From positions 1-52,199 of the forward strand of contig JAKALP010000035.1 of the NCBI GenBank assembly GCA_021824175.1: a DNA stretch of 52,199 nucleotides. Direction: 5' to 3'. The DNA is from Deltaproteobacteria bacterium (lineage in GTDB: Bacteria; Desulfobacterota; Desulfobacteria; Desulfobacterales; Desulfosarcinaceae). The position numbers were made by a program, and so were the translations under genes. The number at the start of each line of letters is the position of its first letter. Positions within the stretch are counted from its first letter, which is position 1. Of this stretch, positions 1 to 52,199 are shown piece after piece. A model generated the notes under the pieces. That model was not told the origin of the DNA. It did no database searches and worked only from the letters and a program-made list of their open reading frames with translations.

Positions 1-2
1 GA

Positions 3-113
3 CAATTGCGCACTCAGATCGAAAACGAACTGCGAGGTTGGCCAATGGACGTCGATGAAAGCCGAGAATATGTAAAAGAACAAGCCCTACAAAGCGTTAA
101 TGCAAAAACTTAA
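3..113 (+). CDS. C-terminal fragment of an unidentified protein (cut by window edge)
   Basis: An open frame enters from the left edge and runs 36 codons to TAA at 111-113. The tail is rich in charged residues (begins QLRTQIENEL, ends QSVNAKT) and looks helical. The stop lies just upstream of a hairpin that can terminate transcription on either strand, which fits a genuine gene end. I do not recognise the family; too little is present to assign a function. Confidence 0.45.
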   Translation, partial: QLRTQIENELRGWPMDVDESREYVKEQALQSVNAKT

Positions 114-125
114 CCGGAAATTACT

Positions 126-154
126 GAAAAGGGTTGCCGATTCGGGCAACCCTT
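126..154 (-). terminator. Rho-independent terminator, distal end of tRNA operon
   Basis: Perfect 10-bp stem (129-138 with 145-154), 6-nt loop, followed on the minus strand by a TTTTC run. It follows the truncated tRNA copy at 168-234. Because it also follows the plus-strand gene end at 113, it may act in both directions. Confidence 0.75.
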
Positions 155-199
155 CTCTTCTGTATATTGGCGTCCCCAAGGGGATTCGAACCCCTGTCG
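145..199. repeat. 55-bp direct repeat, copy A (partner 261-315)
   Basis: Identical to 261-315, offset 116 bp. It covers one arm of the terminator, the spacer and the 3' half of tRNA-Glu (CCA, acceptor 3' strand and T arm). This shows that a tRNA-plus-terminator unit was duplicated in tandem. Confidence 0.85.
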
Positions 200-234
200 T
201 CCCGCATGATATGCGGGATGTCCTGATCCGGGCT
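168..234 (-). pseudogene. 5'-truncated tRNA-Glu-like copy with altered anticodon arm
   Basis: On the minus strand it keeps CCA, the acceptor 3' strand GGGGAC, a perfect T arm and part of the D arm, but lacks the 5' acceptor strand, so it cannot fold as a full tRNA. The anticodon arm is an 8-bp inverted repeat TCCCGCAT/ATGCGGGA around ATC rather than the CTTTCAC-type loop of the intact neighbour. It looks like a chimera of the Glu 3' half and the arm seen in the remnant at 405-462. Confidence 0.7.
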
Positions 235-235
235 C

Positions 236-273
236 GAAAAACGAGAAGGGCTGCCGCACTGGCAACCCTTCTC
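236..273 (-). terminator. Rho-independent terminator after tRNA-Glu
   Basis: On the minus strand a 13-bp stem (243-255 with 261-273, one G-T wobble) with a 5-nt loop is followed by GTTTTTC. It sits 11 nt downstream of the tRNA-Glu 3' end. It resembles the terminator at 126-154, as expected if tRNA and terminator were duplicated together. Confidence 0.85.
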
Positions 274-315
274 TTCTGTATATTGGCGTCCCCAAGGGGA
301 TTCGAACCCCTGTCG
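261..315. repeat. 55-bp direct repeat, copy B (partner 145-199)
   Basis: Identical to 145-199. It covers one arm of the upstream terminator and the 3' half of the intact tRNA-Glu gene. Confidence 0.85.
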
Positions 316-361
316 CCGGCGTGAAAGGCCGGTGTCCTGGGCCGGGCTAGACGATGGGGAC
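284..361 (-). tRNA. tRNA-Glu (anticodon UUC)
   Basis: Read on the minus strand, GTCCCCA pairs with TGGGGAC in the acceptor stem. The anticodon stem CCGGC/GCCGG holds a CTTTCAC loop (anticodon TTC), the T arm is CAGGGGTTCGAATCCCCT, and CCA is encoded (284-286). All arms are intact, so this is the functional member of the small Glu-like cluster. It is probably co-transcribed with tRNA-Lys upstream and ends at the terminator at 236-273. Confidence 0.95.
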
Positions 362-404
362 GGAACTCAATGCCAAGTTTATCTCTTTGCTCCCTGCCCG
401 CCTC

Positions 405-462
405 AACCCCTGTCGTCCCGCATGGAATGCGGGATGTCCTGGGCCGGGCAGACATTGGGGAC
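405..462 (-). pseudogene. Degenerate tRNA-Glu-like copy (3' end lost)
   Basis: On the minus strand it starts with the Glu-type GTCCCC and keeps the D arm (GCCCGGCCCAGGACA). It then has an 8-bp inverted repeat TCCCGCAT/ATGCGGGA around TCC, and breaks off inside the T loop (CAGGGGTT then unrelated sequence). No acceptor 3' strand or CCA follows. It lies between the intact Lys and Glu tRNA genes and would be carried in the same transcript. Confidence 0.7.
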
Positions 463-485
463 TAAACTCAATCCCCACTCTAAGC

Positions 486-561
486 TGGTGGGCCGTGTTG
501 GACTCGAACCAACGACTCTCTGCTTAAAAGGCAGATACTCTACCTCCTGAGTTAACGGCCC
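486..561 (-). tRNA. tRNA-Lys (anticodon UUU)
   Basis: On the minus strand GGGCCGT pairs with ACGGCCC. The anticodon stem TCTGC/GCAGA carries a CTTTTAA loop (anticodon TTT), the T arm is CGTTGGTTCGAGTCCAACA, and CCA is encoded (486-488). It is the first gene after the promoter at 578-606. Confidence 0.95.
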
Positions 562-577
562 CCAAACAAAAAATGGC

Positions 578-606
578 TTTTTACAGACCGCGGTTGGCTT
601 TGTCAA
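578..606 (-). promoter_or_regulatory. Sigma-70 promoter of the tRNA operon
   Basis: On the minus strand a perfect -35 TTGACA (601-606) is separated by 17 nt from TAAAAA (578-583), about 16 nt before the tRNA-Lys gene. The spacing and position are those expected for a tRNA promoter. Confidence 0.75.
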
Positions 607-631
607 CAAGAAATTAAAACATTTCACACGG

Positions 632-1558
632 TCACACTTCCTGATGGAAGCAATCCCCGTAGACCACTGTTTTGAGGGACCCATCACCCATTTCCAGAAT
701 CAATCCCCCTTTGGATTCCAAGTCCACGGCCCGGCCTTCAAAAGATTCGGTCAAGGTCTGGACTTTAACGGATCGGCCTAAAGTCATGGCCCGCTCCTTC
801 CACTGACCGATCACATGACCCAACCCGCCCTGGCTCAAGCGCTGTTCCAACCGATCCCAGAAAGTGGATAAAATGACGGTCCGAGAGACGGGCCGATTTG
901 TGATTTCGGCCACTGAGATCGCCGGAGGCTCGACATCACGCGTGTCGTTGTGCACATTAACCCCGATGCCCAGGTTGACAAATTCGATGCGATCCGGTTC
1001 CGCGGCCATTTGGGATAAAATGCCACATAGTTTGCGGTTCTCGACCAGTACATCATTGGGCCATTTCAATTGGGCGCGAATGCCGTAGAGGTCCTCAAGG
1101 GTCGCCGCCATATCCACGGCCGCCGCCAGATTGATCAGGGCGCTGTCAGCCGTGGGGATTTTGGGGCGCAACACCATGGTGAAGTAAAGACCGCCCTGAA
1201 TTGATTGCCAGGTCCGCTGCAGCCGGCCGCGGCCCTTGGTCTGCCGGTCGGCGACCACCACCGTAAAGTCGGGGCAACCACCGCGGGCTAAGGTCATGGC
1301 TTGATCCATGGTCGATCCCAGCTCCGGGAAATAGTGCACCCTTTCGGCCCGGTCGCCAAAGGCCCACGCAAAGGGCGTGTCCGGCGCGGCCAGCAGCCGA
1401 TAGCCTTTGGGCATGGCCTCGATTTGATAACCGAGTTCCTGCAATTGCCGGATGTGTTTCCAGACGGCTACCCTGGATACCCCGATAAGATCGCTGAGGC
1501 GTTCGCCGGAAAGCGCCGTGGATGATTGGCTCAGATGTTTGAGAATTTCCCCTTTCAC
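632..1558 (-). CDS. birA: Bifunctional biotin-protein ligase / biotin operon repressor BirA
   Basis: It activates biotin to biotinyl-AMP and transfers it to the carrier protein of biotin-dependent carboxylases. The N-terminal winged helix (about residues 1-60: GERLSDLIGVSRVAVWKHI) is the DNA-binding part of two-function BirA. The catalytic domain shows KGRGRLQRTW (biotinyl-AMP binding loop) and WPNDV, and a small C-terminal SH3-like domain ends the protein. I chose the GTG at 1558: it follows GGGGAGG closely and starts with the family-like VKGEILKHL. An ATG at 1648 would overlap mpl by 47 bp and add unrelated sequence. Its own regulatory target is not visible here. Confidence 0.92.
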   Translation of the reverse strand: MKGEILKHLSQSSTALSGERLSDLIGVSRVAVWKHIRQLQELGYQIEAMPKGYRLLAAPDTPFAWAFGDRAERVHYFPELGSTMDQAMTLARGGCPDFTVVVADRQTKGRGRLQRTWQSIQGGLYFTMVLRPKIPTADSALINLAAAVDMAATLEDLYGIRAQLKWPNDVLVENRKLCGILSQMAAEPDRIEFVNLGIGVNVHNDTRDVEPPAISVAEITNRPVSRTVILSTFWDRLEQRLSQGGLGHVIGQWKERAMTLGRSVKVQTLTESFEGRAVDLESKGGLILEMGDGSLKTVVYGDCFHQEV

Positions 1559-1601
1559 GGACCTCCCCCCTTCCCCGTGACCGGCTCGATTCCCTGGAGA
1601 A

Positions 1602-3026
1602 TTATAACGCCTCCAGCAAGCGGGCATGGATATTGTCAAAGCCACCATTGGACATGATCAGCAACACATCTCCGGACCGTGCTTGCTGACACAGGAAATG
1701 GATAATGGCGTCCGTGTCCGGGAAGAAATGAGCGTTCTTGCCGGCCGCACGCAAATCTTCTACGAGTTTTTGAGATGAAAAGCGCTGGCCCTCGGGGATC
1801 TTTTCCAGCAAGGGGGCCTGACGGATGCATATTTCATCGGCGACATCAAAGCTGGACGGATAGATCCCCTGAAACACATTGCGCCGACTGGAGTTGGTGC
1901 GCGGTTCAAAAACAGCCACCACGCGCCGCGGACCATAAAACGATTTGACCGCCTCAAGGGTAACCTTAACCGCCGTAGGGTGATGGGCAAAGTCGTCGAT
2001 GACCACGATGCCGTTTTTTACGCCGCGAACTTCCTGACGCCGTTTGACCCCCCTGAAACTTTCCAATGCACTGCGGATATGGGCTTCATCAATTTGAAGA
2101 TGGTGGCCGACCGCAATACCTGACAACAGGTTGCTCAAATTATGATGGCCGATCATGCGGGTTTTAAATTGCCCCAAAAGCCGGCCTTTATACTTTACTT
2201 CAAAGAAGGTGAAAGGCGCATCGACCTTCACTTCCCCCAGCGCCCAATCGGATGCGGTCTCACGGCCGTAGAGCGTCACATGGCTCCGGCATAAGGGGCG
2301 AAGCTCGGTGATATTGGCATCGCCGTCACACGCCACCAGCAAGGCGTGGGGTGGGATGCGCTCCAGAAAACGGCCAAAGGCCTGTTTTACATGGGCCAAG
2401 TCCGTAAAAATATCCGCATGATCGAATTCCACACTGGTGAGAACGGCCACTTCCGGAGTGTAATGGAGAAATTTGGGGCCTTTGTCAAAATAAGCCGTGT
2501 CGTACTCATCACCTTCCAAGACGATCCAGTCTCCCTGCCCAACCTTGTAGTTGCTCTGAAAATCGGCCAAGATACCGCCGATCAAAAAGGAAGGATCCAA
2601 ACCCGCGCATTGCAGCATCCAGGCGATGAAGGAGGAAGTAGTAGTTTTACCGTGCGTACCGGTAATCACGATTTGCTTTTTACCGGCGGCGGCAAAACGG
2701 TTGATCGCTTGAGGCATGGAGCAATATGGCAGCTCCATGGCCTGCATGGCCTGGGCTTCGGGGTTGGTCTTGGATACGGCGTTGCCCACCACTACCAGGT
2801 CAGGCCGCGACGCCAAATGCTTTTCCGAAAAGCCTTCGAAGATCTGAATGCCTTTGGCCCGTAAAAAATCGCTCATGGGTGGATAGACATGCTGGTCCGA
2901 GCCGGTCACGGTGTAGCCCAGCTCTTGGAGCATGCAGGCCAAAGCGCCCATGGCGGTGCCGCAGATGGCAATGAGATGAACATGGCGGACGGTTTCTATG
3001 TTCAGACTTTCCGATGGTTCGGTCAT
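1602..3026 (-). CDS. mpl: UDP-N-acetylmuramate:L-Ala-gamma-D-Glu-meso-DAP ligase (Mpl)
   Basis: Murein-recycling ligase that joins the released tripeptide to UDP-MurNAc in the cytoplasm. At 474 aa it has the Mur-ligase layout: N-terminal UDP-binding Rossmann domain (HLIAICGTAMGALACMLQ), central ATPase with the P-loop GTHGKTTTSS near residues 123-132, and a C-terminal domain with DDFAHHPTAVK. The motif AMGALA rather than the MurC-type sequence, the total length, and HPTAVK favour Mpl over MurC. It lies just upstream of birA on the same strand (44-bp gap with the GTG start), so the two are probably co-transcribed, although their functions are unrelated. Confidence 0.9.
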   Translation of the reverse strand: MTEPSESLNIETVRHVHLIAICGTAMGALACMLQELGYTVTGSDQHVYPPMSDFLRAKGIQIFEGFSEKHLASRPDLVVVGNAVSKTNPEAQAMQAMELPYCSMPQAINRFAAAGKKQIVITGTHGKTTTSSFIAWMLQCAGLDPSFLIGGILADFQSNYKVGQGDWIVLEGDEYDTAYFDKGPKFLHYTPEVAVLTSVEFDHADIFTDLAHVKQAFGRFLERIPPHALLVACDGDANITELRPLCRSHVTLYGRETASDWALGEVKVDAPFTFFEVKYKGRLLGQFKTRMIGHHNLSNLLSGIAVGHHLQIDEAHIRSALESFRGVKRRQEVRGVKNGIVVIDDFAHHPTAVKVTLEAVKSFYGPRRVVAVFEPRTNSSRRNVFQGIYPSSFDVADEICIRQAPLLEKIPEGQRFSSQKLVEDLRAAGKNAHFFPDTDAIIHFLCQQARSGDVLLIMSNGGFDNIHARLLEAL

Positions 3027-3129
3027 GGATCGATTCCTTTATTCATGATTAGCGGAATTGAATTGCTCCAACCATAATGGATGTCTACCCAAACCTCAAG
3101 AGTTGGGCAGGAATGTCGGTCAGGCTGGA

Positions 3130-3158
3130 TTGACACTGCCCAGGGTGTAGATTATTAT
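3130..3158 (+). promoter_or_regulatory. Sigma-70 promoter for the GAF/sigma-54 activator gene
   Basis: TTGACA (3130-3135), a 17-nt spacer and TATTAT (3153-3158) form a near-consensus promoter about 95 bp upstream of the activator start codon. It lies in the divergent spacer with mpl. Confidence 0.7.
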
Positions 3159-3252
3159 ACGTTGTATTCAATTTCATACGCGGCGACATTCCTTGGCCGG
3201 TATCTGAATGGAACAAGAACCCTAATCCACATTCGTCCGATTCGAGATAAAA

Positions 3253-4758
3253 ATGCCCCAAAAAATATCATCCAGCGATGCGGCTTTGATCACGCATCTG
3301 AAAGAGATTTCCTCCTGGGTCTCCTCTGTACAAGACCTGGATAAACTTCTGGAGCTGATCATTGCCTCCGCCGCGCGGGTCATGCAAGCCAAAGCCGCTT
3401 CTTTGCTGCTGTTGGACCGCAAAACCAATACCCTCTATTTCCAGGTGGCCACTGGTGAAAAACGCAAAGAGGTCAAAGAATACCGCATCAAAATGGGCCA
3501 GGGAATCGCCGGTCACGTGGCCCAAACTGGCCAATCCCAATTGATCGAGGATGTCAAAAAAGACCCGCGCTGGTTCAAGGAAATCAGCGAATCGATCCAA
3601 TTTGAAACCCAATCCATTGCCTGTGTTCCCCTTAAGCGCGGTGAGGCCATCATCGGCGTGATGCAGATCATCGACAAGGAAGACGGCAGTCCTCTGAATC
3701 ATAGCGACATGCAATTGCTGGAAGAATTTGCTTCCCTGGCAGCCCTGGCGCTGGGGCACGCCCAGAATTTCCAGGAGGTCAAACGCGAGATTCAGGGACT
3801 GAAGGAAGAATTGGAGCTGCGTCATGAAATCATCGGCAAGAGTCCTGCCTTGGAAAAGGTCATTACCGATGGATTGAAGGTCGCCAACTCCAAAGCCAGC
3901 GCGCTGATCCTCGGCGAAAGCGGCACTGGAAAAGAGCTGCTGGCGCGGCTCATTCACCGCGCCGGGCCGCGTAAGAACAAACCCCTGGTGGTGCTGAATT
4001 GCGCTGCCATGCCGGAAACCTTATTGGAAGACGAGCTTTTCGGCCATGAGAAGGGAGCATTTACCGGCGCCGTCAACCGCAAGGTTGGCAAATTTGAAGT
4101 GGCCCACGAAGGCACAATCTTTCTGGATGAAATCGGTGAGATGACCCCCGGCATGCAAGCAAAACTGCTGCGGGTACTGCAAGAGGGCAACTTTTACCGG
4201 GTGGGCGGCAATATTCCCATATCGGTGGATGTGCGCGTGCTTTCAGCCACCAACAAAAAGCTGGACATTGAAGTGGCTGAAGGTCGCTTCCGCGAAGATC
4301 TTTACTACCGTCTCAACGTCGTTCAAATCAATATGCCCACACTGCGTGAGCGCAAAGAGGACATTCCCCTGCTTTCCCAGCATTTCCTGACTGTCTTCAA
4401 GGAGGAGACCATCAACCCCAACCTGGTGATCTCCAAAGCGGCCATGGAAAAGATGGTGCAATATGACTGGCCGGGCAATATCCGCGAATTGCGCAACGCC
4501 ATAGAGCGCGCCGTGGTCATGGGCAATGGCAAGGAGATTCTGCCCGAAGACCTGCCCATAGCCGCCAGCCGAAGCAGCTATCCGGGTATGCAGGTGGGGC
4601 TCACCCTGGACGAAGCGTTGAACCAATTCAAAAAGGCTTTTATTATTCTCAACTTGAAAAGCAGTGGGGGCAACCGCAGCAAAGCCGCCAAGGTGATGGC
4701 CATCCAGCGCACTTACCTCTCCCGGCTGATCTCCAAGTTCGATATTCAGGGACTCTAG
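3253..4758 (+). CDS. Sigma-54-dependent activator with N-terminal GAF domain
   Basis: An enhancer-binding protein of the NtrC class that uses ATP to open sigma-54 promoters. Of its 501 aa, a GAF sensor spans about residues 15-175, followed by a short helical linker. The AAA+ domain has Walker A GESGTGKE at about 221, the sigma-54 contact loop GAFTGA at about 268, and an arginine-finger region further on. A Fis-type HTH (GGNRSKAAKVMAIQRTYLSRL) ends the protein. It lacks a receiver domain, so the signal is probably a small ligand or redox state sensed by GAF (NorR and NifA share this layout). No partner kinase is adjacent. The sigma-54 promoters at 29008 and 10121 are possible but untested targets. 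Confidence 0.93.
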   Translation: MPQKISSSDAALITHLKEISSWVSSVQDLDKLLELIIASAARVMQAKAASLLLLDRKTNTLYFQVATGEKRKEVKEYRIKMGQGIAGHVAQTGQSQLIEDVKKDPRWFKEISESIQFETQSIACVPLKRGEAIIGVMQIIDKEDGSPLNHSDMQLLEEFASLAALALGHAQNFQEVKREIQGLKEELELRHEIIGKSPALEKVITDGLKVANSKASALILGESGTGKELLARLIHRAGPRKNKPLVVLNCAAMPETLLEDELFGHEKGAFTGAVNRKVGKFEVAHEGTIFLDEIGEMTPGMQAKLLRVLQEGNFYRVGGNIPISVDVRVLSATNKKLDIEVAEGRFREDLYYRLNVVQINMPTLRERKEDIPLLSQHFLTVFKEETINPNLVISKAAMEKMVQYDWPGNIRELRNAIERAVVMGNGKEILPEDLPIAASRSSYPGMQVGLTLDEALNQFKKAFIILNLKSSGGNRSKAAKVMAIQRTYLSRLISKFDIQGL

Positions 4759-4829
4759 CCCCACCACAATCCCAAATCCCGGCTTCTATCCACCATCAAA
4801 AGCCGGGGGTTGCACTTTCGTATAGCAGA

Positions 4830-4855
4830 TCGGGTTTGCCTCTGGGCAAACCCGA
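4830..4855. terminator. Perfect 11-bp hairpin, possible terminator of the activator gene
   Basis: TCGGGTTTGCC and its exact complement flank a TCTG loop. It lies 72 bp after the activator stop codon. There is no T-run on either side, so intrinsic termination is uncertain; it may instead stabilise the transcript end. Confidence 0.4.
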
Positions 4856-5158
4856 TGAGTAGCCTTCCGTCAGCCGATTGGATTCGAGCAGCGCCTAACA
4901 ATTCGCTGACGTTCAACGGCATTGCAACTGCCAAAAAATGTCAACATTTATAATAACATCCCATTACTCCTGCCTTTTTCGCTCCCCTGAATTTTGATCT
5001 AAATTTATTTGAGCCATGACCTGACTCAGCGCAAACCTTCGCTGGGTCTAATATTGGTCCAGGGCCAAAAGGGCCATTATCACTAAAGCCGGTAACGCAA
5101 ATGCCGATCAACTAATTAATGGCATTTGTTTTGCAGTTTACCCCAGCGGGGAAAAAGA

Positions 5159-5208
5159 ACAAAGTACCTGCATCACGATCAAAACAAAGTACCTGCACCA
5201 CGATCAAA
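5159..5208. repeat. Two 25-bp tandem repeats upstream of the PilZ-like gene
   Basis: ACAAAGTACCTGCATCACG-type unit at 5159-5183 is repeated at 5184-5208 with one substitution (T to C). The copies end about 25 bp before the start codon, where a duplicated regulator site or promoter element would lie. Confidence 0.75.
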
Positions 5209-5236
5209 ATAATTAATAAGGGAGATTTTACCGGTG

Positions 5237-5590
5237 ATGGTGCCACAGAGAGAACAAAACAGTTTTCGTCCAGTGTCCAAGCCATTTCAGGCCAACTATC
5301 AGAGGGTGGAATTTGTGCTGAATAACAGCCAACACCCCATTTACCAGTTTAAGTTGTGGAGGTCCCAGGGAAATTGCGTATTCCTGCTGGTCAAGGACAA
5401 CTCGGAACTGCTGCCCCAGCTAAAGGTCGGCTGCATTATGCCGATGACATATATGAGCGATAGCAGCTCAATAAAAACAGCGGTCCATAATACACGCATC
5501 AGCCGGATCGTGGATGAACGGCAGGGGCGTTTTCAAGGGCATCATCGCGTCGAGCTGGCCATTGTGGCCAGCGCCCAGGCGGTCCATTAG
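5237..5590 (+). CDS. PilZ-like small protein
   Basis: A 117-aa cytoplasmic protein. A basic N-terminus is followed by a beta-rich stretch (QFKLWRSQGNCVFLLVKDN, then VGCIMPMTYMSD, TRISRIVDERQG, HHRVELAIV). The strand pattern resembles short PilZ or PilZ-like proteins of Desulfobacterota. The canonical c-di-GMP motifs RxxxR and D/NxSxxG are not clearly present, so ligand binding is uncertain. The start is ambiguous: ATG at 5237 or GTG at 5234, both after GGGAG at 5219-5223. It probably stands alone, since the next gene is 47 bp downstream with its own weak start. Confidence 0.55.
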   Translation: MVPQREQNSFRPVSKPFQANYQRVEFVLNNSQHPIYQFKLWRSQGNCVFLLVKDNSELLPQLKVGCIMPMTYMSDSSSIKTAVHNTRISRIVDERQGRFQGHHRVELAIVASAQAVH

Positions 5591-5637
5591 CTGTTCAATA
5601 AAGGATAACGCTATTAGACAAAACCATAACCCAACTG

Positions 5638-6576
5638 ATGACTAAGACCATGCGCAAACATTACACCATCCTCGTTATCGATGACAAAGGAAGCCCAGTT
5701 CGCGAGACATTGATCTCCAAACGCTTCATCTGGCTGGTTTCCCTCATGGCGTTCATGGCCCTGTCGGTCATAGGTGCGGGCGCTTACCATTACAGCCGGC
5801 TCTATCAGAGCGTCACGGAGAACGCCGACATCCGCAACCAACTGCAAAACCAGCAGGCGGGCATTGAGGATCAACGTCGCCAAATCAACTCATTCGCTCA
5901 AAGTATCAATGAGCTGAAAGCGAATTTGGTCACGCTCAGCCAATTTGAGCAAAAAGTCCGTATCATGGCCAACCTCGAACACAAAGACGACCAGGCCTCC
6001 CTGTTCGCGGTCGGTGGTTCAATGCCGGAAGATCTGGATACGAGCATTCCACTGCAAGAAGATCATGATCGCCTCATCCGCCAAATGCATGAGCAGATCG
6101 GCCAGATCAATCAAGGTACAGCCTTGCAGCAAAAAAGCTTTGAAACCCTTCTTTCATCACTTAAAGACAAGCGTAACCTGTTAGCCGCCACCCCATCCTT
6201 GCGGCCCACCATGGGGTGGATTTCTTCGGAATTCGGCTACCGGATATCCCCATTTACCGGGCGGCGTGAACTTCACAAAGGCATGGACATCGCCAATCGG
6301 GAAGGCACACCAATTATCGCTCCAGCCGATGGCGTTATTACATTTGCGGATAACGGGGGGCTCATGGGCAACATGATCAGCTTGGATCATGGGTATGGCA
6401 TGCTGACCCGCTATGGCCACTTGGTGAAAATCCTGAAGAAAAAAGGGGACCGCGTCAAACGCGGCGAAGCCATGGCGCTGATGGGCACCACCGGCCGCAG
6501 CACCGGGCCACACCTACATTACGAAGTGCGGCTCAACGGTATTCCGGTGAACCCCACGAACTATATTTTGGATTGA
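5638..6576 (+). CDS. Membrane-anchored M23 (LytM/NlpD-type) peptidase
   Basis: Cell-wall endopeptidase acting on the periplasmic side. Its 312 aa comprise a short cytoplasmic N-terminus, one membrane segment (about residues 30-52, IWLVSLMAFMALSVIGAGAY) and a long coiled coil (about 60-180, QNQQAGIEDQRRQINSFAQ). The C-terminal M23 domain carries the zinc motifs HKGMD (HxxxD), RYGHL and HLHYE (HxH). All ligands are present, so it should be an active enzyme rather than a degenerate activator. ATG 5650 (MRKHYT) is an alternative start; neither has a strong ribosome site. Confidence 0.9.
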   Translation: MTKTMRKHYTILVIDDKGSPVRETLISKRFIWLVSLMAFMALSVIGAGAYHYSRLYQSVTENADIRNQLQNQQAGIEDQRRQINSFAQSINELKANLVTLSQFEQKVRIMANLEHKDDQASLFAVGGSMPEDLDTSIPLQEDHDRLIRQMHEQIGQINQGTALQQKSFETLLSSLKDKRNLLAATPSLRPTMGWISSEFGYRISPFTGRRELHKGMDIANREGTPIIAPADGVITFADNGGLMGNMISLDHGYGMLTRYGHLVKILKKKGDRVKRGEAMALMGTTGRSTGPHLHYEVRLNGIPVNPTNYILD

Positions 6577-6684
6577 TCGCTGCCGGACCCCAAAAGCGGA
6601 TTGCGCCTTATTCCGCTCCACGATGCAAATTCTTCTTGGATGGGATAGAAGTAGATCTTTATATGCTGGGGACGAGACGATGCT

Positions 6685-7008
6685 ATGCGATTGCCTGGGC
6701 TCATACTGATCGCCTTCATAGTGGTTTGGCTCTTGAACAGCTGTGCGATGTTGAATTCCCCACCGCGCGTGGCTCATATCCACATCAAAGGCCCGAACAA
6801 TGTCAGCAAGGAGTACGCCTTTTCTTTCAGCGATCTTGAAAGCGAGGAGATTGGTGGCTTCCAGTTGACCGACCGGTATGCGATCCAAATTGATTTACAG
6901 TGGCTTTGGTATGAACTCGAGGACCTCAACGTAAACCCCATCAGAGGCACAACGGAAAATACCACTCCTCTGCTGGCGCCCTGGTTTGTGTGTAAATACA
7001 GGTTTTAG
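6685..7008 (+). CDS. Small putative lipoprotein
   Basis: A 107-aa reading frame with a type II signal peptide: MRLPGLILIAFIVVWLLNSC, lipobox LNSC, Cys20. The mature part is short, acidic and without a known domain. It lies 108 bp after the M23 peptidase and immediately before a strong plus-strand terminator, which supports it as the last gene of that unit. The ribosome site is weak, and I do not recognise the family. Confidence 0.55.
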   Translation: MRLPGLILIAFIVVWLLNSCAMLNSPPRVAHIHIKGPNNVSKEYAFSFSDLESEEIGGFQLTDRYAIQIDLQWLWYELEDLNVNPIRGTTENTTPLLAPWFVCKYRF

Positions 7009-7035
7009 TTATCCCCCCCCAGACTCATTCGCACG

Positions 7036-7066
7036 GACGCCCGGCTTGGCCGGGCGTCGCTTTTTT
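7036..7066 (+). terminator. Strong rho-independent terminator
   Basis: A 10-bp perfect GC-rich stem, GACGCCCGGC and its complement (7036-7045 with 7049-7058), has a TTG loop and is followed by GCTTTTTT. It separates the plus-strand M23/lipoprotein unit from convergent hemL. Confidence 0.9.
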
Positions 7067-7071
7067 CAGCC

Positions 7072-8358
7072 CTATACAAGCTTCCTGAAAATCTCGCCTG
7101 CTGCTTGGATGGTGGCATCGATGGCATTGGGATCGTGGGCCGCCGACACAAAAAAGGCTTCGAATTGGGAAGGCGCCAGGTAGACACCGCGGTCCAGCAT
7201 CTGCTGGTAGTATTTGGAAAAGCGGCCAAGGTTGCTACGCTTGGCATCGGCGAAGCTGTGCACGGGATGAGAGGCGAAGAAAAGACCGAGCATGGAGCCG
7301 ACCCTGGCCGTCGCCACAGGGAGGCCGGCCTGCTGGGCGGCCTGGGCCAATCCCCGTAAAAGCCGATCTGACGCTTGGTCCAGTTTTTCATAGAAGCCTG
7401 GCTGGCGCAATTCCTTAAGGGTGGCAAGACCGGCCGCCATGGCCAGCGGGTTGCCCGAAAGCGTACCAGCCTGGTAGATTGGACCCTGGGGAGCGATCTG
7501 GGACATCAAGTCCCGCCGGCCGCCATAAGCACCCACTGGAAGTCCGCCGCCGATAATTTTGCCGAAGCATGAAAGATCGGGCTTGATGCCATACAATTCC
7601 TGAGCGCCACCATAAGCCACCCTGAAGCCGGTCATCACTTCATCAAAAATCAACAACACGCCGTGCTGGTCACACAGCTTGCGCAAGGCTTGCAAATAGC
7701 CTTCAACCGGCGCCACGAGCCCCATGTTGCCGGCCACCGGCTCAATGATCACGGCGGCAATGCGCGTGCCCTTTTCTGCCATCACTTTTTCCAGCGCCGG
7801 CAAGTCATTATAGGGGATGGACAAAGTATGATCCACGAATGCTTGGGGCACGCCAGGACTGCCGGCGATAGCCAGCGTGGCTACCCCGGAACCCGCGCTG
7901 ACCAACAAGCTGTCGGTATGGCCATGATAGCAACCGTCGAACTTGACGAACATGTCGCGGCCAGTGGCGCCCCGGGCCAGACGGATGGCGCTCATGGTGG
8001 CTTCGGTGCCTGAATTCACCATGCGCACCATCTCCACCGACGGCACAGCCTCGACCACCATTTGGGCCAGTTCCACCTCCAGTTCCGTGGGTGCGCCGTA
8101 CGAGGTCCCCAGCTCCAATGCGCGCGCCAGCGCTTCAACCACGGCCGGGTGACGATGGCCCAGGATCATCGGGCCCCATGAGCCGATGTAATCAATATAT
8201 CCATTGCCGTCGGCATCATATATCCGACAGCCGTCGGCGCGGGAGATAAACAGAGGATCCGTGCCCACCGCGCGGCAGGCGCGCACTGGGCTGTTGACGC
8301 CGCCGGGAATCAATTGCTGGGCGCGCTCGAACAGCGCTTTAGATTTGTTCTTGACCAT
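7072..8358 (-). CDS. hemL: Glutamate-1-semialdehyde 2,1-aminomutase
   Basis: PLP enzyme that converts glutamate-1-semialdehyde to 5-aminolevulinate in the C5 pathway of heme, siroheme and cobamide synthesis. It has 428 aa with family signatures LIPGGVNSPVRAC at the N-terminus, GCYHGHTDSLLVSAGSG, IFDEVMTGFRV, and the PLP lysine in CFGKIIGGGLPVGAYGG. I chose the ATG at 8358 because AAAGGA stands 6 nt before it. An upstream in-frame ATG (8445) would fall inside a plausible TTGACC/TTATTC promoter. Tetrapyrrole supply fits the cobalamin, heme b/c and siroheme needs of an anaerobe like this. Confidence 0.95.
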   Translation of the reverse strand: MVKNKSKALFERAQQLIPGGVNSPVRACRAVGTDPLFISRADGCRIYDADGNGYIDYIGSWGPMILGHRHPAVVEALARALELGTSYGAPTELEVELAQMVVEAVPSVEMVRMVNSGTEATMSAIRLARGATGRDMFVKFDGCYHGHTDSLLVSAGSGVATLAIAGSPGVPQAFVDHTLSIPYNDLPALEKVMAEKGTRIAAVIIEPVAGNMGLVAPVEGYLQALRKLCDQHGVLLIFDEVMTGFRVAYGGAQELYGIKPDLSCFGKIIGGGLPVGAYGGRRDLMSQIAPQGPIYQAGTLSGNPLAMAAGLATLKELRQPGFYEKLDQASDRLLRGLAQAAQQAGLPVATARVGSMLGLFFASHPVHSFADAKRSNLGRFSKYYQQMLDRGVYLAPSQFEAFFVSAAHDPNAIDATIQAAGEIFRKLV

Positions 8359-8622
8359 GGGTTGTCCTTTCTGCGTTTCGATGAGAGCATGGGGTAACCG
8401 CGAAAACGGTGAATCTGGAATAACAAAGAGCCTGGGGCGGGTCAAGCCGAGGTGGGCGCCGGCCCAATGGCATTAATCGCGACGCAGCACCGCATAGCTC
8501 CAGTGTTGGCTTTGGGGCGCTCTTGCCGTTATGCCAGCCGCGAGCAAATACTTCCTATCCAGCGGCGCGCTTTCGGAGAGGCTGTCTCTTAAAATCCTGG
8601 ATTCATGCTGTAAGCGGAATAA

Positions 8623-10026
8623 TTAAACCTGCTGTCGGGCCATCGGCCTTTTAAAGGCGCGCATGAAAAGGCTGACTTTGGGAACGGCCGCCGCTGGTGC
8701 ATGCTGCAATACCGCCAACTTCGACCGCTGGAAACCAAAAAGAGCCTGGAACAGCTGCCGGAGATTTTTCTCCTGGGGTTCGCGCACAAATTGCAATACC
8801 AGCATGCTCAGTATTCGCAACAATGAGGATGCTATAAAAATGTAATGCAACGAAAGGGCGCCGCCATTGGTTTGGGTCGGCGCATAGTGATTCAGGACAC
8901 TGAGGATGAGCCCGCCGGCAATGGGTGCCACGGCGCCCCCGAGACCGGCCGTAATACTGTAGACGGACAAGAACCACACCCGGCCTTGCTGGGGTGAGAT
9001 TCTGAGCTGCAGGTTGCTGGTGCACAGCCCGACGCCGGCCCAGAAACCGCCGCTGAGAACCTGGATTACTATGGGCAAAAGCAGGTCCTGGGGCCTTACC
9101 AGCGCCCACAAGGCCGGCAAGAACGCCACACCCCAACCGGTCAGTTGGATGACCGCCTTGTTTTTAACCCGGTCGGAAATGGTCCCCCAGAATCTCACGG
9201 CGAAGAGGTCAACCAGCGCCGCAATGGTGGTCAGCATGGCGATAAAACCATAGCTGTACTTAAGTTCCCTCAGGAAATAGAGGAAAAAAAAGGGGGTAGC
9301 CATATGCACTGAAAAATTCCAGCAAAGGGCGAAAACCAAATAGCGGCGGAAAATTTGATCCCTGAAGGGGCCCAGGAGCTCCTGCCAAAAACTCTTGCAG
9401 TCAAACCGCGCTTCTAAAACATCGGGTATGCGCTTCAAAAAATGGGAACTCATCAAGCCGAAGATAACGGCACATCCGAAGGGCACCCCAAAGATAAGCG
9501 TGGTGCGACCGAAGTCGGCTTTAAGGATGTCGAGCAGGTTGCCAAAGATCAAAACCGAGGCAATGCCGGCGGCACCGCACAGCATGTTGCGAACACCAAA
9601 AAAAGTGCCGCGGATCTCATCCGGAACAAGATCCGAAGTCCAGGAAATCCAAGCGATATAACTGACCGAGGAGAAAGCCTGCAAAACCAGAAAACAAGCC
9701 AGTACCAGGAAGGGATGCCAACCGCTTGATTCAAAGGGCAGCAACCCGATCACCAGCAGAGGCAGCCACAGCAGCCTGGAGATGGTGGCTGTCCAATAGG
9801 CAAGGCTTTTACGCCGGCCTTTGCGGCAAATGAAGTAAGAACCCGGAATTTGAAAAAGAGTGACGATGAAAGGGATGGCCAGCAGCACGCCGATCATCAG
9901 ATCATTCATCCCCAAAGAGAGCGCAAAGCCGGTTAAAAAAGCGCCGCCGGTGAGATTGGCGTAGACATTTGCGCACATACCGTCAAAAAACGAGTACCGA
10001 TAGTCATCCCGATCAAAGAGCTTCAT
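8623..10026 (-). CDS. MFS-type transporter
   Basis: An integral membrane protein of 467 aa with about 12 hydrophobic segments and MFS-like loops (FICRKGRRKSLAYW after TM2, RFWGTISDRVKNKAVIQ mid-protein). Substrate unknown; it resembles the MFS_1 group of solute exporters and importers. I chose ATG 10026 (MKLFDRDDYRYSFFDG). A longer frame to 10125 would overlap the -24/-12 element at 10121-10136, so transcription would begin inside it. hemL follows 264 bp downstream on the same strand, but probably has its own promoter. Confidence 0.8.
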   Translation of the reverse strand: MKLFDRDDYRYSFFDGMCANVYANLTGGAFLTGFALSLGMNDLMIGVLLAIPFIVTLFQIPGSYFICRKGRRKSLAYWTATISRLLWLPLLVIGLLPFESSGWHPFLVLACFLVLQAFSSVSYIAWISWTSDLVPDEIRGTFFGVRNMLCGAAGIASVLIFGNLLDILKADFGRTTLIFGVPFGCAVIFGLMSSHFLKRIPDVLEARFDCKSFWQELLGPFRDQIFRRYLVFALCWNFSVHMATPFFFLYFLRELKYSYGFIAMLTTIAALVDLFAVRFWGTISDRVKNKAVIQLTGWGVAFLPALWALVRPQDLLLPIVIQVLSGGFWAGVGLCTSNLQLRISPQQGRVWFLSVYSITAGLGGAVAPIAGGLILSVLNHYAPTQTNGGALSLHYIFIASSLLRILSMLVLQFVREPQEKNLRQLFQALFGFQRSKLAVLQHAPAAAVPKVSLFMRAFKRPMARQQV

Positions 10027-10565
10027 ATTTCCGACACAGCCCGTGCATTTGCAATCGTGAATCGTTACAGCCAATTGGGTCGAAAACCACCTGATCCCTG
10101 AATTCGGCCCATTGCGTAGCAGCAATTGCTGTGCCAGTTGAGAAGCACTACAAGGACCATCCGCAGCTCCACGTTGGCCGGACTAGCTATAGTTTTTGCA
10201 GGCCTGACGGCACTCGGCTTGCCAGGGAAATTGCATCGGTGGTTTTTAAAAGCCTTTTCCTTTGCGGAGTATCCTCTTGCATTCAAATATCATCTCCTAT
10301 TAAAGTGAACTATATCCGTGGCAAACACGTAAATCGCTCGTTCCGCCCGCTTTTTCCATTACGAACCATGCGTTCCATCTAATGCGCCACGCAATGAAAT
10401 AGATCCAACACCACCGATCCAAATAGGCTTCCAGACTGCTGTTGAACCAGCGCCGGGTTGATTTCTCTTCTTACTCTCCATGAATAAGATCAAGCGGCAG
10501 GCATCCTGGATTTGATAAGACCTCAACACCAACCACCTCGTCATCAATCCCACAAGGAGGTGCCC
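10027..10565. other. Divergent spacer between MFS gene and cfa
   Basis: It holds the minus-strand -24/-12 element at 10121-10136 and, at its right end, the strong ribosome site AAGGAGG for cfa (10555-10561). I see no gene, terminator or repeat in the rest. Confidence 0.7.
10121..10136 (-). promoter_or_regulatory. Sigma-54 (-24/-12) promoter of the MFS gene
   Basis: The minus strand reads TGGCACAGCAATTGCT, matching TGGCAC-N5-TTGCW with exact spacing. The -12 element is about 97 bp upstream of the chosen MFS start codon. Matching the full consensus in an intergenic region is unlikely by chance, though part of it is the palindrome AGCAATTGCT. Confidence 0.6.
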
Positions 10566-11747
10566 ATGAAAAATACCAGACAATTCCTTGAAGATTTGTT
10601 GGCCCCGGCCGGCATCACCATCAATGGTGTGGCTCCCTGGGATATCCAGGTCCACGATGAGCGTTTTTTCAAACAGGTGCTGCGCCAAAAAACACTTGGG
10701 CTGGGCGAAGCCTACATGAAGCGTTGGTGGGACTGCCGCCAACTCGATGTCATGATCTACCGGCTGCTCTCCAGTGGGATCGAGAGCAAAGTCGAACTCA
10801 ACCTGCGCGACCAGCTGCGGTTATTGGCGAGCCTGCTGTTCAACCTTCAGCGCAGGGGGCGCTCCCGCAAGTCGGTTCATCACCACTACGACCTCGGCAA
10901 CGACCTGTTTTTCTCCTTTCTGGATGAATACAACCAATACAGTTGCGGCTATTTTGACGGTACGGATGATCTGGATCAAGCCCAGCAAAACAAGCTGGAG
11001 CTCATTTGCCGCAAATTGAATCTGGCCAAGGGGGAGCGATTGTTGGATATCGGCTGCGGCTGGGGTGGATTGGCCAAATACGCCGCCGAAAATTTCCATT
11101 GCGAGGTCACTGCCGTGAATATTTCCCAGGAACAGCTCGTCCATGCCCGCAATATTTGTAAAGGACTGCCGGTGATCGTAAAAGAATGTGACTACCGGGC
11201 CGTCGAGGATCGTTTTGATAAAATTGTCTCGGTGGGCATGTTCGAGCATGTCGGCCATAAAAACTACCGCGCTTTCATGAAGGTGGCCCACCGCTGCTTG
11301 GAAGATGATGGCATTTTTCTGCTGCATACCATCGGCGGCAACCGCTCCATGCGCAACTGCGATCCCTGGATTTGCAAATACATCTTCCACAACAGTGTAC
11401 TACCCAGCCCGCTTCAGCTCAGCAGGGCCATGGAAGGACTTTTTATGATGGAAGATTGGCACAATCTGGGTCCCCACTACGACAAAACCCTGTTGGCCTG
11501 GAATACCCGCTTCCAGCAAGCCTGGCCGCGCCTCCAGAAGAAGTACGATTCAACCTTTAAGCGCATGTGGGAATACTATCTGCTCACCTGCGCCGGCGCC
11601 TTCCGGGCCAGAAGCATCCAGGTTTGGCAGATCGTCATGACCAAGGTGGATATCGCCACGCCGCAGCCCCAGTGCCGGTTTGCCGGGACATCCAAGCCCG
11701 CCGTTAAGCATGAGGAGGAGAATGCGATGGCCCTTTCTACTGAATAG
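10566..11747 (+). CDS. cfa: Cyclopropane-fatty-acyl-phospholipid synthase
   Basis: It transfers a methylene group from S-adenosylmethionine to cis double bonds of membrane phospholipid acyl chains. The 393 aa show the Cfa N-terminal domain (LGLGEAYMKRWWDC), HHHYDLGNDLFFSFLD, the SAM motif LLDIGCGWGGLAKYAA and VSVGMFEHVGHKNYRAFM, all typical and uninterrupted. The start ATG follows CAAGGAGGTGCCC, a near-perfect ribosome site. The gene stands alone, which suits a stress- or stationary-phase membrane modification enzyme. Confidence 0.95.
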   Translation: MKNTRQFLEDLLAPAGITINGVAPWDIQVHDERFFKQVLRQKTLGLGEAYMKRWWDCRQLDVMIYRLLSSGIESKVELNLRDQLRLLASLLFNLQRRGRSRKSVHHHYDLGNDLFFSFLDEYNQYSCGYFDGTDDLDQAQQNKLELICRKLNLAKGERLLDIGCGWGGLAKYAAENFHCEVTAVNISQEQLVHARNICKGLPVIVKECDYRAVEDRFDKIVSVGMFEHVGHKNYRAFMKVAHRCLEDDGIFLLHTIGGNRSMRNCDPWICKYIFHNSVLPSPLQLSRAMEGLFMMEDWHNLGPHYDKTLLAWNTRFQQAWPRLQKKYDSTFKRMWEYYLLTCAGAFRARSIQVWQIVMTKVDIATPQPQCRFAGTSKPAVKHEEENAMALSTE

Positions 11748-12118
11748 ATAACTTGGGGTTCGCAAACTTATCATTCCTCCTGTTTTGATCGGGAATAAAA
11801 TACTCTATCTCAACGGTATGGATAAGCACTGGCCGCATCGTCGGTGGCTGACAACTACTCCCGCCTTTTTTACTTTCCGCGTGACTTTCCAGCCGAGAGT
11901 GTAGTAAAAAGAACCTCCATTTTACTGCATGGGGCATGAAAGGAATAAACGCGGTCGGGTCGCCCGGGCCGTGTCAGCCCAGACCACCCACATCCGCCGA
12001 ATCCGTCACACAGCACCAGCCAAGGTCCTCCCGGAAAGTTGATATTCACCTGCGGGAAAACGCCCGCTGTCGTCGATACATGGACTTGAGATGAACTGCA
12101 CTGGAAAAGGAGGGCACC
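11748..12118. other. 371-bp spacer after cfa, no gene seen
   Basis: Nothing convincing is visible apart from the ribosome site AAAAGGAGGGC just before the next gene. No T-run hairpin follows cfa. Confidence 0.6.
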
Positions 12119-13075
12119 ATGAGACAGAACATGCGCGTAAAAAGGTTGGTGAGTTTAGTTCTTTGGTTCGTTCTATCCTCAATAATGGCCGTTGCCACAG
12201 CCCATGCCGCTCCCAGCAACATTCAAATTTCAGGTCGAATTATGCTGCCGGGGGATTCCGAAGATACCCCGGTGGAGGGCGCCCAGGTCAGCGCTGTGAA
12301 GTTTGACCCTAATACCCAGAAGGAGAGCACCGCCGCCTCCATCACCACATCGTCAGACGGGCTCTTTGCGCTGAGCATTCAAGTGGACACAGACGAGGGC
12401 GCCGGCGATCCCTCCAATATCATTCAAATCAGAGTCGCCGGCACGGACGCCACTACCCAGGCATACGGCGCTTTCGTCACCAGTTGTTCCCCCTTTCTGG
12501 AGGTTCTGAATCTAAAGACCCCCGGCCCCCCGGTGGGCGACCTGGCCAGCCTGGAGCTCTCACCCATCCTGAAGAGTGAGGCGGATGCCCAGTTGGCGGC
12601 CATTTCCGCCATAGCCAATGAAGACGGTGTCGATTTCACTAAAGGCATCCTGGTTGGCTCGGTGGAATATAACAACAATGGGAATATGATCTCGGTGGCC
12701 GGCGTTCATTTCACCATCAGCGGCGATAACATCGACGGCAGCCGCACCATGTACATGGATGTCAACCACACCTGGAACCGTCAGTTGGACCGCACCACTT
12801 CGGGAGGCCCTTTTATCATCTACAACATTCCCCTGAACGCCAATGGCTGGAAGGATGTCGGACTGCAATATGATCTGGCCAATGAGGCCAACGACTATCT
12901 CCTGGGCGTCTATCCCTGGGTGCGGGTCTACGCCTATAATTCGGGTCCTGGTTACATTACCGATGCCCATTTCGAAGCCGCCAAAATAGTCACCCCGGCC
13001 CAAGATAATCCGGCCGAAGATGATGCCGGAGGTGGTGGCGGCGGGGGTTGTTTTATCGCCAGTGTTGGGCATTAA
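12119..13075 (+). CDS. Secreted protein with truncated CFI-type C-terminal box
   Basis: 318 aa with a Sec signal peptide (positively charged MRQNMRVKR, then a hydrophobic core, likely cleavage after AHA near residue 31). The mature part starts like a carboxypeptidase-regulatory-like beta domain (SGRIMLPGDSEDTPVEGAQV) and is otherwise unfamiliar. The protein ends in a poly-Gly run followed by CFIASVGH and stop. Many bacterial surface proteins carry GGGGGCFIATAAYGS followed by a basic tail; here the box stops after CFIA. A -1 frame just downstream reads ANYGSRLLSK, suggesting an indel. It may be released or mis-sorted compared with intact relatives. The ribosome site AAAAGGAGGGC supports the start. 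Confidence 0.75.
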   Translation: MRQNMRVKRLVSLVLWFVLSSIMAVATAHAAPSNIQISGRIMLPGDSEDTPVEGAQVSAVKFDPNTQKESTAASITTSSDGLFALSIQVDTDEGAGDPSNIIQIRVAGTDATTQAYGAFVTSCSPFLEVLNLKTPGPPVGDLASLELSPILKSEADAQLAAISAIANEDGVDFTKGILVGSVEYNNNGNMISVAGVHFTISGDNIDGSRTMYMDVNHTWNRQLDRTTSGGPFIIYNIPLNANGWKDVGLQYDLANEANDYLLGVYPWVRVYAYNSGPGYITDAHFEAAKIVTPAQDNPAEDDAGGGGGGGCFIASVGH

Positions 13076-13160
13076 AGGCCAACTATGGAAGTCGGCTGCT
13101 TAGTAAGCGGTCCAGCGGGCGCGCCGGGGATCGGCTGCGCCCGCCGAAAGGTTTGATCGT

Positions 13161-13745
13161 ATGAAATATCTTCTGATTATCATGATTTGCGCCGGGTTGG
13201 TCGGATGCCCCGCCCCTTACATTAACGGCCAACCCAATGAAAACTCTGTTTATTTTGAGATACCGGCCGGGTCCAGATTGATTCTTGAAAAGCCGCTCCA
13301 GGTCCCGGCGGAGCGCAATAAGCTTTATTTCCAAAACGGCCGGGCCTTGGATTGGGCGGCGGTCAATATTTACCTGCCCTATTGCGCCTTGACGATGACC
13401 TCGAAGAATGCGGAAGCTCAACCGGTGCAGCCCGATGACTTTGCGATTCGCGAGATCCGCACCGAGCATTTTTTTAATATCGTCCGCGATGACCAAACAC
13501 CGGATATCCGTCCGGCGGCGCTGGTAACCGGGCCGCTGGTCGATATGGATCAAGACCACGGCGGCAGGACATACGAAGTGGTAGGCGTGGTCATGGCCCT
13601 CGAATCAGAGCATCAACCGAACGTTAAGGCCATGATCTGTGCGGATTGGGGCGTTCCCCAGGGAACACAATTCATCACGGTCGCCAAAATCCGCAAATCA
13701 TTGGGCAGCTTCTTTGAGCTGGTGCTGAATCTGCCCGCATCCTGA
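13161..13745 (+). CDS. Putative lipoprotein
   Basis: 194 aa with a lipoprotein signal (MKYLLIIMICAGLVGC, lipobox LVGC, Cys16). The mature part is beta-rich with the recognisable phrase YFEIPAGSRLILEKPLQVPAERNKLYFQNG and two further cysteines. It resembles uncharacterised lipoproteins of Gram-negative bacteria; no enzyme motif is visible. It lies 85 bp after the CFI-box gene and might be co-transcribed with it. Confidence 0.75.
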   Translation: MKYLLIIMICAGLVGCPAPYINGQPNENSVYFEIPAGSRLILEKPLQVPAERNKLYFQNGRALDWAAVNIYLPYCALTMTSKNAEAQPVQPDDFAIREIRTEHFFNIVRDDQTPDIRPAALVTGPLVDMDQDHGGRTYEVVGVVMALESEHQPNVKAMICADWGVPQGTQFITVAKIRKSLGSFFELVLNLPAS

Positions 13746-14146
13746 ACTAATGAATCGATAATTTTCAAATGCCGGGTTGAAGTCGGTATAAAGGGCATGT
13801 CGGTATAAATCGCCAGAGCTATACGGCCAATGCCCCATATCACGGCCCAACACTCCTAAGTAAAAAGGCCGCTTCTGTCGTGATTTTCTTTTCCGAAAGC
13901 GGCCACGCACCCATCATCCCGATTACCTCAGGTCATCTCTATTCCAAATCCCTTGGGCCCAACAGCCGGCCGCGCGCCTGCCGCGTACATGAACAAACCA
14001 GGCCATATACGGCATAGCCCCCATGGTAATGATTTACCTCGGCCAGTATCCTCCTTGACAAAAACCGGCTGCGAATCACTGGCACAACATATGATCACTT
14101 CTCTAAGCAGTGATATCAAAGCCGGGCCTTCCAAAGGAGGTGTATG
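13746..14146. other. 401-bp spacer with a minus-strand terminator-like hairpin and inverted repeat
   Basis: It contains the hairpin at 13862-13904 (T-run on the minus strand) with no minus-strand gene feeding it, a TTGACA at 14055-14060, and the inverted repeat ATCACT-N9-AGTGAT (14094-14114) ahead of the DUF1579 gene. No protein gene is convincing. Confidence 0.6.
13862..13904 (-). terminator. Terminator-like hairpin on the minus strand
   Basis: GGCCGCTT (13867-13874) pairs with AAGCGGCC (13897-13904) around a 22-nt loop. On the minus strand the stem is followed by TTTTTA. No minus-strand coding gene precedes it, so either it ends an unannotated RNA or it is fortuitous. Confidence 0.4.
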
Positions 14147-14668
14147 ATGTCCGAGAAAAGCAAAAGAAAAGAGGGAATGGAAGTATATCAGAAGTTGGCC
14201 GTACCAGGGACGTCGCATAAGGTGCTGGCGCGCATGGCAGGGATATGGGATACCAATACGGTCTCATGGTTCGAACCCGGCAAGCCACCTGTGACATCCA
14301 AGGGCGAGTGCGAACAGAAAATGCTGCTCGACGGGCGCTTTCTTCATCAGAAATTCAAGGGCGACATGATGGGAGCCGCCTTCACAGGCATTGGCATTAC
14401 CGGTTATGACAACTTCAAGAAGAGATATGTATCGGTCTGGCTCGATTCCATGAGCACCGGCATTTTCTATTTCGAAGGAGTTGCCACCAAAGACCCCCAG
14501 ACCATCGTCATGGAGTGCCGCACCGAGGACCCTGCCCGCGGACCGGTCAAGTGGCGTTCGGTGACCAAAATCATGGATGAAGACACTCACCTGTTTGAAA
14601 TGTACATCACGGACAAAAGCGACAAAGAACAAAAGATGATGGAAATAACCTACACCCGGCGGTTATGA
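14147..14668 (+). CDS. DUF1579 family protein
   Basis: 173 aa, soluble, one domain. Features typical of DUF1579 are the N-terminal LARMAGIWDTNTVSWFEPGKPP, then KMLLDGRFLHQKFKGDMMG, GIGITGYDNFKKRYVSVWLDS, and a C-terminal beta strand KMMEITYTRR. These are small lipocalin-like barrels whose function is unknown. ATGATG offers two starts (14144 and 14147), both behind the near-perfect ribosome site AAAGGAGGTGT, so high expression is likely. An inverted repeat with half-sites ATCACT/AGTGAT lies 35-50 bp upstream and may be an operator. Confidence 0.85.
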   Translation: MSEKSKRKEGMEVYQKLAVPGTSHKVLARMAGIWDTNTVSWFEPGKPPVTSKGECEQKMLLDGRFLHQKFKGDMMGAAFTGIGITGYDNFKKRYVSVWLDSMSTGIFYFEGVATKDPQTIVMECRTEDPARGPVKWRSVTKIMDEDTHLFEMYITDKSDKEQKMMEITYTRRL

Positions 14669-15061
14669 GCACTCGGCAGCGCGTCGCGGACCGCCATTTT
14701 TCTTTTCGGAAATGATTCGGGTTGTTCTTCTCTCAATGTACTATCCTAGCCAACGCCGAAGTTCTACCACACTATCTCCGCCCGGCCGGGCCGATCTCTA
14801 CAATGCCCGGCGCGGGCGGTTTGTATCCTGCCCGCAGGGTCAAGGGCCAGCGGACCGCTTTGGTGCTCCGGGGCTCGCCCCAATGGACCTCAAGTTGAGG
14901 AATGATCTTTGAGGTAGTAGACATGGACTGGCTTATACCAGCAGACAAAACCACGCACAATCCAGGCTCCCAATCAACCCACCAATCAACGAATCAACCA
15001 ATCAACGATGTTACCCGAACCATCCCCTTGCCGCCGCCCAAATTCAATGCTACCCAAAAGC
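14669..15061. other. 393-bp spacer with period-8 repeat, no gene
   Basis: Low-complexity repeat at 14971-15006. I find no clear terminator or promoter. Confidence 0.55.
14971..15006. repeat. Period-8 microsatellite (SAATCAAC)n upstream of lhr
   Basis: CAATCAAC at 14971-14978 is followed after a 4-nt gap by three perfect 8-bp units CAATCAAC, GAATCAAC, CAATCAAC (14983-15006). The same unit recurs at 37465-37496, so it is a dispersed spacer repeat. Confidence 0.8.
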
Positions 15062-16288
15062 ATGACCGCAGAGCCCCTATCCCTGTTCGTTCCCCTGGTG
15101 GCCGAATGGTTCCGGCTGCGCTACGGCGCGCCCACGCCCATCCAGATTGAAGCCTGGCCGGCCATTGCCCGCGGCGACCATCTGCTCATCACGGCCCCTA
15201 CCGGCAGCGGCAAGACCATGGCCGCCTTTCTGTGGGCCATCCACCAATGGATCGACGGCCATTGGGAAATCGGCCGCACCCAGGTGTTGTATGTCTCGCC
15301 CCTCAAAGCCCTGAACAACGATATCCAGCGCAATCTCTTGTCTCCCCTGGCCGAGTTGCGGGAGATCTTCGTCCACGCCAGCCAACCTTTTCCCGAGATC
15401 CGCGTGCTCACCCGCAGCGGCGACACGCCCGCTTCCGAACGCCGTCAGATGATCCGCCGACCGCCGGAAATCCTGATCACCACCCCGGAAAGCGTGCATC
15501 TGCTCCTCAGCTCCACCAGCGGCCGGACCATCCTGGGCCATCTGCGCACCGTGATTCTCGATGAAATTCATGCCGTGCTGCCCAGCCGGCGCGGCACGCT
15601 GCTGATGGGCAGCATTGAGCGGCTGGTGCGCCTGAGCGGTGAGTTCCAGCGCATCGCCCTTTCGGCCACAATCCAGCCTTTGGCAGCGGCGGCGGCCTTC
15701 GTGGGCGGTTTTCAGATGAAGGGCGGCCCCGCGGGCCAAGCTGCGTATCAAGCGCGCCGGGTCTTGATTCAGGCGCCAGCGGCCGCCAAGCAATACAACA
15801 TCAGCGTGTGCGTGCCCGGTGTGCCCAAAAGCCCGCGCGACCCCAACGACTTCTGGGCTGCCTTTGCCCAAGCCATTGGCGCCCGCCTGCAAGCCAACCG
15901 CGCCACCCTGGTCTTCACCAACAGCCGGCGATTGTGCGAAAAACTCACCTTCCTGATCAACCGCGACCAGCAAACCCTGCTGGCCTACGCCCATCACGGC
16001 TCACTCTCCAAAGAGATCCGCACCGAAGTCGAACGCAATCTCAAGGCCGGGGCCCTCAAGGCTATCCTGGCCACCGGCTCGCTGGAGCTGGGCATCGATA
16101 TCGGCGAGTTGGACGAAGTGATTCTGGCGCAAGCCCCCTGGTCCGTGGCCGAAGCGGTCCAGCGCATCGGCCGCGCCGGTCATGGCGTGGGCCAGGTCAG
16201 CCGGGGCACCTTTCTGGCCGCCCACCTGGCGGACAAAGTCTGCGCCGCGGTCGTGGCCCGCGCGGTGGGAGAAGGTGGCATTGAATAG
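15062..16288 (+). pseudogene. lhr: N-terminal helicase core of Lhr-type DEAD/DEAH helicase (gene internally deleted)
   Basis: Superfamily 2 helicase of the large-helicase-related group. Visible motifs are TPIQIEAWPAI (Q motif), APTGSGKT (Walker A), PLKALNNDI, TPESVHLLL, DEIHAVLPSRRG (DExH), LSATIQ, TLVFTNSRR, ATGSLELGIDIG and QRIGRAGHGVG. These cover both RecA domains. It then stops at TAG after VVARAVGEGGIE, at about 409 aa, whereas Lhr cores are 800-900 aa and full Lhr about 1400-1600. A C-terminal Lhr-like fragment follows at once in another frame (16288-16476), so the middle is deleted. I take ATG 15062 as start; none has a ribosome site. Intact motifs mean a residual ATPase cannot be excluded. 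Confidence 0.8.
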
Positions 16289-16476
16289 AAAACTATTTTA
16301 GCTTCTTCAATCATCTGTTCACCCGGCGGGTGCTGCCAATCAGGAGTGTCCGCATCCAACTCATCAATGAAGTGCCGGCCGCGGCACAGACAGATTATGT
16401 GGATGTCTTGCGATCGTTATTTGAAGCAGTGGTGGATATCAAGGATGTGATGCTTTTTAGACGACATGACACCTGA
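16288..16476 (+). pseudogene. C-terminal remnant of lhr
   Basis: A 62-codon open stretch without its own start, in a different frame from the helicase core. It reads NHLFTRRVLPIRSVRIQLIN, then EVPAAAQTDYVDVLRSLFEA and ends VMLFRRHDT. The pattern of an IN-x-PA motif, an alpha helix, and a final hydrophobic/basic strand resembles the extreme C-terminus of Lhr-type helicases. The adjacent truncated core supports this as the other end of the same deleted gene. Confidence 0.5.
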
Positions 16477-16642
16477 AACAGGGTCCCCCTCACGCTAAAA
16501 CAATGGTGGCCTGCTATACGCCTTCTTGGTATCGAAGGTCCCGTTGTGGGCCAGGTTCCGCTGACAGCGCTGCGGCCCGGTCCACCTTGACTTTTCTCCA
16601 GACATATATACCTATCCGTATACACTAAATGCTTTCTGGGGC

Positions 16643-17356
16643 ATGCAGATGGGCTATGTGGTGCTGCAAGGCGGTAACGAATTCAAGGGGCAGATGCGCT
16701 GGTCCGATTTGCGCGCTCTGGAACTTTGCGGCGGCATGGATGCGCCGGTGGTGATCATTGCGGCCGCGGCCGCACCGGACGCCAACCACCAGCAAGCCGG
16801 TGAGAATGGCCGGCGCTGGTTCGAGTCTCTGGGAGCTCGCAATGTGACGGTTTCACCTTTGATCGACCGGATCAGCGCCCAGGAATCGGAGGTCGCCGCA
16901 TCGTTGGAGCGCGCGCGCCTGATTTATCTACTGGGCGGCTTTCCAGGCTACCTGGCCCAAACCCTGCGCGACAGCGTTGCCTGGGCGGCGATCCGCTCGT
17001 CCCTGGCGCGCGGCTCGGTGTTGGCCGGCAGCAGTGCCGGGGCCATGGTGGTGTGCTCACATTTGTTCGACCCGCAGGTCAAAGAGATCGTTCCCGGGCT
17101 GGGCGCCATTGCCAACTGCTGCGTGCTGCCACATCACAACACCTTTGGCCAGCTCTGGGCCCCGCTGCTGCAAAAGGAGCTCCCCCAAGCGACACTCATT
17201 GGCATCGATGAGGAGACCGGCATGGTCAGCGATTCGAATCTTGAACGGTGGCAAGTGCTGGGCGGCGGCAAGGTGACGCTCTATATTAAAGGCGCACAGT
17301 TCACCTTCACGGACGGCAAGCGTTTCCGTTTGCCGGATGGTAGAGAAGTAAAATGA
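16643..17356 (+). CDS. Peptidase S51 / cyanophycinase-like protein
   Basis: 237 aa with the alpha/beta fold of the type 1 glutamine amidotransferase-like family. It begins VVLQGGNEF, has YLLGGFPGYLAQTL, and carries the nucleophile elbow AGSSAGAMVV with the candidate catalytic Ser at about residue 131. LPHHNTFGQLWAPLL and IGIDEETGM match the later acidic and His positions. Family members are dipeptidase E and cyanophycinase; neither cyanophycin synthetase nor a dipeptide operon is nearby, so the substrate is open. It ends 7 bp from the convergent, truncated YHS gene in a region that looks rearranged. Confidence 0.8.
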   Translation: MQMGYVVLQGGNEFKGQMRWSDLRALELCGGMDAPVVIIAAAAAPDANHQQAGENGRRWFESLGARNVTVSPLIDRISAQESEVAASLERARLIYLLGGFPGYLAQTLRDSVAWAAIRSSLARGSVLAGSSAGAMVVCSHLFDPQVKEIVPGLGAIANCCVLPHHNTFGQLWAPLLQKELPQATLIGIDEETGMVSDSNLERWQVLGGGKVTLYIKGAQFTFTDGKRFRLPDGREVK

Positions 17357-17362
17357 TGGCTA

Positions 17363-17626
17363 TCACGTCTGTCCTTGAGCCGTTATGATAGAGCAAGAGT
17401 CAAGCGCAGTCCCGTGGATGTATTTACTCTGCCACTGGTAGGTGTATTGGTCGGCTCCCCTGGTGGGTTTGCCCTGGGTGAAATAGGCGACCACATCATA
17501 GCCTTTCACCGCCCAGCCGTGGCTATCGGTATTCACCTGGCTCTTAACACAGGCGCCAAGTGCCGCCAGCATTGCAAACCCCATCACCGGCAAAACAAAG
17601 GCAGACCATTTACGGGCTTTTCTCAT
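17363..17626 (-). pseudogene. Truncated YHS-domain lipoprotein
   Basis: 87 aa. It has a good ribosome site (AAGAGGTGG) and a lipoprotein signal MRKARKWSAFVLPVMGFAML with lipobox LGAC. It then has the first half of a YHS domain (WAVKGYDVVAYFTQGKPTRG, YTYQWQSK). After that the homology breaks off and an unrelated tail (YIHGTALDSCSIITAQGQT) runs to the stop, losing the second half of the domain where GYCAYAV-type sequence is normal. The break is next to the end of the S51 gene, so it looks like a recombination junction. Confidence 0.65.
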
Positions 17627-17684
17627 CAGCCACCTCTTATCCGCAAAGAACATTGGCTTGGCGTTTTATGTGCTTTTGACTTCG

Positions 17685-19979
17685 TCAGGTCGCCACTCTG
17701 GTAGAAGATTGGGCCTCCGTTGGCCGGCGTGCGTTTTTATAAGTGATCAGGGCCGCGATCACGAGCGGGATTACGCCCAGGCAGATAAACACTACGTCAC
17801 CGGGCAAACGCGCCCATTCGATGGCGCGCACAAACCCCTGATCAAGATAGGCCGCGCTGCGGGCGTGCCAATAGCCATTCTTCAGCACATCGTAGAGTTG
17901 CAAGACGCCGCCGGGGAAAAGATTGCCCAGGATCATCAGGAGCAGGCCGATATTCAATCCCCAGAAAGAGACGCGGATATACTTCTCAGGAGTTACCCAT
18001 TGGGCATCACTGAGCGCCTGGCGGAAACCCAGCACCATCAGGGCCACGGCCTCCATGCCGAAAACCCCCATCATGGCGGCGTGGCCGTGGTTGGGCGTCA
18101 GAACAGTGCCGATCTCATAATAGCTGACGATCGGCAGGTTGATTAAAAATCCGAAAATGCCGGCGCCGACGAAATTCCAGAATCCAACGGCCATCAGAAA
18201 GTAAAAGGTCCACTTGTGGGCCAGGGCTTTCGGTGGCTTGGAGCCATTTTCATCCCCCCGGGTCAATTTGATAAAGTCCCAGGCATCCAGAGTCAACAGC
18301 GTCAGGGGCACCACCTCCATGGCGGAAAATATTGCGGATAACGCCATATTGAGATGGGATTGGCCGGTCCAATACCAATGGTGACCGGTTCCCACCACGC
18401 CGCTGCCCAGAAACAGAATGGCATCCAGGTAGATAATGCGTGTGGCGGTGATGCGCGACACCAGGCCCAGTTGAAAAAAAGTCACGGCCACCATGGTGGT
18501 GACAAACAGCTCGAAGAATCCCTCCACCCACAGGTGAATGATCCAGAAGCGCCAGGTGTCCACCACCGTAAAATTGGTGTTGCTGCCAAAAAAGAAAGCC
18601 GGAAGATAGAACACCGGGATCACGCCCGCGGCGATGGTAAAAAGGACGGCCAGCTCCCGGTGCGACCTGTTCTGGTAAGCCGGTTTGACGAACCGGACCA
18701 GCAGCACCATCCAGACGACCAATCCCACCACCAGGATCACCTGCCAGGCGCGCCCCAGATCAAGGTACTCCCAGCCCTGATGGCCGAGCCAGCTCCAAAG
18801 GCTGCCCAACATTTGCCGTACGCCCAGCAGTTCACCGAACAAACTGCCAGCCACCAACACAAACAAGGCCCAAAATAATAAATGGATGCCCTGGGTCTGA
18901 CCTTTGGGCTCGCGCTGGCCCATGGCGGCGGCCAACACCAGGCCACCGGCGATAAACGAAGTGGCGACCCAGAAAATGGCCAGCTGCAAATGCCAGGTGC
19001 GCAATACCGTTGTCGGCAGCAATGCATACAAGTCGAAGCCATAAAAAGTGCCCGGCTCGGCGCGGTTGTGCGCCATCGCTCCACCCACCAGTACCTGGGC
19101 CAGGAAGAGCAGGGCCACGATGACAAAGTATTTCAGCGTGGCGCGTTGCCCGGGGCTGGCCTGGCCTGGCACCATGATCGCCTGCAGCGTTTGGGCGTCT
19201 GTTTTCCAGCCAAGGTAGCTGAATTTGCCAAAGATAAACAAAACGAAGGCGGTTGCGCCCAGCAGTGCAATCAGGCTCAAGGCGCTCCAGAGCAGTGCGG
19301 CCTGGGTGGGTCGATTGCCCACCAGCGGTTCATAGGGGAAATTGCTGGTATAGGAGTAATCGAGCCCTGGGCGGTTGACTACCGCGGCCCATGCCGACCA
19401 GGCAAAGAAGGCCGTCAACTGCGCCAATTCCGTGGGATTGGTGATATACTTGGCCGGCAGCCCCCCATTGATCGACGGTTGTGAAAAATGTCGGCTCCAC
19501 AGCCCGATCTGCTCGTGATAGGAGGCTTCTTCAGGTTCGGTAAACAGCAGTGTTTTGCTCTGCGGGTCGTAACGGTTCTGTTTGAGCAGCCGTTGTACTT
19601 CGGCGCTTAGCGCCTCCTTTTTGATAGCGTCCAATGTCTCCAGCGTGCTGCCGTAGGTTTTGCGGGCCAAACTGTCTGCGGCGGCCAATGCCAGCGTGTG
19701 AAGATATTGAGCCGAAAAGTCAGGCCCCAGGTATGCGCCGTGGCCCCAGATGGTGCCGTTTTCCATGAGCCCATACCTTAAGAAGACGCGTTGGCCGGCC
19801 CGAATCTCTTCTCCCGTAAGCACAGTCTGACCGGCAGCATTGACAATGGTGTCTGGAATCGGCGGGCTGTCGTTATAAGCTCGTGATGAAAGCAGTATCA
19901 GGATCGTGAAGCCGATCAATACCGTTGCGACCACACCGATGCGCCACCAGCGCGAAAGCGTCTGCTCCTGGCTGTCCAT
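17685..19979 (-). CDS. norZ: Quinol-dependent nitric oxide reductase (qNOR)
   Basis: Single-subunit inner-membrane NO reductase that reduces 2 NO to N2O with electrons from quinol. At 764 aa it has the fused NorC-like N-terminal periplasmic domain without heme c (GEEIRAGQRVFLRYGLMENG, WGHGAYLGPDFSAQYLH) and about 14 membrane segments. Key motifs include IIHLWVEGFFELFVTT (conserved His/Glu), GTGHHWYWTGQ (metal-centre histidines) and NHGHAAMMGVFGMEAVAL. AAGGAG precedes the ATG. In an anaerobe this is most likely NO defence rather than denitrification, since no nir or nos gene is here. A half-site AAGATGTATTT (20237-20247), like one arm of the NsrR consensus, lies 258 bp upstream. Confidence 0.95.
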   Translation of the reverse strand: MDSQEQTLSRWWRIGVVATVLIGFTILILLSSRAYNDSPPIPDTIVNAAGQTVLTGEEIRAGQRVFLRYGLMENGTIWGHGAYLGPDFSAQYLHTLALAAADSLARKTYGSTLETLDAIKKEALSAEVQRLLKQNRYDPQSKTLLFTEPEEASYHEQIGLWSRHFSQPSINGGLPAKYITNPTELAQLTAFFAWSAWAAVVNRPGLDYSYTSNFPYEPLVGNRPTQAALLWSALSLIALLGATAFVLFIFGKFSYLGWKTDAQTLQAIMVPGQASPGQRATLKYFVIVALLFLAQVLVGGAMAHNRAEPGTFYGFDLYALLPTTVLRTWHLQLAIFWVATSFIAGGLVLAAAMGQREPKGQTQGIHLLFWALFVLVAGSLFGELLGVRQMLGSLWSWLGHQGWEYLDLGRAWQVILVVGLVVWMVLLVRFVKPAYQNRSHRELAVLFTIAAGVIPVFYLPAFFFGSNTNFTVVDTWRFWIIHLWVEGFFELFVTTMVAVTFFQLGLVSRITATRIIYLDAILFLGSGVVGTGHHWYWTGQSHLNMALSAIFSAMEVVPLTLLTLDAWDFIKLTRGDENGSKPPKALAHKWTFYFLMAVGFWNFVGAGIFGFLINLPIVSYYEIGTVLTPNHGHAAMMGVFGMEAVALMVLGFRQALSDAQWVTPEKYIRVSFWGLNIGLLLMILGNLFPGGVLQLYDVLKNGYWHARSAAYLDQGFVRAIEWARLPGDVVFICLGVIPLVIAALITYKNARRPTEAQSSTRVAT

Positions 19980-20418
19980 GCGTTGACTCCTTCTTTTGAT
20001 GGGGCTGGTCCTAGGAAAAATGAGCCTCCCTGTTTCAGTTCTGGGAATAGCGGTAGCATCACTGCGTTATGAAAATGGCGCAAAATGCTCGTCCGTGTGA
20101 TACGAGCCGGCCACTACAAGCTATTTAAAAATAAAGAATTTGGGCCAAAAGATTATTTTGAGATATCTTGGACACAGTTTTCCGGTAGGCCATACGAACT
20201 CATCCCACGAACCGTAGAGAAAGTGAAATAGGGTAGAAGATGTATTTTAGCGCTGCGGGGACAGTACCCCGCTTGTGATTTAAGGCCGATGGTCCGACAC
20301 TGGACAGCAGCTCCGGATTAGAGGCTTTTGAGACATTCTTGACTAAAAGCCATCCCAAAAGCCTTTTTTGCGATGGCTTGTAATTTGAGCCTGCCTTCTT
20401 CGCCTTGAGTGGTCCATT
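19980..20418. other. 439-bp spacer upstream of norZ
   Basis: Contains an NsrR-like half-site AAGATGTATTT (20237-20247) with no second arm, a 6-bp hairpin GCGGGG/CCCCGC (20255-20272), and the terminator of the CAP-domain gene (20347-20379). I see no coding gene and no clear FNR-, HcpR- or sigma-54-type site. Confidence 0.55.
20343..20379 (-). terminator. Possible terminator of the CAP-domain lipoprotein gene
   Basis: On the minus strand AAGCCATC pairs with GATGGCTT (20372-20379 and 20347-20354) around a 17-nt loop and is followed by TTAG. The T-run is short, so this is a weak call. Confidence 0.45.
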
Positions 20419-21168
20419 CTATTCAAGTGCCCTTCCGAACAACTGCACGCAGTAGAACTTGTCCAGGCCGTCTTGTTCCGACCGCAGGCGGCAGTCTGAG
20501 CCAAAGAGATCCGGTTCGACGGAGAGGATGTTTTGGCGGTGGCCCGGCGAGTTCATCCATTGATCCAGCAGGGTTGCAGCAAACGATTGATAAGTGTGTT
20601 TGAGAATCGGCGAGCCGTTGGGTTGATAGCTGTAGCCTGTGCCCGCCGGAACCTGGTACACGGGGGTTCCCGATTGGTATTGGATGGCAAAATGGGTGGC
20701 GATGTTTTCGGCCAGAAAACGGAACTGAAATCCGGCCTCAAGGGCGCGCTCCTTGGGTGCGCGGTATTTGGCGTTATAGGGATCGGTATGGGACAGGTAG
20801 TTGTGCTGGGCCATGCTGGCGGCATGCTGGCGGGCGGCCGCATCCAGGCGCGGCTCATGGCGCAATGGTGCCAGGCCGTTTTCACGGCGCCGCATATTGG
20901 TCTCCTGGAAGATCGCGGCAATCAGTAAATTGTGATCCACCTTTGGCGCGTTGATGGGCCGCTCAGCATCTTTCAGCGCGGAAGGTTTTTCAGCCACAGA
21001 ATGGTTTAGCTGTGTGGATGAATCAGGTGGCCCCTGAATCACCGCTTTTGGCTGGCACGCCACGAGAAGCATTCCCGCCAGCAGGCAGATCAAGGCCGAC
21101 CGAAATCCATTCACGCGATCACGGACGCTCGGAATCCTATTCACTTGTTCTCTTTTCTTCTCAATCAC
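20419..21168 (-). CDS. CAP/SCP-domain lipoprotein
   Basis: 249 aa. N-terminal hydrophobic segment with lipobox LLVAC near residue 38, a linker, then a CAP (SCP/PR1, YkwD-like) domain: NMRRRENGLAPLRHEPRLDA, AARQHAASMAQHNYLSH, AENIA, and DQWMNSPGHRQNIL. The paired His/Glu positions of the CAP cavity are retained. Role in bacteria is mostly unknown. The GTG start overlaps the stop of the upstream small gene (GTGA), which indicates translational coupling and favours this start although no ribosome site is evident. Confidence 0.85.
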   Translation of the reverse strand: MIEKKREQVNRIPSVRDRVNGFRSALICLLAGMLLVACQPKAVIQGPPDSSTQLNHSVAEKPSALKDAERPINAPKVDHNLLIAAIFQETNMRRRENGLAPLRHEPRLDAAARQHAASMAQHNYLSHTDPYNAKYRAPKERALEAGFQFRFLAENIATHFAIQYQSGTPVYQVPAGTGYSYQPNGSPILKHTYQSFAATLLDQWMNSPGHRQNILSVEPDLFGSDCRLRSEQDGLDKFYCVQLFGRALE

Positions 21169-21353
21169 TTGAACTTTTTCAGCGCGTAGCGTTCAACCAA
21201 GCGCGCCCGTTCATCCGGCGTCAATGACCGTAGGTAACCCTTCCACCCAGGGCACCAGTTGGCGTGCCAGCGCCACAGGCGGCCCAGTAGCGATCTGGGG
21301 TTGTGGTCATAGCGAGCTCTGAAGCCGCAATTTTCACAGTTTTTGGCTGCCAT
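21165..21353 (-). CDS. Conserved small Cys-containing protein
   Basis: 62 aa, basic, with NCENCGFRARYDHNP (CxxC) and HANWCPGWKGYLRS. Spacing of Cys residues suggests a small metal-binding fold, but only three Cys are present, so zinc binding is unproven; a His could be the fourth ligand. Similar short proteins are found in other Desulfobacterota, to my recollection. GGGAGGAA precedes the ATG. It is translationally coupled to the CAP-domain lipoprotein. Confidence 0.75.
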   Translation of the reverse strand: MAAKNCENCGFRARYDHNPRSLLGRLWRWHANWCPGWKGYLRSLTPDERARLVERYALKKFK

Positions 21354-21484
21354 GTTGAAATTCCTCCCACAGTTGGCATTTTGAGCTTAAATCTGCTCCC
21401 CAAAAAAATTGATTGCTTTTAATTTCAGTGATATACAAAACAAAAAGAGAAAAGCCAACCCTTTGCCACTGGTGGAAACCATTC

Positions 21485-23389
21485 ATGATCGATGTCCTGC
21501 TCATTCAACTCCCTCTGCCCCAACTCAATTTCAGCCATCAGACCGCCAACATACCGTTTGGGGCGGCCTGCCTAAAACAGGCCACCGAACATTTGAAGGA
21601 TACGCGGGTGGAGATCTTGCCCCAGGCGGCGGCTTCATATTGGGGCGATGCCGCGCTTTTATCCTACATTGACCAGCATCGGCCAAAGATCATCGGCTTT
21701 ACGGTCTACCTCTGGAATGTGCGGCGCACCCTCTGGTTGGCGCGCCGCATCAAAAACCTTTACCCGGCGCGCATTATCGCAGGTGGTCCCGAAGTGACGC
21801 CCGACAATGCCCTGGTTCAGGAGGACTGCATTGATTTCCGCGTCTATGGCGAAGGCGAAGCCCTGTTTGCCCAACTGCTGCAAGATCCTCAAGCCTGGTT
21901 GCCGGGTCATGGCCGCCTGCCGCTGGAAAATTATTTTACCACTGCTCCCAGTCCTTATTTCACAGTGCCGCTGGCGCCCGAGCTGGAAGGCACCATGCTC
22001 CTTGAAACCATGCGCGGGTGCCCGCACCGCTGCGCCTACTGCTACTACAACAAATCCCATACGCGGCTGAACTTCAAGGAGGATCACCTGGTATTGGACG
22101 GCGTGCGATGGGCGCTATCGCAGCCCGTGAAAGAGGTTTACTTCCTTGATCCCTCTTTAAACAGCCGGCCGGGTCTCAAAGCGCTGTTGAAAGAGATTGC
22201 CCGGCTCAACAGCGATCATCAATTGGCGTTCATCAGCGAAATGCGCGCCGATGCCGTGGATGAGGAACTGGCGGATCTGCTGGCCGCGGCCGGTTTCAAA
22301 TGGCTGGAGGTAGGACTGCAAAGCACCAACCCCGCTGCCCTGAAGGCCATGCGCCGCAAAACCGACCTGGCGCGCTTTGTCCAGGGCGCCCGGCGCTTGA
22401 TCCAACGGGGCGTTGACGCGGCCGTGGATCTCATCGTGGGATTGCCGGGCGATGATCCGGCCGGCTTTGACCGCACCACCCAATTTGTGGTGGAACACGA
22501 TCTGCATAAGGATATTCAAGTCTTTCCGCTGTCACTCATTCCAGGTACCGAGTTCCGGCGCCGCCACAAAGCATTGGGATTGACCTATGATCCAGAGCCG
22601 CCCTACACCGTGATTTCTACTCCCGGATTTACTTCCCAGCAGATGATCGAAGCATTTGACCTGGCCGAAGAGCGCTTTGACGTGGCCCTTTACCCCTTGC
22701 CAGATCTGGATCTGACTTATCAAAGCGAGCGGCGGACCGATATTGAAAACGCTCAGGACATAAATGTCCAGTGGCCGCAAACCCGCTTGAACTATAAGAT
22801 TGTTCTGAATAAGGATCGGGGCGCCGCCCATTGGTCGGCCCTGGCCCGGCAGGTCACCCAGCCTTATCAATTGTTGATCCCGCCTTCGACCACCTTTGAA
22901 ACTGTCTTGGCCGCCCTGCCTGTTTTTACGGAAGCCAATCCTTACACGCCCCTGGAGTTGGTTTTCTTCTCCCCCCCTGCCCTGCCCGATGTGCGGCAAC
23001 TGTTGAATGCCGCCCGGCTGGCCAGGCCCAATTACCTCGATAATGATTTGCGCCTGCTGTATCGCGAGCCCGGCAACCGCGCCATTCTTTTCACGGTGGT
23101 GGCGGATCGGAAAAAGCGTGCGTTTTCCGGCCCCATGCAACGTCAAATCTTCTGGTGGCGACAACCGGAGCTGCCCGAACTGAAGCGCATCGCACAATTG
23201 GAATCCCGCGGCTTTGATGGCGTCCTCATTGACGCGGATCTGTCGAGCGATCAATTGATTCAATGGCAGGATGAAATGGCCTACCTGGCCGAAGAGCTGG
23301 TATTGATCGGCTTTGCCTGGACCCGCCTGCACAAACGCTGGCTTCAGCTCACACGGCCGGAGGACTACTGCTTCTCGATGTTGCCATAA
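21485..23389 (+). CDS. B12-binding-domain radical SAM protein
   Basis: 634 aa. N-terminal cobalamin-binding-type Rossmann domain (MIDVLLIQLPLPQLNF, IIGFTVYLWNVRRTLWLARR, IIAGGPEVTP) is followed by a radical SAM domain with the cluster motif CPHRCAYCYYNKSH (CxxxCxxC), EVGLQSTNP and DLIVGLPGDD, then a C-terminal extension of about 250 residues. The DxHxxG motif for base-off cobalamin is not seen, so B12 binding is uncertain. Members modify varied small molecules or peptides; the substrate cannot be told from context. I chose ATG 21485; an upstream ATG at 21413 adds a non-family basic leader. Confidence 0.85.
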   Translation: MIDVLLIQLPLPQLNFSHQTANIPFGAACLKQATEHLKDTRVEILPQAAASYWGDAALLSYIDQHRPKIIGFTVYLWNVRRTLWLARRIKNLYPARIIAGGPEVTPDNALVQEDCIDFRVYGEGEALFAQLLQDPQAWLPGHGRLPLENYFTTAPSPYFTVPLAPELEGTMLLETMRGCPHRCAYCYYNKSHTRLNFKEDHLVLDGVRWALSQPVKEVYFLDPSLNSRPGLKALLKEIARLNSDHQLAFISEMRADAVDEELADLLAAAGFKWLEVGLQSTNPAALKAMRRKTDLARFVQGARRLIQRGVDAAVDLIVGLPGDDPAGFDRTTQFVVEHDLHKDIQVFPLSLIPGTEFRRRHKALGLTYDPEPPYTVISTPGFTSQQMIEAFDLAEERFDVALYPLPDLDLTYQSERRTDIENAQDINVQWPQTRLNYKIVLNKDRGAAHWSALARQVTQPYQLLIPPSTTFETVLAALPVFTEANPYTPLELVFFSPPALPDVRQLLNAARLARPNYLDNDLRLLYREPGNRAILFTVVADRKKRAFSGPMQRQIFWWRQPELPELKRIAQLESRGFDGVLIDADLSSDQLIQWQDEMAYLAEELVLIGFAWTRLHKRWLQLTRPEDYCFSMLP

Positions 23390-23725
23390 CAGCCTGTGTA
23401 ATGATGCCGCCGATTGTTCTGCTCAAATTCTGGACAACCGCGGAGCTCATGGAGAGTACAACCATTTTAATTCATCAACTTCCCTCATCCATGCCATCCG
23501 TGTTATCCGTGGTCCGTTTTTTATCACGGATAACACGGATGGCATGGATGAGCTAAATGGCATTGTGCGGCAGCATTCGAATTTAATAAAGTATTTCGCC
23601 ATCCGGCCGATGTTGACAACAAGATGGTATCACTGGATAATGAACTGTCAGGATGAGAGGCGTCCGGCGACCCGGACGGTTTGGGAAAAATATCAATAAT
23701 GGATATATGTTAGAGGGAATACGGG
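23390..23725. other. 336-bp spacer with a 28-bp perfect inverted repeat
   Basis: Apart from the large hairpin at 23484-23552 and the ribosome site GAGGGA before the kinase gene, I see nothing supported. Confidence 0.65.
23484..23552. repeat. 28-bp perfect inverted repeat (large hairpin)
   Basis: Left arm 23484-23511 and right arm 23525-23552 are exactly complementary, with a 13-nt loop containing TTTTTT. The arm is itself made of variations on ATCCGTG/ATCC. It lies between two co-directional genes and may terminate or stabilise transcripts, or be a mobile miniature repeat. Confidence 0.9.
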
Positions 23726-25426
23726 ATGACCATGCAGCATCCACCTCACCCGGAAGCCTACTTGATCCCTTTTCCGGCCGAATCTTTCGCCAAACCGCTT
23801 CCCATCGGTGTGGGACAGACCACCATCGGCAGCGACAGCACCAACACCATTCAGATTGCTCACGAATCCATCGCTGAGCAGCACGCCTTTATCGTGTTTA
23901 AAGATGGCCACTATTTGTTGAGCGAGTTGGACAAGCACAACCGCACCTTTGTCAATGGGCAACGCATCAAAACCGCGAACCTCCAGCATCACGACAAAAT
24001 CACCTTTGGCCATCGCACCTTTTTGTTTCTGATGAAATCCGAATCATTGAACCTGAGCGCACCCAAGCCCTTCTTCGCGGCCCACGATACCATCAAGCTG
24101 CATGATGGCGATTTAGACCCTTCGGAGCTGTTGGCCCAGCGGGCCAAAGATGCGGCCAAAGGCATCTTCAGACATCTGGAAGCCGCCTTGGACGAGGATG
24201 GAGACAGCTCTTCCCAGGCCCATCAGCGGCTGTCGCTGCTCTACCAGCTCAGTGAAAAATTAAGAAAAACCAAAGTGCTTGATGAAGTTCTTAGAAACGG
24301 CCTGGAACTGATCCTGCAAGCCATCCCAGGGGCCGAGCGGGCCCTCGTGCTGCTGGGGTCCAACCCCGAGGCGGACCTCGAAATCAGTGCCGTGAAAGTG
24401 CGCGAGGCCGGAACGGATCAAAAATCGTTTCCCATCAGCCGCACCATCGTGGATTGGGTCTTGACCGAAAAAATGGCCCTGGCAAGTCAGAACCTCGCCG
24501 AAGATGCCCGCTTCCAGGACTCCGATTCCATTCGCATCCACAATCTCAATGCCATTGTGGTGGTGCCCATGCTCAAGGACGATCAAGTGCTGGGCATGCT
24601 GTACATCGACAGCCGTGACGTTCTCAACACCTTCAGTTTACAGGATGTGGCCTTTGCCGCCGCGGCGGCCAATGAGCTGGCGCTGTGCATCGAGAATATC
24701 CGTCTGCAAAACGAACTGATCCAGAACGAACGCATGGCCGCCATCGGTTTGACCATGACCAATATGGCCCACAGCATCAAGAATCTGCTCTCATTGAACC
24801 AGAACGCCGTGGATCTGCTCGGCGTGCAGCTCCAGGGGCTCAAGGATAAACAGATCGATAAAACCTGGTCCCATGTGCTGCAAAGCTTCACGCGCATCAA
24901 CAATCTGGCGGCCAATATGCTGGAATTTGCCAGAGACCATGAACTGTCGCTTCAGCCCATGTTCATCAACCATATCATTCAATCCAACCGCCGCGTCTTT
25001 GAGCAGAGCCTGAGCAGCAAAGGGATTGCGCTGGAGTTGAAGCTGAGCGAGGCCAACCCCTGCTGGATGATTGACGGCAATCAGTTTCAGCGGGTGCTGG
25101 TGAATTTGGCGGTCAATGCCATTGATGCGGTCAAAAATCGCGAAGGCGCCAAAATCACCATCACCACCGCGGTGGATGAGCACCAGGATTTAAAAATCAG
25201 CGTGGCCGACAATGGGTGCGGCATCGCCAAGGATAAGCTCGGCAAGATCTTCGAACTGTTCTACACTACCAAAGGCAGCCGCGGCAGCGGCCTGGGTCTG
25301 CCCATGGTCAAGAAGTATGTGGAAAAACTGGGCGGCACCATCGAGGTCCAGTCGGAAGTAGATAAAGGCTCAACCTTTACCCTGACTCTTCCCAAGAGCG
25401 GCGCGGCCCAACTGGGCAAGAAGTAA
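23726..25426 (+). CDS. FHA-GAF sensor histidine kinase
   Basis: 566 aa, soluble. An FHA domain (about residues 25-105: TIGSDSTNTIQIAHESIAEQ, HNRTFVNGQRI) would bind phosphothreonine. A GAF domain follows (about 175-330), then a dimerisation helix with the phospho-acceptor His349 in NMAHSIKNLLS, and a HATPase domain (N box VNLAVNAIDAV, G1 VADNGCGIA, F box FELFYTT, G2 GSGLGLPMVKKY). All ATP-binding motifs are intact. The combination links Ser/Thr phosphorylation to a two-component output. No response regulator adjoins it, so the partner is elsewhere. It is followed by a near-perfect hairpin at 25439-25480. Confidence 0.9.
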   Translation: MTMQHPPHPEAYLIPFPAESFAKPLPIGVGQTTIGSDSTNTIQIAHESIAEQHAFIVFKDGHYLLSELDKHNRTFVNGQRIKTANLQHHDKITFGHRTFLFLMKSESLNLSAPKPFFAAHDTIKLHDGDLDPSELLAQRAKDAAKGIFRHLEAALDEDGDSSSQAHQRLSLLYQLSEKLRKTKVLDEVLRNGLELILQAIPGAERALVLLGSNPEADLEISAVKVREAGTDQKSFPISRTIVDWVLTEKMALASQNLAEDARFQDSDSIRIHNLNAIVVVPMLKDDQVLGMLYIDSRDVLNTFSLQDVAFAAAAANELALCIENIRLQNELIQNERMAAIGLTMTNMAHSIKNLLSLNQNAVDLLGVQLQGLKDKQIDKTWSHVLQSFTRINNLAANMLEFARDHELSLQPMFINHIIQSNRRVFEQSLSSKGIALELKLSEANPCWMIDGNQFQRVLVNLAVNAIDAVKNREGAKITITTAVDEHQDLKISVADNGCGIAKDKLGKIFELFYTTKGSRGSGLGLPMVKKYVEKLGGTIEVQSEVDKGSTFTLTLPKSGAAQLGKK

Positions 25427-25438
25427 TTTCGTAAAATC

Positions 25439-25480
25439 GTTGGCTGGTTGAATCGTTGAATTACGAATCAACCAGCCAAC
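25439..25480. terminator. Hairpin between convergent genes
   Basis: 17-bp arms (25439-25455 and 25464-25480) with one mismatch and an 8-nt loop. It contains the GAATCAAC unit also seen in the period-8 repeats. It lacks a T-run but sits between convergent genes, so bidirectional termination is plausible. Confidence 0.5.
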
Positions 25481-25492
25481 CAGTCAGCCAAA

Positions 25493-27496
25493 CTATACGT
25501 ACTGCCCCGCCTTGAATCCCTGATGAATAGCATCAATGGCCTGGGCCACCTTGCGGGCGTCACCCACGGTCTGGCAGGGGATGCCTTTTTTCTCCACTAC
25601 GGCCGCCAGCGCGTTGAGGGATTTGGCGCCGGCCGCCATGACCACGGTATCGGCGGCGATCTCCTGGACGCCCTTGGGGCCTTCGACGCGCAGGCCGCCG
25701 GAAGTAATTTCAAGGGCCTTGGTCACGGTCAGGCGCTTGATATTGCTGCGCTCCAGATCCTGGAACATGGTCCATTTGGTGGAGCGACCGATGTCTTTGC
25801 CGATGGCGTCGAGCATCTCGATAATCACGATCTCCTTGGTGCCTTTGATGGCCAGCTCATAGAGGGTTTCCGGGGTTTCGGCCTGATTGATCAGCAGGAA
25901 CTTGAGGGCATCGCCGGACAAGGTGCCCTTCTCCGCCAGGAACAGCGCGGTTTCCACGCCCACGGCGCCGCCGCCGATAATGGCCACTCGCCGTCCCACA
26001 TGCACTTTGTTTAACAAAACATCCCAAGCCTGGACCACATGGGGCCGATCAGCGCCGGGAATAGGCGGCGTCAACGGCACCGCGCCGGTGGCCACAATAA
26101 CCGCGTCCGGGTGTTCAATGTCAATCAAAGCTTCGTCCACGGTTTTCTTCAGCCGCACGGTCACCGGACTCACCGCCACCTGCTTGGCCAGATCTTTGGC
26201 CAGGATAACAAATTCTTCTCTGCCCGGAGGCGCGCCGGCCAGAAGCAATTGCCCCCCCAGATGATCGCTTTGTTCGAACAGCGTCACACTGTGGCCTCGT
26301 TCGGCGGCGGCCAGGGCCGCGCTCATGCCGGCTGCGCCGCCGCCCACTACCATCACCCGTTTGGGAGCCGCGGCTTTCACGGCGCGGGTCTCTGCTTCCC
26401 GTCCGGCTTTGGGATTGCATAAACACTCCACGGCCTTGAGTTTGAACAGATTGTCAAAGCAGCCCTGGGCGCAGGCCACACAATGGACGATTTCTTCTTC
26501 ACGTCCGTTTTTGGATTTTTGGGGAAGAAAAGGATCGGCGATCAAACTGCGGCCCATGGCCACCATGTCGCACATGCCGTCACTGATCATATCCCGGGCG
26601 GTCATGGGATCATTGATGCGATGGCTGGCGATCACCGGCACATTGACCTGCTCCTTGATGCCCCTGGAGAGATACGCGTAAACGCCGCGCGGCACCGAAG
26701 TTACGATTTGGGGCACGCGGGCCTCATGCCAGCCCACGTTGATGCACAGGGCGTCCACGCCCGCCTGTTCCACCAGGGCCTTGGCATAGGATTGCAGTTC
26801 CAGACGGCCCTGGCCACCGGGCATGAAATCATTGCCATTCATGCGCACGATCACCGGGAATTCCGCGCCCACCTTGCGGCGGATGGCCTGCATGATCTCA
26901 AGGCCGAAACGCATGCGGTTGTTCAAATCGCCGCCGTATTCATCTTCGCGTTTGTTGGTGAGCGGAGAGAGAAATTCGCTGATCAGATAGCCGGTGCCGC
27001 TTAAGATTTCCACGGCGCTGAAACCGGCCTTCTTCACCCGCACAGCTGCCTGGGCAAAACTTTCGATGGTCTGCTGGATCTCTTCAATAGTTAAGGCGCG
27101 GGGCGTCTCCCGGGTCATGCGCGACGCAACGGCCGAGGGGGCCACCGGAGGCTTGCCGTTGAGAAAAAAAGAGGAGTTATAACGCCCGGCGTGATTGATC
27201 TGCACGGCCGAACGCGCGCCGTTATCGTTGATGGCGGCAGCCAGGCGGGCAAGACCGGGGATGAATTCATCCTTGTGGGCGCCGATGTTCTGGATATTGC
27301 CCGAATATTCATCCACCGTGGCATACCCCACCACGATCATGCCAGCCCCGCCCCTGGCGCGTTCGGCGTAAAATTCCACCAGGCGGTCAGTCACCTGGAA
27401 ATTGTCGCCCATGCCCATGTGCATGGCCGGCATGTAGATGCGGTTTTTTACTTCCATCCGGTTGATGACGATCGGTTCGAACAGTGGATCTCGCAT
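25493..27496 (-). CDS. Old-yellow-enzyme/2,4-dienoyl-CoA reductase family FeS flavoenzyme
   Basis: 667 aa with the layout of FadH-type enoate reductases. It has an N-terminal FMN TIM barrel (LFEPIVINRMEVKNRIYMPA, HAGRYNS, GYLISEFLSPLTNKREDEYGG), the 4Fe-4S motif CVACAQGCFDN with a later Cys in ECLCNP, then an FAD/NAD(P) domain (RVMVVGGGAAGMSAALAAAE, VAIIGGGAVGVE). Predicted reaction: NAD(P)H-dependent reduction of an activated C=C bond; the exact substrate is unknown. I chose ATG 27496, behind GGGGGAG. The MarR gene just upstream on the same strand is the obvious candidate regulator, which would suit an inducible catabolic enzyme. Confidence 0.9.
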   Translation of the reverse strand: MRDPLFEPIVINRMEVKNRIYMPAMHMGMGDNFQVTDRLVEFYAERARGGAGMIVVGYATVDEYSGNIQNIGAHKDEFIPGLARLAAAINDNGARSAVQINHAGRYNSSFFLNGKPPVAPSAVASRMTRETPRALTIEEIQQTIESFAQAAVRVKKAGFSAVEILSGTGYLISEFLSPLTNKREDEYGGDLNNRMRFGLEIMQAIRRKVGAEFPVIVRMNGNDFMPGGQGRLELQSYAKALVEQAGVDALCINVGWHEARVPQIVTSVPRGVYAYLSRGIKEQVNVPVIASHRINDPMTARDMISDGMCDMVAMGRSLIADPFLPQKSKNGREEEIVHCVACAQGCFDNLFKLKAVECLCNPKAGREAETRAVKAAAPKRVMVVGGGAAGMSAALAAAERGHSVTLFEQSDHLGGQLLLAGAPPGREEFVILAKDLAKQVAVSPVTVRLKKTVDEALIDIEHPDAVIVATGAVPLTPPIPGADRPHVVQAWDVLLNKVHVGRRVAIIGGGAVGVETALFLAEKGTLSGDALKFLLINQAETPETLYELAIKGTKEIVIIEMLDAIGKDIGRSTKWTMFQDLERSNIKRLTVTKALEITSGGLRVEGPKGVQEIAADTVVMAAGAKSLNALAAVVEKKGIPCQTVGDARKVAQAIDAIHQGFKAGQYV

Positions 27497-27694
27497 AGCT
27501 CCCCCTTTTTTGCGAGGCAATTTCAAAACGTCCCCTCGGTCTCAATATCGGCGTTGGGGCGAGGTGACCAATCCTCGAAATACTTCGAGTATGTCCGCGG
27601 TTGGCCACCTCACCCCGCCTTGATCTTGAGCCCGATGGAACATTTTGAAATCACCTCAACTGAAATGGTTTATACAGCCCTTTTTATTCGCATA

Positions 27695-28117
27695 CTAAAT
27701 ATTTCGAACTTCAAAAATATCCCGCAGCAAGCGCTTGAGCACAATGCGCTCTTCCATGGAAAAACCGGCCATGATCTCCTCGTTGGTGGCATCCCGCTCA
27801 CTGGCCAGACGGGGTTTCATCTCGCGCGCCATGGACGACAAAAAAATGCGCAGCACCCGCTTGTCTTCGGCGTCGGTCTGCTTATTGACCCATTGGCCTT
27901 CGGCCAGACGCTCCAGCACACCGGAAAGCGTGGCATTGTCCAACATCAATCGCTTGCCGATCTCGCCAGCGGTCAAACCGTCCGACTCCATCAACACCTC
28001 CAGGACCAAGGCCTGGACAGGGGTCAAGCCGAACGGTTTCAACCGGCTTTTTAACAGACTCTGGGATTTCTGGTAGGCCTTGGCCAACAGAAACACGATG
28101 CAGTCCGAATAACTCAT
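27695..28117 (-). CDS. MarR-family transcriptional regulator
   Basis: 140 aa winged-helix dimer. The DNA-binding part shows LTPVQALVLEVLMESDGLTA, GEIGKRLMLDNATLSGVLER and the wing DAEDKRVLRIFLS (DxRxxxxxLT-like). AAAGGA precedes the ATG. A 9-bp perfect inverted repeat lies over its own promoter (28139-28160), which fits autorepression. It lies between the OYE-type reductase (same strand, 198 bp on) and a divergent membrane-protein gene, either of which could be under its control. MarR proteins usually respond to phenolic or CoA-thioester ligands. Confidence 0.9.
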   Translation of the reverse strand: MSYSDCIVFLLAKAYQKSQSLLKSRLKPFGLTPVQALVLEVLMESDGLTAGEIGKRLMLDNATLSGVLERLAEGQWVNKQTDAEDKRVLRIFLSSMAREMKPRLASERDATNEEIMAGFSMEERIVLKRLLRDIFEVRNI

Positions 28118-28138
28118 GGCGAATTCCTTTGTGTACTA

Positions 28139-28167
28139 AATAAATTGAGCCCAATTTATTGTCAAGC
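28139..28167 (-). promoter_or_regulatory. marR promoter with overlapping 9-bp palindromic operator
   Basis: AATAAATTG (28139-28147) and CAATTTATT (28152-28160) are perfectly complementary around AGCC. On the minus strand the site begins at a consensus -35 TTGACA and fills the 17-nt spacer before TATTTA. A bound dimer would block RNA polymerase, so autoregulation by the adjacent MarR is likely. Confidence 0.7.
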
Positions 28168-28260
28168 CAATAAAGGGCCTGAGGAGCCTTCAGCGATTTT
28201 GGTTGATGGGCCATGAGCGAAAGGGATATAGATCGATTCTCACCATGGAGGCGGATGCCT

Positions 28261-28848
28261 ATGAAAACCTCACTGTATTTAAAGATTTCGATTCTCGTGG
28301 CGGGAATACTGATCATCGGCGGCGCTATGGGCAAGGCCATCATGGCGGATGAACATCACAGCAGGCAAAGGCACCATATCGAAAACGAGGATCAGGACAG
28401 AGCGCATTCCAGGCAGAAGGACGATGAAGGCAATGAAACAGCCGGACAGATGGCGGCCTGGCTGCTGGCGGCGGCCAACCTCACGGTCGTCCTGAGTCTG
28501 CTCATCAAGTGGATCAACCGATTCAAGTCATTGGATAGCGGGATTAAAACCGCGCTGCTGAAATTCAACCGCTCTCAGAAAAAGCTGCTGATGCCCATTC
28601 ACTACTGGCTCAATCCACTGGTGTTCATTATCCTCCTTTGGCACTGGGGGGCGTCCTGCTGCCGCTCCACGGCCTTGCCAGAATGGGGCTTCATTATCCT
28701 GGTGATCATCATGGGGATAGGAATTCTTCTCAAATTCAAATTAAGTCCGAAATTTCTACGCAAAGGGATATACCAAATTCACACTCAGCCCTATGCCCTG
28801 ATTGCCTTGGTCACCCTCGTAACCATCGGCCATTTTCTAATGGATTAG
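28261..28848 (+). CDS. Multi-pass membrane protein, possible cytochrome b-like
   Basis: 195 aa with about five hydrophobic segments (near residues 5-25, 63-84, 117-132, 139-158 and 176-194) and a His-rich acidic loop HHSRQRHHIENEDQDRAH after the first. Several membrane-edge histidines (PIHYWLNP, LLWHW, YQIHTQPY, TIGHF) could bind heme b, in the manner of small cytochrome b561-type or ferric-reductase-like proteins; this is inference. I chose ATG 28261, 9 nt after GGAGG. It diverges from marR across a shared operator region. Confidence 0.6.
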   Translation: MKTSLYLKISILVAGILIIGGAMGKAIMADEHHSRQRHHIENEDQDRAHSRQKDDEGNETAGQMAAWLLAAANLTVVLSLLIKWINRFKSLDSGIKTALLKFNRSQKKLLMPIHYWLNPLVFIILLWHWGASCCRSTALPEWGFIILVIIMGIGILLKFKLSPKFLRKGIYQIHTQPYALIALVTLVTIGHFLMD

Positions 28849-28875
28849 AACACCAGCAGGCTGATAAATATTTTT

Positions 28876-28890
28876 GTAAGGTCACTTTAC
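28876..28890. promoter_or_regulatory. Candidate upstream activator site
   Basis: The 15-bp GTAAGGTCACTTTAC matches its own complement at 12 positions. Its place about 118 bp upstream of the -24/-12 promoter is typical of enhancer-binding protein sites. Only one copy is evident. Confidence 0.35.
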
Positions 28891-29007
28891 GAGCTGGAAA
28901 AAATCCTGTCAGAAGTACTACCCCGTCCGCATACCCCATACATGCCTTCAAAGACAAATACAGCTTGATTACAATAAGTTGCGCGATTATCCGCGTGACC
29001 CGGCATT

Positions 29008-29022
29008 TGGCACATTCATTGC
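29008..29022 (+). promoter_or_regulatory. Sigma-54 (-24/-12) promoter of the hdr-mvh operon
   Basis: TGGCACATTCATTGC fits TGGCAC-N5-TTGC exactly, with GG and GC at the required 10-nt gap. The -12 element is about 154 bp upstream of the first gene. Sigma-54 control is common for hydrogenase operons. Confidence 0.7.
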
Positions 29023-29175
29023 CCATCAAACGATTGAGAAGGATGTGGCGTCAGGCGCCCTCTTGTGGGTCGTGGCGACTCCCTCACCCCCCATTTCGCC
29101 ACTGACCGCTCCATGTGGAGGCGCCCTCGATGAGCTCCTAAACCCGTTGCCGGCTCAAGGAAAAAGGAACACGCC

Positions 29176-30858
29176 ATGTTTTACACCATTTCTCTTTACG
29201 CATCGCTCTCCATATTTTCGATAGGCTTACTCTACAAAATCACGGGCTGGTTTCGCCACCGCCTCGGCCGCGGCGAAAGACAGATTTCCACGGCCCAGCG
29301 CATCGCGGCCGCGGTCAAAGGAATCCTCAAAACGCTTTTCAGCGCCAAAGTGCTGGTGCTGTTGAAGGTCTTTTTGCTCGATGTGCTTTGGCAGCACTGG
29401 TTGTTGAAAAAAAGGTTCAGCCGCTGGCTGGCCCATATTCTGATCTACGGCGGCTTCATGCTTTTGCTGCTGATGCATGGCCTGGAGAAGATTATCGCGC
29501 CGCATCTCTTCTCCGATTACTACTCGACCCTCAATCCTTTCATGTTTTTGCGCAACCTCTTTAGTTTGATGATTCTGGTCGGATTGGCCATGGCGGTTTT
29601 TCGCCGGTGGTTTTCGTCGGCTGCCCGGCCCAAATCCACGGGGGTCGACCATTACGCCATCCTCATTCTGGCCATCATCATGATTTCGGGCATCGTGTTG
29701 GAAGCGGTTAAAATTACTTCTTTCAACAGCTTCGAGATGATGGCCTCCGACTATGCCAGCTTGAGCAAAGATGATACCGATGAATTCAATGCGCTGGCCT
29801 CCTACTGGGTCCAATTCTACGGCGTGGCCGCCCCGGAACTCAAACCGCCGTTTGATGCCGCCGTGCTGCAACAAGGAGAAGAGCTGCATCAAGCCAGTTG
29901 CATGCAATGCCATTCCCGTCCGCAATGGGCCTTTATCAGTTACCCCGCCTCCAGGGCCCTGTTCCCGGCGGCCACGCTTCTCGATCAAATCGATGCGCCT
30001 ACCCTGCTGTGGTATTTGCATCTCATCGCCTGTTTTGCCGGCCTGGCCTATTTGCCCTTCAGCAAATTCTTCCACATCGTGGCCTCGCCGCTCTTCCTTA
30101 TGGCCGCCGGAGTCATGAAGGCAGAAAAAAGTCTTCCGGCCAACGTGACCACCCTTAAAGTATTGGCCCTGGATGCCTGCACCCATTGCGGGGAATGCAC
30201 CACCCGCTGTTCCGTGGCCGCGGCATACAATGAAATTCCCAACCCCGGCATCCTGCCATCGGAGAAGCTGGCGGCCTTTCGCCGCCTGCTGAGCGGCGGA
30301 AGATTGTCGAAGCAAAAATTGCTTCAAATCCAGGAAGCCAGCCATATCTGCACTGATTGTCGCCGCTGCACCGATATTTGTCCCATGGGCATCAACCTGG
30401 AAGCACTTTGGGCCGACCTGAAAACATTGGTGGCCGACTTCGGCTTTCCCAAACCCGAAGCCTGGGCCAGAAAGGAAGCCAGCGCGGAAACGGCCGTGGC
30501 CCACTCCTTGGATCAAGTGGTCACCATTTCTCCCGATGGCAACGCCTTCATGAAAGAGGTAGCATGGACGCCCCAGGCCGACACCTTCCATTCCTGTTTT
30601 GAATGCCGTAATTGCACCAATGTCTGCCCCGTGGTGGGCAGTTATGAATCACCGCGCAAAGTATTGGGTTTGCTACCCCATGAAATCATGCACTACCTGG
30701 CTTTGAAGCAAAAAGAGCCGGTCCTTGGCGCGGCCATGCTCTGGGCCTGCACCACGTGTTATGCCTGCCAGGAGCAATGTCCCCAGGGAGTCAATATCAC
30801 CGATCTCTTCTATCGTTTGAAGAACTTGGCACTGCGACAACTTCAACAAGAGGCATGA
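29176..30858 (+). CDS. Membrane cytochrome b/c - HdrC fusion protein
   Basis: 560 aa. Residues 1-180 hold about five membrane segments like NarI/DsrM-type cytochrome b. A presumed periplasmic loop contains one heme c motif, CMQCH (242-246). One or two further membrane segments follow (about 275-315). The cytoplasmic rest has four 4Fe-4S motifs, as two HdrC units: CTHCGECTTRC (335), CTDCRRCTDIC (392), CFECRNCTNVC (474) and CTTCYACQEQC (525). QmoC and HdrE/DsrMK are known relatives of the parts, but this order, with a heme c between, is unusual. It probably links the soluble Hdr complex to menaquinone or a periplasmic cytochrome c. First gene of the operon, 1 bp before hdrB. Confidence 0.85.
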   Translation: MFYTISLYASLSIFSIGLLYKITGWFRHRLGRGERQISTAQRIAAAVKGILKTLFSAKVLVLLKVFLLDVLWQHWLLKKRFSRWLAHILIYGGFMLLLLMHGLEKIIAPHLFSDYYSTLNPFMFLRNLFSLMILVGLAMAVFRRWFSSAARPKSTGVDHYAILILAIIMISGIVLEAVKITSFNSFEMMASDYASLSKDDTDEFNALASYWVQFYGVAAPELKPPFDAAVLQQGEELHQASCMQCHSRPQWAFISYPASRALFPAATLLDQIDAPTLLWYLHLIACFAGLAYLPFSKFFHIVASPLFLMAAGVMKAEKSLPANVTTLKVLALDACTHCGECTTRCSVAAAYNEIPNPGILPSEKLAAFRRLLSGGRLSKQKLLQIQEASHICTDCRRCTDICPMGINLEALWADLKTLVADFGFPKPEAWARKEASAETAVAHSLDQVVTISPDGNAFMKEVAWTPQADTFHSCFECRNCTNVCPVVGSYESPRKVLGLLPHEIMHYLALKQKEPVLGAAMLWACTTCYACQEQCPQGVNITDLFYRLKNLALRQLQQEA

Positions 30859-30859
30859 T

Positions 30860-31744
30860 ATGAAAAAACGATACGCCCTGTTTCTTGGATGCTCCATCCC
30901 CGTGCGCCTGCCGCAATATGAACGGTCCGCCCGCGCCGTACTAGGCCGGTTGGGAGTTCAATTGGTCGATATCCCCGAATTCAATTGCTGCGGTTATCCT
31001 CTACGGAACTTCGATCAAAAGGCATTTGTGCTCTCATCGGCCCGCAACATCGCCCTGGCCGAAAGAGAGGGCTTGGACCTGTTGGCACTGTGCCAGTGTG
31101 GCTTTGGCACCATGCGCATGGCCGACTTCCATTTGAAAGAAGATGATCGGCTGCGCACCGCCATCGGCAAAGTCCTGGCCAAGGAGGGACTGCGCTACAC
31201 CGGAAACGCGCAAGTCAAACATCTGTTGAGCGTCCTGTTCCATGAGGTGGGCCTCGAAACCATCAAAAGCCATATCTCCCAGCCTTATGATAGTTTGAAG
31301 GTGGGGACCCATTACGGCTGTCACGCATTGCGGCCCAGCCATATCATGAAGTTTGACAATCCCGTGGCTCCGACCCTGTTCGACCGTCTGGTGGAAACCA
31401 CGGGCGCCGAAAGCCTGGCGTGGCCCATGAAACTGGATTGCTGCGGCGGGCCGCTAAAGGGCACCGACGATACCCTCTCCCTGGATTTTGCCGAGAAGAA
31501 GCTGGAAGATGCCGGCCGCGCCGGTGCCCATTGCATCACCACGGCCTGCCCCTACTGCCAGATCCAGTTCGATATCGCACCCAAGCGCATGATGTTCGAG
31601 CGGGGCGGCAACCACCAGGTCCCGGCCATCCTATTCACCCAGCTGCTGGGCTTGGCCATGGGCATCGACCGGCAGACTTTGGGAGTCCATTTGAACAAGG
31701 GCGATATGGCGTACATCGAAAGCTCGCATGGTGTGATGGTGTAG
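30860..31744 (+). CDS. hdrB: Heterodisulfide reductase subunit B (HdrB)
   Basis: 294 aa with two CCG domains, which in HdrB hold the noncubane 4Fe-4S clusters that reduce a disulfide. First domain: LGCSIP, FNCCGYP, and LALCQCGFG, where the usual CxxC is CxC. Second domain: YGCHALRP, LDCCGGPLKG, and ACPYCQIQFD with a regular CxxC. The second centre is therefore complete and the first is altered. The substrate in bacteria is unknown, since CoM-S-S-CoB is absent; a low-molecular-weight or protein disulfide (such as DsrC) is possible. The start follows the fusion gene by 1 bp, so the two are coupled. Confidence 0.92.
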   Translation: MKKRYALFLGCSIPVRLPQYERSARAVLGRLGVQLVDIPEFNCCGYPLRNFDQKAFVLSSARNIALAEREGLDLLALCQCGFGTMRMADFHLKEDDRLRTAIGKVLAKEGLRYTGNAQVKHLLSVLFHEVGLETIKSHISQPYDSLKVGTHYGCHALRPSHIMKFDNPVAPTLFDRLVETTGAESLAWPMKLDCCGGPLKGTDDTLSLDFAEKKLEDAGRAGAHCITTACPYCQIQFDIAPKRMMFERGGNHQVPAILFTQLLGLAMGIDRQTLGVHLNKGDMAYIESSHGVMV

Positions 31745-31790
31745 GTAGAATATTGAAGGTTGAAGGAAGAAGTAAAGCAATAGAAGCCGA

Positions 31791-31830
31791 ACGGGCACAC
31801 GGGCCAACGGGCAAACGGGCAAACGCCCAA
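31791..31830. repeat. Period-8 microsatellite (ACGGGCAA)n between hdrB and hdrA
   Basis: Five consecutive 8-bp units (ACGGGCAC, ACGGGCCA, ACGGGCAA, ACGGGCAA, ACGCCCAA) end immediately before the hdrA ribosome site AAGGAAGG. Confidence 0.8.
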
Positions 31831-31843
31831 AAGGAAGGCACAC

Positions 31844-34800
31844 ATGGCGGAAAAACCAATCGGAGCAGTGATGGTGGTGGGCGGCGGCATCGCCGGCATA
31901 CAGGCCAGTCTGGATCTGGCCGACTCCGGCTACTACGTCTACCTGGTCGAGAAAAGCGCTGGCATCGGCGGCGCCATGGCGCAACTGGACAAGACCTTTC
32001 CGACCAATGACTGCGCAATGTGAATTATTTCGCCCAAGTTGGTTGAGTGCGGTCGGCACTTAAACATTGCGTTGTTCACCCTGTCGGAAGTTCTCTCCGT
32101 CTCCGGCGAGCCCGGCGCGTTCACGGTGCAGGTCAAGCAGCATCCACGCTATGTGGATATGACCAAATGCATTGCCTGCGGCATGTGCATGGAAAAATGC
32201 CCCAAGAAGGTCGACGATGAATTCAACATGGCCATCAGCAAACGCAAGGCCGCTTATATCAAATACGGCCAAACCGTGCCGCTGAAATACGCCATCGACG
32301 GCCAGAATTGTCTCTTTATCACCAAGGGCAAATGCCGGGCCTGCGAAAAATTCTGCCCCACGGGCGCCATCAACTTTGAAGACAAAGAGAAGCAGATCAT
32401 GCTGCAGGTCGGCGCCGTGATCCTGGCGCCGGGGTATAATTACTTCGATCCGGGCGCCAACGATTTCTACGGCTACGGCCATATCCCCGACCTGGTGACC
32501 AGCATGGCCTATGAGCGGCTGTTGTCGGCCAGCGGTCCCAACATGGGCCATTTGATTCGCCCTTCGGACGGCCGGGAACCCAGAAGCATTGCCTGGATTC
32601 AATGCGTGGGCTCACGCCAAACCAACCGTTACGACCATGGCTATTGCTCCAGTGTCTGCTGCATGTACGCCATCAAACAGGCCTTGGTGACCGCCGAGCA
32701 CCTGCCCGGCGAGGCGCCCCAGCAGCAGATCTTCTACATCAACATCCGCACCCACGGCAAAGAGTTCGAGCGCTACTATAAAGATGCCAAGGTCAAAGGG
32801 GTGCAGTTCATCAAGGCCCGCCCCAAGGTGTCGCCGGGCAAGAACAATAAAGGCGTGACCTTGACCTATTTCACCGAGGATGGCCGCCGGATCATCGATC
32901 AGGTGGATATGGCGGTCTTGTCCATCGGTCTGCAAGCGCCCCAGGATGGGCTTCAACTGGCCGAGCGGCTTGACTTCCAACTCAATCACTACCACTTTGC
33001 CCGCACCCGCGCGGCCGCGCCCGTGAGCAGCACGCGCCAGGGCATCTACATCGCCGGCGCCTTTCACTCTCCCAAGGATATTCCCCAGTCCGTGACCGAG
33101 GCTTCCTGCGCCGCGGCCGAGGCGGCACGGCTGCTGGCGGCGGCCAAGGGAAGCTTGACCCAGGAGAAGAGTTATCCGCCCGAACGCGATATCAGCGCCG
33201 AAGCACCCAGGGTCGGTGTTTTCGTCTGCTCTTGCGGCATCAACATCGCCAATATAGTGGATGTCAAGGCCGTGGTGGCCTATGCCCAGACCCTGCCACA
33301 GGTGGTACTGGTGGAGAACAACCTGTTCACCTGTTCCACGGACACCCAGGGGCTGATCGCCCAAAAAATCAATGAACATAAGCTCAACCGCATTGTGATC
33401 GCCGCCTGCACGCCGCGCACCCACGAACCCATGTTTCAAGATACGTTGCGCGAGGTGGGGCTCAACCCCTATCTCATTGAGATGGCCAATATCCGCAATC
33501 AAAATGCCTGGGTGCACCAGTCCGATCCCCAAAGCGCCACCCGGAAAGCCAAGGATCAGGTACGCATGGCCGTGGCCAAGGTGGTGTTAAACCAACCCCT
33601 GCAGCGCATGCAGGTTCCAGTCACTCAAAAAGCACTGGTCATCGGCGGCGGCATGGCCGGCATGACGGCCGCCCTCGACTTTGCCGACCAGGGAATCGAA
33701 GTCTACTTGCTGGAAGCCAAGGAGCATTTGGGCGGCAATGCCGCCAACCTGCGCGTGACGTGGCAAAATGAGCCGGTCCAGCCCATGCTCGATGATCTCA
33801 TCACGCGCGTGGAGTGCCACCCGAAGATAAAAGTATTTCTCAAAGCGCAGTTGCTGGCCTGCAATGGGTCGGTGGGCAATTTCAGCTCCACCATCGAGAC
33901 ATCCGATGGGCCAAGGGAGATTAACTACGGCGCGGTGGTCATCGCCACCGGCGGCAGCGAATACTACCCGAGCGAATATCTTTTCGGCGAAGATGATCGC
34001 GTCCTGACTCAACTGCAATTCGACCGCAAGCTGCGCGTTGAATCGTCGGCACTGAAAAAAGCGCGCCAAGCGGTATTCATTCAGTGCGTGGGTTCCCGTG
34101 AGCCCCAGCGGCCCTATTGCAGCCGCGTCTGCTGCACCCACAGCATGATGTCGGCCATTGCTTTCAAAGAACTCAATCCTGAAATGGAGGTCATCATTGT
34201 CTACCGCGAGATTCGCACCTATGGCCAGTGGGAAGATCTCTATCGCAAGGCCCGGGATCTCGGCGTGATTTTCGTGCGCTACTCCCAGGAGAAGAAACCC
34301 AAAGTCACCCGCCGGGATGATGGTCTGGCCATCTCGGTTTACGATGCCGTTATCCGCCAAGAACTTAAGCTCCGAGCGGACTATGTGATCCTGGCCACGG
34401 CCATTGTTCACAACGATCAGCGCCGAATAGTGGAGATGTTCAAGTGCAGCGTCAATGCCGACGGTTTCATGAACGAGGCCCATCCCAAGCTGCGGCCGGT
34501 GGATATGTCGGTGGAAGGACTCTTCGTGGCCGGCCTGTGTCATTACCCCAAGCCTCTGGATGAGGCCATCACCCAGGCCAAGGCCGCGGTATCGCGCGCC
34601 GGCGTGATCCTGTCCAAACACCAATTGCAGCTCGATGCCGTCAAATCCTATGCCACGGCCCAATGCGACGGCTGCGCCCTGTGTCTGGATGTCTGCCCCT
34701 ATCAAGCCCTGGCCCTTGAAACGACGACTGATAATGGCCGCACGGCCAGGCGCATCAAAGTGGAAATGGCCCTTTGCAAAGGGTGCGGGCTGTGCCAGGC

Positions 34801-34888
34801 CACCTGTCCCAAGGAGGGCATTCTGGTTCACGGCTTTACCTTGGAGCAGCTGATGGCTGAAACCAACGCAGTGCTGGAGGTCGTATAA
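31844..34888 (+). CDS. hdrA: HdrA, selenocysteine-containing, two-module flavoprotein
   Basis: 1014 aa when the UGA at 32021-32023 is read as Sec60. The preceding frame (from ATG 31844, behind AAGGAAGG) gives [20 protein letters not shown] and TNDCAM, then U, then [14 protein letters not shown]: exactly the HdrA motif, with Cys or Sec in other species. Module 1 carries FAD, Sec60 and two ferredoxin clusters ([11 protein letters not shown] at 109, then CRACEKFC). Module 2 begins VFVCSCGIN (462) and has a second FAD site ([10 protein letters not shown], 599). Two C-terminal clusters end it (CDGCALC at 941, CKGCGLC at 978). HdrA is the bifurcating flavin subunit of Hdr complexes. Without recoding the first 65 residues would be lost. 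Confidence 0.93.
32021..32023 (+). other. In-frame UGA, selenocysteine 60 of HdrA
   Basis: The codon lies in NDCAM-U-IISPK, a family position that is Cys or Sec in HdrA. The frame is open for 59 codons before it and 954 after it. A SECIS-like hairpin follows at 32043-32063. Confidence 0.9.
32043..32063 (+). promoter_or_regulatory. SECIS-like hairpin of hdrA
   Basis: TTGAGTGC pairs with GCACTTAA (8 bp, one G-U) around the loop GGTCG. The loop starts 27 nt after the UGA and is close to the E. coli fdhF GGUC-type apical loop, in the range known for bacterial SECIS elements. Confidence 0.75.
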
Positions 34889-34889
34889 T

Positions 34890-35324
34890 ATGGAAAAGAA
34901 TTTCGAACCCGTCATTGTCGGCTATCTGTGCAACTGGTGCGCCTATGCGGGCGCGGATTTAGCTGGTGTTTCGCGGCTTGCGTATCCGGCCAACATGCGC
35001 CCCATCCGGGTGATGTGCACGGGCATGGTGCACCCCGAGCTGGTGGTGCATGCCTTGAGCAAAGGCGCGGACGGCGTCATTGTGATGGGTTGACATCTGG
35101 GTGAATGTCATTACCTGGATGGTAATCACAAAGCCCTGGCCCGCATGGAAGTCATCCGCACGACCCTGGAAGCATGCGGCATCGATCCGCGCCGCTTTGC
35201 CATTGAGTGGAGCTCTTCGGCCGAAGCGCCGCGCTTTGCGCATCTGGTGACCAAATTCACCGAGGAGATCCGAAAGCTTGGGCCGAACCCGCTGAAGCAG
35301 ACGAAACAAGCGGTCGGCGCCTAG
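34890..35324 (+). CDS. mvhD: MvhD (hydrogenase delta / FeS adaptor), selenocysteine-containing
   Basis: 144 aa when the UGA at 35091-35093 is read as Sec68. MvhD carries the 2Fe-2S centre that passes electrons from the hydrogenase to HdrA. Visible: LCNWCAYAGAD (Cys14, Cys17), VMCTGMVHPEL (Cys43), then GVIVMG-U-HLGECHYLDGNH, where other MvhD proteins have GCHPGDCHY. The C-terminal part FAIEWSSSAEAPRFAHLVTK is typical. The start lies 1 nt after the hdrA stop. Read without recoding the gene would end at residue 67. Confidence 0.93.
35091..35093 (+). other. In-frame UGA, selenocysteine 68 of MvhD
   Basis: The codon replaces the conserved Cys of GCHxGxCHY. The reading frame continues with full family similarity to TAG at 35322-35324. 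A hairpin follows at 35106-35130. Confidence 0.9.
35106..35130 (+). promoter_or_regulatory. SECIS-like hairpin of mvhD
   Basis: TGTCATTACC pairs with GGTAATCACA (10 bp with one C-C mismatch) around TGGAT. The loop begins 22 nt after the UGA. The same loop, spacing and outer sequence occur after the UGA of mvhA, with compensatory stem changes. Confidence 0.75.
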
Positions 35325-35432
35325 CCGGTTGAATTGGCCGAAGACGACATCTATCTCGCAAAAAGACGCTAGGACATTGGGAATCACGGATTAGCGGCTT
35401 GCTGCGCCAACAAATTATCCTGGGGAGTAGTC

Positions 35433-36527
35433 ATGAAGACTTTCGCCAACCTGATGGAAGAGATCGTCACCCCAAGACGGTGTCACCGCTGCGGTGGATG
35501 CGTGGCGTTTTGCACGGCTATCAACTTCGGTGCCTTGGAATTGGATGATGATGGCAAGCCGCGCTTCAAGGAACAAGAAAAGTGCATCGAATGCGGCCTG
35601 TGCTACGAGATCTGTCCCGAGATAGATAATATCCGCCAGGAAACCAAGCAACGGCTCGGATGGACTGCGCCCATGGGCCGCGTATTGGATATTGCCATGG
35701 CGCGCGCCCAGGACCCCAGACTATTGATGAATGCCAGGGACGGCGGCGTGCTTACGGCCCTGCTGCTGCATCTCTATGATTCCGGCCGCATCGATGGCGC
35801 CATTGTCACCAAACGCGTGGAGCCTTTCACCTGCGCCCCCTTGCTCGCCACCACCCGCCAGGAGATTATCGATGCCGGCGGATTTCACTTTGATGCCGTG
35901 GCCGGGGTTTCGCTGGTGGGCGAGCGCTACTCGGTGAATTCTCCCTTCATGGAACTGATGACCCCGCTGGCCAGAAAGGAGTTGCGGCGCATCGCCTTCG
36001 TGGGGCGGCCCTGCCAGATTGAAACCATGCGGCGCATGGAAACACTGGGAATCGTCCCATCGGATGCCGTGAAGTACTATTTCGGTCTGTATTGCAGGGG
36101 CAACTTCAGGTTCGGCGAAAAAGAAAAGACTTTGATGGAGAAAGCCGGCGGATTCAAATGGGATCAGGTGCGCAAAGTCAATTTCAAAAAAGGGCTCCAA
36201 GTTCACCTGAAGAGCGGAGAAATCAAAGTCATCGACTTCGACACTCTCGAACCTATCAAGAGACGGGCCTGCCGCTACTGCGCGGACTTCGGGTCGGAAT
36301 TCGCCGATATCGCCTGCGGCGGCGTAGGCACCATTGAAGGCTGGACCAATGTGATCTTGCGCACGCCCTTGGGCCGGGCTGTGTTCCTGGATGCGGCCGA
36401 AGAAAAACTGGAAGTATATAAAAACAAAAACGACCCGGACCGGCAGGCGAAACTGCTGAATGAAGTGCGCACCCTATCGCTTGCCAAGAAGGAAATGTCC
36501 GAGAGAAATCGTAAGGAGTCTCCATGA
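35433..36527 (+). CDS. FrhB-like protein (F420 hydrogenase/dehydrogenase beta-type)
   Basis: 364 aa. N-terminal ferredoxin domain with two 4Fe-4S motifs, CHRCGGCVAFC (17-27) and CIECGLCYEIC (51), then the FrhB N and C domains (MNARDGGVLTALLLHLYDSG, RIAFVGRPCQIETMRRM, RACRYCADFGSEFADIACGG). In methanogens FrhB binds FAD and reduces F420. In Desulfobacterota, where F420 is generally not known, the acceptor is unsettled: ferredoxin, NAD(P) or another carrier. It sits between mvhD and the hydrogenase subunits, so it probably adds another electron entry or exit to the Hdr-Mvh complex. Its stop overlaps the mvhG start (ATGA). Confidence 0.88.
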   Translation: MKTFANLMEEIVTPRRCHRCGGCVAFCTAINFGALELDDDGKPRFKEQEKCIECGLCYEICPEIDNIRQETKQRLGWTAPMGRVLDIAMARAQDPRLLMNARDGGVLTALLLHLYDSGRIDGAIVTKRVEPFTCAPLLATTRQEIIDAGGFHFDAVAGVSLVGERYSVNSPFMELMTPLARKELRRIAFVGRPCQIETMRRMETLGIVPSDAVKYYFGLYCRGNFRFGEKEKTLMEKAGGFKWDQVRKVNFKKGLQVHLKSGEIKVIDFDTLEPIKRRACRYCADFGSEFADIACGGVGTIEGWTNVILRTPLGRAVFLDAAEEKLEVYKNKNDPDRQAKLLNEVRTLSLAKKEMSERNRKESP

Positions 36528-37447
36528 GCGCTAAAATCTCTTCAGAGTGGCTCAATTCATGCTCAGGGTGTGAAATCTCCATCATCGACATGGGAGAAAG
36601 GCTCTTGGAAGCCCTGGCGCTGATTGAATTCGTCCATCTCCCGGCCTTGATCGACCATAAATACTACGGCCAGCTGGGAGATCAGCAGCATTTACATCTT
36701 CCGGAGGCGGATGTGGGAATCGTCAGCGGCGGCATCCGCAATACCGAGCACCTGGAGGTGGCCCAGGAAATGCGCCGGCAATGCAAAGTGATCATCGCCC
36801 TGGGCACCTGCGCCACCCATGGCGGCATTCCGGCCCTGTGCAACAGCTTTACCAACGAAGAAATCGTCACCACCTATTACTCCACCAGCACCACCGACAA
36901 ACCCGACGCCATACCGGCCCAGGGGATACCAGCGCTGCTGGAGCGCTGCTTTGCCTTGGATGAGCACATCAAGGTAGATATCTACCTGCCCGGATGTCCG
37001 CCCCATTCGGATCAGATCTTTGGCGCCTTGCTCGCCCTGCTCAAAGGACAGACACCGGAGCTGCCGACCAAAAGCGTGTGCGACCAATGCCCCAGCGTGC
37101 GCACCGGCAAAGGCCAGGTCAAAGCGCTCAAACGTTTTTTGCACGCTCCGGAATATCTGGTGCCCGATGAACCCTTGGAACGCATGCGCTGTCTGTTGGA
37201 GCAAGGTTTCTTGTGCATGGGACCGGTCACCCGCGGCGGTTGCGCCGGCAACGGGCCCACGCCGCGTTGCATCTCGGCCCGGGTGCCCTGCCGGGGGTGT
37301 TACGGTCCGGTCAAGGCCGACGGCAACCAAATGCTGGACATGCTCAATGCTTTGGCTTCCAATGGAATCGATATCCAGTCGCTGCCTGAAAAGGAATCTT
37401 TACTTCGCTTCAGCGGCGCGCACGGCTTGCTGAGGCCGGGACGTTGA
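36524..37447 (+). CDS. mvhG: [NiFe]-type hydrogenase small subunit (MvhG)
   Basis: 307 aa, cytoplasmic (no Tat signal). Cluster ligands: NSCSGCE (Cys13, Cys16), GTCATHGG, LPGCPPHSDQIFGAL for the proximal cluster; further Cys in CDQCPSVRTGKGQ, CMGPVTRGGCAGNGP and VPCRGCYGP for the medial and distal clusters. This matches group 3c hydrogenases (F420-nonreducing, Mvh), which pair with Hdr. The ATG overlaps the stop of the FrhB-like gene. The large subunit starts 72 bp downstream, after a period-8 repeat. Confidence 0.93.
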   Translation: MSAKISSEWLNSCSGCEISIIDMGERLLEALALIEFVHLPALIDHKYYGQLGDQQHLHLPEADVGIVSGGIRNTEHLEVAQEMRRQCKVIIALGTCATHGGIPALCNSFTNEEIVTTYYSTSTTDKPDAIPAQGIPALLERCFALDEHIKVDIYLPGCPPHSDQIFGALLALLKGQTPELPTKSVCDQCPSVRTGKGQVKALKRFLHAPEYLVPDEPLERMRCLLEQGFLCMGPVTRGGCAGNGPTPRCISARVPCRGCYGPVKADGNQMLDMLNALASNGIDIQSLPEKESLLRFSGAHGLLRPGR

Positions 37448-37464
37448 GTTCGTTAGTCGTCAGC

Positions 37465-37496
37465 CAATCAACGAATCAACCAATCAACGAATCAAC
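37465..37496. repeat. Period-8 microsatellite (SAATCAAC)4 between mvhG and mvhA
   Basis: Four perfect 8-bp units, alternating CAATCAAC and GAATCAAC, lie in the 72-bp spacer between the hydrogenase subunit genes. The same unit is found upstream of lhr (14971-15006). Confidence 0.85.
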
Positions 37497-37519
37497 GAAA
37501 AAACCAACGGAGACCTGCC

Positions 37520-38977
37520 ATGACCCAAACCATCCACATCGCTCCCATCACCCGCATCGAGGGCCACGCCTCCATTGCCATCCACCTGGACGCGGAAGGC
37601 AATGTGGCTGATACTCAATTCCACACCATGTCGCTGCGCGGGTTTGAGAAGTTTATCCAAGGCAAGCCAGCCGAAGAGATCCCGCGCATCGTCAGCCGCA
37701 TTTGCGGCATCTGCCCGTGGCATCACCATATGGCCTCCAACAAGGCCGTGGATCGCTGCTTTGGCGTGGAGCCGCCGCCGGCCGGCAGAAAACTGCGGGA
37801 GTTGATGCAGATCGTCTCCCATGCCGAAGACAAACTGCTGAACTTCTTCTTCCTGGCGGCCGCTGATTTTGTCATCGGCCCTGAAAGCGACTATGCGGTT
37901 CGCAATATTGTCGGCATTGCCAAAGCCAATCCCGAGCTGGCGACCAAGGTGGTGCGCATGCGCCAGATGGCCAAAATGATCCTGGAGAAGTTTGCGGGCA
38001 AAGCCATTCATCCAGTGGCCGGCGTGGCCGGCGGTTTTTCCAAGCCCATGCTGGAGAGCGACCGTGTGGAGATCCTGGCCAAGATGCGCGAGATCCTGGA
38101 TTTTGCCCTGTTCACCATTGAATTTGCCAAGACCCAGGTCTTTCCCCCCTACCTGGAGACCATCAAAACCCTGGGTGCCATCACGACAGGTTTCATCGGT
38201 ACGGTGGACGATCAAGGCGCCATGAATCTGTATGACGGCAAAATCCGCATCATGAAACCCGATGGCAGCCACACCGACTTCGATGCCCAGGACTACGCGG
38301 ATTATATAGGCGAACATGTCTTCTCCCACTCCTACGCCAAAATTCCTTACGCCCGGTTCTGGAATGAAGGCATCTGCCTGGATGTGGATGCGCCCAAGGG
38401 CATCTACCGGGCCAATTGCCTGGCGCGCATCAATGTGGCCGACAAGATGGCCACGCCTCGCGCCCAGGCTGAACTGGAAGAGTTTCGATCCCTTTTCGGA
38501 AGACCGGCCCAGGGCACCATGCTCTACCACTGGGCCCGGCTCATCGAAGAAGTATACGCCTGCGAACGGGCCATTGAACTGCTGGAAGATCCATCCATCA
38601 CCAATCCCTTGGTGCGCAACGAAGCCGAACCCAAGGCCGGCCGCGGCGTGGGGTGCGTGGAGGCCCCGCGCGGCACGCTGATTCATGACTATACTACGGA
38701 TAAAAATGGCTTGATCACCAAAGCCAACCTCATCGTGGGCAGCACGCACAATATCGGCCCCATCAACATGAGCGTGCACCAGGCCGCGCGCAACCTCATC
38801 AAGAACGGTCATGTGGATCAGGGCATTCTCAACAAAGTAGAAATGGCGGTGCGCGCCTACGACCCCTGAATTTCCTGCGCCACGCATCGCCTGGATGGCG
38901 ATCACGCAATCCGCATCGAAGTCATTGGCGTTAAAGGAGAGGTTATTGGGAGGTGGCCGAGAGAAGAAAAGCAATAG
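37520..38977 (+). CDS. mvhA: [NiFeSe] hydrogenase large subunit (MvhA), selenocysteine-containing
   Basis: 485 aa when the UGA at 38867-38869 is read as Sec450. N-terminal Ni ligands are RICGICPWHHH (Cys62, Cys65). At the C-terminus the frame reads AYDP-U-ISCATH, i.e. the obligatory DPCxxCxxH motif with Sec for the first Cys (Sec450, Cys453). Without recoding the protein ends at DP and lacks two Ni ligands, which would kill it, so the UGA must be decoded. A 29-residue tail (RLDGDHAIRIEVIG...) follows the His where hydrogenase maturation proteases cut, and it encodes the SECIS. VhuU of methanogens has the same Sec. The gene ends with TAG at 38975. Confidence 0.93.
38867..38869 (+). other. In-frame UGA, selenocysteine 450 of MvhA
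   Basis: The codon lies in DP-U-ISCATH, the Ni-binding C-terminal motif of hydrogenase large subunits. The downstream frame supplies the remaining Cys and the cleavage-site His, and a hairpin follows at 38886-38902. Confidence 0.9.
38886..38902 (+). promoter_or_regulatory. SECIS-like hairpin of mvhA
   Basis: ATCGCC pairs with GGCGAT around TGGAT; the loop begins 22 nt after the UGA. Compared with mvhD the loop and spacing are identical, and the stem differs by paired changes that keep base pairing. Confidence 0.75.
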
Positions 38978-39060
38978 AACCTAATTTATGTCCCGTGCTG
39001 CCGCATCCGAACATCAATCGTCATATGCGGCCGGGCGTTTCAGCACAGGAGGGCGCTGCC

Positions 39061-40035
39061 ATGACAACTGCTATCCGACCGAATGCCACCCTTCGTTGGA
39101 CCGATGCCCAAATTGCCAAGACCGACAGCCAGATGTGCTGGACCTGCAACATGTGTGCAACAGAGTGCCCGGTGAACATCGCCACCAACCGGCTGGCTCC
39201 GATCAAGCTGGTGCGCATGGCCACTTTCGGCCTGCTGGATGAGATGGTGCGGTTGCCCGAAATTTGGTACTGCCTCACCTGCCGGCGTTGCTGCGATGTC
39301 TGTCCCATGTCGGTCCAACCCTTCGTGTTGATTCAATATCTTAGAAATGAAGCCATCCGCCGCGGGATCGCCACCACGGCCATGGCCGCCCAGCAGCAGG
39401 CGATAGTCAAACGCCTGCAGCGCGCGCGTTGGTTCGTGGCGCGCGACCAAATGACCGGCGGCAACCCAACGATCAGCGCCGGAGAACACTGGCGCCGATG
39501 CAGTGAAAAAGCCATTGAAGAAGACAACCGGCCCATCCGGCTGTCGCGGCCGGCGCAGCGTTTTTGGGAATCTTCTGAGAAGAAACCCAATATCTCCGCC
39601 TGTCTGACATGTGGTGAATGCTGCAGCGTCTGCCCGGCTTTCTTCGAAGGAGAAGTCTTCAGCCCCATGAAGATCCTGCGCATGACCGTTTTAGGTCTGA
39701 TCGACTCACTGCTCTCATCGCCCTCCATCTGGCTATGCCTGGGATGTCAACGGTGCGCGGAAGTGTGCAGCCAGAATCTATCCATATTTCAGGTGATCCA
39801 GCGACTGCAGCTCATGGCGGTGGAGAAAAGTGTAGTGCAACCGTTTTTCAAGGTTCATTTCCAGGAGAAAAGCAAATCCCTTTTGCAGCATTTCATAACG
39901 GAAGTGGATGCGATTTTCCAAAACCCCATCAGCGACGCCACCGCCTTGCGTGCCATCGCCCGGGGCCAGGATGCGGGCTGCCAAAGCAAATCCGTGCCGG
40001 CAACCGCAAAAGAGCTGCACGACCTGGTCGCTTAA
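39061..40035 (+). CDS. HdrC-like four-cluster ferredoxin protein
   Basis: 324 aa, no membrane segment. Four 4Fe-4S motifs as two tandem HdrC units: CWTCNMCATEC (Cys26 onward), CLTCRRCCDVC, then CLTCGECCSVC and CLGCQRCAEVC. HdrC hands electrons between HdrA and HdrB. This operon therefore has two proteins with doubled HdrC, one in the membrane (first gene) and one soluble (last gene), so it may feed two separate acceptors. GGAGGGC precedes ATG 39061; an upstream in-frame start (38953) would overlap the recoded end of mvhA. Last gene of the operon, convergent with tetR. Confidence 0.85.
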   Translation: MTTAIRPNATLRWTDAQIAKTDSQMCWTCNMCATECPVNIATNRLAPIKLVRMATFGLLDEMVRLPEIWYCLTCRRCCDVCPMSVQPFVLIQYLRNEAIRRGIATTAMAAQQQAIVKRLQRARWFVARDQMTGGNPTISAGEHWRRCSEKAIEEDNRPIRLSRPAQRFWESSEKKPNISACLTCGECCSVCPAFFEGEVFSPMKILRMTVLGLIDSLLSSPSIWLCLGCQRCAEVCSQNLSIFQVIQRLQLMAVEKSVVQPFFKVHFQEKSKSLLQHFITEVDAIFQNPISDATALRAIARGQDAGCQSKSVPATAKELHDLVA

Positions 40036-40059
40036 AGCATCCTGCCTAAAATCCAGGCA

Positions 40060-40695
40060 TCACACCAGACGACTCTTTTGGATCAGATCGTGGGTGGCCT
40101 GAAGGGTGGTTGCCAGCTTATCCTTGGGGATTTGAAATATGACCAGCGCCATCTCTATGGCTCTGAATATCAGGGCTGGCGAAGCATTCTGTTTTTTGGA
40201 AATGAGCTCTTGGATAAAACTGTGGATAATACCTTTGACCGCCAGAGACATGGCATAATAATCTTCCGCCGCAAGATCGGGAAGGCTGGTTTGAAAAATC
40301 TTCTGATTTCTGCTCTGGGCTGAATCGGCAATGGCTCTGGCAATCTCAGACGACTCGTGGGCCACCAAATAGAGTTCGGCGATGGGTTTATGCTTGAGCA
40401 TATAATAAAATTGGATACCGATCTCCAACGCCAGGCGCTGCCAGGGGTCCGCCTCTTCGCCCAGCATCACGTCGGCCATGGCCGCCGCGCCATTGAAGAC
40501 CTCCTGGCTGATATGCCGCAGAATGTCTTCTTTGCCGTTAAAAAAATGGTAAAGACTGCCCGTGGTAATCTCTGCTTTTTTGGTGATCTCGTTAATGGTG
40601 GTTTTGGCGTACCCTTTTTTTAAAAATAGCTCGCGGGACACCGAGATCACCCGTTGTCTTACCTCATTCTTGTGCTCCAGCCGTTTCATTGCCAT
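40060..40695 (-). CDS. TetR/AcrR-family transcriptional regulator
   Basis: 211 aa. N-terminal HTH of TetR type (VISVSRELFLKKGYAKTTINEI, TKKAEITTGSLYHFFNGKED), followed by a helical ligand domain. It is convergent with the hdr-mvh operon and divergent from the DAPG-hydrolase-like gene. Two related palindromes in the 278-bp divergent spacer (40839-40854 and 40892-40909) are the likely binding sites, so autoregulation and control of the plus-strand cluster are probable. ATG 40689 (MKRLEH) is an alternative start. Confidence 0.9.
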   Translation of the reverse strand: MAMKRLEHKNEVRQRVISVSRELFLKKGYAKTTINEITKKAEITTGSLYHFFNGKEDILRHISQEVFNGAAAMADVMLGEEADPWQRLALEIGIQFYYMLKHKPIAELYLVAHESSEIARAIADSAQSRNQKIFQTSLPDLAAEDYYAMSLAVKGIIHSFIQELISKKQNASPALIFRAIEMALVIFQIPKDKLATTLQATHDLIQKSRLV

Positions 40696-40838
40696 TCCTT
40701 ATCTAAGGTCCAATCAATCCAAAGCTTTCAAGCTACAATTGAATTTCAGGGCTGTCAACGCCCGGCGGCCGGACTATTCTGGTTTAACTATCTGATTTCA
40801 TAATACTTCAGTAAAACCTGACGATCCAAGATTTAATT

Positions 40839-40854
40839 CTAGAATGCGTTCCAA
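40839..40854. promoter_or_regulatory. TetR operator site 1
   Basis: CTAGAATGCGTTCCAA, an imperfect palindrome matching TAGAAYRYGTTCYAA. Its centre lies 54 bp from site 2, upstream of the TTGACA -35 element. Confidence 0.6.
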
Positions 40855-40860
40855 TATTTC

Positions 40861-40889
40861 TTGACAATGATTTTGGTCTAAATTAATGT
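40861..40889 (+). promoter_or_regulatory. Promoter of the DAPG-hydrolase-like cluster
   Basis: TTGACA at 40861-40866 with a weak -10 (TAATGT at 40884-40889, 17-nt spacer). It lies between the two putative TetR operators, so bound repressors would flank it. Confidence 0.5.
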
Positions 40890-40891
40890 CA

Positions 40892-40909
40892 ATTAGAATA
40901 TGTTCTAAT
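40892..40909. promoter_or_regulatory. TetR operator site 2
   Basis: ATTAGAA-TATG-TTCTAAT is a perfect 7-bp inverted repeat, matching the same consensus as site 1 and lying just downstream of the predicted promoter. Confidence 0.7.
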
Positions 40910-40973
40910 CAAATCTCTTCGGCCGCTTGTTCCCATACGGCCATCCAGGGCAAAAGCAGAAGGAGGAAAAACC

Positions 40974-41843
40974 ATGTCACGATTCTATTATGTGTTAGGC
41001 TGCGTCATCATCATGCTCTCTCTGGGTCTGTGGGCCTGCAATCCCGCCGACAAACCCAGCGCGGACCTCACCGATGAAGAAAAACAGATGCCCGAAGCCA
41101 AATACTACTCCACCGATTTTGTGCCTTACCCCCCTGAAATCACGGCGGCTATAGCCAATGGCCCCGTGGCACCGGAGAAAGCCCTGGTATTTGAAAACGC
41201 CAGCCAGCTGGCTAACCCCGGCTATCTGGAAACCGAGAATGGATATGCGATGCTGGATGACGGCTCTGCGGTTGTGGCTGTAAAAACCGATCTTCCTGGT
41301 GTTACCGCGGAGATGATTCGCTGGTGGTTCGTGTGGCACCCGCTCAAGGATATCCGGTATAAAATCTGGTATCCAGGGGCCCACTACGCCATCGGCGTCA
41401 AGGATGTCGAGCGCTTGACCAATGAAAAACTGAGCTACAACCTGCGCTTTCTGAATAACCCCCAGTATCCGGTGGAAGATACCGGCACCGGCGTCATGAA
41501 TCTCTCCATCCGGTTTGTGTCACCGGAGAGTTTTGGTTTTGACACCGCAACCTTCAGAAAGGCGGGTATTGAAGCCGTGGTTTGCGGAATTGTCGGATTC
41601 CGGATCGGCGACATGACCCTGGATCATACTTACATGTGCCATGTATTCCGCAAAAAAGGTGACGGTCTTGAGCTTCGCAGCCGCTTCTGGCTCGGCAAGA
41701 AGTTGAATATGCCCAAAATCAGAAAACTGGTCATCACGGAAGAGATGGCCACGGGCATGCTGCTGCACTGTTCAAGGGAGTTCACTCATCTGGGTGGATT
41801 TCTGCCGCAGATTTATCAAGAGTTCGGCCGGCAGGATCAATAG
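40974..41843 (+). CDS. DAPG-hydrolase (PhlG)-like lipoprotein
   Basis: 289 aa. Lipoprotein signal with LGLWAC (Cys22) predicts export and lipidation. The body resembles the DAPG hydrolase fold: MIRWWFVWHPLKDIRYKIWYPG (WWF/WHP), a metal-binding pattern with HYAI and later HTYMCHVF, and LLHCSREFTHLGGFLPQIY near the end. PhlG cleaves the C-acyl bond of diacetylphloroglucinol; membrane-anchored homologues have unknown substrates. AGGAGG precedes the ATG. First gene after the TetR-controlled promoter, followed by an FAH-family enzyme, which makes a small degradative unit plausible. Confidence 0.75.
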   Translation: MSRFYYVLGCVIIMLSLGLWACNPADKPSADLTDEEKQMPEAKYYSTDFVPYPPEITAAIANGPVAPEKALVFENASQLANPGYLETENGYAMLDDGSAVVAVKTDLPGVTAEMIRWWFVWHPLKDIRYKIWYPGAHYAIGVKDVERLTNEKLSYNLRFLNNPQYPVEDTGTGVMNLSIRFVSPESFGFDTATFRKAGIEAVVCGIVGFRIGDMTLDHTYMCHVFRKKGDGLELRSRFWLGKKLNMPKIRKLVITEEMATGMLLHCSREFTHLGGFLPQIYQEFGRQDQ

Positions 41844-41939
41844 CATTACAAGTAGAAAAATAGTATTGACCAGGCTCCCCAATCTGCCTACAAGCTAATT
41901 TCAAATGCGGTCAGAACAAAATGCGGAAAGGGGAGTCTG

Positions 41940-42890
41940 ATGAAATTGGGCTGTTTCTCAATAGACGGCGCGCGGACGATTGCGGTTTCATTTGAAGGCC
42001 AATGGGTTTCTTTGCACCATCTGCCAGTCGAACCACCTCTGGCCCAGGATATGATCGCCCTGCTGGACCGCTGGCGCGGAATACAGCCCGCCGTTGCGAC
42101 CGCATTGCAACAAGGCCAGGGCCAAGCGCTACCGGAAAACGCGGAACCCTGTTTGCCGTTTTCACCCGCCTCCCTGCGGGATTTTATGCTCTCCGAAACC
42201 CACGCCGTGAACGCGGCCCGGGGCATGGTCAGGCGCTTCATGCCCGGGGTCGCGCCAATTACCGGCGTATTCGAAAAAATCACCGGCAAAGCCTTCCCCG
42301 CTTTCAAGCCCAAGCCCATCTGGTATCGCCAACCGGTGTATTACTTCAGCAACCACCTCAATGTGGTCACCGACGGCGCTACCATTAATTGGCCGGATTA
42401 TACCAAGGCCCTGGATTACGAGATCGAGCTGGCCTTTGTCATCACCAAGCCCCTGTATAACACCACGACCGAAGAAGCCCTGGGCGCCGTGGGTGGATTT
42501 TTGATACTCAATGATTTCAGCGCCCGCGACTGCCAGCTGGAAGAGATGCGCAGCGGTTTCGGCCCTCAAAAAAGCAAACACTTCATCAATGCCGTTTCGC
42601 ACACCGTGGCCACGGCGGATGAAATTCTGCCCCAGGTGAACCAACTTAAAGGTGAAGTTCGAATCAATGGGAAGCAGGCGTGCGCGACGACCACGGCCGG
42701 CATGCAACACACCATCGCCGATGTCCTGGTTCATGTCTCTAAAAGCGAGCGCCTGCATCCTGGTGAACTCTTCGGCCTGGGTACTCTGCCAGGCGGCTGC
42801 GGCCTGGAAAACGGCCATTGGTTGCAAAAGGGCGACCAGATCGAATTGATCATCGAGAAGGTCGGTTCCTTACGCAACACCATCACTTGA
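41940..42890 (+). CDS. Fumarylacetoacetate hydrolase family protein
   Basis: 316 aa with the FAH fold. C-terminal core motifs: DYTKALDYEIELAFVITKP (metal-binding Glu pair), NDFSARDCQLEEMRSGFGPQKSKHF (conserved ND and Lys), and PGELFGLGTLPGGCGLENG. The family hydrolyses or decarboxylates beta-diketone-like acids, in the degradation of aromatic compounds among others. The substrate is unknown; the preceding PhlG-like gene suggests acylated phenolics or diketones. AAAGGGGAG precedes the ATG. Confidence 0.88.
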   Translation: MKLGCFSIDGARTIAVSFEGQWVSLHHLPVEPPLAQDMIALLDRWRGIQPAVATALQQGQGQALPENAEPCLPFSPASLRDFMLSETHAVNAARGMVRRFMPGVAPITGVFEKITGKAFPAFKPKPIWYRQPVYYFSNHLNVVTDGATINWPDYTKALDYEIELAFVITKPLYNTTTEEALGAVGGFLILNDFSARDCQLEEMRSGFGPQKSKHFINAVSHTVATADEILPQVNQLKGEVRINGKQACATTTAGMQHTIADVLVHVSKSERLHPGELFGLGTLPGGCGLENGHWLQKGDQIELIIEKVGSLRNTIT

Positions 42891-42962
42891 CTTCAGCAGC
42901 CCTATTGCCTATGAATAGTCTGGTTATTGGTTGAAATCACAAATTATTTCTATCTCCAGACT

Positions 42963-45062
42963 ATGAACATCCGACGCTTGCTCATCTTTTTGCCCGTTCT
43001 GGTAACCTCGGTTCTCTTGGCCTCTTATTTCTGGGTACCCAGCTATGAAGCCCAAACCCGCGGCAATCCGGATCGGCTGGTTCAATTCATCACGGCCTCA
43101 AGCGGCGATGCCAAGTACCTCAACCCGATTCTGTCGTCGGACAGCGCCAGCAGCCAAATCAACGGCATGATTTTTGAGGGATTGATCGATCGGGACGAAA
43201 ATCTCAATTTTCGCGGCCGGGTGGCCAAAGATTGGCGCATTTACGAATGCGCCTACTTTTACGTCAATGACCAGGCGACCACCCAGCGCTGGGGCAAATT
43301 GGACGCCGCGGCCTTGGCCCGGCATCTGAACCAGGAACTGGTGGGCAAGCAACCCGATTGGCAGCACCTTAAAGCCGTAGAGTTGCTGCCGCCGCAATCC
43401 TCCACCCAAAGCCACACCCTGGGACAAGGCGAAGAAGCCCGCGCCATTGAAGTCCGCGTCGATGCACCGGCCCGCATCCGGCTGACCCTGGACAAAGTGG
43501 ATCAACTTTTATTTCAGCGGCTACAAACTTTATTAGGCCCGAATTACTTCTCCACCTTCGATCCCACCCCCCTGGTGCATCCGTCCGTCGAATTGCCCAG
43601 CGATCAGTTGCAAGCCCTGGCCCGCCAAATGCTGCCTGCTACGGTGCATAACCCGATTATCGAATTTCAATTGCGGCCGGGCGTTCGTTTCCATGATGGC
43701 CGCGAAGTCACGGCCCAGGATGTACTTTTTACTTACAACGCCATCATGAATCCCAAGAATATTTCGCCACGCAGCCCGGATTATGAACCCGTGCAAAGCG
43801 TGGAAGTGATCGACCCTTTGACCGTGCGCATCATTTACAAACGACTTTACTCGCCGGCCCTGGAATCCTGGGGCATGGGTATTTTGCCGGCCCATCTGCT
43901 CAATGATGAAGCCCTGGCCGTTGAAGCCAAAGCCAAAGGCATTCCTGCCGAAAAATTCAGCCTGCGCCAAAGCGACTTCAACAGCCGGCCCATCGGCTGC
44001 GGGCCGTTTGTCTTCCAGGAGTGGAAATCGGATCGATTTATCCGCCTCAAACGCTTTGACGACTATTGGGAAGGGGCGCCCAACTATAAAGAATACGTCA
44101 TGCGCATCATTCCCGATCCCCTGACCCAGGAGATGGAACTCTATGCCGGCACCATCGATGACTACAACGTCCAACCCCATCAGGTGGCGCGTCTGAAAAA
44201 GGACCCACGCTTTCAGAATTTCTCCGGCACCTCCTTTGGCTATCACTACATCGGCTATAATGAGCGCCGGCCGCCTTTTGACGATCCCAGGGTACGCCGC
44301 GCCCTGGGCATGGCCATAGACGTTAAAAAGATCATCAAATACGTCATGTACGGTCAGGGAGAAGAGATCACCGGACCGTTCCCCAAGCAAACGGATTATT
44401 ACGATCATAAGATCCCGCCCCTGCCCTACGACCCCAAAGGCGCGGTGGCCTTGTTAGCCGAAGCCGGGTGGAAGCCAGGACCGGACGGCTACCTGCAAAA
44501 AGATGGCAAACGATTCGCCTTTACCCTGATCACCAACAACGGCAACCCCATCCGCAAAGCCATTCTGGCTATTGCCCAGGATGCCTGGAAGAAGATCGGC
44601 ATCCAGGTGGAGACCGATTTGTTGGAGTGGTCGGTCTTTATCGAAAAACGAGTCAATCAACTGGATTTCGATGCCTTAATCCTGGGATGGTCCATGGGCA
44701 TCGACCCGGATCTCTATCAAATCTGGCATTCGAGCCAGACCGGCAAATACCAGCTCAACTTCGTAGGTTTTTCCAACCCGGAGGCCGACGATCTGATCAT
44801 CAAAATCCGGCAGGAGTACGATCATGCCCAGCAGGTGCGCTATTGCCACCAGCTGCACGCCCTCATTGCCGAAGAACAGCCCTATACCTTCTTGTTTGTC
44901 AACCGCTGGACCGCCCTGATGGACAAGCGCATTGTCAGGGAAGTGAGGGCCGCCGACGGTACGATCGCCTACAAGCCGATCACGCCGACCAAGACCGGCA
45001 CCTATACTTTCTACTTCAACCAGTGGGTCAAACTGCCCCAGGCCCCCACCTTCGAGCAATAG
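42963..45062 (+). CDS. ABC transporter substrate-binding protein (Dpp/Opp type)
   Basis: 699 aa, SBP_bac_5 family, binding peptides or similar solutes in the periplasm. An N-terminal hydrophobic segment (residues 6-22) has no lipobox, so it is probably membrane-anchored or Sec-cleaved. Family phrases: KYLNPILSSDSASSQINGMIFEGLI, LRPGVRFHDGREVTAQDVLFTYNAIMNP, IGCGPFVFQEWKSD and VRRALGMAIDVKKIIKYVMYGQG. It is longer than the usual 500-560 aa because of an insertion between the first strand region and RPGVRFHDG (about residues 90-215). Followed at 14 bp by its permease. The start lacks a ribosome site. Confidence 0.9.
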   Translation: MNIRRLLIFLPVLVTSVLLASYFWVPSYEAQTRGNPDRLVQFITASSGDAKYLNPILSSDSASSQINGMIFEGLIDRDENLNFRGRVAKDWRIYECAYFYVNDQATTQRWGKLDAAALARHLNQELVGKQPDWQHLKAVELLPPQSSTQSHTLGQGEEARAIEVRVDAPARIRLTLDKVDQLLFQRLQTLLGPNYFSTFDPTPLVHPSVELPSDQLQALARQMLPATVHNPIIEFQLRPGVRFHDGREVTAQDVLFTYNAIMNPKNISPRSPDYEPVQSVEVIDPLTVRIIYKRLYSPALESWGMGILPAHLLNDEALAVEAKAKGIPAEKFSLRQSDFNSRPIGCGPFVFQEWKSDRFIRLKRFDDYWEGAPNYKEYVMRIIPDPLTQEMELYAGTIDDYNVQPHQVARLKKDPRFQNFSGTSFGYHYIGYNERRPPFDDPRVRRALGMAIDVKKIIKYVMYGQGEEITGPFPKQTDYYDHKIPPLPYDPKGAVALLAEAGWKPGPDGYLQKDGKRFAFTLITNNGNPIRKAILAIAQDAWKKIGIQVETDLLEWSVFIEKRVNQLDFDALILGWSMGIDPDLYQIWHSSQTGKYQLNFVGFSNPEADDLIIKIRQEYDHAQQVRYCHQLHALIAEEQPYTFLFVNRWTALMDKRIVREVRAADGTIAYKPITPTKTGTYTFYFNQWVKLPQAPTFEQ

Positions 45063-45076
45063 GGAGAAGAACAGCG

Positions 45077-46039
45077 ATGTTATCTTTTCTTGGCCGCAGT
45101 CTGATCCAGAAGCTGGTGACGCTCTTCTTCGTCTCGGTGGTCTCTTTTTTAGTGATCAAACTGGCGCCGGGACAACCCAGTCAGATCGATCCCCTCAACC
45201 CCAAATTCACGCCCGAAATCGTGGAACGCATCCGCAAAGTATATCACCTGGACCAGCCCCTGCACGTTCAATATCTTCTCTACTACAAGGATCTTTTTAC
45301 CGGCAAAGTCGTCTCCTGGCGCGACGAGCGGCCCGTGCTGGGCAAAATCTGGGAACGTTTCCTAAACAGTCTGCCCTTGTTTATCGTGGGCACGCTGCTC
45401 ACTTGGACCTTCTCCTTTCCCGTGGGCATTCGCTCGGCCATTCACCGCGACGGCTGGTATGACAAATCCACCACCCTGATCTCCTACTTTCTGATCTCCA
45501 TCCCCGGCTTCTTCTTCGCATACATTTTGATCATCCTGGTGGTGACCAAGCTCAATGTGCCGGTCATCGATATGCAGACCTTCGGCGTCACATCGGCATC
45601 GCCGCTGGTTCACTTCATGGACCGCTTGTGGCACCTGGTGCTGCCGTCAGTGCTGGGCGCCACTGGGGGCATCGCCGTGCTCTCCCGCTATGTACGCAGC
45701 CAGATGCTGGAGATCATCGGCCAGGATTATGTCCGCACCGCCAAGGCCAAGGGTCTGGATGAGGACCGCGTTTACTACCGCCACGCCTTGCGCAACGCAT
45801 TGCTGCCCTTTGTCACCATGTTCGGCATGATCCTGCCGGGACTCATCGGCGGATCGGTGATCATCGAATCGATCTTCTCCTGGCCGGGCATGGGCCGCTT
45901 GGCCTATGAAGCCATATTGGGACGGGATTATCCCGTGATATTGACCATCAACTTTATCTCCGCCGTGCTGGTGCTGGCCGGGACCCTGGTTTCCGACCTG
46001 CTCTATATGGTGGTGGACCCCAGGATTCGTTTGGAATGA
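45077..46039 (+). CDS. Peptide-type ABC permease (DppB/OppB-like)
   Basis: 320 aa, about six membrane segments. N-terminal FLGRSLIQKLVTLFFVSVVS followed by LAPGQP, a coupling loop EIIGQDYVRTAKAKGLDEDRVYYRHALRNALLP (EAA motif), and the C-terminal segment with VVDPRIR, all typical of DppB/OppB. GGGAGAAG precedes the ATG. Its stop overlaps the next permease start (ATGA), so the two subunits are translated together. Confidence 0.95.
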   Translation: MLSFLGRSLIQKLVTLFFVSVVSFLVIKLAPGQPSQIDPLNPKFTPEIVERIRKVYHLDQPLHVQYLLYYKDLFTGKVVSWRDERPVLGKIWERFLNSLPLFIVGTLLTWTFSFPVGIRSAIHRDGWYDKSTTLISYFLISIPGFFFAYILIILVVTKLNVPVIDMQTFGVTSASPLVHFMDRLWHLVLPSVLGATGGIAVLSRYVRSQMLEIIGQDYVRTAKAKGLDEDRVYYRHALRNALLPFVTMFGMILPGLIGGSVIIESIFSWPGMGRLAYEAILGRDYPVILTINFISAVLVLAGTLVSDLLYMVVDPRIRLE

Positions 46040-47208
46040 TGCAACCGGACACCCAACGGCCCCAGACCGTATCCGATGATGTTACCCTCATGCCGCCTTC
46101 GCGTTCTCCCTGGGCCGAAACATGGCGCCTGCTGCGCAAGAATCGCGTGGCTTTTACGGGGTTCATTGTCTTCGTGCTTTTCTTCTTTATCGCTCTGGCG
46201 GGCATGGCGTTGACTTCAGGCGCCCATCCGGTCCTGGACCCGGCCCAGGTGCGGCTTCAGGAAAAGCTGCGCCCGCCCTTGTCCGCGCCCAAGCTGGATT
46301 CCTTGAAACCTGAAGAAATTCCCCCGTTGGGCCGCTATGTACTGGGCACCGATGATCTGGGCCGCGATGTCTTTGCCCGTATGCTGCAAGGCGCTTGGGT
46401 GTCGCTCACCGTGGGTTTCGTGGCCGTGGGCATCTCAGTGGCCATCGGCATCCTGCTGGGGGGCATTGCCGGCTATCTGGGCCGCTACTATATCCAATTG
46501 GGTCATCTGATCTATTGGACATTGGTGGTCTGCGCCATCTTCCTGGCATTGGCCCAATCGCTGCCGGCCGCACTGCTCTGCACGCTCGGCGCTGGCGCCG
46601 GCTGGCTCTTTTACTACCGGCGCCGCCGCCATCCGGACCGGCCGGTGGCCAAGGGCCTTCGTTGGCTGATCTGGCCGGCCATCAGCGTAGATGCGCTCAT
46701 CGTGCGCCTGGTGGATATCATGCTGTGCTTCCCATCGTTCTTCTTGATTTTGACGGTGGTGGCCTTGCTCAAACCCAGCCTCTTCAACATCATGGTGGTC
46801 ATCGGTTTGACCAGTTGGGAAGGCACCACGCGCTTTGTGCGGGCCGAATTTCTTTCCCTGCGCGAGCAGGATTTTGTAGCCGCGGCGCGCGCTTTGGGCC
46901 TGAGCGACCTGCGCATCATCTTCCGCCACATCATGCCCAACGCCCTGGCGCCGGTGCTGGTGTCAGCCACCCTGGGCATTGCCTCGGCCATGCTTACCGA
47001 AGCGGGTCTTAGCTTTTTGGGATTTGGTGTACCGCCGCCCCACGCCACCTGGGGCAATATTCTTTCCGACGGCAAAGATTATATCTTCGATGCCCCCTGG
47101 TTGACCTTCGCACCCGGCATCACGATCCTGGTAGTGGTGCTGGCTTTCAATCTCTTCGGCGAAGGTATGCGCGACATCTTGAATCCCAAACTGCGGGAGA
47201 GAAATTGA
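46036..47208 (+). CDS. Peptide-type ABC permease (DppC/OppC-like) with extra membrane insert
   Basis: 390 aa, longer than typical DppC (about 300). The OppC-type N-terminus (WRLLRKNRVAFTGFIVFVLF), YVLGTDDLGRDVFARMLQGAW and the C-terminal EAA loop (FVAAARALGLSDLRIIFRHIMPNALAP) are normal. Between GGIAGYLGRYY and VDALIVRLVDIMLCFPSFF lies an insert of about 70 residues with two additional hydrophobic segments and a basic loop (YYRRRRHPDRPVAKG). It interrupts a region that is contiguous in classic permeases but leaves the EAA motif intact. Translationally coupled to the preceding permease. Confidence 0.9.
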   Translation: MMQPDTQRPQTVSDDVTLMPPSRSPWAETWRLLRKNRVAFTGFIVFVLFFFIALAGMALTSGAHPVLDPAQVRLQEKLRPPLSAPKLDSLKPEEIPPLGRYVLGTDDLGRDVFARMLQGAWVSLTVGFVAVGISVAIGILLGGIAGYLGRYYIQLGHLIYWTLVVCAIFLALAQSLPAALLCTLGAGAGWLFYYRRRRHPDRPVAKGLRWLIWPAISVDALIVRLVDIMLCFPSFFLILTVVALLKPSLFNIMVVIGLTSWEGTTRFVRAEFLSLREQDFVAAARALGLSDLRIIFRHIMPNALAPVLVSATLGIASAMLTEAGLSFLGFGVPPPHATWGNILSDGKDYIFDAPWLTFAPGITILVVVLAFNLFGEGMRDILNPKLRERN

Positions 47209-47236
47209 TATTCACACAAAGATATAAAGAGTGTTG

Positions 47237-48247
47237 ATGCAGACATCCAACGACATCGTCCTATCAGTAGAAAATCTCCAGGTTCACTTCCACGGTGAGG
47301 GACCGGTGGCCAAAGCTGTAGACGGCATCGATTACCAGATCCGCGGCCAGCAAACCGTGTGCATTGTTGGCGAATCAGGCTGCGGCAAAACCGTCACGGC
47401 CCTGGCGGTCATGGGATTGCTGCCCCAGCCGCCGGCTCAAATCGCGGCCGGCGCTATCTACTTCCGGGGCCAATCGCTGCTGGAGATGAGCCCGGCGGAA
47501 CTGCGCGCCGTGCGCGGCCGCGGCATCGCCATGGTGTTTCAGGAACCCATGACCTCGCTCAACCCCGTCTTCACCATCGGCGACCAGATCAGCGAAATGA
47601 TCCGCACCCACGAACCGGTCAGCGCCTCCGACGCGGCCCGGCGCGTGCTGCAACTGCTCGACGATGTCGGCATTCCCGACCCGGCCCGGCGCATCAAAGA
47701 TTACCCCCACCAGCTCAGCGGCGGCCAGCGCCAGCGCGTCATGATCGCCATGGCCCTGGCCTGCGAGCCGGACCTGATCATCGCCGATGAACCCACCACG
47801 GCCCTGGATGTCACGGTGCAGGCCCAAATCTTGAAATTGCTTCGCGACCTTCAGGCGCGAAAGAAAATGGCCATCCAATACATCACCCACGACCTGGGCG
47901 TCGTGGCGGCCATTGCCGACCAGGTCTATGTCATGTATGCCGGTGTGATCGCCGAGCAAGGCACTACCGATCATATCTTCAAAAACGCGGCCCATCCCTA
48001 CACACGGGCCCTGCTGGCGGCCCTGCCCACCAGAAATAAACGCGGGCTGCGGCTCTACAGCATCCCGGGTTCGGTGCCCCATCCGGCCTACAAACCCAAA
48101 GGATGCCCGTTTCACCCCCGTTGCGAGTTGCGGCAACCTTCCTGCATGGAGGATTTTCCCCAACTGTGCGATTTCGGCAAAGGGCATCTCGTTCGCTGCC
48201 CCATCACCTTCGCCGATCGCGGCGCCGGTAAGCAGAGGTTGACATGA
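47237..48247 (+). CDS. Peptide ABC transporter ATP-binding protein (DppD-like)
   Basis: 336 aa with all nucleotide-binding motifs: Walker [10 protein letters not shown] loop [10 protein letters not shown], signature LSGGQRQRV, Walker [13 protein letters not shown] and the switch His in ITHDLG. The C-terminal extension with [15 protein letters not shown] is the oligopeptide-transporter domain whose cysteines hold an FeS cluster in some family members. GTG 47231 is an alternative start. It overlaps the next ATPase gene by 4 bp. Confidence 0.95.
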
Positions 48248-49218
48248 ACGAGACCCAGGCCCCGATTTTGGCGGTGGAGAATTTAAAGAAATACTTCCCG
48301 GTGCGCCAAGGATTCTTCAAACGCGAACAAGCGCCGGTGCGCGCCGTGGATGGCGTGGACCTCTCCATTTGGCCCCGTCACACCCTGGGCCTGGTGGGCG
48401 AAAGCGGCTGCGGCAAAACCACGGTCGCCCGCCTGATTTTGCGCTTGCTTGACCCGGACAGCGGCATCATCCGGTTCAACGGTCAGGAGATCAGCCTTTT
48501 GGACGAACAGCGCTTCAAACCCTTGCGCAAACAGATCCAGATGATCTTCCAGGACCCTTACAGCTCCTTAAATCCCCGCATGACCGTAGCCCAATCCATT
48601 GCCGAAGGCGTGCGCATTGCCGGCATCCGTGAAAACACCGCCCAGCGCCGCCGCATTGAGCAATTGTTGTCAATGGTCGGCATGCCCAAAGCCAGCGCCG
48701 ACCGCTATCCGCATGAATTCAGCGGCGGCCAGCGCCAGCGCGTGGGTATTGCGCGGGCCTTGAGCGTCGCGCCGCGGCTGATCCTCTGTGACGAACCCAT
48801 CTCGGCGCTGGATGTCTCCATCCAGGCCCAGATCATCAATCTGCTCAAGGATCTGCAACAAGAGCTGGGCTTGAGCTATCTCTTCATCTCCCATGACCTC
48901 AACGTGGTGAGTTATATCTGCGATCATGTCTGCGTCATGTATCGCGGTCAGATCATGGAGTCCGCTCCGGCCGCCGAAATCTTCGAAAATCCCCAGCATC
49001 CCTACACCCTCAAACTGCTCGCCGCGGCGCCCAACGCCGAACTGGTTGGTAAGGCGGAGTCCATCCCACCGTTGGCGACCAATCCGGCCGCGGCCCAATC
49101 CCCTTGCAGCTTCGCACCCCAATGCCCGGAGTTCGCGCCGGCCTGCGCACACGAGCCGCCCGCTCTGCGGGTAGTGGCGCCGGGACATTTTGTGCGCTGC
49201 TTACCGAAGGCCGGGTGA
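48244..49218 (+). CDS. Peptide ABC transporter ATP-binding protein (DppF-like)
   Basis: 324 aa. Walker [55 protein letters not shown] and ISHDLNVV are intact; the Cys-containing oligopeptide C-terminal domain (CSFAPQCPEFAPAC) is present. It forms the ATPase pair with the upstream DppD-like protein and completes the SBP-permease-permease-ATPase-ATPase operon. Confidence 0.95.
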   Translation: MNETQAPILAVENLKKYFPVRQGFFKREQAPVRAVDGVDLSIWPRHTLGLVGESGCGKTTVARLILRLLDPDSGIIRFNGQEISLLDEQRFKPLRKQIQMIFQDPYSSLNPRMTVAQSIAEGVRIAGIRENTAQRRRIEQLLSMVGMPKASADRYPHEFSGGQRQRVGIARALSVAPRLILCDEPISALDVSIQAQIINLLKDLQQELGLSYLFISHDLNVVSYICDHVCVMYRGQIMESAPAAEIFENPQHPYTLKLLAAAPNAELVGKAESIPPLATNPAAAQSPCSFAPQCPEFAPACAHEPPALRVVAPGHFVRCLPKAG

Positions 49219-49294
49219 TTTGACCTTAATGGCGTTTGCCCCTGGATGTTGTCCCTTGACAAGCTGCAACCAAAGTGGATAAGGTCAGCCTCTT

Positions 49295-50086
49295 ATGAAT
49301 TTGGATCGAGTCAAACAGATCGGTGTGCGCGCTGCCTACCGCGCCGGCGAGAGAATCAACCAATACTTCGGCAAGGCTTTTCGCGTGACCAAGAAGGGGG
49401 TCATGGACTTGGTCACGGAAGCGGATTTCGCATCCGAAGAGATCGTACTGGCCACCATTCGCGAAGCATTCCCCGATCATGCCATATTGGCCGAGGAAAG
49501 CGGCGCTTCCAACTCCCCCAGCCCCGATCTCTGGATCATTGATCCATTGGATGGCACCACCAATTTTGCCCATGGATTGCCAATCTTCTCGGTATCCATC
49601 GCTTACAGCCACAACAACCAGATCATGCTGGGCGTTGTTTTTAATCCCATCAACGGCGAGCTTTTCACCGCCGTTCGCGGCGGAGGCGCAGCCCTGAATG
49701 GCGAAGCGATCCATGTCTCTGCGACTGCGACGGTGGGCGATAGTCTTTTGGTTACCGGGTTCCCCTATTCGGTCCGGACGGCCTGCCCGCCTTTGCCCTT
49801 AAACCGTTTTGAGCGTTGCCTGACCGCCGCCCAGGGCATCCGGCGCTTGGGGTCAGCCGCTTTGGATCTGTGCTATGTGGCCTGCGGCCGCTTTGATGGT
49901 TTTTGGGAAGAGCAATTGAAGCCCTGGGATACAGCGGCGGGTATGCTGATTGCCACCGAGGCCGGCGGACGGGTAACCGACTTTGCCGATCACCTTTTCA
50001 ACATCAACGACAAACAACTACTGGCGACCAATGGCGCCATCCATGCCGAAATGATCGGGCTTTTAAACTTAAAGGATTGCGCATGA
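49295..50086 (+). CDS. suhB: Inositol-monophosphatase family protein (SuhB-like)
   Basis: 263 aa Mg-dependent phosphatase. Metal-site motifs are AEES (first), DPLDGTTNF (second) and WDTAAGMLIATEAGG near the end, all complete; the N-terminal helix VRAAYRAGERINQYFGK and DLVTEADFASEE are typical. Possible roles are hydrolysis of inositol phosphates or 3'-phosphoadenosine phosphate-type substrates, or the rRNA transcription role of SuhB; context does not decide. Its stop overlaps the next small gene by 4 bp. Confidence 0.93.
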   Translation: MNLDRVKQIGVRAAYRAGERINQYFGKAFRVTKKGVMDLVTEADFASEEIVLATIREAFPDHAILAEESGASNSPSPDLWIIDPLDGTTNFAHGLPIFSVSIAYSHNNQIMLGVVFNPINGELFTAVRGGGAALNGEAIHVSATATVGDSLLVTGFPYSVRTACPPLPLNRFERCLTAAQGIRRLGSAALDLCYVACGRFDGFWEEQLKPWDTAAGMLIATEAGGRVTDFADHLFNINDKQLLATNGAIHAEMIGLLNLKDCA

Positions 50087-50280
50087 TTCACCCCATTCAC
50101 CTGGGCTCTGGTTTTGACGAGCACCTGGACTGTTTCGGTGATTATTCCAAGGACAATCCCTTGTGCGCCAAATACTGCGCCTTGCGCCTGGGGTGCGCTG
50201 TCCAAAAGGAACATAACATCCGCATGGAGATTTTATCCGATCTCTCCACTAACGAAGAGAGAATCGACATCATTCAGTAA
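50083..50280 (+). CDS. Small Cys-containing conserved protein
   Basis: 65 aa starting at the ATGA overlap with suhB, so it is translationally coupled. Four cysteines lie in HLDCFGDYSKDNPLCAKYCA and LRLGCAVQK (Cys18, 28, 32, 38), arranged like a small metal- or FeS-binding site. I recall similar short proteins next to other Desulfobacterota genes but cannot name a family. It ends 33 bp before the bidirectional terminator. Confidence 0.7.
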   Translation: MIHPIHLGSGFDEHLDCFGDYSKDNPLCAKYCALRLGCAVQKEHNIRMEILSDLSTNEERIDIIQ

Positions 50281-50306
50281 TTCTCTCCAAATAGTGCCTG
50301 AACAAA

Positions 50307-50351
50307 AAAATAAAGGGTTAGCCGGCAGAACACTGGCTAACCCTCTTTTTT
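50307..50351. terminator. Bidirectional rho-independent terminator
   Basis: AGGGTTAGCC (50314-50323) and GGCTAACCCT (50335-50344) form a perfect 10-bp stem around 11 nt. TTTTTT follows on the plus strand, and the minus strand reads TTTATTTTTTTG after the stem. It serves both the suhB unit and convergent dnaA. Confidence 0.92.
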
Positions 50352-50359
50352 GGTGAAAA

Positions 50360-51700
50360 TTAATAATCGCCCGCTTCAAGCTTTTTGGATAAATATTCGA
50401 TATGGCCTTGAATGGGGCCACCCTGTTTTAATCCTTTTTCCACTACGCCGATGGCGTGCAGAGCCGTGGCGTGATACCGATTGAAACTCTTACCGATGAC
50501 CTGCAAGGGTTGATCGGTATAACGCCGGGCCAAGTAGATGGCCACCTGACGCGGACGCACCAGAGATTGTTTGCGGGAGCGTGAAATGAGCTCCTTAGGA
50601 CTGACATTGTAATACTTGCAGACCAGGCTTTTAATATGGTTGATGGTAATGCTTTGGGCCTGGCTGACCATGTTCTTCACCACTTCGGCGGCCAAGGCAA
50701 TATCAATGGGTGTTTCCAGAAGTGATGCTTTCGTGGTCACGCCCACCAATCCACTTTTGAGTTGACGCACATCGTGAGTCAATTCGGTGGCCAAGTATTC
50801 CAATACTTCCGATGGGATTTGCCAGTCGTTGGCCAAAGCATACTTCTTCAGTATCTTCATACGCAGTCGGTAATCGGGCGGATCAATGCTGGAAATCAGG
50901 CCACAAACCAACCTCGACCGCAGGTTGTCATTCAGCTTGGGAATCTCCGAAGGCGAAAAACAACTAGAGAAGATGATCTTCTTATTCTCATTATACATGG
51001 AATCCAGCGTGTGGGACAGCTCGATTTGCGTGCGGTTTTTGCCGCTCAAATAGTGAATATCCTCGAGCAGAAGTACATCGCAGCCCTTATGATATTTCTC
51101 TTTGAAGGCACTAACGGAGTTTGTCTTGTAAGAAGTCACCATCTCATTGGTGAAATCTTCGGCGGTCATGTAAAATACGCGCTCCGTTGAAGATTCAGCC
51201 ATAATCTGATGGCCAATGGCCTGGGTCAAATGACTTTTGCCCATGCCGGTTTTGGAGAGAAGAAAAAGCGAGTGCTGCTGGATATTCTTCCGAACCGCCA
51301 GGGCCATGGCCGCCGAATAGGCAAATTCATTATTCTTACCGACCACGAATTGGTCGAAAGTATAATCTTGCCGGAGTAGCCGCCCAAAATGGGGTTGCAC
51401 CACCATATTAGGTAGTGGCATCTGCTCCGCCGGCGGATCGATTTTCTTTTTGCTCCCGTTGCCGTTGGCGATCACCAAGTCCAACTCCATGGTATTGCCG
51501 GTCAGACGTTTGAGTTCTGATCGAATCAATTCGCTGAACTGGCCCATCACTCTTTTATGGAAGAACAAATTCGGGCAGTTCAACTGCATGGTATTGGTAT
51601 CGGTCGAGGCCATTTCCAAGGGCTCGATCCACATGCGGAACGCGTGCGAAGGGATTTGGGTTGACAGCGCGGCCTTGACTTTATCCCAGATAAGCTCCAT
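50360..51700 (-). CDS. dnaA: Chromosomal replication initiator DnaA (atypical motifs)
   Basis: 446 aa, all four DnaA domains: domain I (ELIWDKVKAALSTQIPSHAFRMWIEPL), a short linker, the AAA+ ATPase (YTFDQFVVGKNNEFAYSAA; Walker A SKTGMGKSH instead of GGxGLGKTH; Walker B DVLLLEDIHYLSGK) and the C-terminal DNA-binding domain (SRKQSLVRPRQVAIYLARRYT). The signature usually read as FGGRDHTTVLHA is FNRYHATALHA, with Asp and one Thr replaced. Thus DNA recognition may differ from the E. coli type. DnaA-box-like sequences stand in the AT-rich region upstream. I infer it is the real initiator because domain I and the origin-like spacer are present. Confidence 0.92.
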   Translation of the reverse strand: MELIWDKVKAALSTQIPSHAFRMWIEPLEMASTDTNTMQLNCPNLFFHKRVMGQFSELIRSELKRLTGNTMELDLVIANGNGSKKKIDPPAEQMPLPNMVVQPHFGRLLRQDYTFDQFVVGKNNEFAYSAAMALAVRKNIQQHSLFLLSKTGMGKSHLTQAIGHQIMAESSTERVFYMTAEDFTNEMVTSYKTNSVSAFKEKYHKGCDVLLLEDIHYLSGKNRTQIELSHTLDSMYNENKKIIFSSCFSPSEIPKLNDNLRSRLVCGLISSIDPPDYRLRMKILKKYALANDWQIPSEVLEYLATELTHDVRQLKSGLVGVTTKASLLETPIDIALAAEVVKNMVSQAQSITINHIKSLVCKYYNVSPKELISRSRKQSLVRPRQVAIYLARRYTDQPLQVIGKSFNRYHATALHAIGVVEKGLKQGGPIQGHIEYLSKKLEAGDY

Positions 51701-52199
51701 ATCACCAACCTGTTTGATCTTTGTTCCAGTTACATCATCCGATGCCGGACAATTGACCTTACGGACTATCGAATAACGATTCCTGCCCCCAACTGACCAT
51801 CAGGTAAATGCCGAAGAAATAGAACAATATTAATGGATATTCCGGGTTATTAGAAAAGGTTTAGGGACCAGAAAAGCATGGGGGATTAATAAGGCAGCCA
51901 CCGTGGACTGTCAATCCGAAAGAGGTGAGTTCTTCTCGCATGCTTCTAACACAATCCAAACCGCATCATAGTGATCCAATATTATTGAAAAATATTTTCA
52001 TTGACATCAACAGTGGGGATAAATAGCCACTGCGTGGCCTTCTGTTTTTCCCTAAGCATTTTAAGCAGATCCACAGTTATCAACAATATGTCGACAAATC
52101 CATATCGTCTATTTTCAACGTTTTTCGTCGAATTTCGACATTTTTCATAAAGAAGTCTCCCCCGCGACCGCCCCTCCAAGCAGCCATCCCCGAGATCGG
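51701..52199. other. Putative oriC region upstream of dnaA
   Basis: About 500 bp without a gene. DnaA-box-like 9-mers: TTATCAACA (52077-52085), AGATCCACA (52067-52075), and TTATCCCCA on the minus strand (52014-52022). The last lies inside an inverted repeat CAGTGG/CCACTG (52011-52032). An AT-rich tract and repeated TCGACA/TCGTCG words follow at 52091-52146. Adjacency to dnaA and AT-richness suggest origin function; only three, imperfect boxes are seen. Confidence 0.5.
52011..52085. promoter_or_regulatory. Cluster of DnaA-box-like sequences
   Basis: Contains TTATCCCCA (minus strand, one mismatch to TTATCCACA), AGATCCACA (two mismatches) and TTATCAACA (one mismatch), the latter two separated by one base. 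This is a candidate part of oriC. Confidence 0.5.

Follow-up and report, generated by a model that had tools for sequence, protein, structure and literature searches.

A Deltaproteobacterial selenoprotein operon with the order hdrA-frhD-frhG-frhA, or glpC-hdrA-frhD-frhG-frhA, is described by Zhang et al. (2006; PMC1794560), and Desulfobacterium autotrophicum HRM2 carries mvhA2DG-hdrA1 (PMC2702500). Here, we analyze a 52,199-nucleotide stretch of DNA (the window) that encodes a related cluster, hdrA-mvhD-frhB-like-mvhG-mvhA. As in the operon outlined in PMC1794560, Sec-containing HdrA, MvhD/FrhD and MvhA/FrhA are clustered; the window differs in having an frhB-like gene between mvhD and mvhG. 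The HRM2 cluster is similar by its description in PMC2702500: a Sec-containing cytoplasmic Mvh hydrogenase clustered with a Sec-containing HdrA. A more distant parallel is methanogen VhuA/VhuU, whose VhuU profile NF041786 matches MvhA residues 432-468 (39.4 bits, below the family cut-off of 70), but the MvhA of the window is one fused subunit with its hairpin inside the coding region. These selenoproteins and their operon have been published since 2006, and the question that we address is where the hairpins of mvhD and mvhA came from. We propose, with a probability of about 0.9 and from sequence comparison, that each gene evolved its hairpin in place, using the codons of a tripeptide that it already had at positions +8 to +10, and that no segment was copied between them. 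The features of the cluster are as follows.

31844-34888, forward strand: hdrA (HdrA2-like), a selenoprotein gene with UGA at 32021-32023; NCBIfam NF040770, 937.8 bits, below its cut-off of 1100.
32043-32063, forward strand: hdrA hairpin, with 5' arm UUGAGUGC (32043-32050), loop GGUCG (32051-32055) and 3' arm GCACUUAA (32056-32063).
34890-35324, forward strand: mvhD (FlpD family; PF02662, 176.7 bits), whose single in-frame TGA is the Sec codon UGA at 35091-35093.
35110-35126, forward strand: mvhD bacterial SECIS hairpin AUUACC-UGGAU-GGUAAU (ATTACC 35110-35115, TGGAT 35116-35120, GGTAAT 35121-35126).
35433-36527, forward strand: FrhB/FdhB-like beta subunit gene in the mvhD-mvhG interval (PF04432, 112.8 bits; PF04422, 49.8 bits).
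36524-37447, forward strand: mvhG, small hydrogenase subunit (PF01058, 106.3 bits; NF045875 VhuG, 221.5 bits, below its cut-off of 450).
37520-38977, forward strand: mvhA, [NiFeSe]-type large subunit (nickel hydrogenase domain PF00374, 120.6 bits), with the Sec codon UGA at 38867-38869.
38886-38902, forward strand: mvhA bacterial SECIS hairpin AUCGCC-UGGAU-GGCGAU (ATCGCC 38886-38891, TGGAT 38892-38896, GGCGAT 38897-38902).
38888-38974, forward strand: MvhA C-terminal tail RLDGDHAIRIEVIGVKGEVIGRWPREEKQ, the codons past the conserved His of DPUISCATH, homologous to the tails of Cys-type MvhA.

In both mvhD and mvhA the in-frame UGA falls at a Cys position of homologues; in mvhA this is the first Cys of DPCxxC, and the protein reads DPUISC near its C-terminus. 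The top NCBIfam match of MvhA is VhuA (455.2 bits, below the equivalog cut-off of 800), a model of 418 positions that seems to have been built for the archaeal split subunit. The same genome encodes tRNA-Sec (73.3 bits), SelB (379 bits) and three HycI-family endopeptidases, and searching the window with Rfam at gathering scores returned two tRNAs only. The two genes are very probably ordinary bacterial selenoprotein genes in a cluster of a Desulfobacterota-type bacterium, with Sec decoding predicted.

The first-pass annotation had described look-alike hairpins with a loop 22 nt past each UGA, and both the sequence and the relatives of mvhD and mvhA confirm this: each hairpin has a 6-bp stem, the loop UGGAU and a UGA-to-loop gap of 22 nt. 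The bacterial SECIS model, as given in PMC13188914, calls for a small stem-loop within the coding region, with the loop 16-37 nt from UGA; loop position 1 or 2 should be a G, and a G or U often comes next. Both hairpins agree with this model in location, spacing and loop, and no essential difference from that description is apparent. Single-sequence folding energies, by contrast, are weak and without significance: over 60 nt from UGA the z-scores are -0.29 for mvhD (where the minimum free energy structure is an alternative fold) and -1.07 for mvhA, and a 50-nt span gives -1.54 for mvhD and -0.91 for mvhA. Because of these weak z-scores, we dropped single-sequence folding as proof of the hairpins and used the comparison of relatives instead. 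The hdrA hairpin differs from both; a simple hairpin finder gives loops GGUCG, GGUC or AGGU in the hdrA copies of the genome, and GUC or GGC, flanked by G and U, in two formate dehydrogenase copies.

For mvhA, 141 loci (the window, L069-L128 and L129-L208), less three without the motif (L110, L119, L120) and two duplicates, gave 136 rows: 65 Sec-type, with the window among them, and 71 Cys-type. Fifteen Cys-type rows are near (at least 50% identity), and 13 of these entered the hairpin count, two being too short (L114, tail lost; L152, contig end); in one of the 13, L117, a stop right after the His leaves the hairpin place untranslated. Among Sec-type genes, 64 of 65 have the four inner base pairs and all 65 have the loop UGGAY (TGGAT 34, TGGAC 31); among Cys-type genes the inner pairs occur in 4 of 56 far rows and in 0 of 13 near rows. 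For mvhD, 103 loci less three unparsed and three duplicates gave 97: 46 Sec-type and 51 Cys-type, with the same spacing in 44 of the latter. In this mvhA-locus set all six pairs (ATTACC..GGTAAT) occur in 44 of 46 Sec-type mvhD genes; among the Cys-type genes they occur in 5 of 44, and the inner four in 7 of 44. A further set of 42 mvhD loci, four of them unparsed (L224, L225, L228, L256), has all six pairs in 38 of 38 readable Sec-type genes, one through a compensatory change. Mean minimum free energies over nt 17-39 follow the same division, at -10.5 for Sec, -1.5 for near Cys and -3.8 for far Cys mvhA, and -5.7 for Sec against -2.7 for Cys mvhD. This comparison shows predicted hairpin structure to be retained in Sec forms only, and the two hairpins look like SECIS elements under selection, with Sec insertion predicted.

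The paired stem changes between the genes (TTACC/GGTAA versus TCGCC/GGCGA) had been taken as a sign of selected structure. Selection is borne out by the relatives, but the difference between mvhD and mvhA is not itself covariation, since the genes are non-homologous. True covariation is found within the mvhA family, where the stem shows U-A/C-G, C-G/U-A and G-C/A-U exchanges, and once within mvhD. In the mvhA stem 344 of 366 cells are paired and 19 are doubly changed, a level reached in 0 of 1000 shuffles; a control version slid by +3 has 7 extra pair types against 6 in the real stem, with 11 doubly changed cells against 19 and fewer paired cells. An mvhD copy in the same genome (L296) carries ATTTCC/GGAAAT, with Tyr changed to Phe. 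Across genomes, hdrA, mvhD and mvhA retain three distinct hairpins.

The likeness of the two hairpins had suggested SECIS shuffling, in which the tail of mvhA received a copy of the mvhD hairpin segment, whose stem was retuned afterwards. The shared CC-UGGAU-GG apex and 22-nt spacing in the window are what such copying would leave, as are the UGGA loops of 39 of 46 Sec-type mvhD genes beside the uniform UGGAY of Sec-type mvhA. Against it, the 5' arms of the two genes are unequal in 44 of 44 loci where both are Sec-type (loops are identical in 18 of the 44), and the shared 9-mer CCTGGATGG is common in the genome: the pattern TGA-N(14-30)-CCTGGATGG occurs 59 times (26 forward, 33 reverse), frame ignored and with a few sites listed twice, versus 2 forward and 0 reverse for a reversed-pattern control. 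This 9-mer is best read as the product of the LDG codons and the loop rules of SECIS elements. The UGGAY loop would be common to both genes because each tripeptide is encoded by CTG-GA(Y)-GG and because the loop rule favors UGGAY. Over an 18-nt cassette in the 44 loci, identity is 11.73/18 within genomes and 11.61/18 between them (permutation p 0.0285, uncorrected for relatedness or GC), a small excess in the direction of copying. We rejected gene conversion between mvhA and mvhD, this excess being 0.12 nt of 18.

The encoded peptides of MvhD and MvhA had also been called alike, which holds for the shared LDG but for nothing above chance outside it. With LDG kept, Sec MvhA against Sec MvhD gives z 1.9 (8 of 300 permutations as high); without LDG, the Sec MvhA tail scores z -0.8 against MvhD, with 230 of 300 column permutations as high, versus z 4.8 against Cys-type MvhA tails under column-permuted controls. 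By this measure the Sec MvhA tail resembles the tails of Cys MvhA and not, as had been anticipated, MvhD, and the raw tail scores agree (28.8 against near Cys MvhA, -3.1 against Sec MvhD). The MvhD peptide had been described as ancestral, and this is supported: of 51 Cys forms, 43 have CHYxxGN with unchanged spacing.

The tail had been expected in Sec forms only, yet Cys-type MvhA of other phyla has the same tail, alignable with no gap (ATH-KLDGS, ATH-RLDGK, ASH-ELDGR), which is the outcome that the first-pass annotation had named as refuting its copying inference. Among the 12 readable near Cys tails (L114, L117 and L152 left out), positions +8 to +10 read xDG in 11 and exactly LDG in six (KLDGS, RLDGK, ELDGR, NLDGR, KLDGT, ALDGK), and in gapless alignment A1 D459 and G460 are invariant in 14 of 14 rows, three Cys forms among them. 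The comparison shows the Sec tail to be homologous, by sequence, to those of Cys forms; its presence with xDG at the same place outside the Sec group argues against a copied segment. Together with the confinement of MvhD likeness to LDG, this makes the claimed copying from mvhD into mvhA extremely improbable. In the accessible sections of PMC13188914, PMC10362691, PMC2702500 and PMC1794560, neither how the mvhA SECIS originated nor any SECIS copying between mvhD and mvhA is discussed.

The near Cys xDG tails might instead be leftovers of lost Sec forms, LDG having spread only once a SECIS existed. Reversion from Sec to Cys probably occurs, as in L114, a Cys row without a tail that groups with Sec rows; Cys MvhD accompanies Sec MvhA in 8 loci, and DG at +9 and +10 is found in 0 of 56 far Cys tails, 32 of which have LPG. 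Because of that absence, the case for a great age of LDG depends on the near Cys rows, on DG in two deeper Cys rows (L118, L155) and on archaeal MvhA tails with xDS or xDG. These deeper and archaeal residues, and the retention of the stem in 0 of 13 near Cys genes, make a relic origin very unlikely; even if true, it would not imply a copy from mvhD.

A third alternative puts the UGA first: mvhA would have arrived as an archaeal Sec gene with a 3' UTR SECIS, and the tail that it brought along would have gained the bacterial hairpin upon transfer. We count a passage of Zhang et al. (PMC1794560) in its favor. We built MvhA trees from 95 of the 136 rows, from 50 rows and from 42 rows with 8 of 30 archaeal loci; the split archaeal VhuA/VhuU of Sec-decoding archaea is absent from them. 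In these trees the Sec rows and the tail-less L114 form one group beside Cys rows with xDG tails, and these neighboring Cys forms are mainly bacterial and 54-60% identical to the window. In the phylum of an archaeal locus (151 genomes), identity reaches 47% in the best matches, and no UGA occurs in any listed match with E of 1e-90 or lower (107 genomes of the same phylum); no Sec-decoding archaea with split VhuA/VhuU were identified among the 151. An archaeal arrival is, on this evidence, distinctly unlikely. Trees alone are insufficient to separate gain from loss.

In our preferred reading of in-place origin, SelB and tRNA-Sec would read each UGA as selenocysteine, directed by the in-frame hairpin with its loop 22 nt downstream. 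Each hairpin would have been built on the codons of the tripeptide, mostly L/Q-D/E-G in MvhD and x-L-D-G in MvhA, the stem being made by synonymous changes and, in the MvhA tail, also by amino-acid changes; this order of events is one that we infer. The case is well sampled and indicates that a suitable existing tripeptide can supply the codons on which a bacterial SECIS element forms in place, that the same UGA-hairpin distance may be reached in two unrelated proteins, and that a short motif common to neighboring genes need not mean copying. Counted against an in-place origin are the slight within-genome excess of cassette identity, the z of 1.9 with LDG, the weak energies, the +3 slid control, the far Cys tails lacking DG and the passage of Zhang et al., by which UGA might have preceded the bacterial hairpin.

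What remains is an RNA signal housed in a peptide that is probably cleaved. The placement of the hairpin in a C-terminal tail probably removed by the maturation protease, as the first-pass annotation had it, is supported. Sec-type MvhA has at least 23 residues past the His in 63 of 65 rows, and the remaining two run off contigs; the tail is lost in 2 of 15 near Cys-type genes. In Sec forms, residues +7 (R/C/H) and +11 (G/D/R/S/E) vary with the stem. The case also suggests that an RNA signal may shape a peptide destined for removal, a point of use in annotating Sec hydrogenases. A stronger form, which we consider rather unlikely, holds that RNA mainly sets the sequence of the throw-away tail in Sec forms, so that Sec-type genes would be unable to lose it, and that the shared loop is a convergence on matched SelB affinity that balances Sec insertion. 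We rejected a separate VhuU-like gene downstream of the truncated MvhA in L110, L119 and L120, whose fetched loci show no P-C/U-x-x-C-H motif; L110 looks decayed. Amber codons in some MvhA rows were also set aside: TAG is the normal terminator in the two tails read (L069, L075).

The mvhD and mvhA genes belong to a five-gene cluster of a 6.07-Mb genome, and three of the five genes carry an in-frame UGA, each where relatives have cysteine:

31844-38977: five-gene cluster of hdrA, mvhD, an frhB-like gene, mvhG and mvhA
32021: in-frame UGA of hdrA, Cys in relatives
32043-32063: hdrA hairpin, GAGUGC-GGUCG-GCACUU, of the type common to 23 of 28 distinct Sec-type rows
35091: in-frame UGA of mvhD, Cys in relatives
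35433-36527: frhB/fdhB-like gene between mvhD and mvhG
38867: in-frame UGA of mvhA, Cys in relatives

The same genome encodes tRNA-Sec (73.3 bits), SelB (379 bits), further UGA-containing copies of hdrA and mvhD, and three molybdopterin oxidoreductases with in-frame UGA, two of which contain the formate dehydrogenase motif UHxP. Selenocysteine operons of this kind have been on record since 2006 (excerpted text of PMC1794560), and since 2009 in D. autotrophicum (excerpted text of PMC2702500); the mvhD and mvhA hairpins are two SECIS elements of this already known operon. The frhB/fdhB-like gene is absent from the operon order as given in the excerpted text of Zhang et al. 2006.

These two hairpins are at the places given in the first-pass annotation; each has six base pairs and a five-base loop, UGGAU, 22 nt past the UGA. 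Because the single-sequence folding energies of both show no excess over shuffles, we tested the hairpins by comparison across relatives. Our MvhA sample comprised 141 loci (60 stretches picked from matches in 395 same-phylum genomes, 80 loci retained from a scan of GTDB genomes, and the window); dropping two duplicates and three truncated genes left 65 Sec-type mvhA genes, with UGA, and 71 Cys-type genes, with a cysteine codon at the same site. All 65 Sec-type genes have a UGGAY loop, 34 with UGGAU and 31 with UGGAC. Of these 65, 64 have the inner four pairs and just 44 retain the outermost of the six; the inner four occur in none of 13 near Cys-type genes (at least 50% identity) and in 4 of 56 distant Cys-type genes. 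For mvhD, all six pairs are found in 44 of 46 Sec-type versus 5 of 44 Cys-type genes, and in every one of the 38 genes readable as Sec-type among 42 further loci.

The two Sec-type mvhD exceptions (L165 and L183; Bacillota, Ca. Desulfopertinax cowenii, Peptococcaceae) lie next to Cys-type mvhA and contain an alternative possible hairpin, CCACTA/TAGTGG, picked out by eye; perhaps the Sec codon had a separate origin at this site. Elsewhere (loci L217-L256, L293 and L296) mvhD loops of the types UGGAN, AGGAU, UGUAY, AGUCU and AGGUU all sit on one almost invariant AUUACC/GGUAAU stem. The third, separate hairpin, that of hdrA (GAGUGCGGUCGGCACUU), is found in none of 23 Cys-type rows; a second hdrA class, GAGGUCGGCCG, occurs in L071, L073, L074 and L075 as well as in the own-genome copies L280 and L281. 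An hdrA fragment (L304, G000:C28:1887-2075) has 81% identity to the window's HdrA, a likeness that ends two codons past its UGA, marking the fragment as a broken copy.

The likeness of the two hairpins had been attributed to SECIS shuffling, in which the mvhD segment was copied into the mvhA tail, the C-terminal residues after the His of DPUxSCATH. This is not borne out. The result named beforehand as contrary to it, the same tail in Cys-type MvhA, was found in gapless alignment in several phyla (Planctomycetota, Chloroflexota, Bacteroidota, Acidobacteriota and others), with examples such as KLDGT, KMDGS, ELDGR, NLDGR, RLDGK and KLDGS. Twelve near Cys tails could be read at +8 to +10 from the Sec/Cys site, and 11 of these show xDG, 6 of them as LDG; distant Cys tails have LPG in 32 of 56 and DG in none, and archaeal tails have mostly IDS or MDS, with DG in a few. 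Over +7 to +24, comparing the Sec-type MvhA tails (63 rows) with near Cys tails (12 rows) gives a score of 28.8, and comparing them with Sec-type MvhD (46 rows) gives -3.1 (z 1.9); once LDG is left out, the first score falls to 14.8 (z 4.8) and the second to -16.8 (z -0.8), and the likeness to MvhD is gone. Among 44 loci with both genes Sec-type, the loops are identical in 18 and the 5' arms equal in none, and the 9-mer shared by the two hairpins is common in this genome. Over 18 nt, the two cassettes of one genome agree slightly better than cassettes of different genomes, by 0.12 nt (p 0.0285, uncorrected for relatedness), an excess too small to signify exchange. Given the Cys-type tails, family-specific stems, the common 9-mer and the lack of likeness beyond LDG, we reject shuffling from mvhD to mvhA; the best explanation of the resemblance is that both hairpins converged, on LDG codons already in place, because one rule governs their loops.

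Compensatory stem changes, also claimed earlier, are real inside the mvhA family, but the comparison originally offered, mvhD against mvhA, proves nothing because the two stems are non-homologous. In mvhA the second pair varies among U-A, C-G and U-G, the third among C-G, U-A and U-G, and the fourth between G-C and A-U. Among the 366 cells of 61 distinct rows, 344 are paired and 19 doubly changed, a level reached by 0 of 1000 shuffles; with slid partners 17 to 68 percent of cells pair, and the +3 slide gives one pair type more than the real stem yet only 11 doubly changed cells. The mvhD stem is nearly invariant, and an own-genome copy (L296) combines a Tyr to Phe change with the matching partner change (ATTTCC/GGAAAT). 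Codon usage differs likewise: all 84 Sec-type mvhD genes have AAT and 81 of them GGT, versus AAC in 23 of 44 and GGC, GGA or GGG in 35 of 44 Cys-type genes.

In trees computed without the tail, Sec-type MvhA clusters together and adjoins Cys rows with xDG tails; the only Cys row within or beside the cluster is L114, which has lost its tail. The group uniting every Sec row with L114 has support of 94 (SH-aLRT), 92/96 and 98/95 in three trees. At least two Sec/Cys changes are required, which we read as one UGA gain and one reversion, the trees alone not separating gain from loss, and we read the LDG tripeptide as predating the UGA. Less probably, the UGA came first, from archaea, and the bacterial hairpin later. 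A scan of 151 genomes from the phylum to which the archaeal locus L205 belongs gave top MvhA matches of 47 percent identity, with no UGA among matches listed at E 1e-90 or better, split VhuA/VhuU not being placed on the trees. Loci with both genes are 45 Sec-Sec and 43 Cys-Cys, with 8 combining Sec MvhA and Cys MvhD and 2 the reverse; for 38 of the 136 rows the stretch examined contains no MvhD.

In bacteria, SelB with Sec-tRNA binds a hairpin and the UGA is then read as Sec. Following this model (excerpted text of PMC13188914), SelB and Sec-tRNA would bind the mvhD and mvhA hairpins each, and the UGA would be decoded as Sec. The mvhD hairpin encodes the conserved CHYxxGN motif and is therefore constrained by protein and RNA both. 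The mvhA hairpin sits past the His of DPUxSCATH, in a part that HycI-type proteases, of which the genome encodes three, would be expected to cut off; residues +7 and +11 there change according to the demands of the stem.

Three MvhA genes from genomes of one family, f48 (L110, L119 and L120; genomes G188, G038 and G136), stop just before or at DPCxxC, with ends AYNP, AYNPSFQD and AYAP, and therefore are without the C-terminal nickel ligands; a search of the loci as fetched revealed no separate VhuU-like gene. In L110 a TAG directly follows the proline codon, and a tail remnant lies in another frame. Two Cys-type MvhA proteins, L114 (G004) and L117 (G140), have no C-terminal tail and end in ATM and ATH, as if proteolytic maturation were unneeded.
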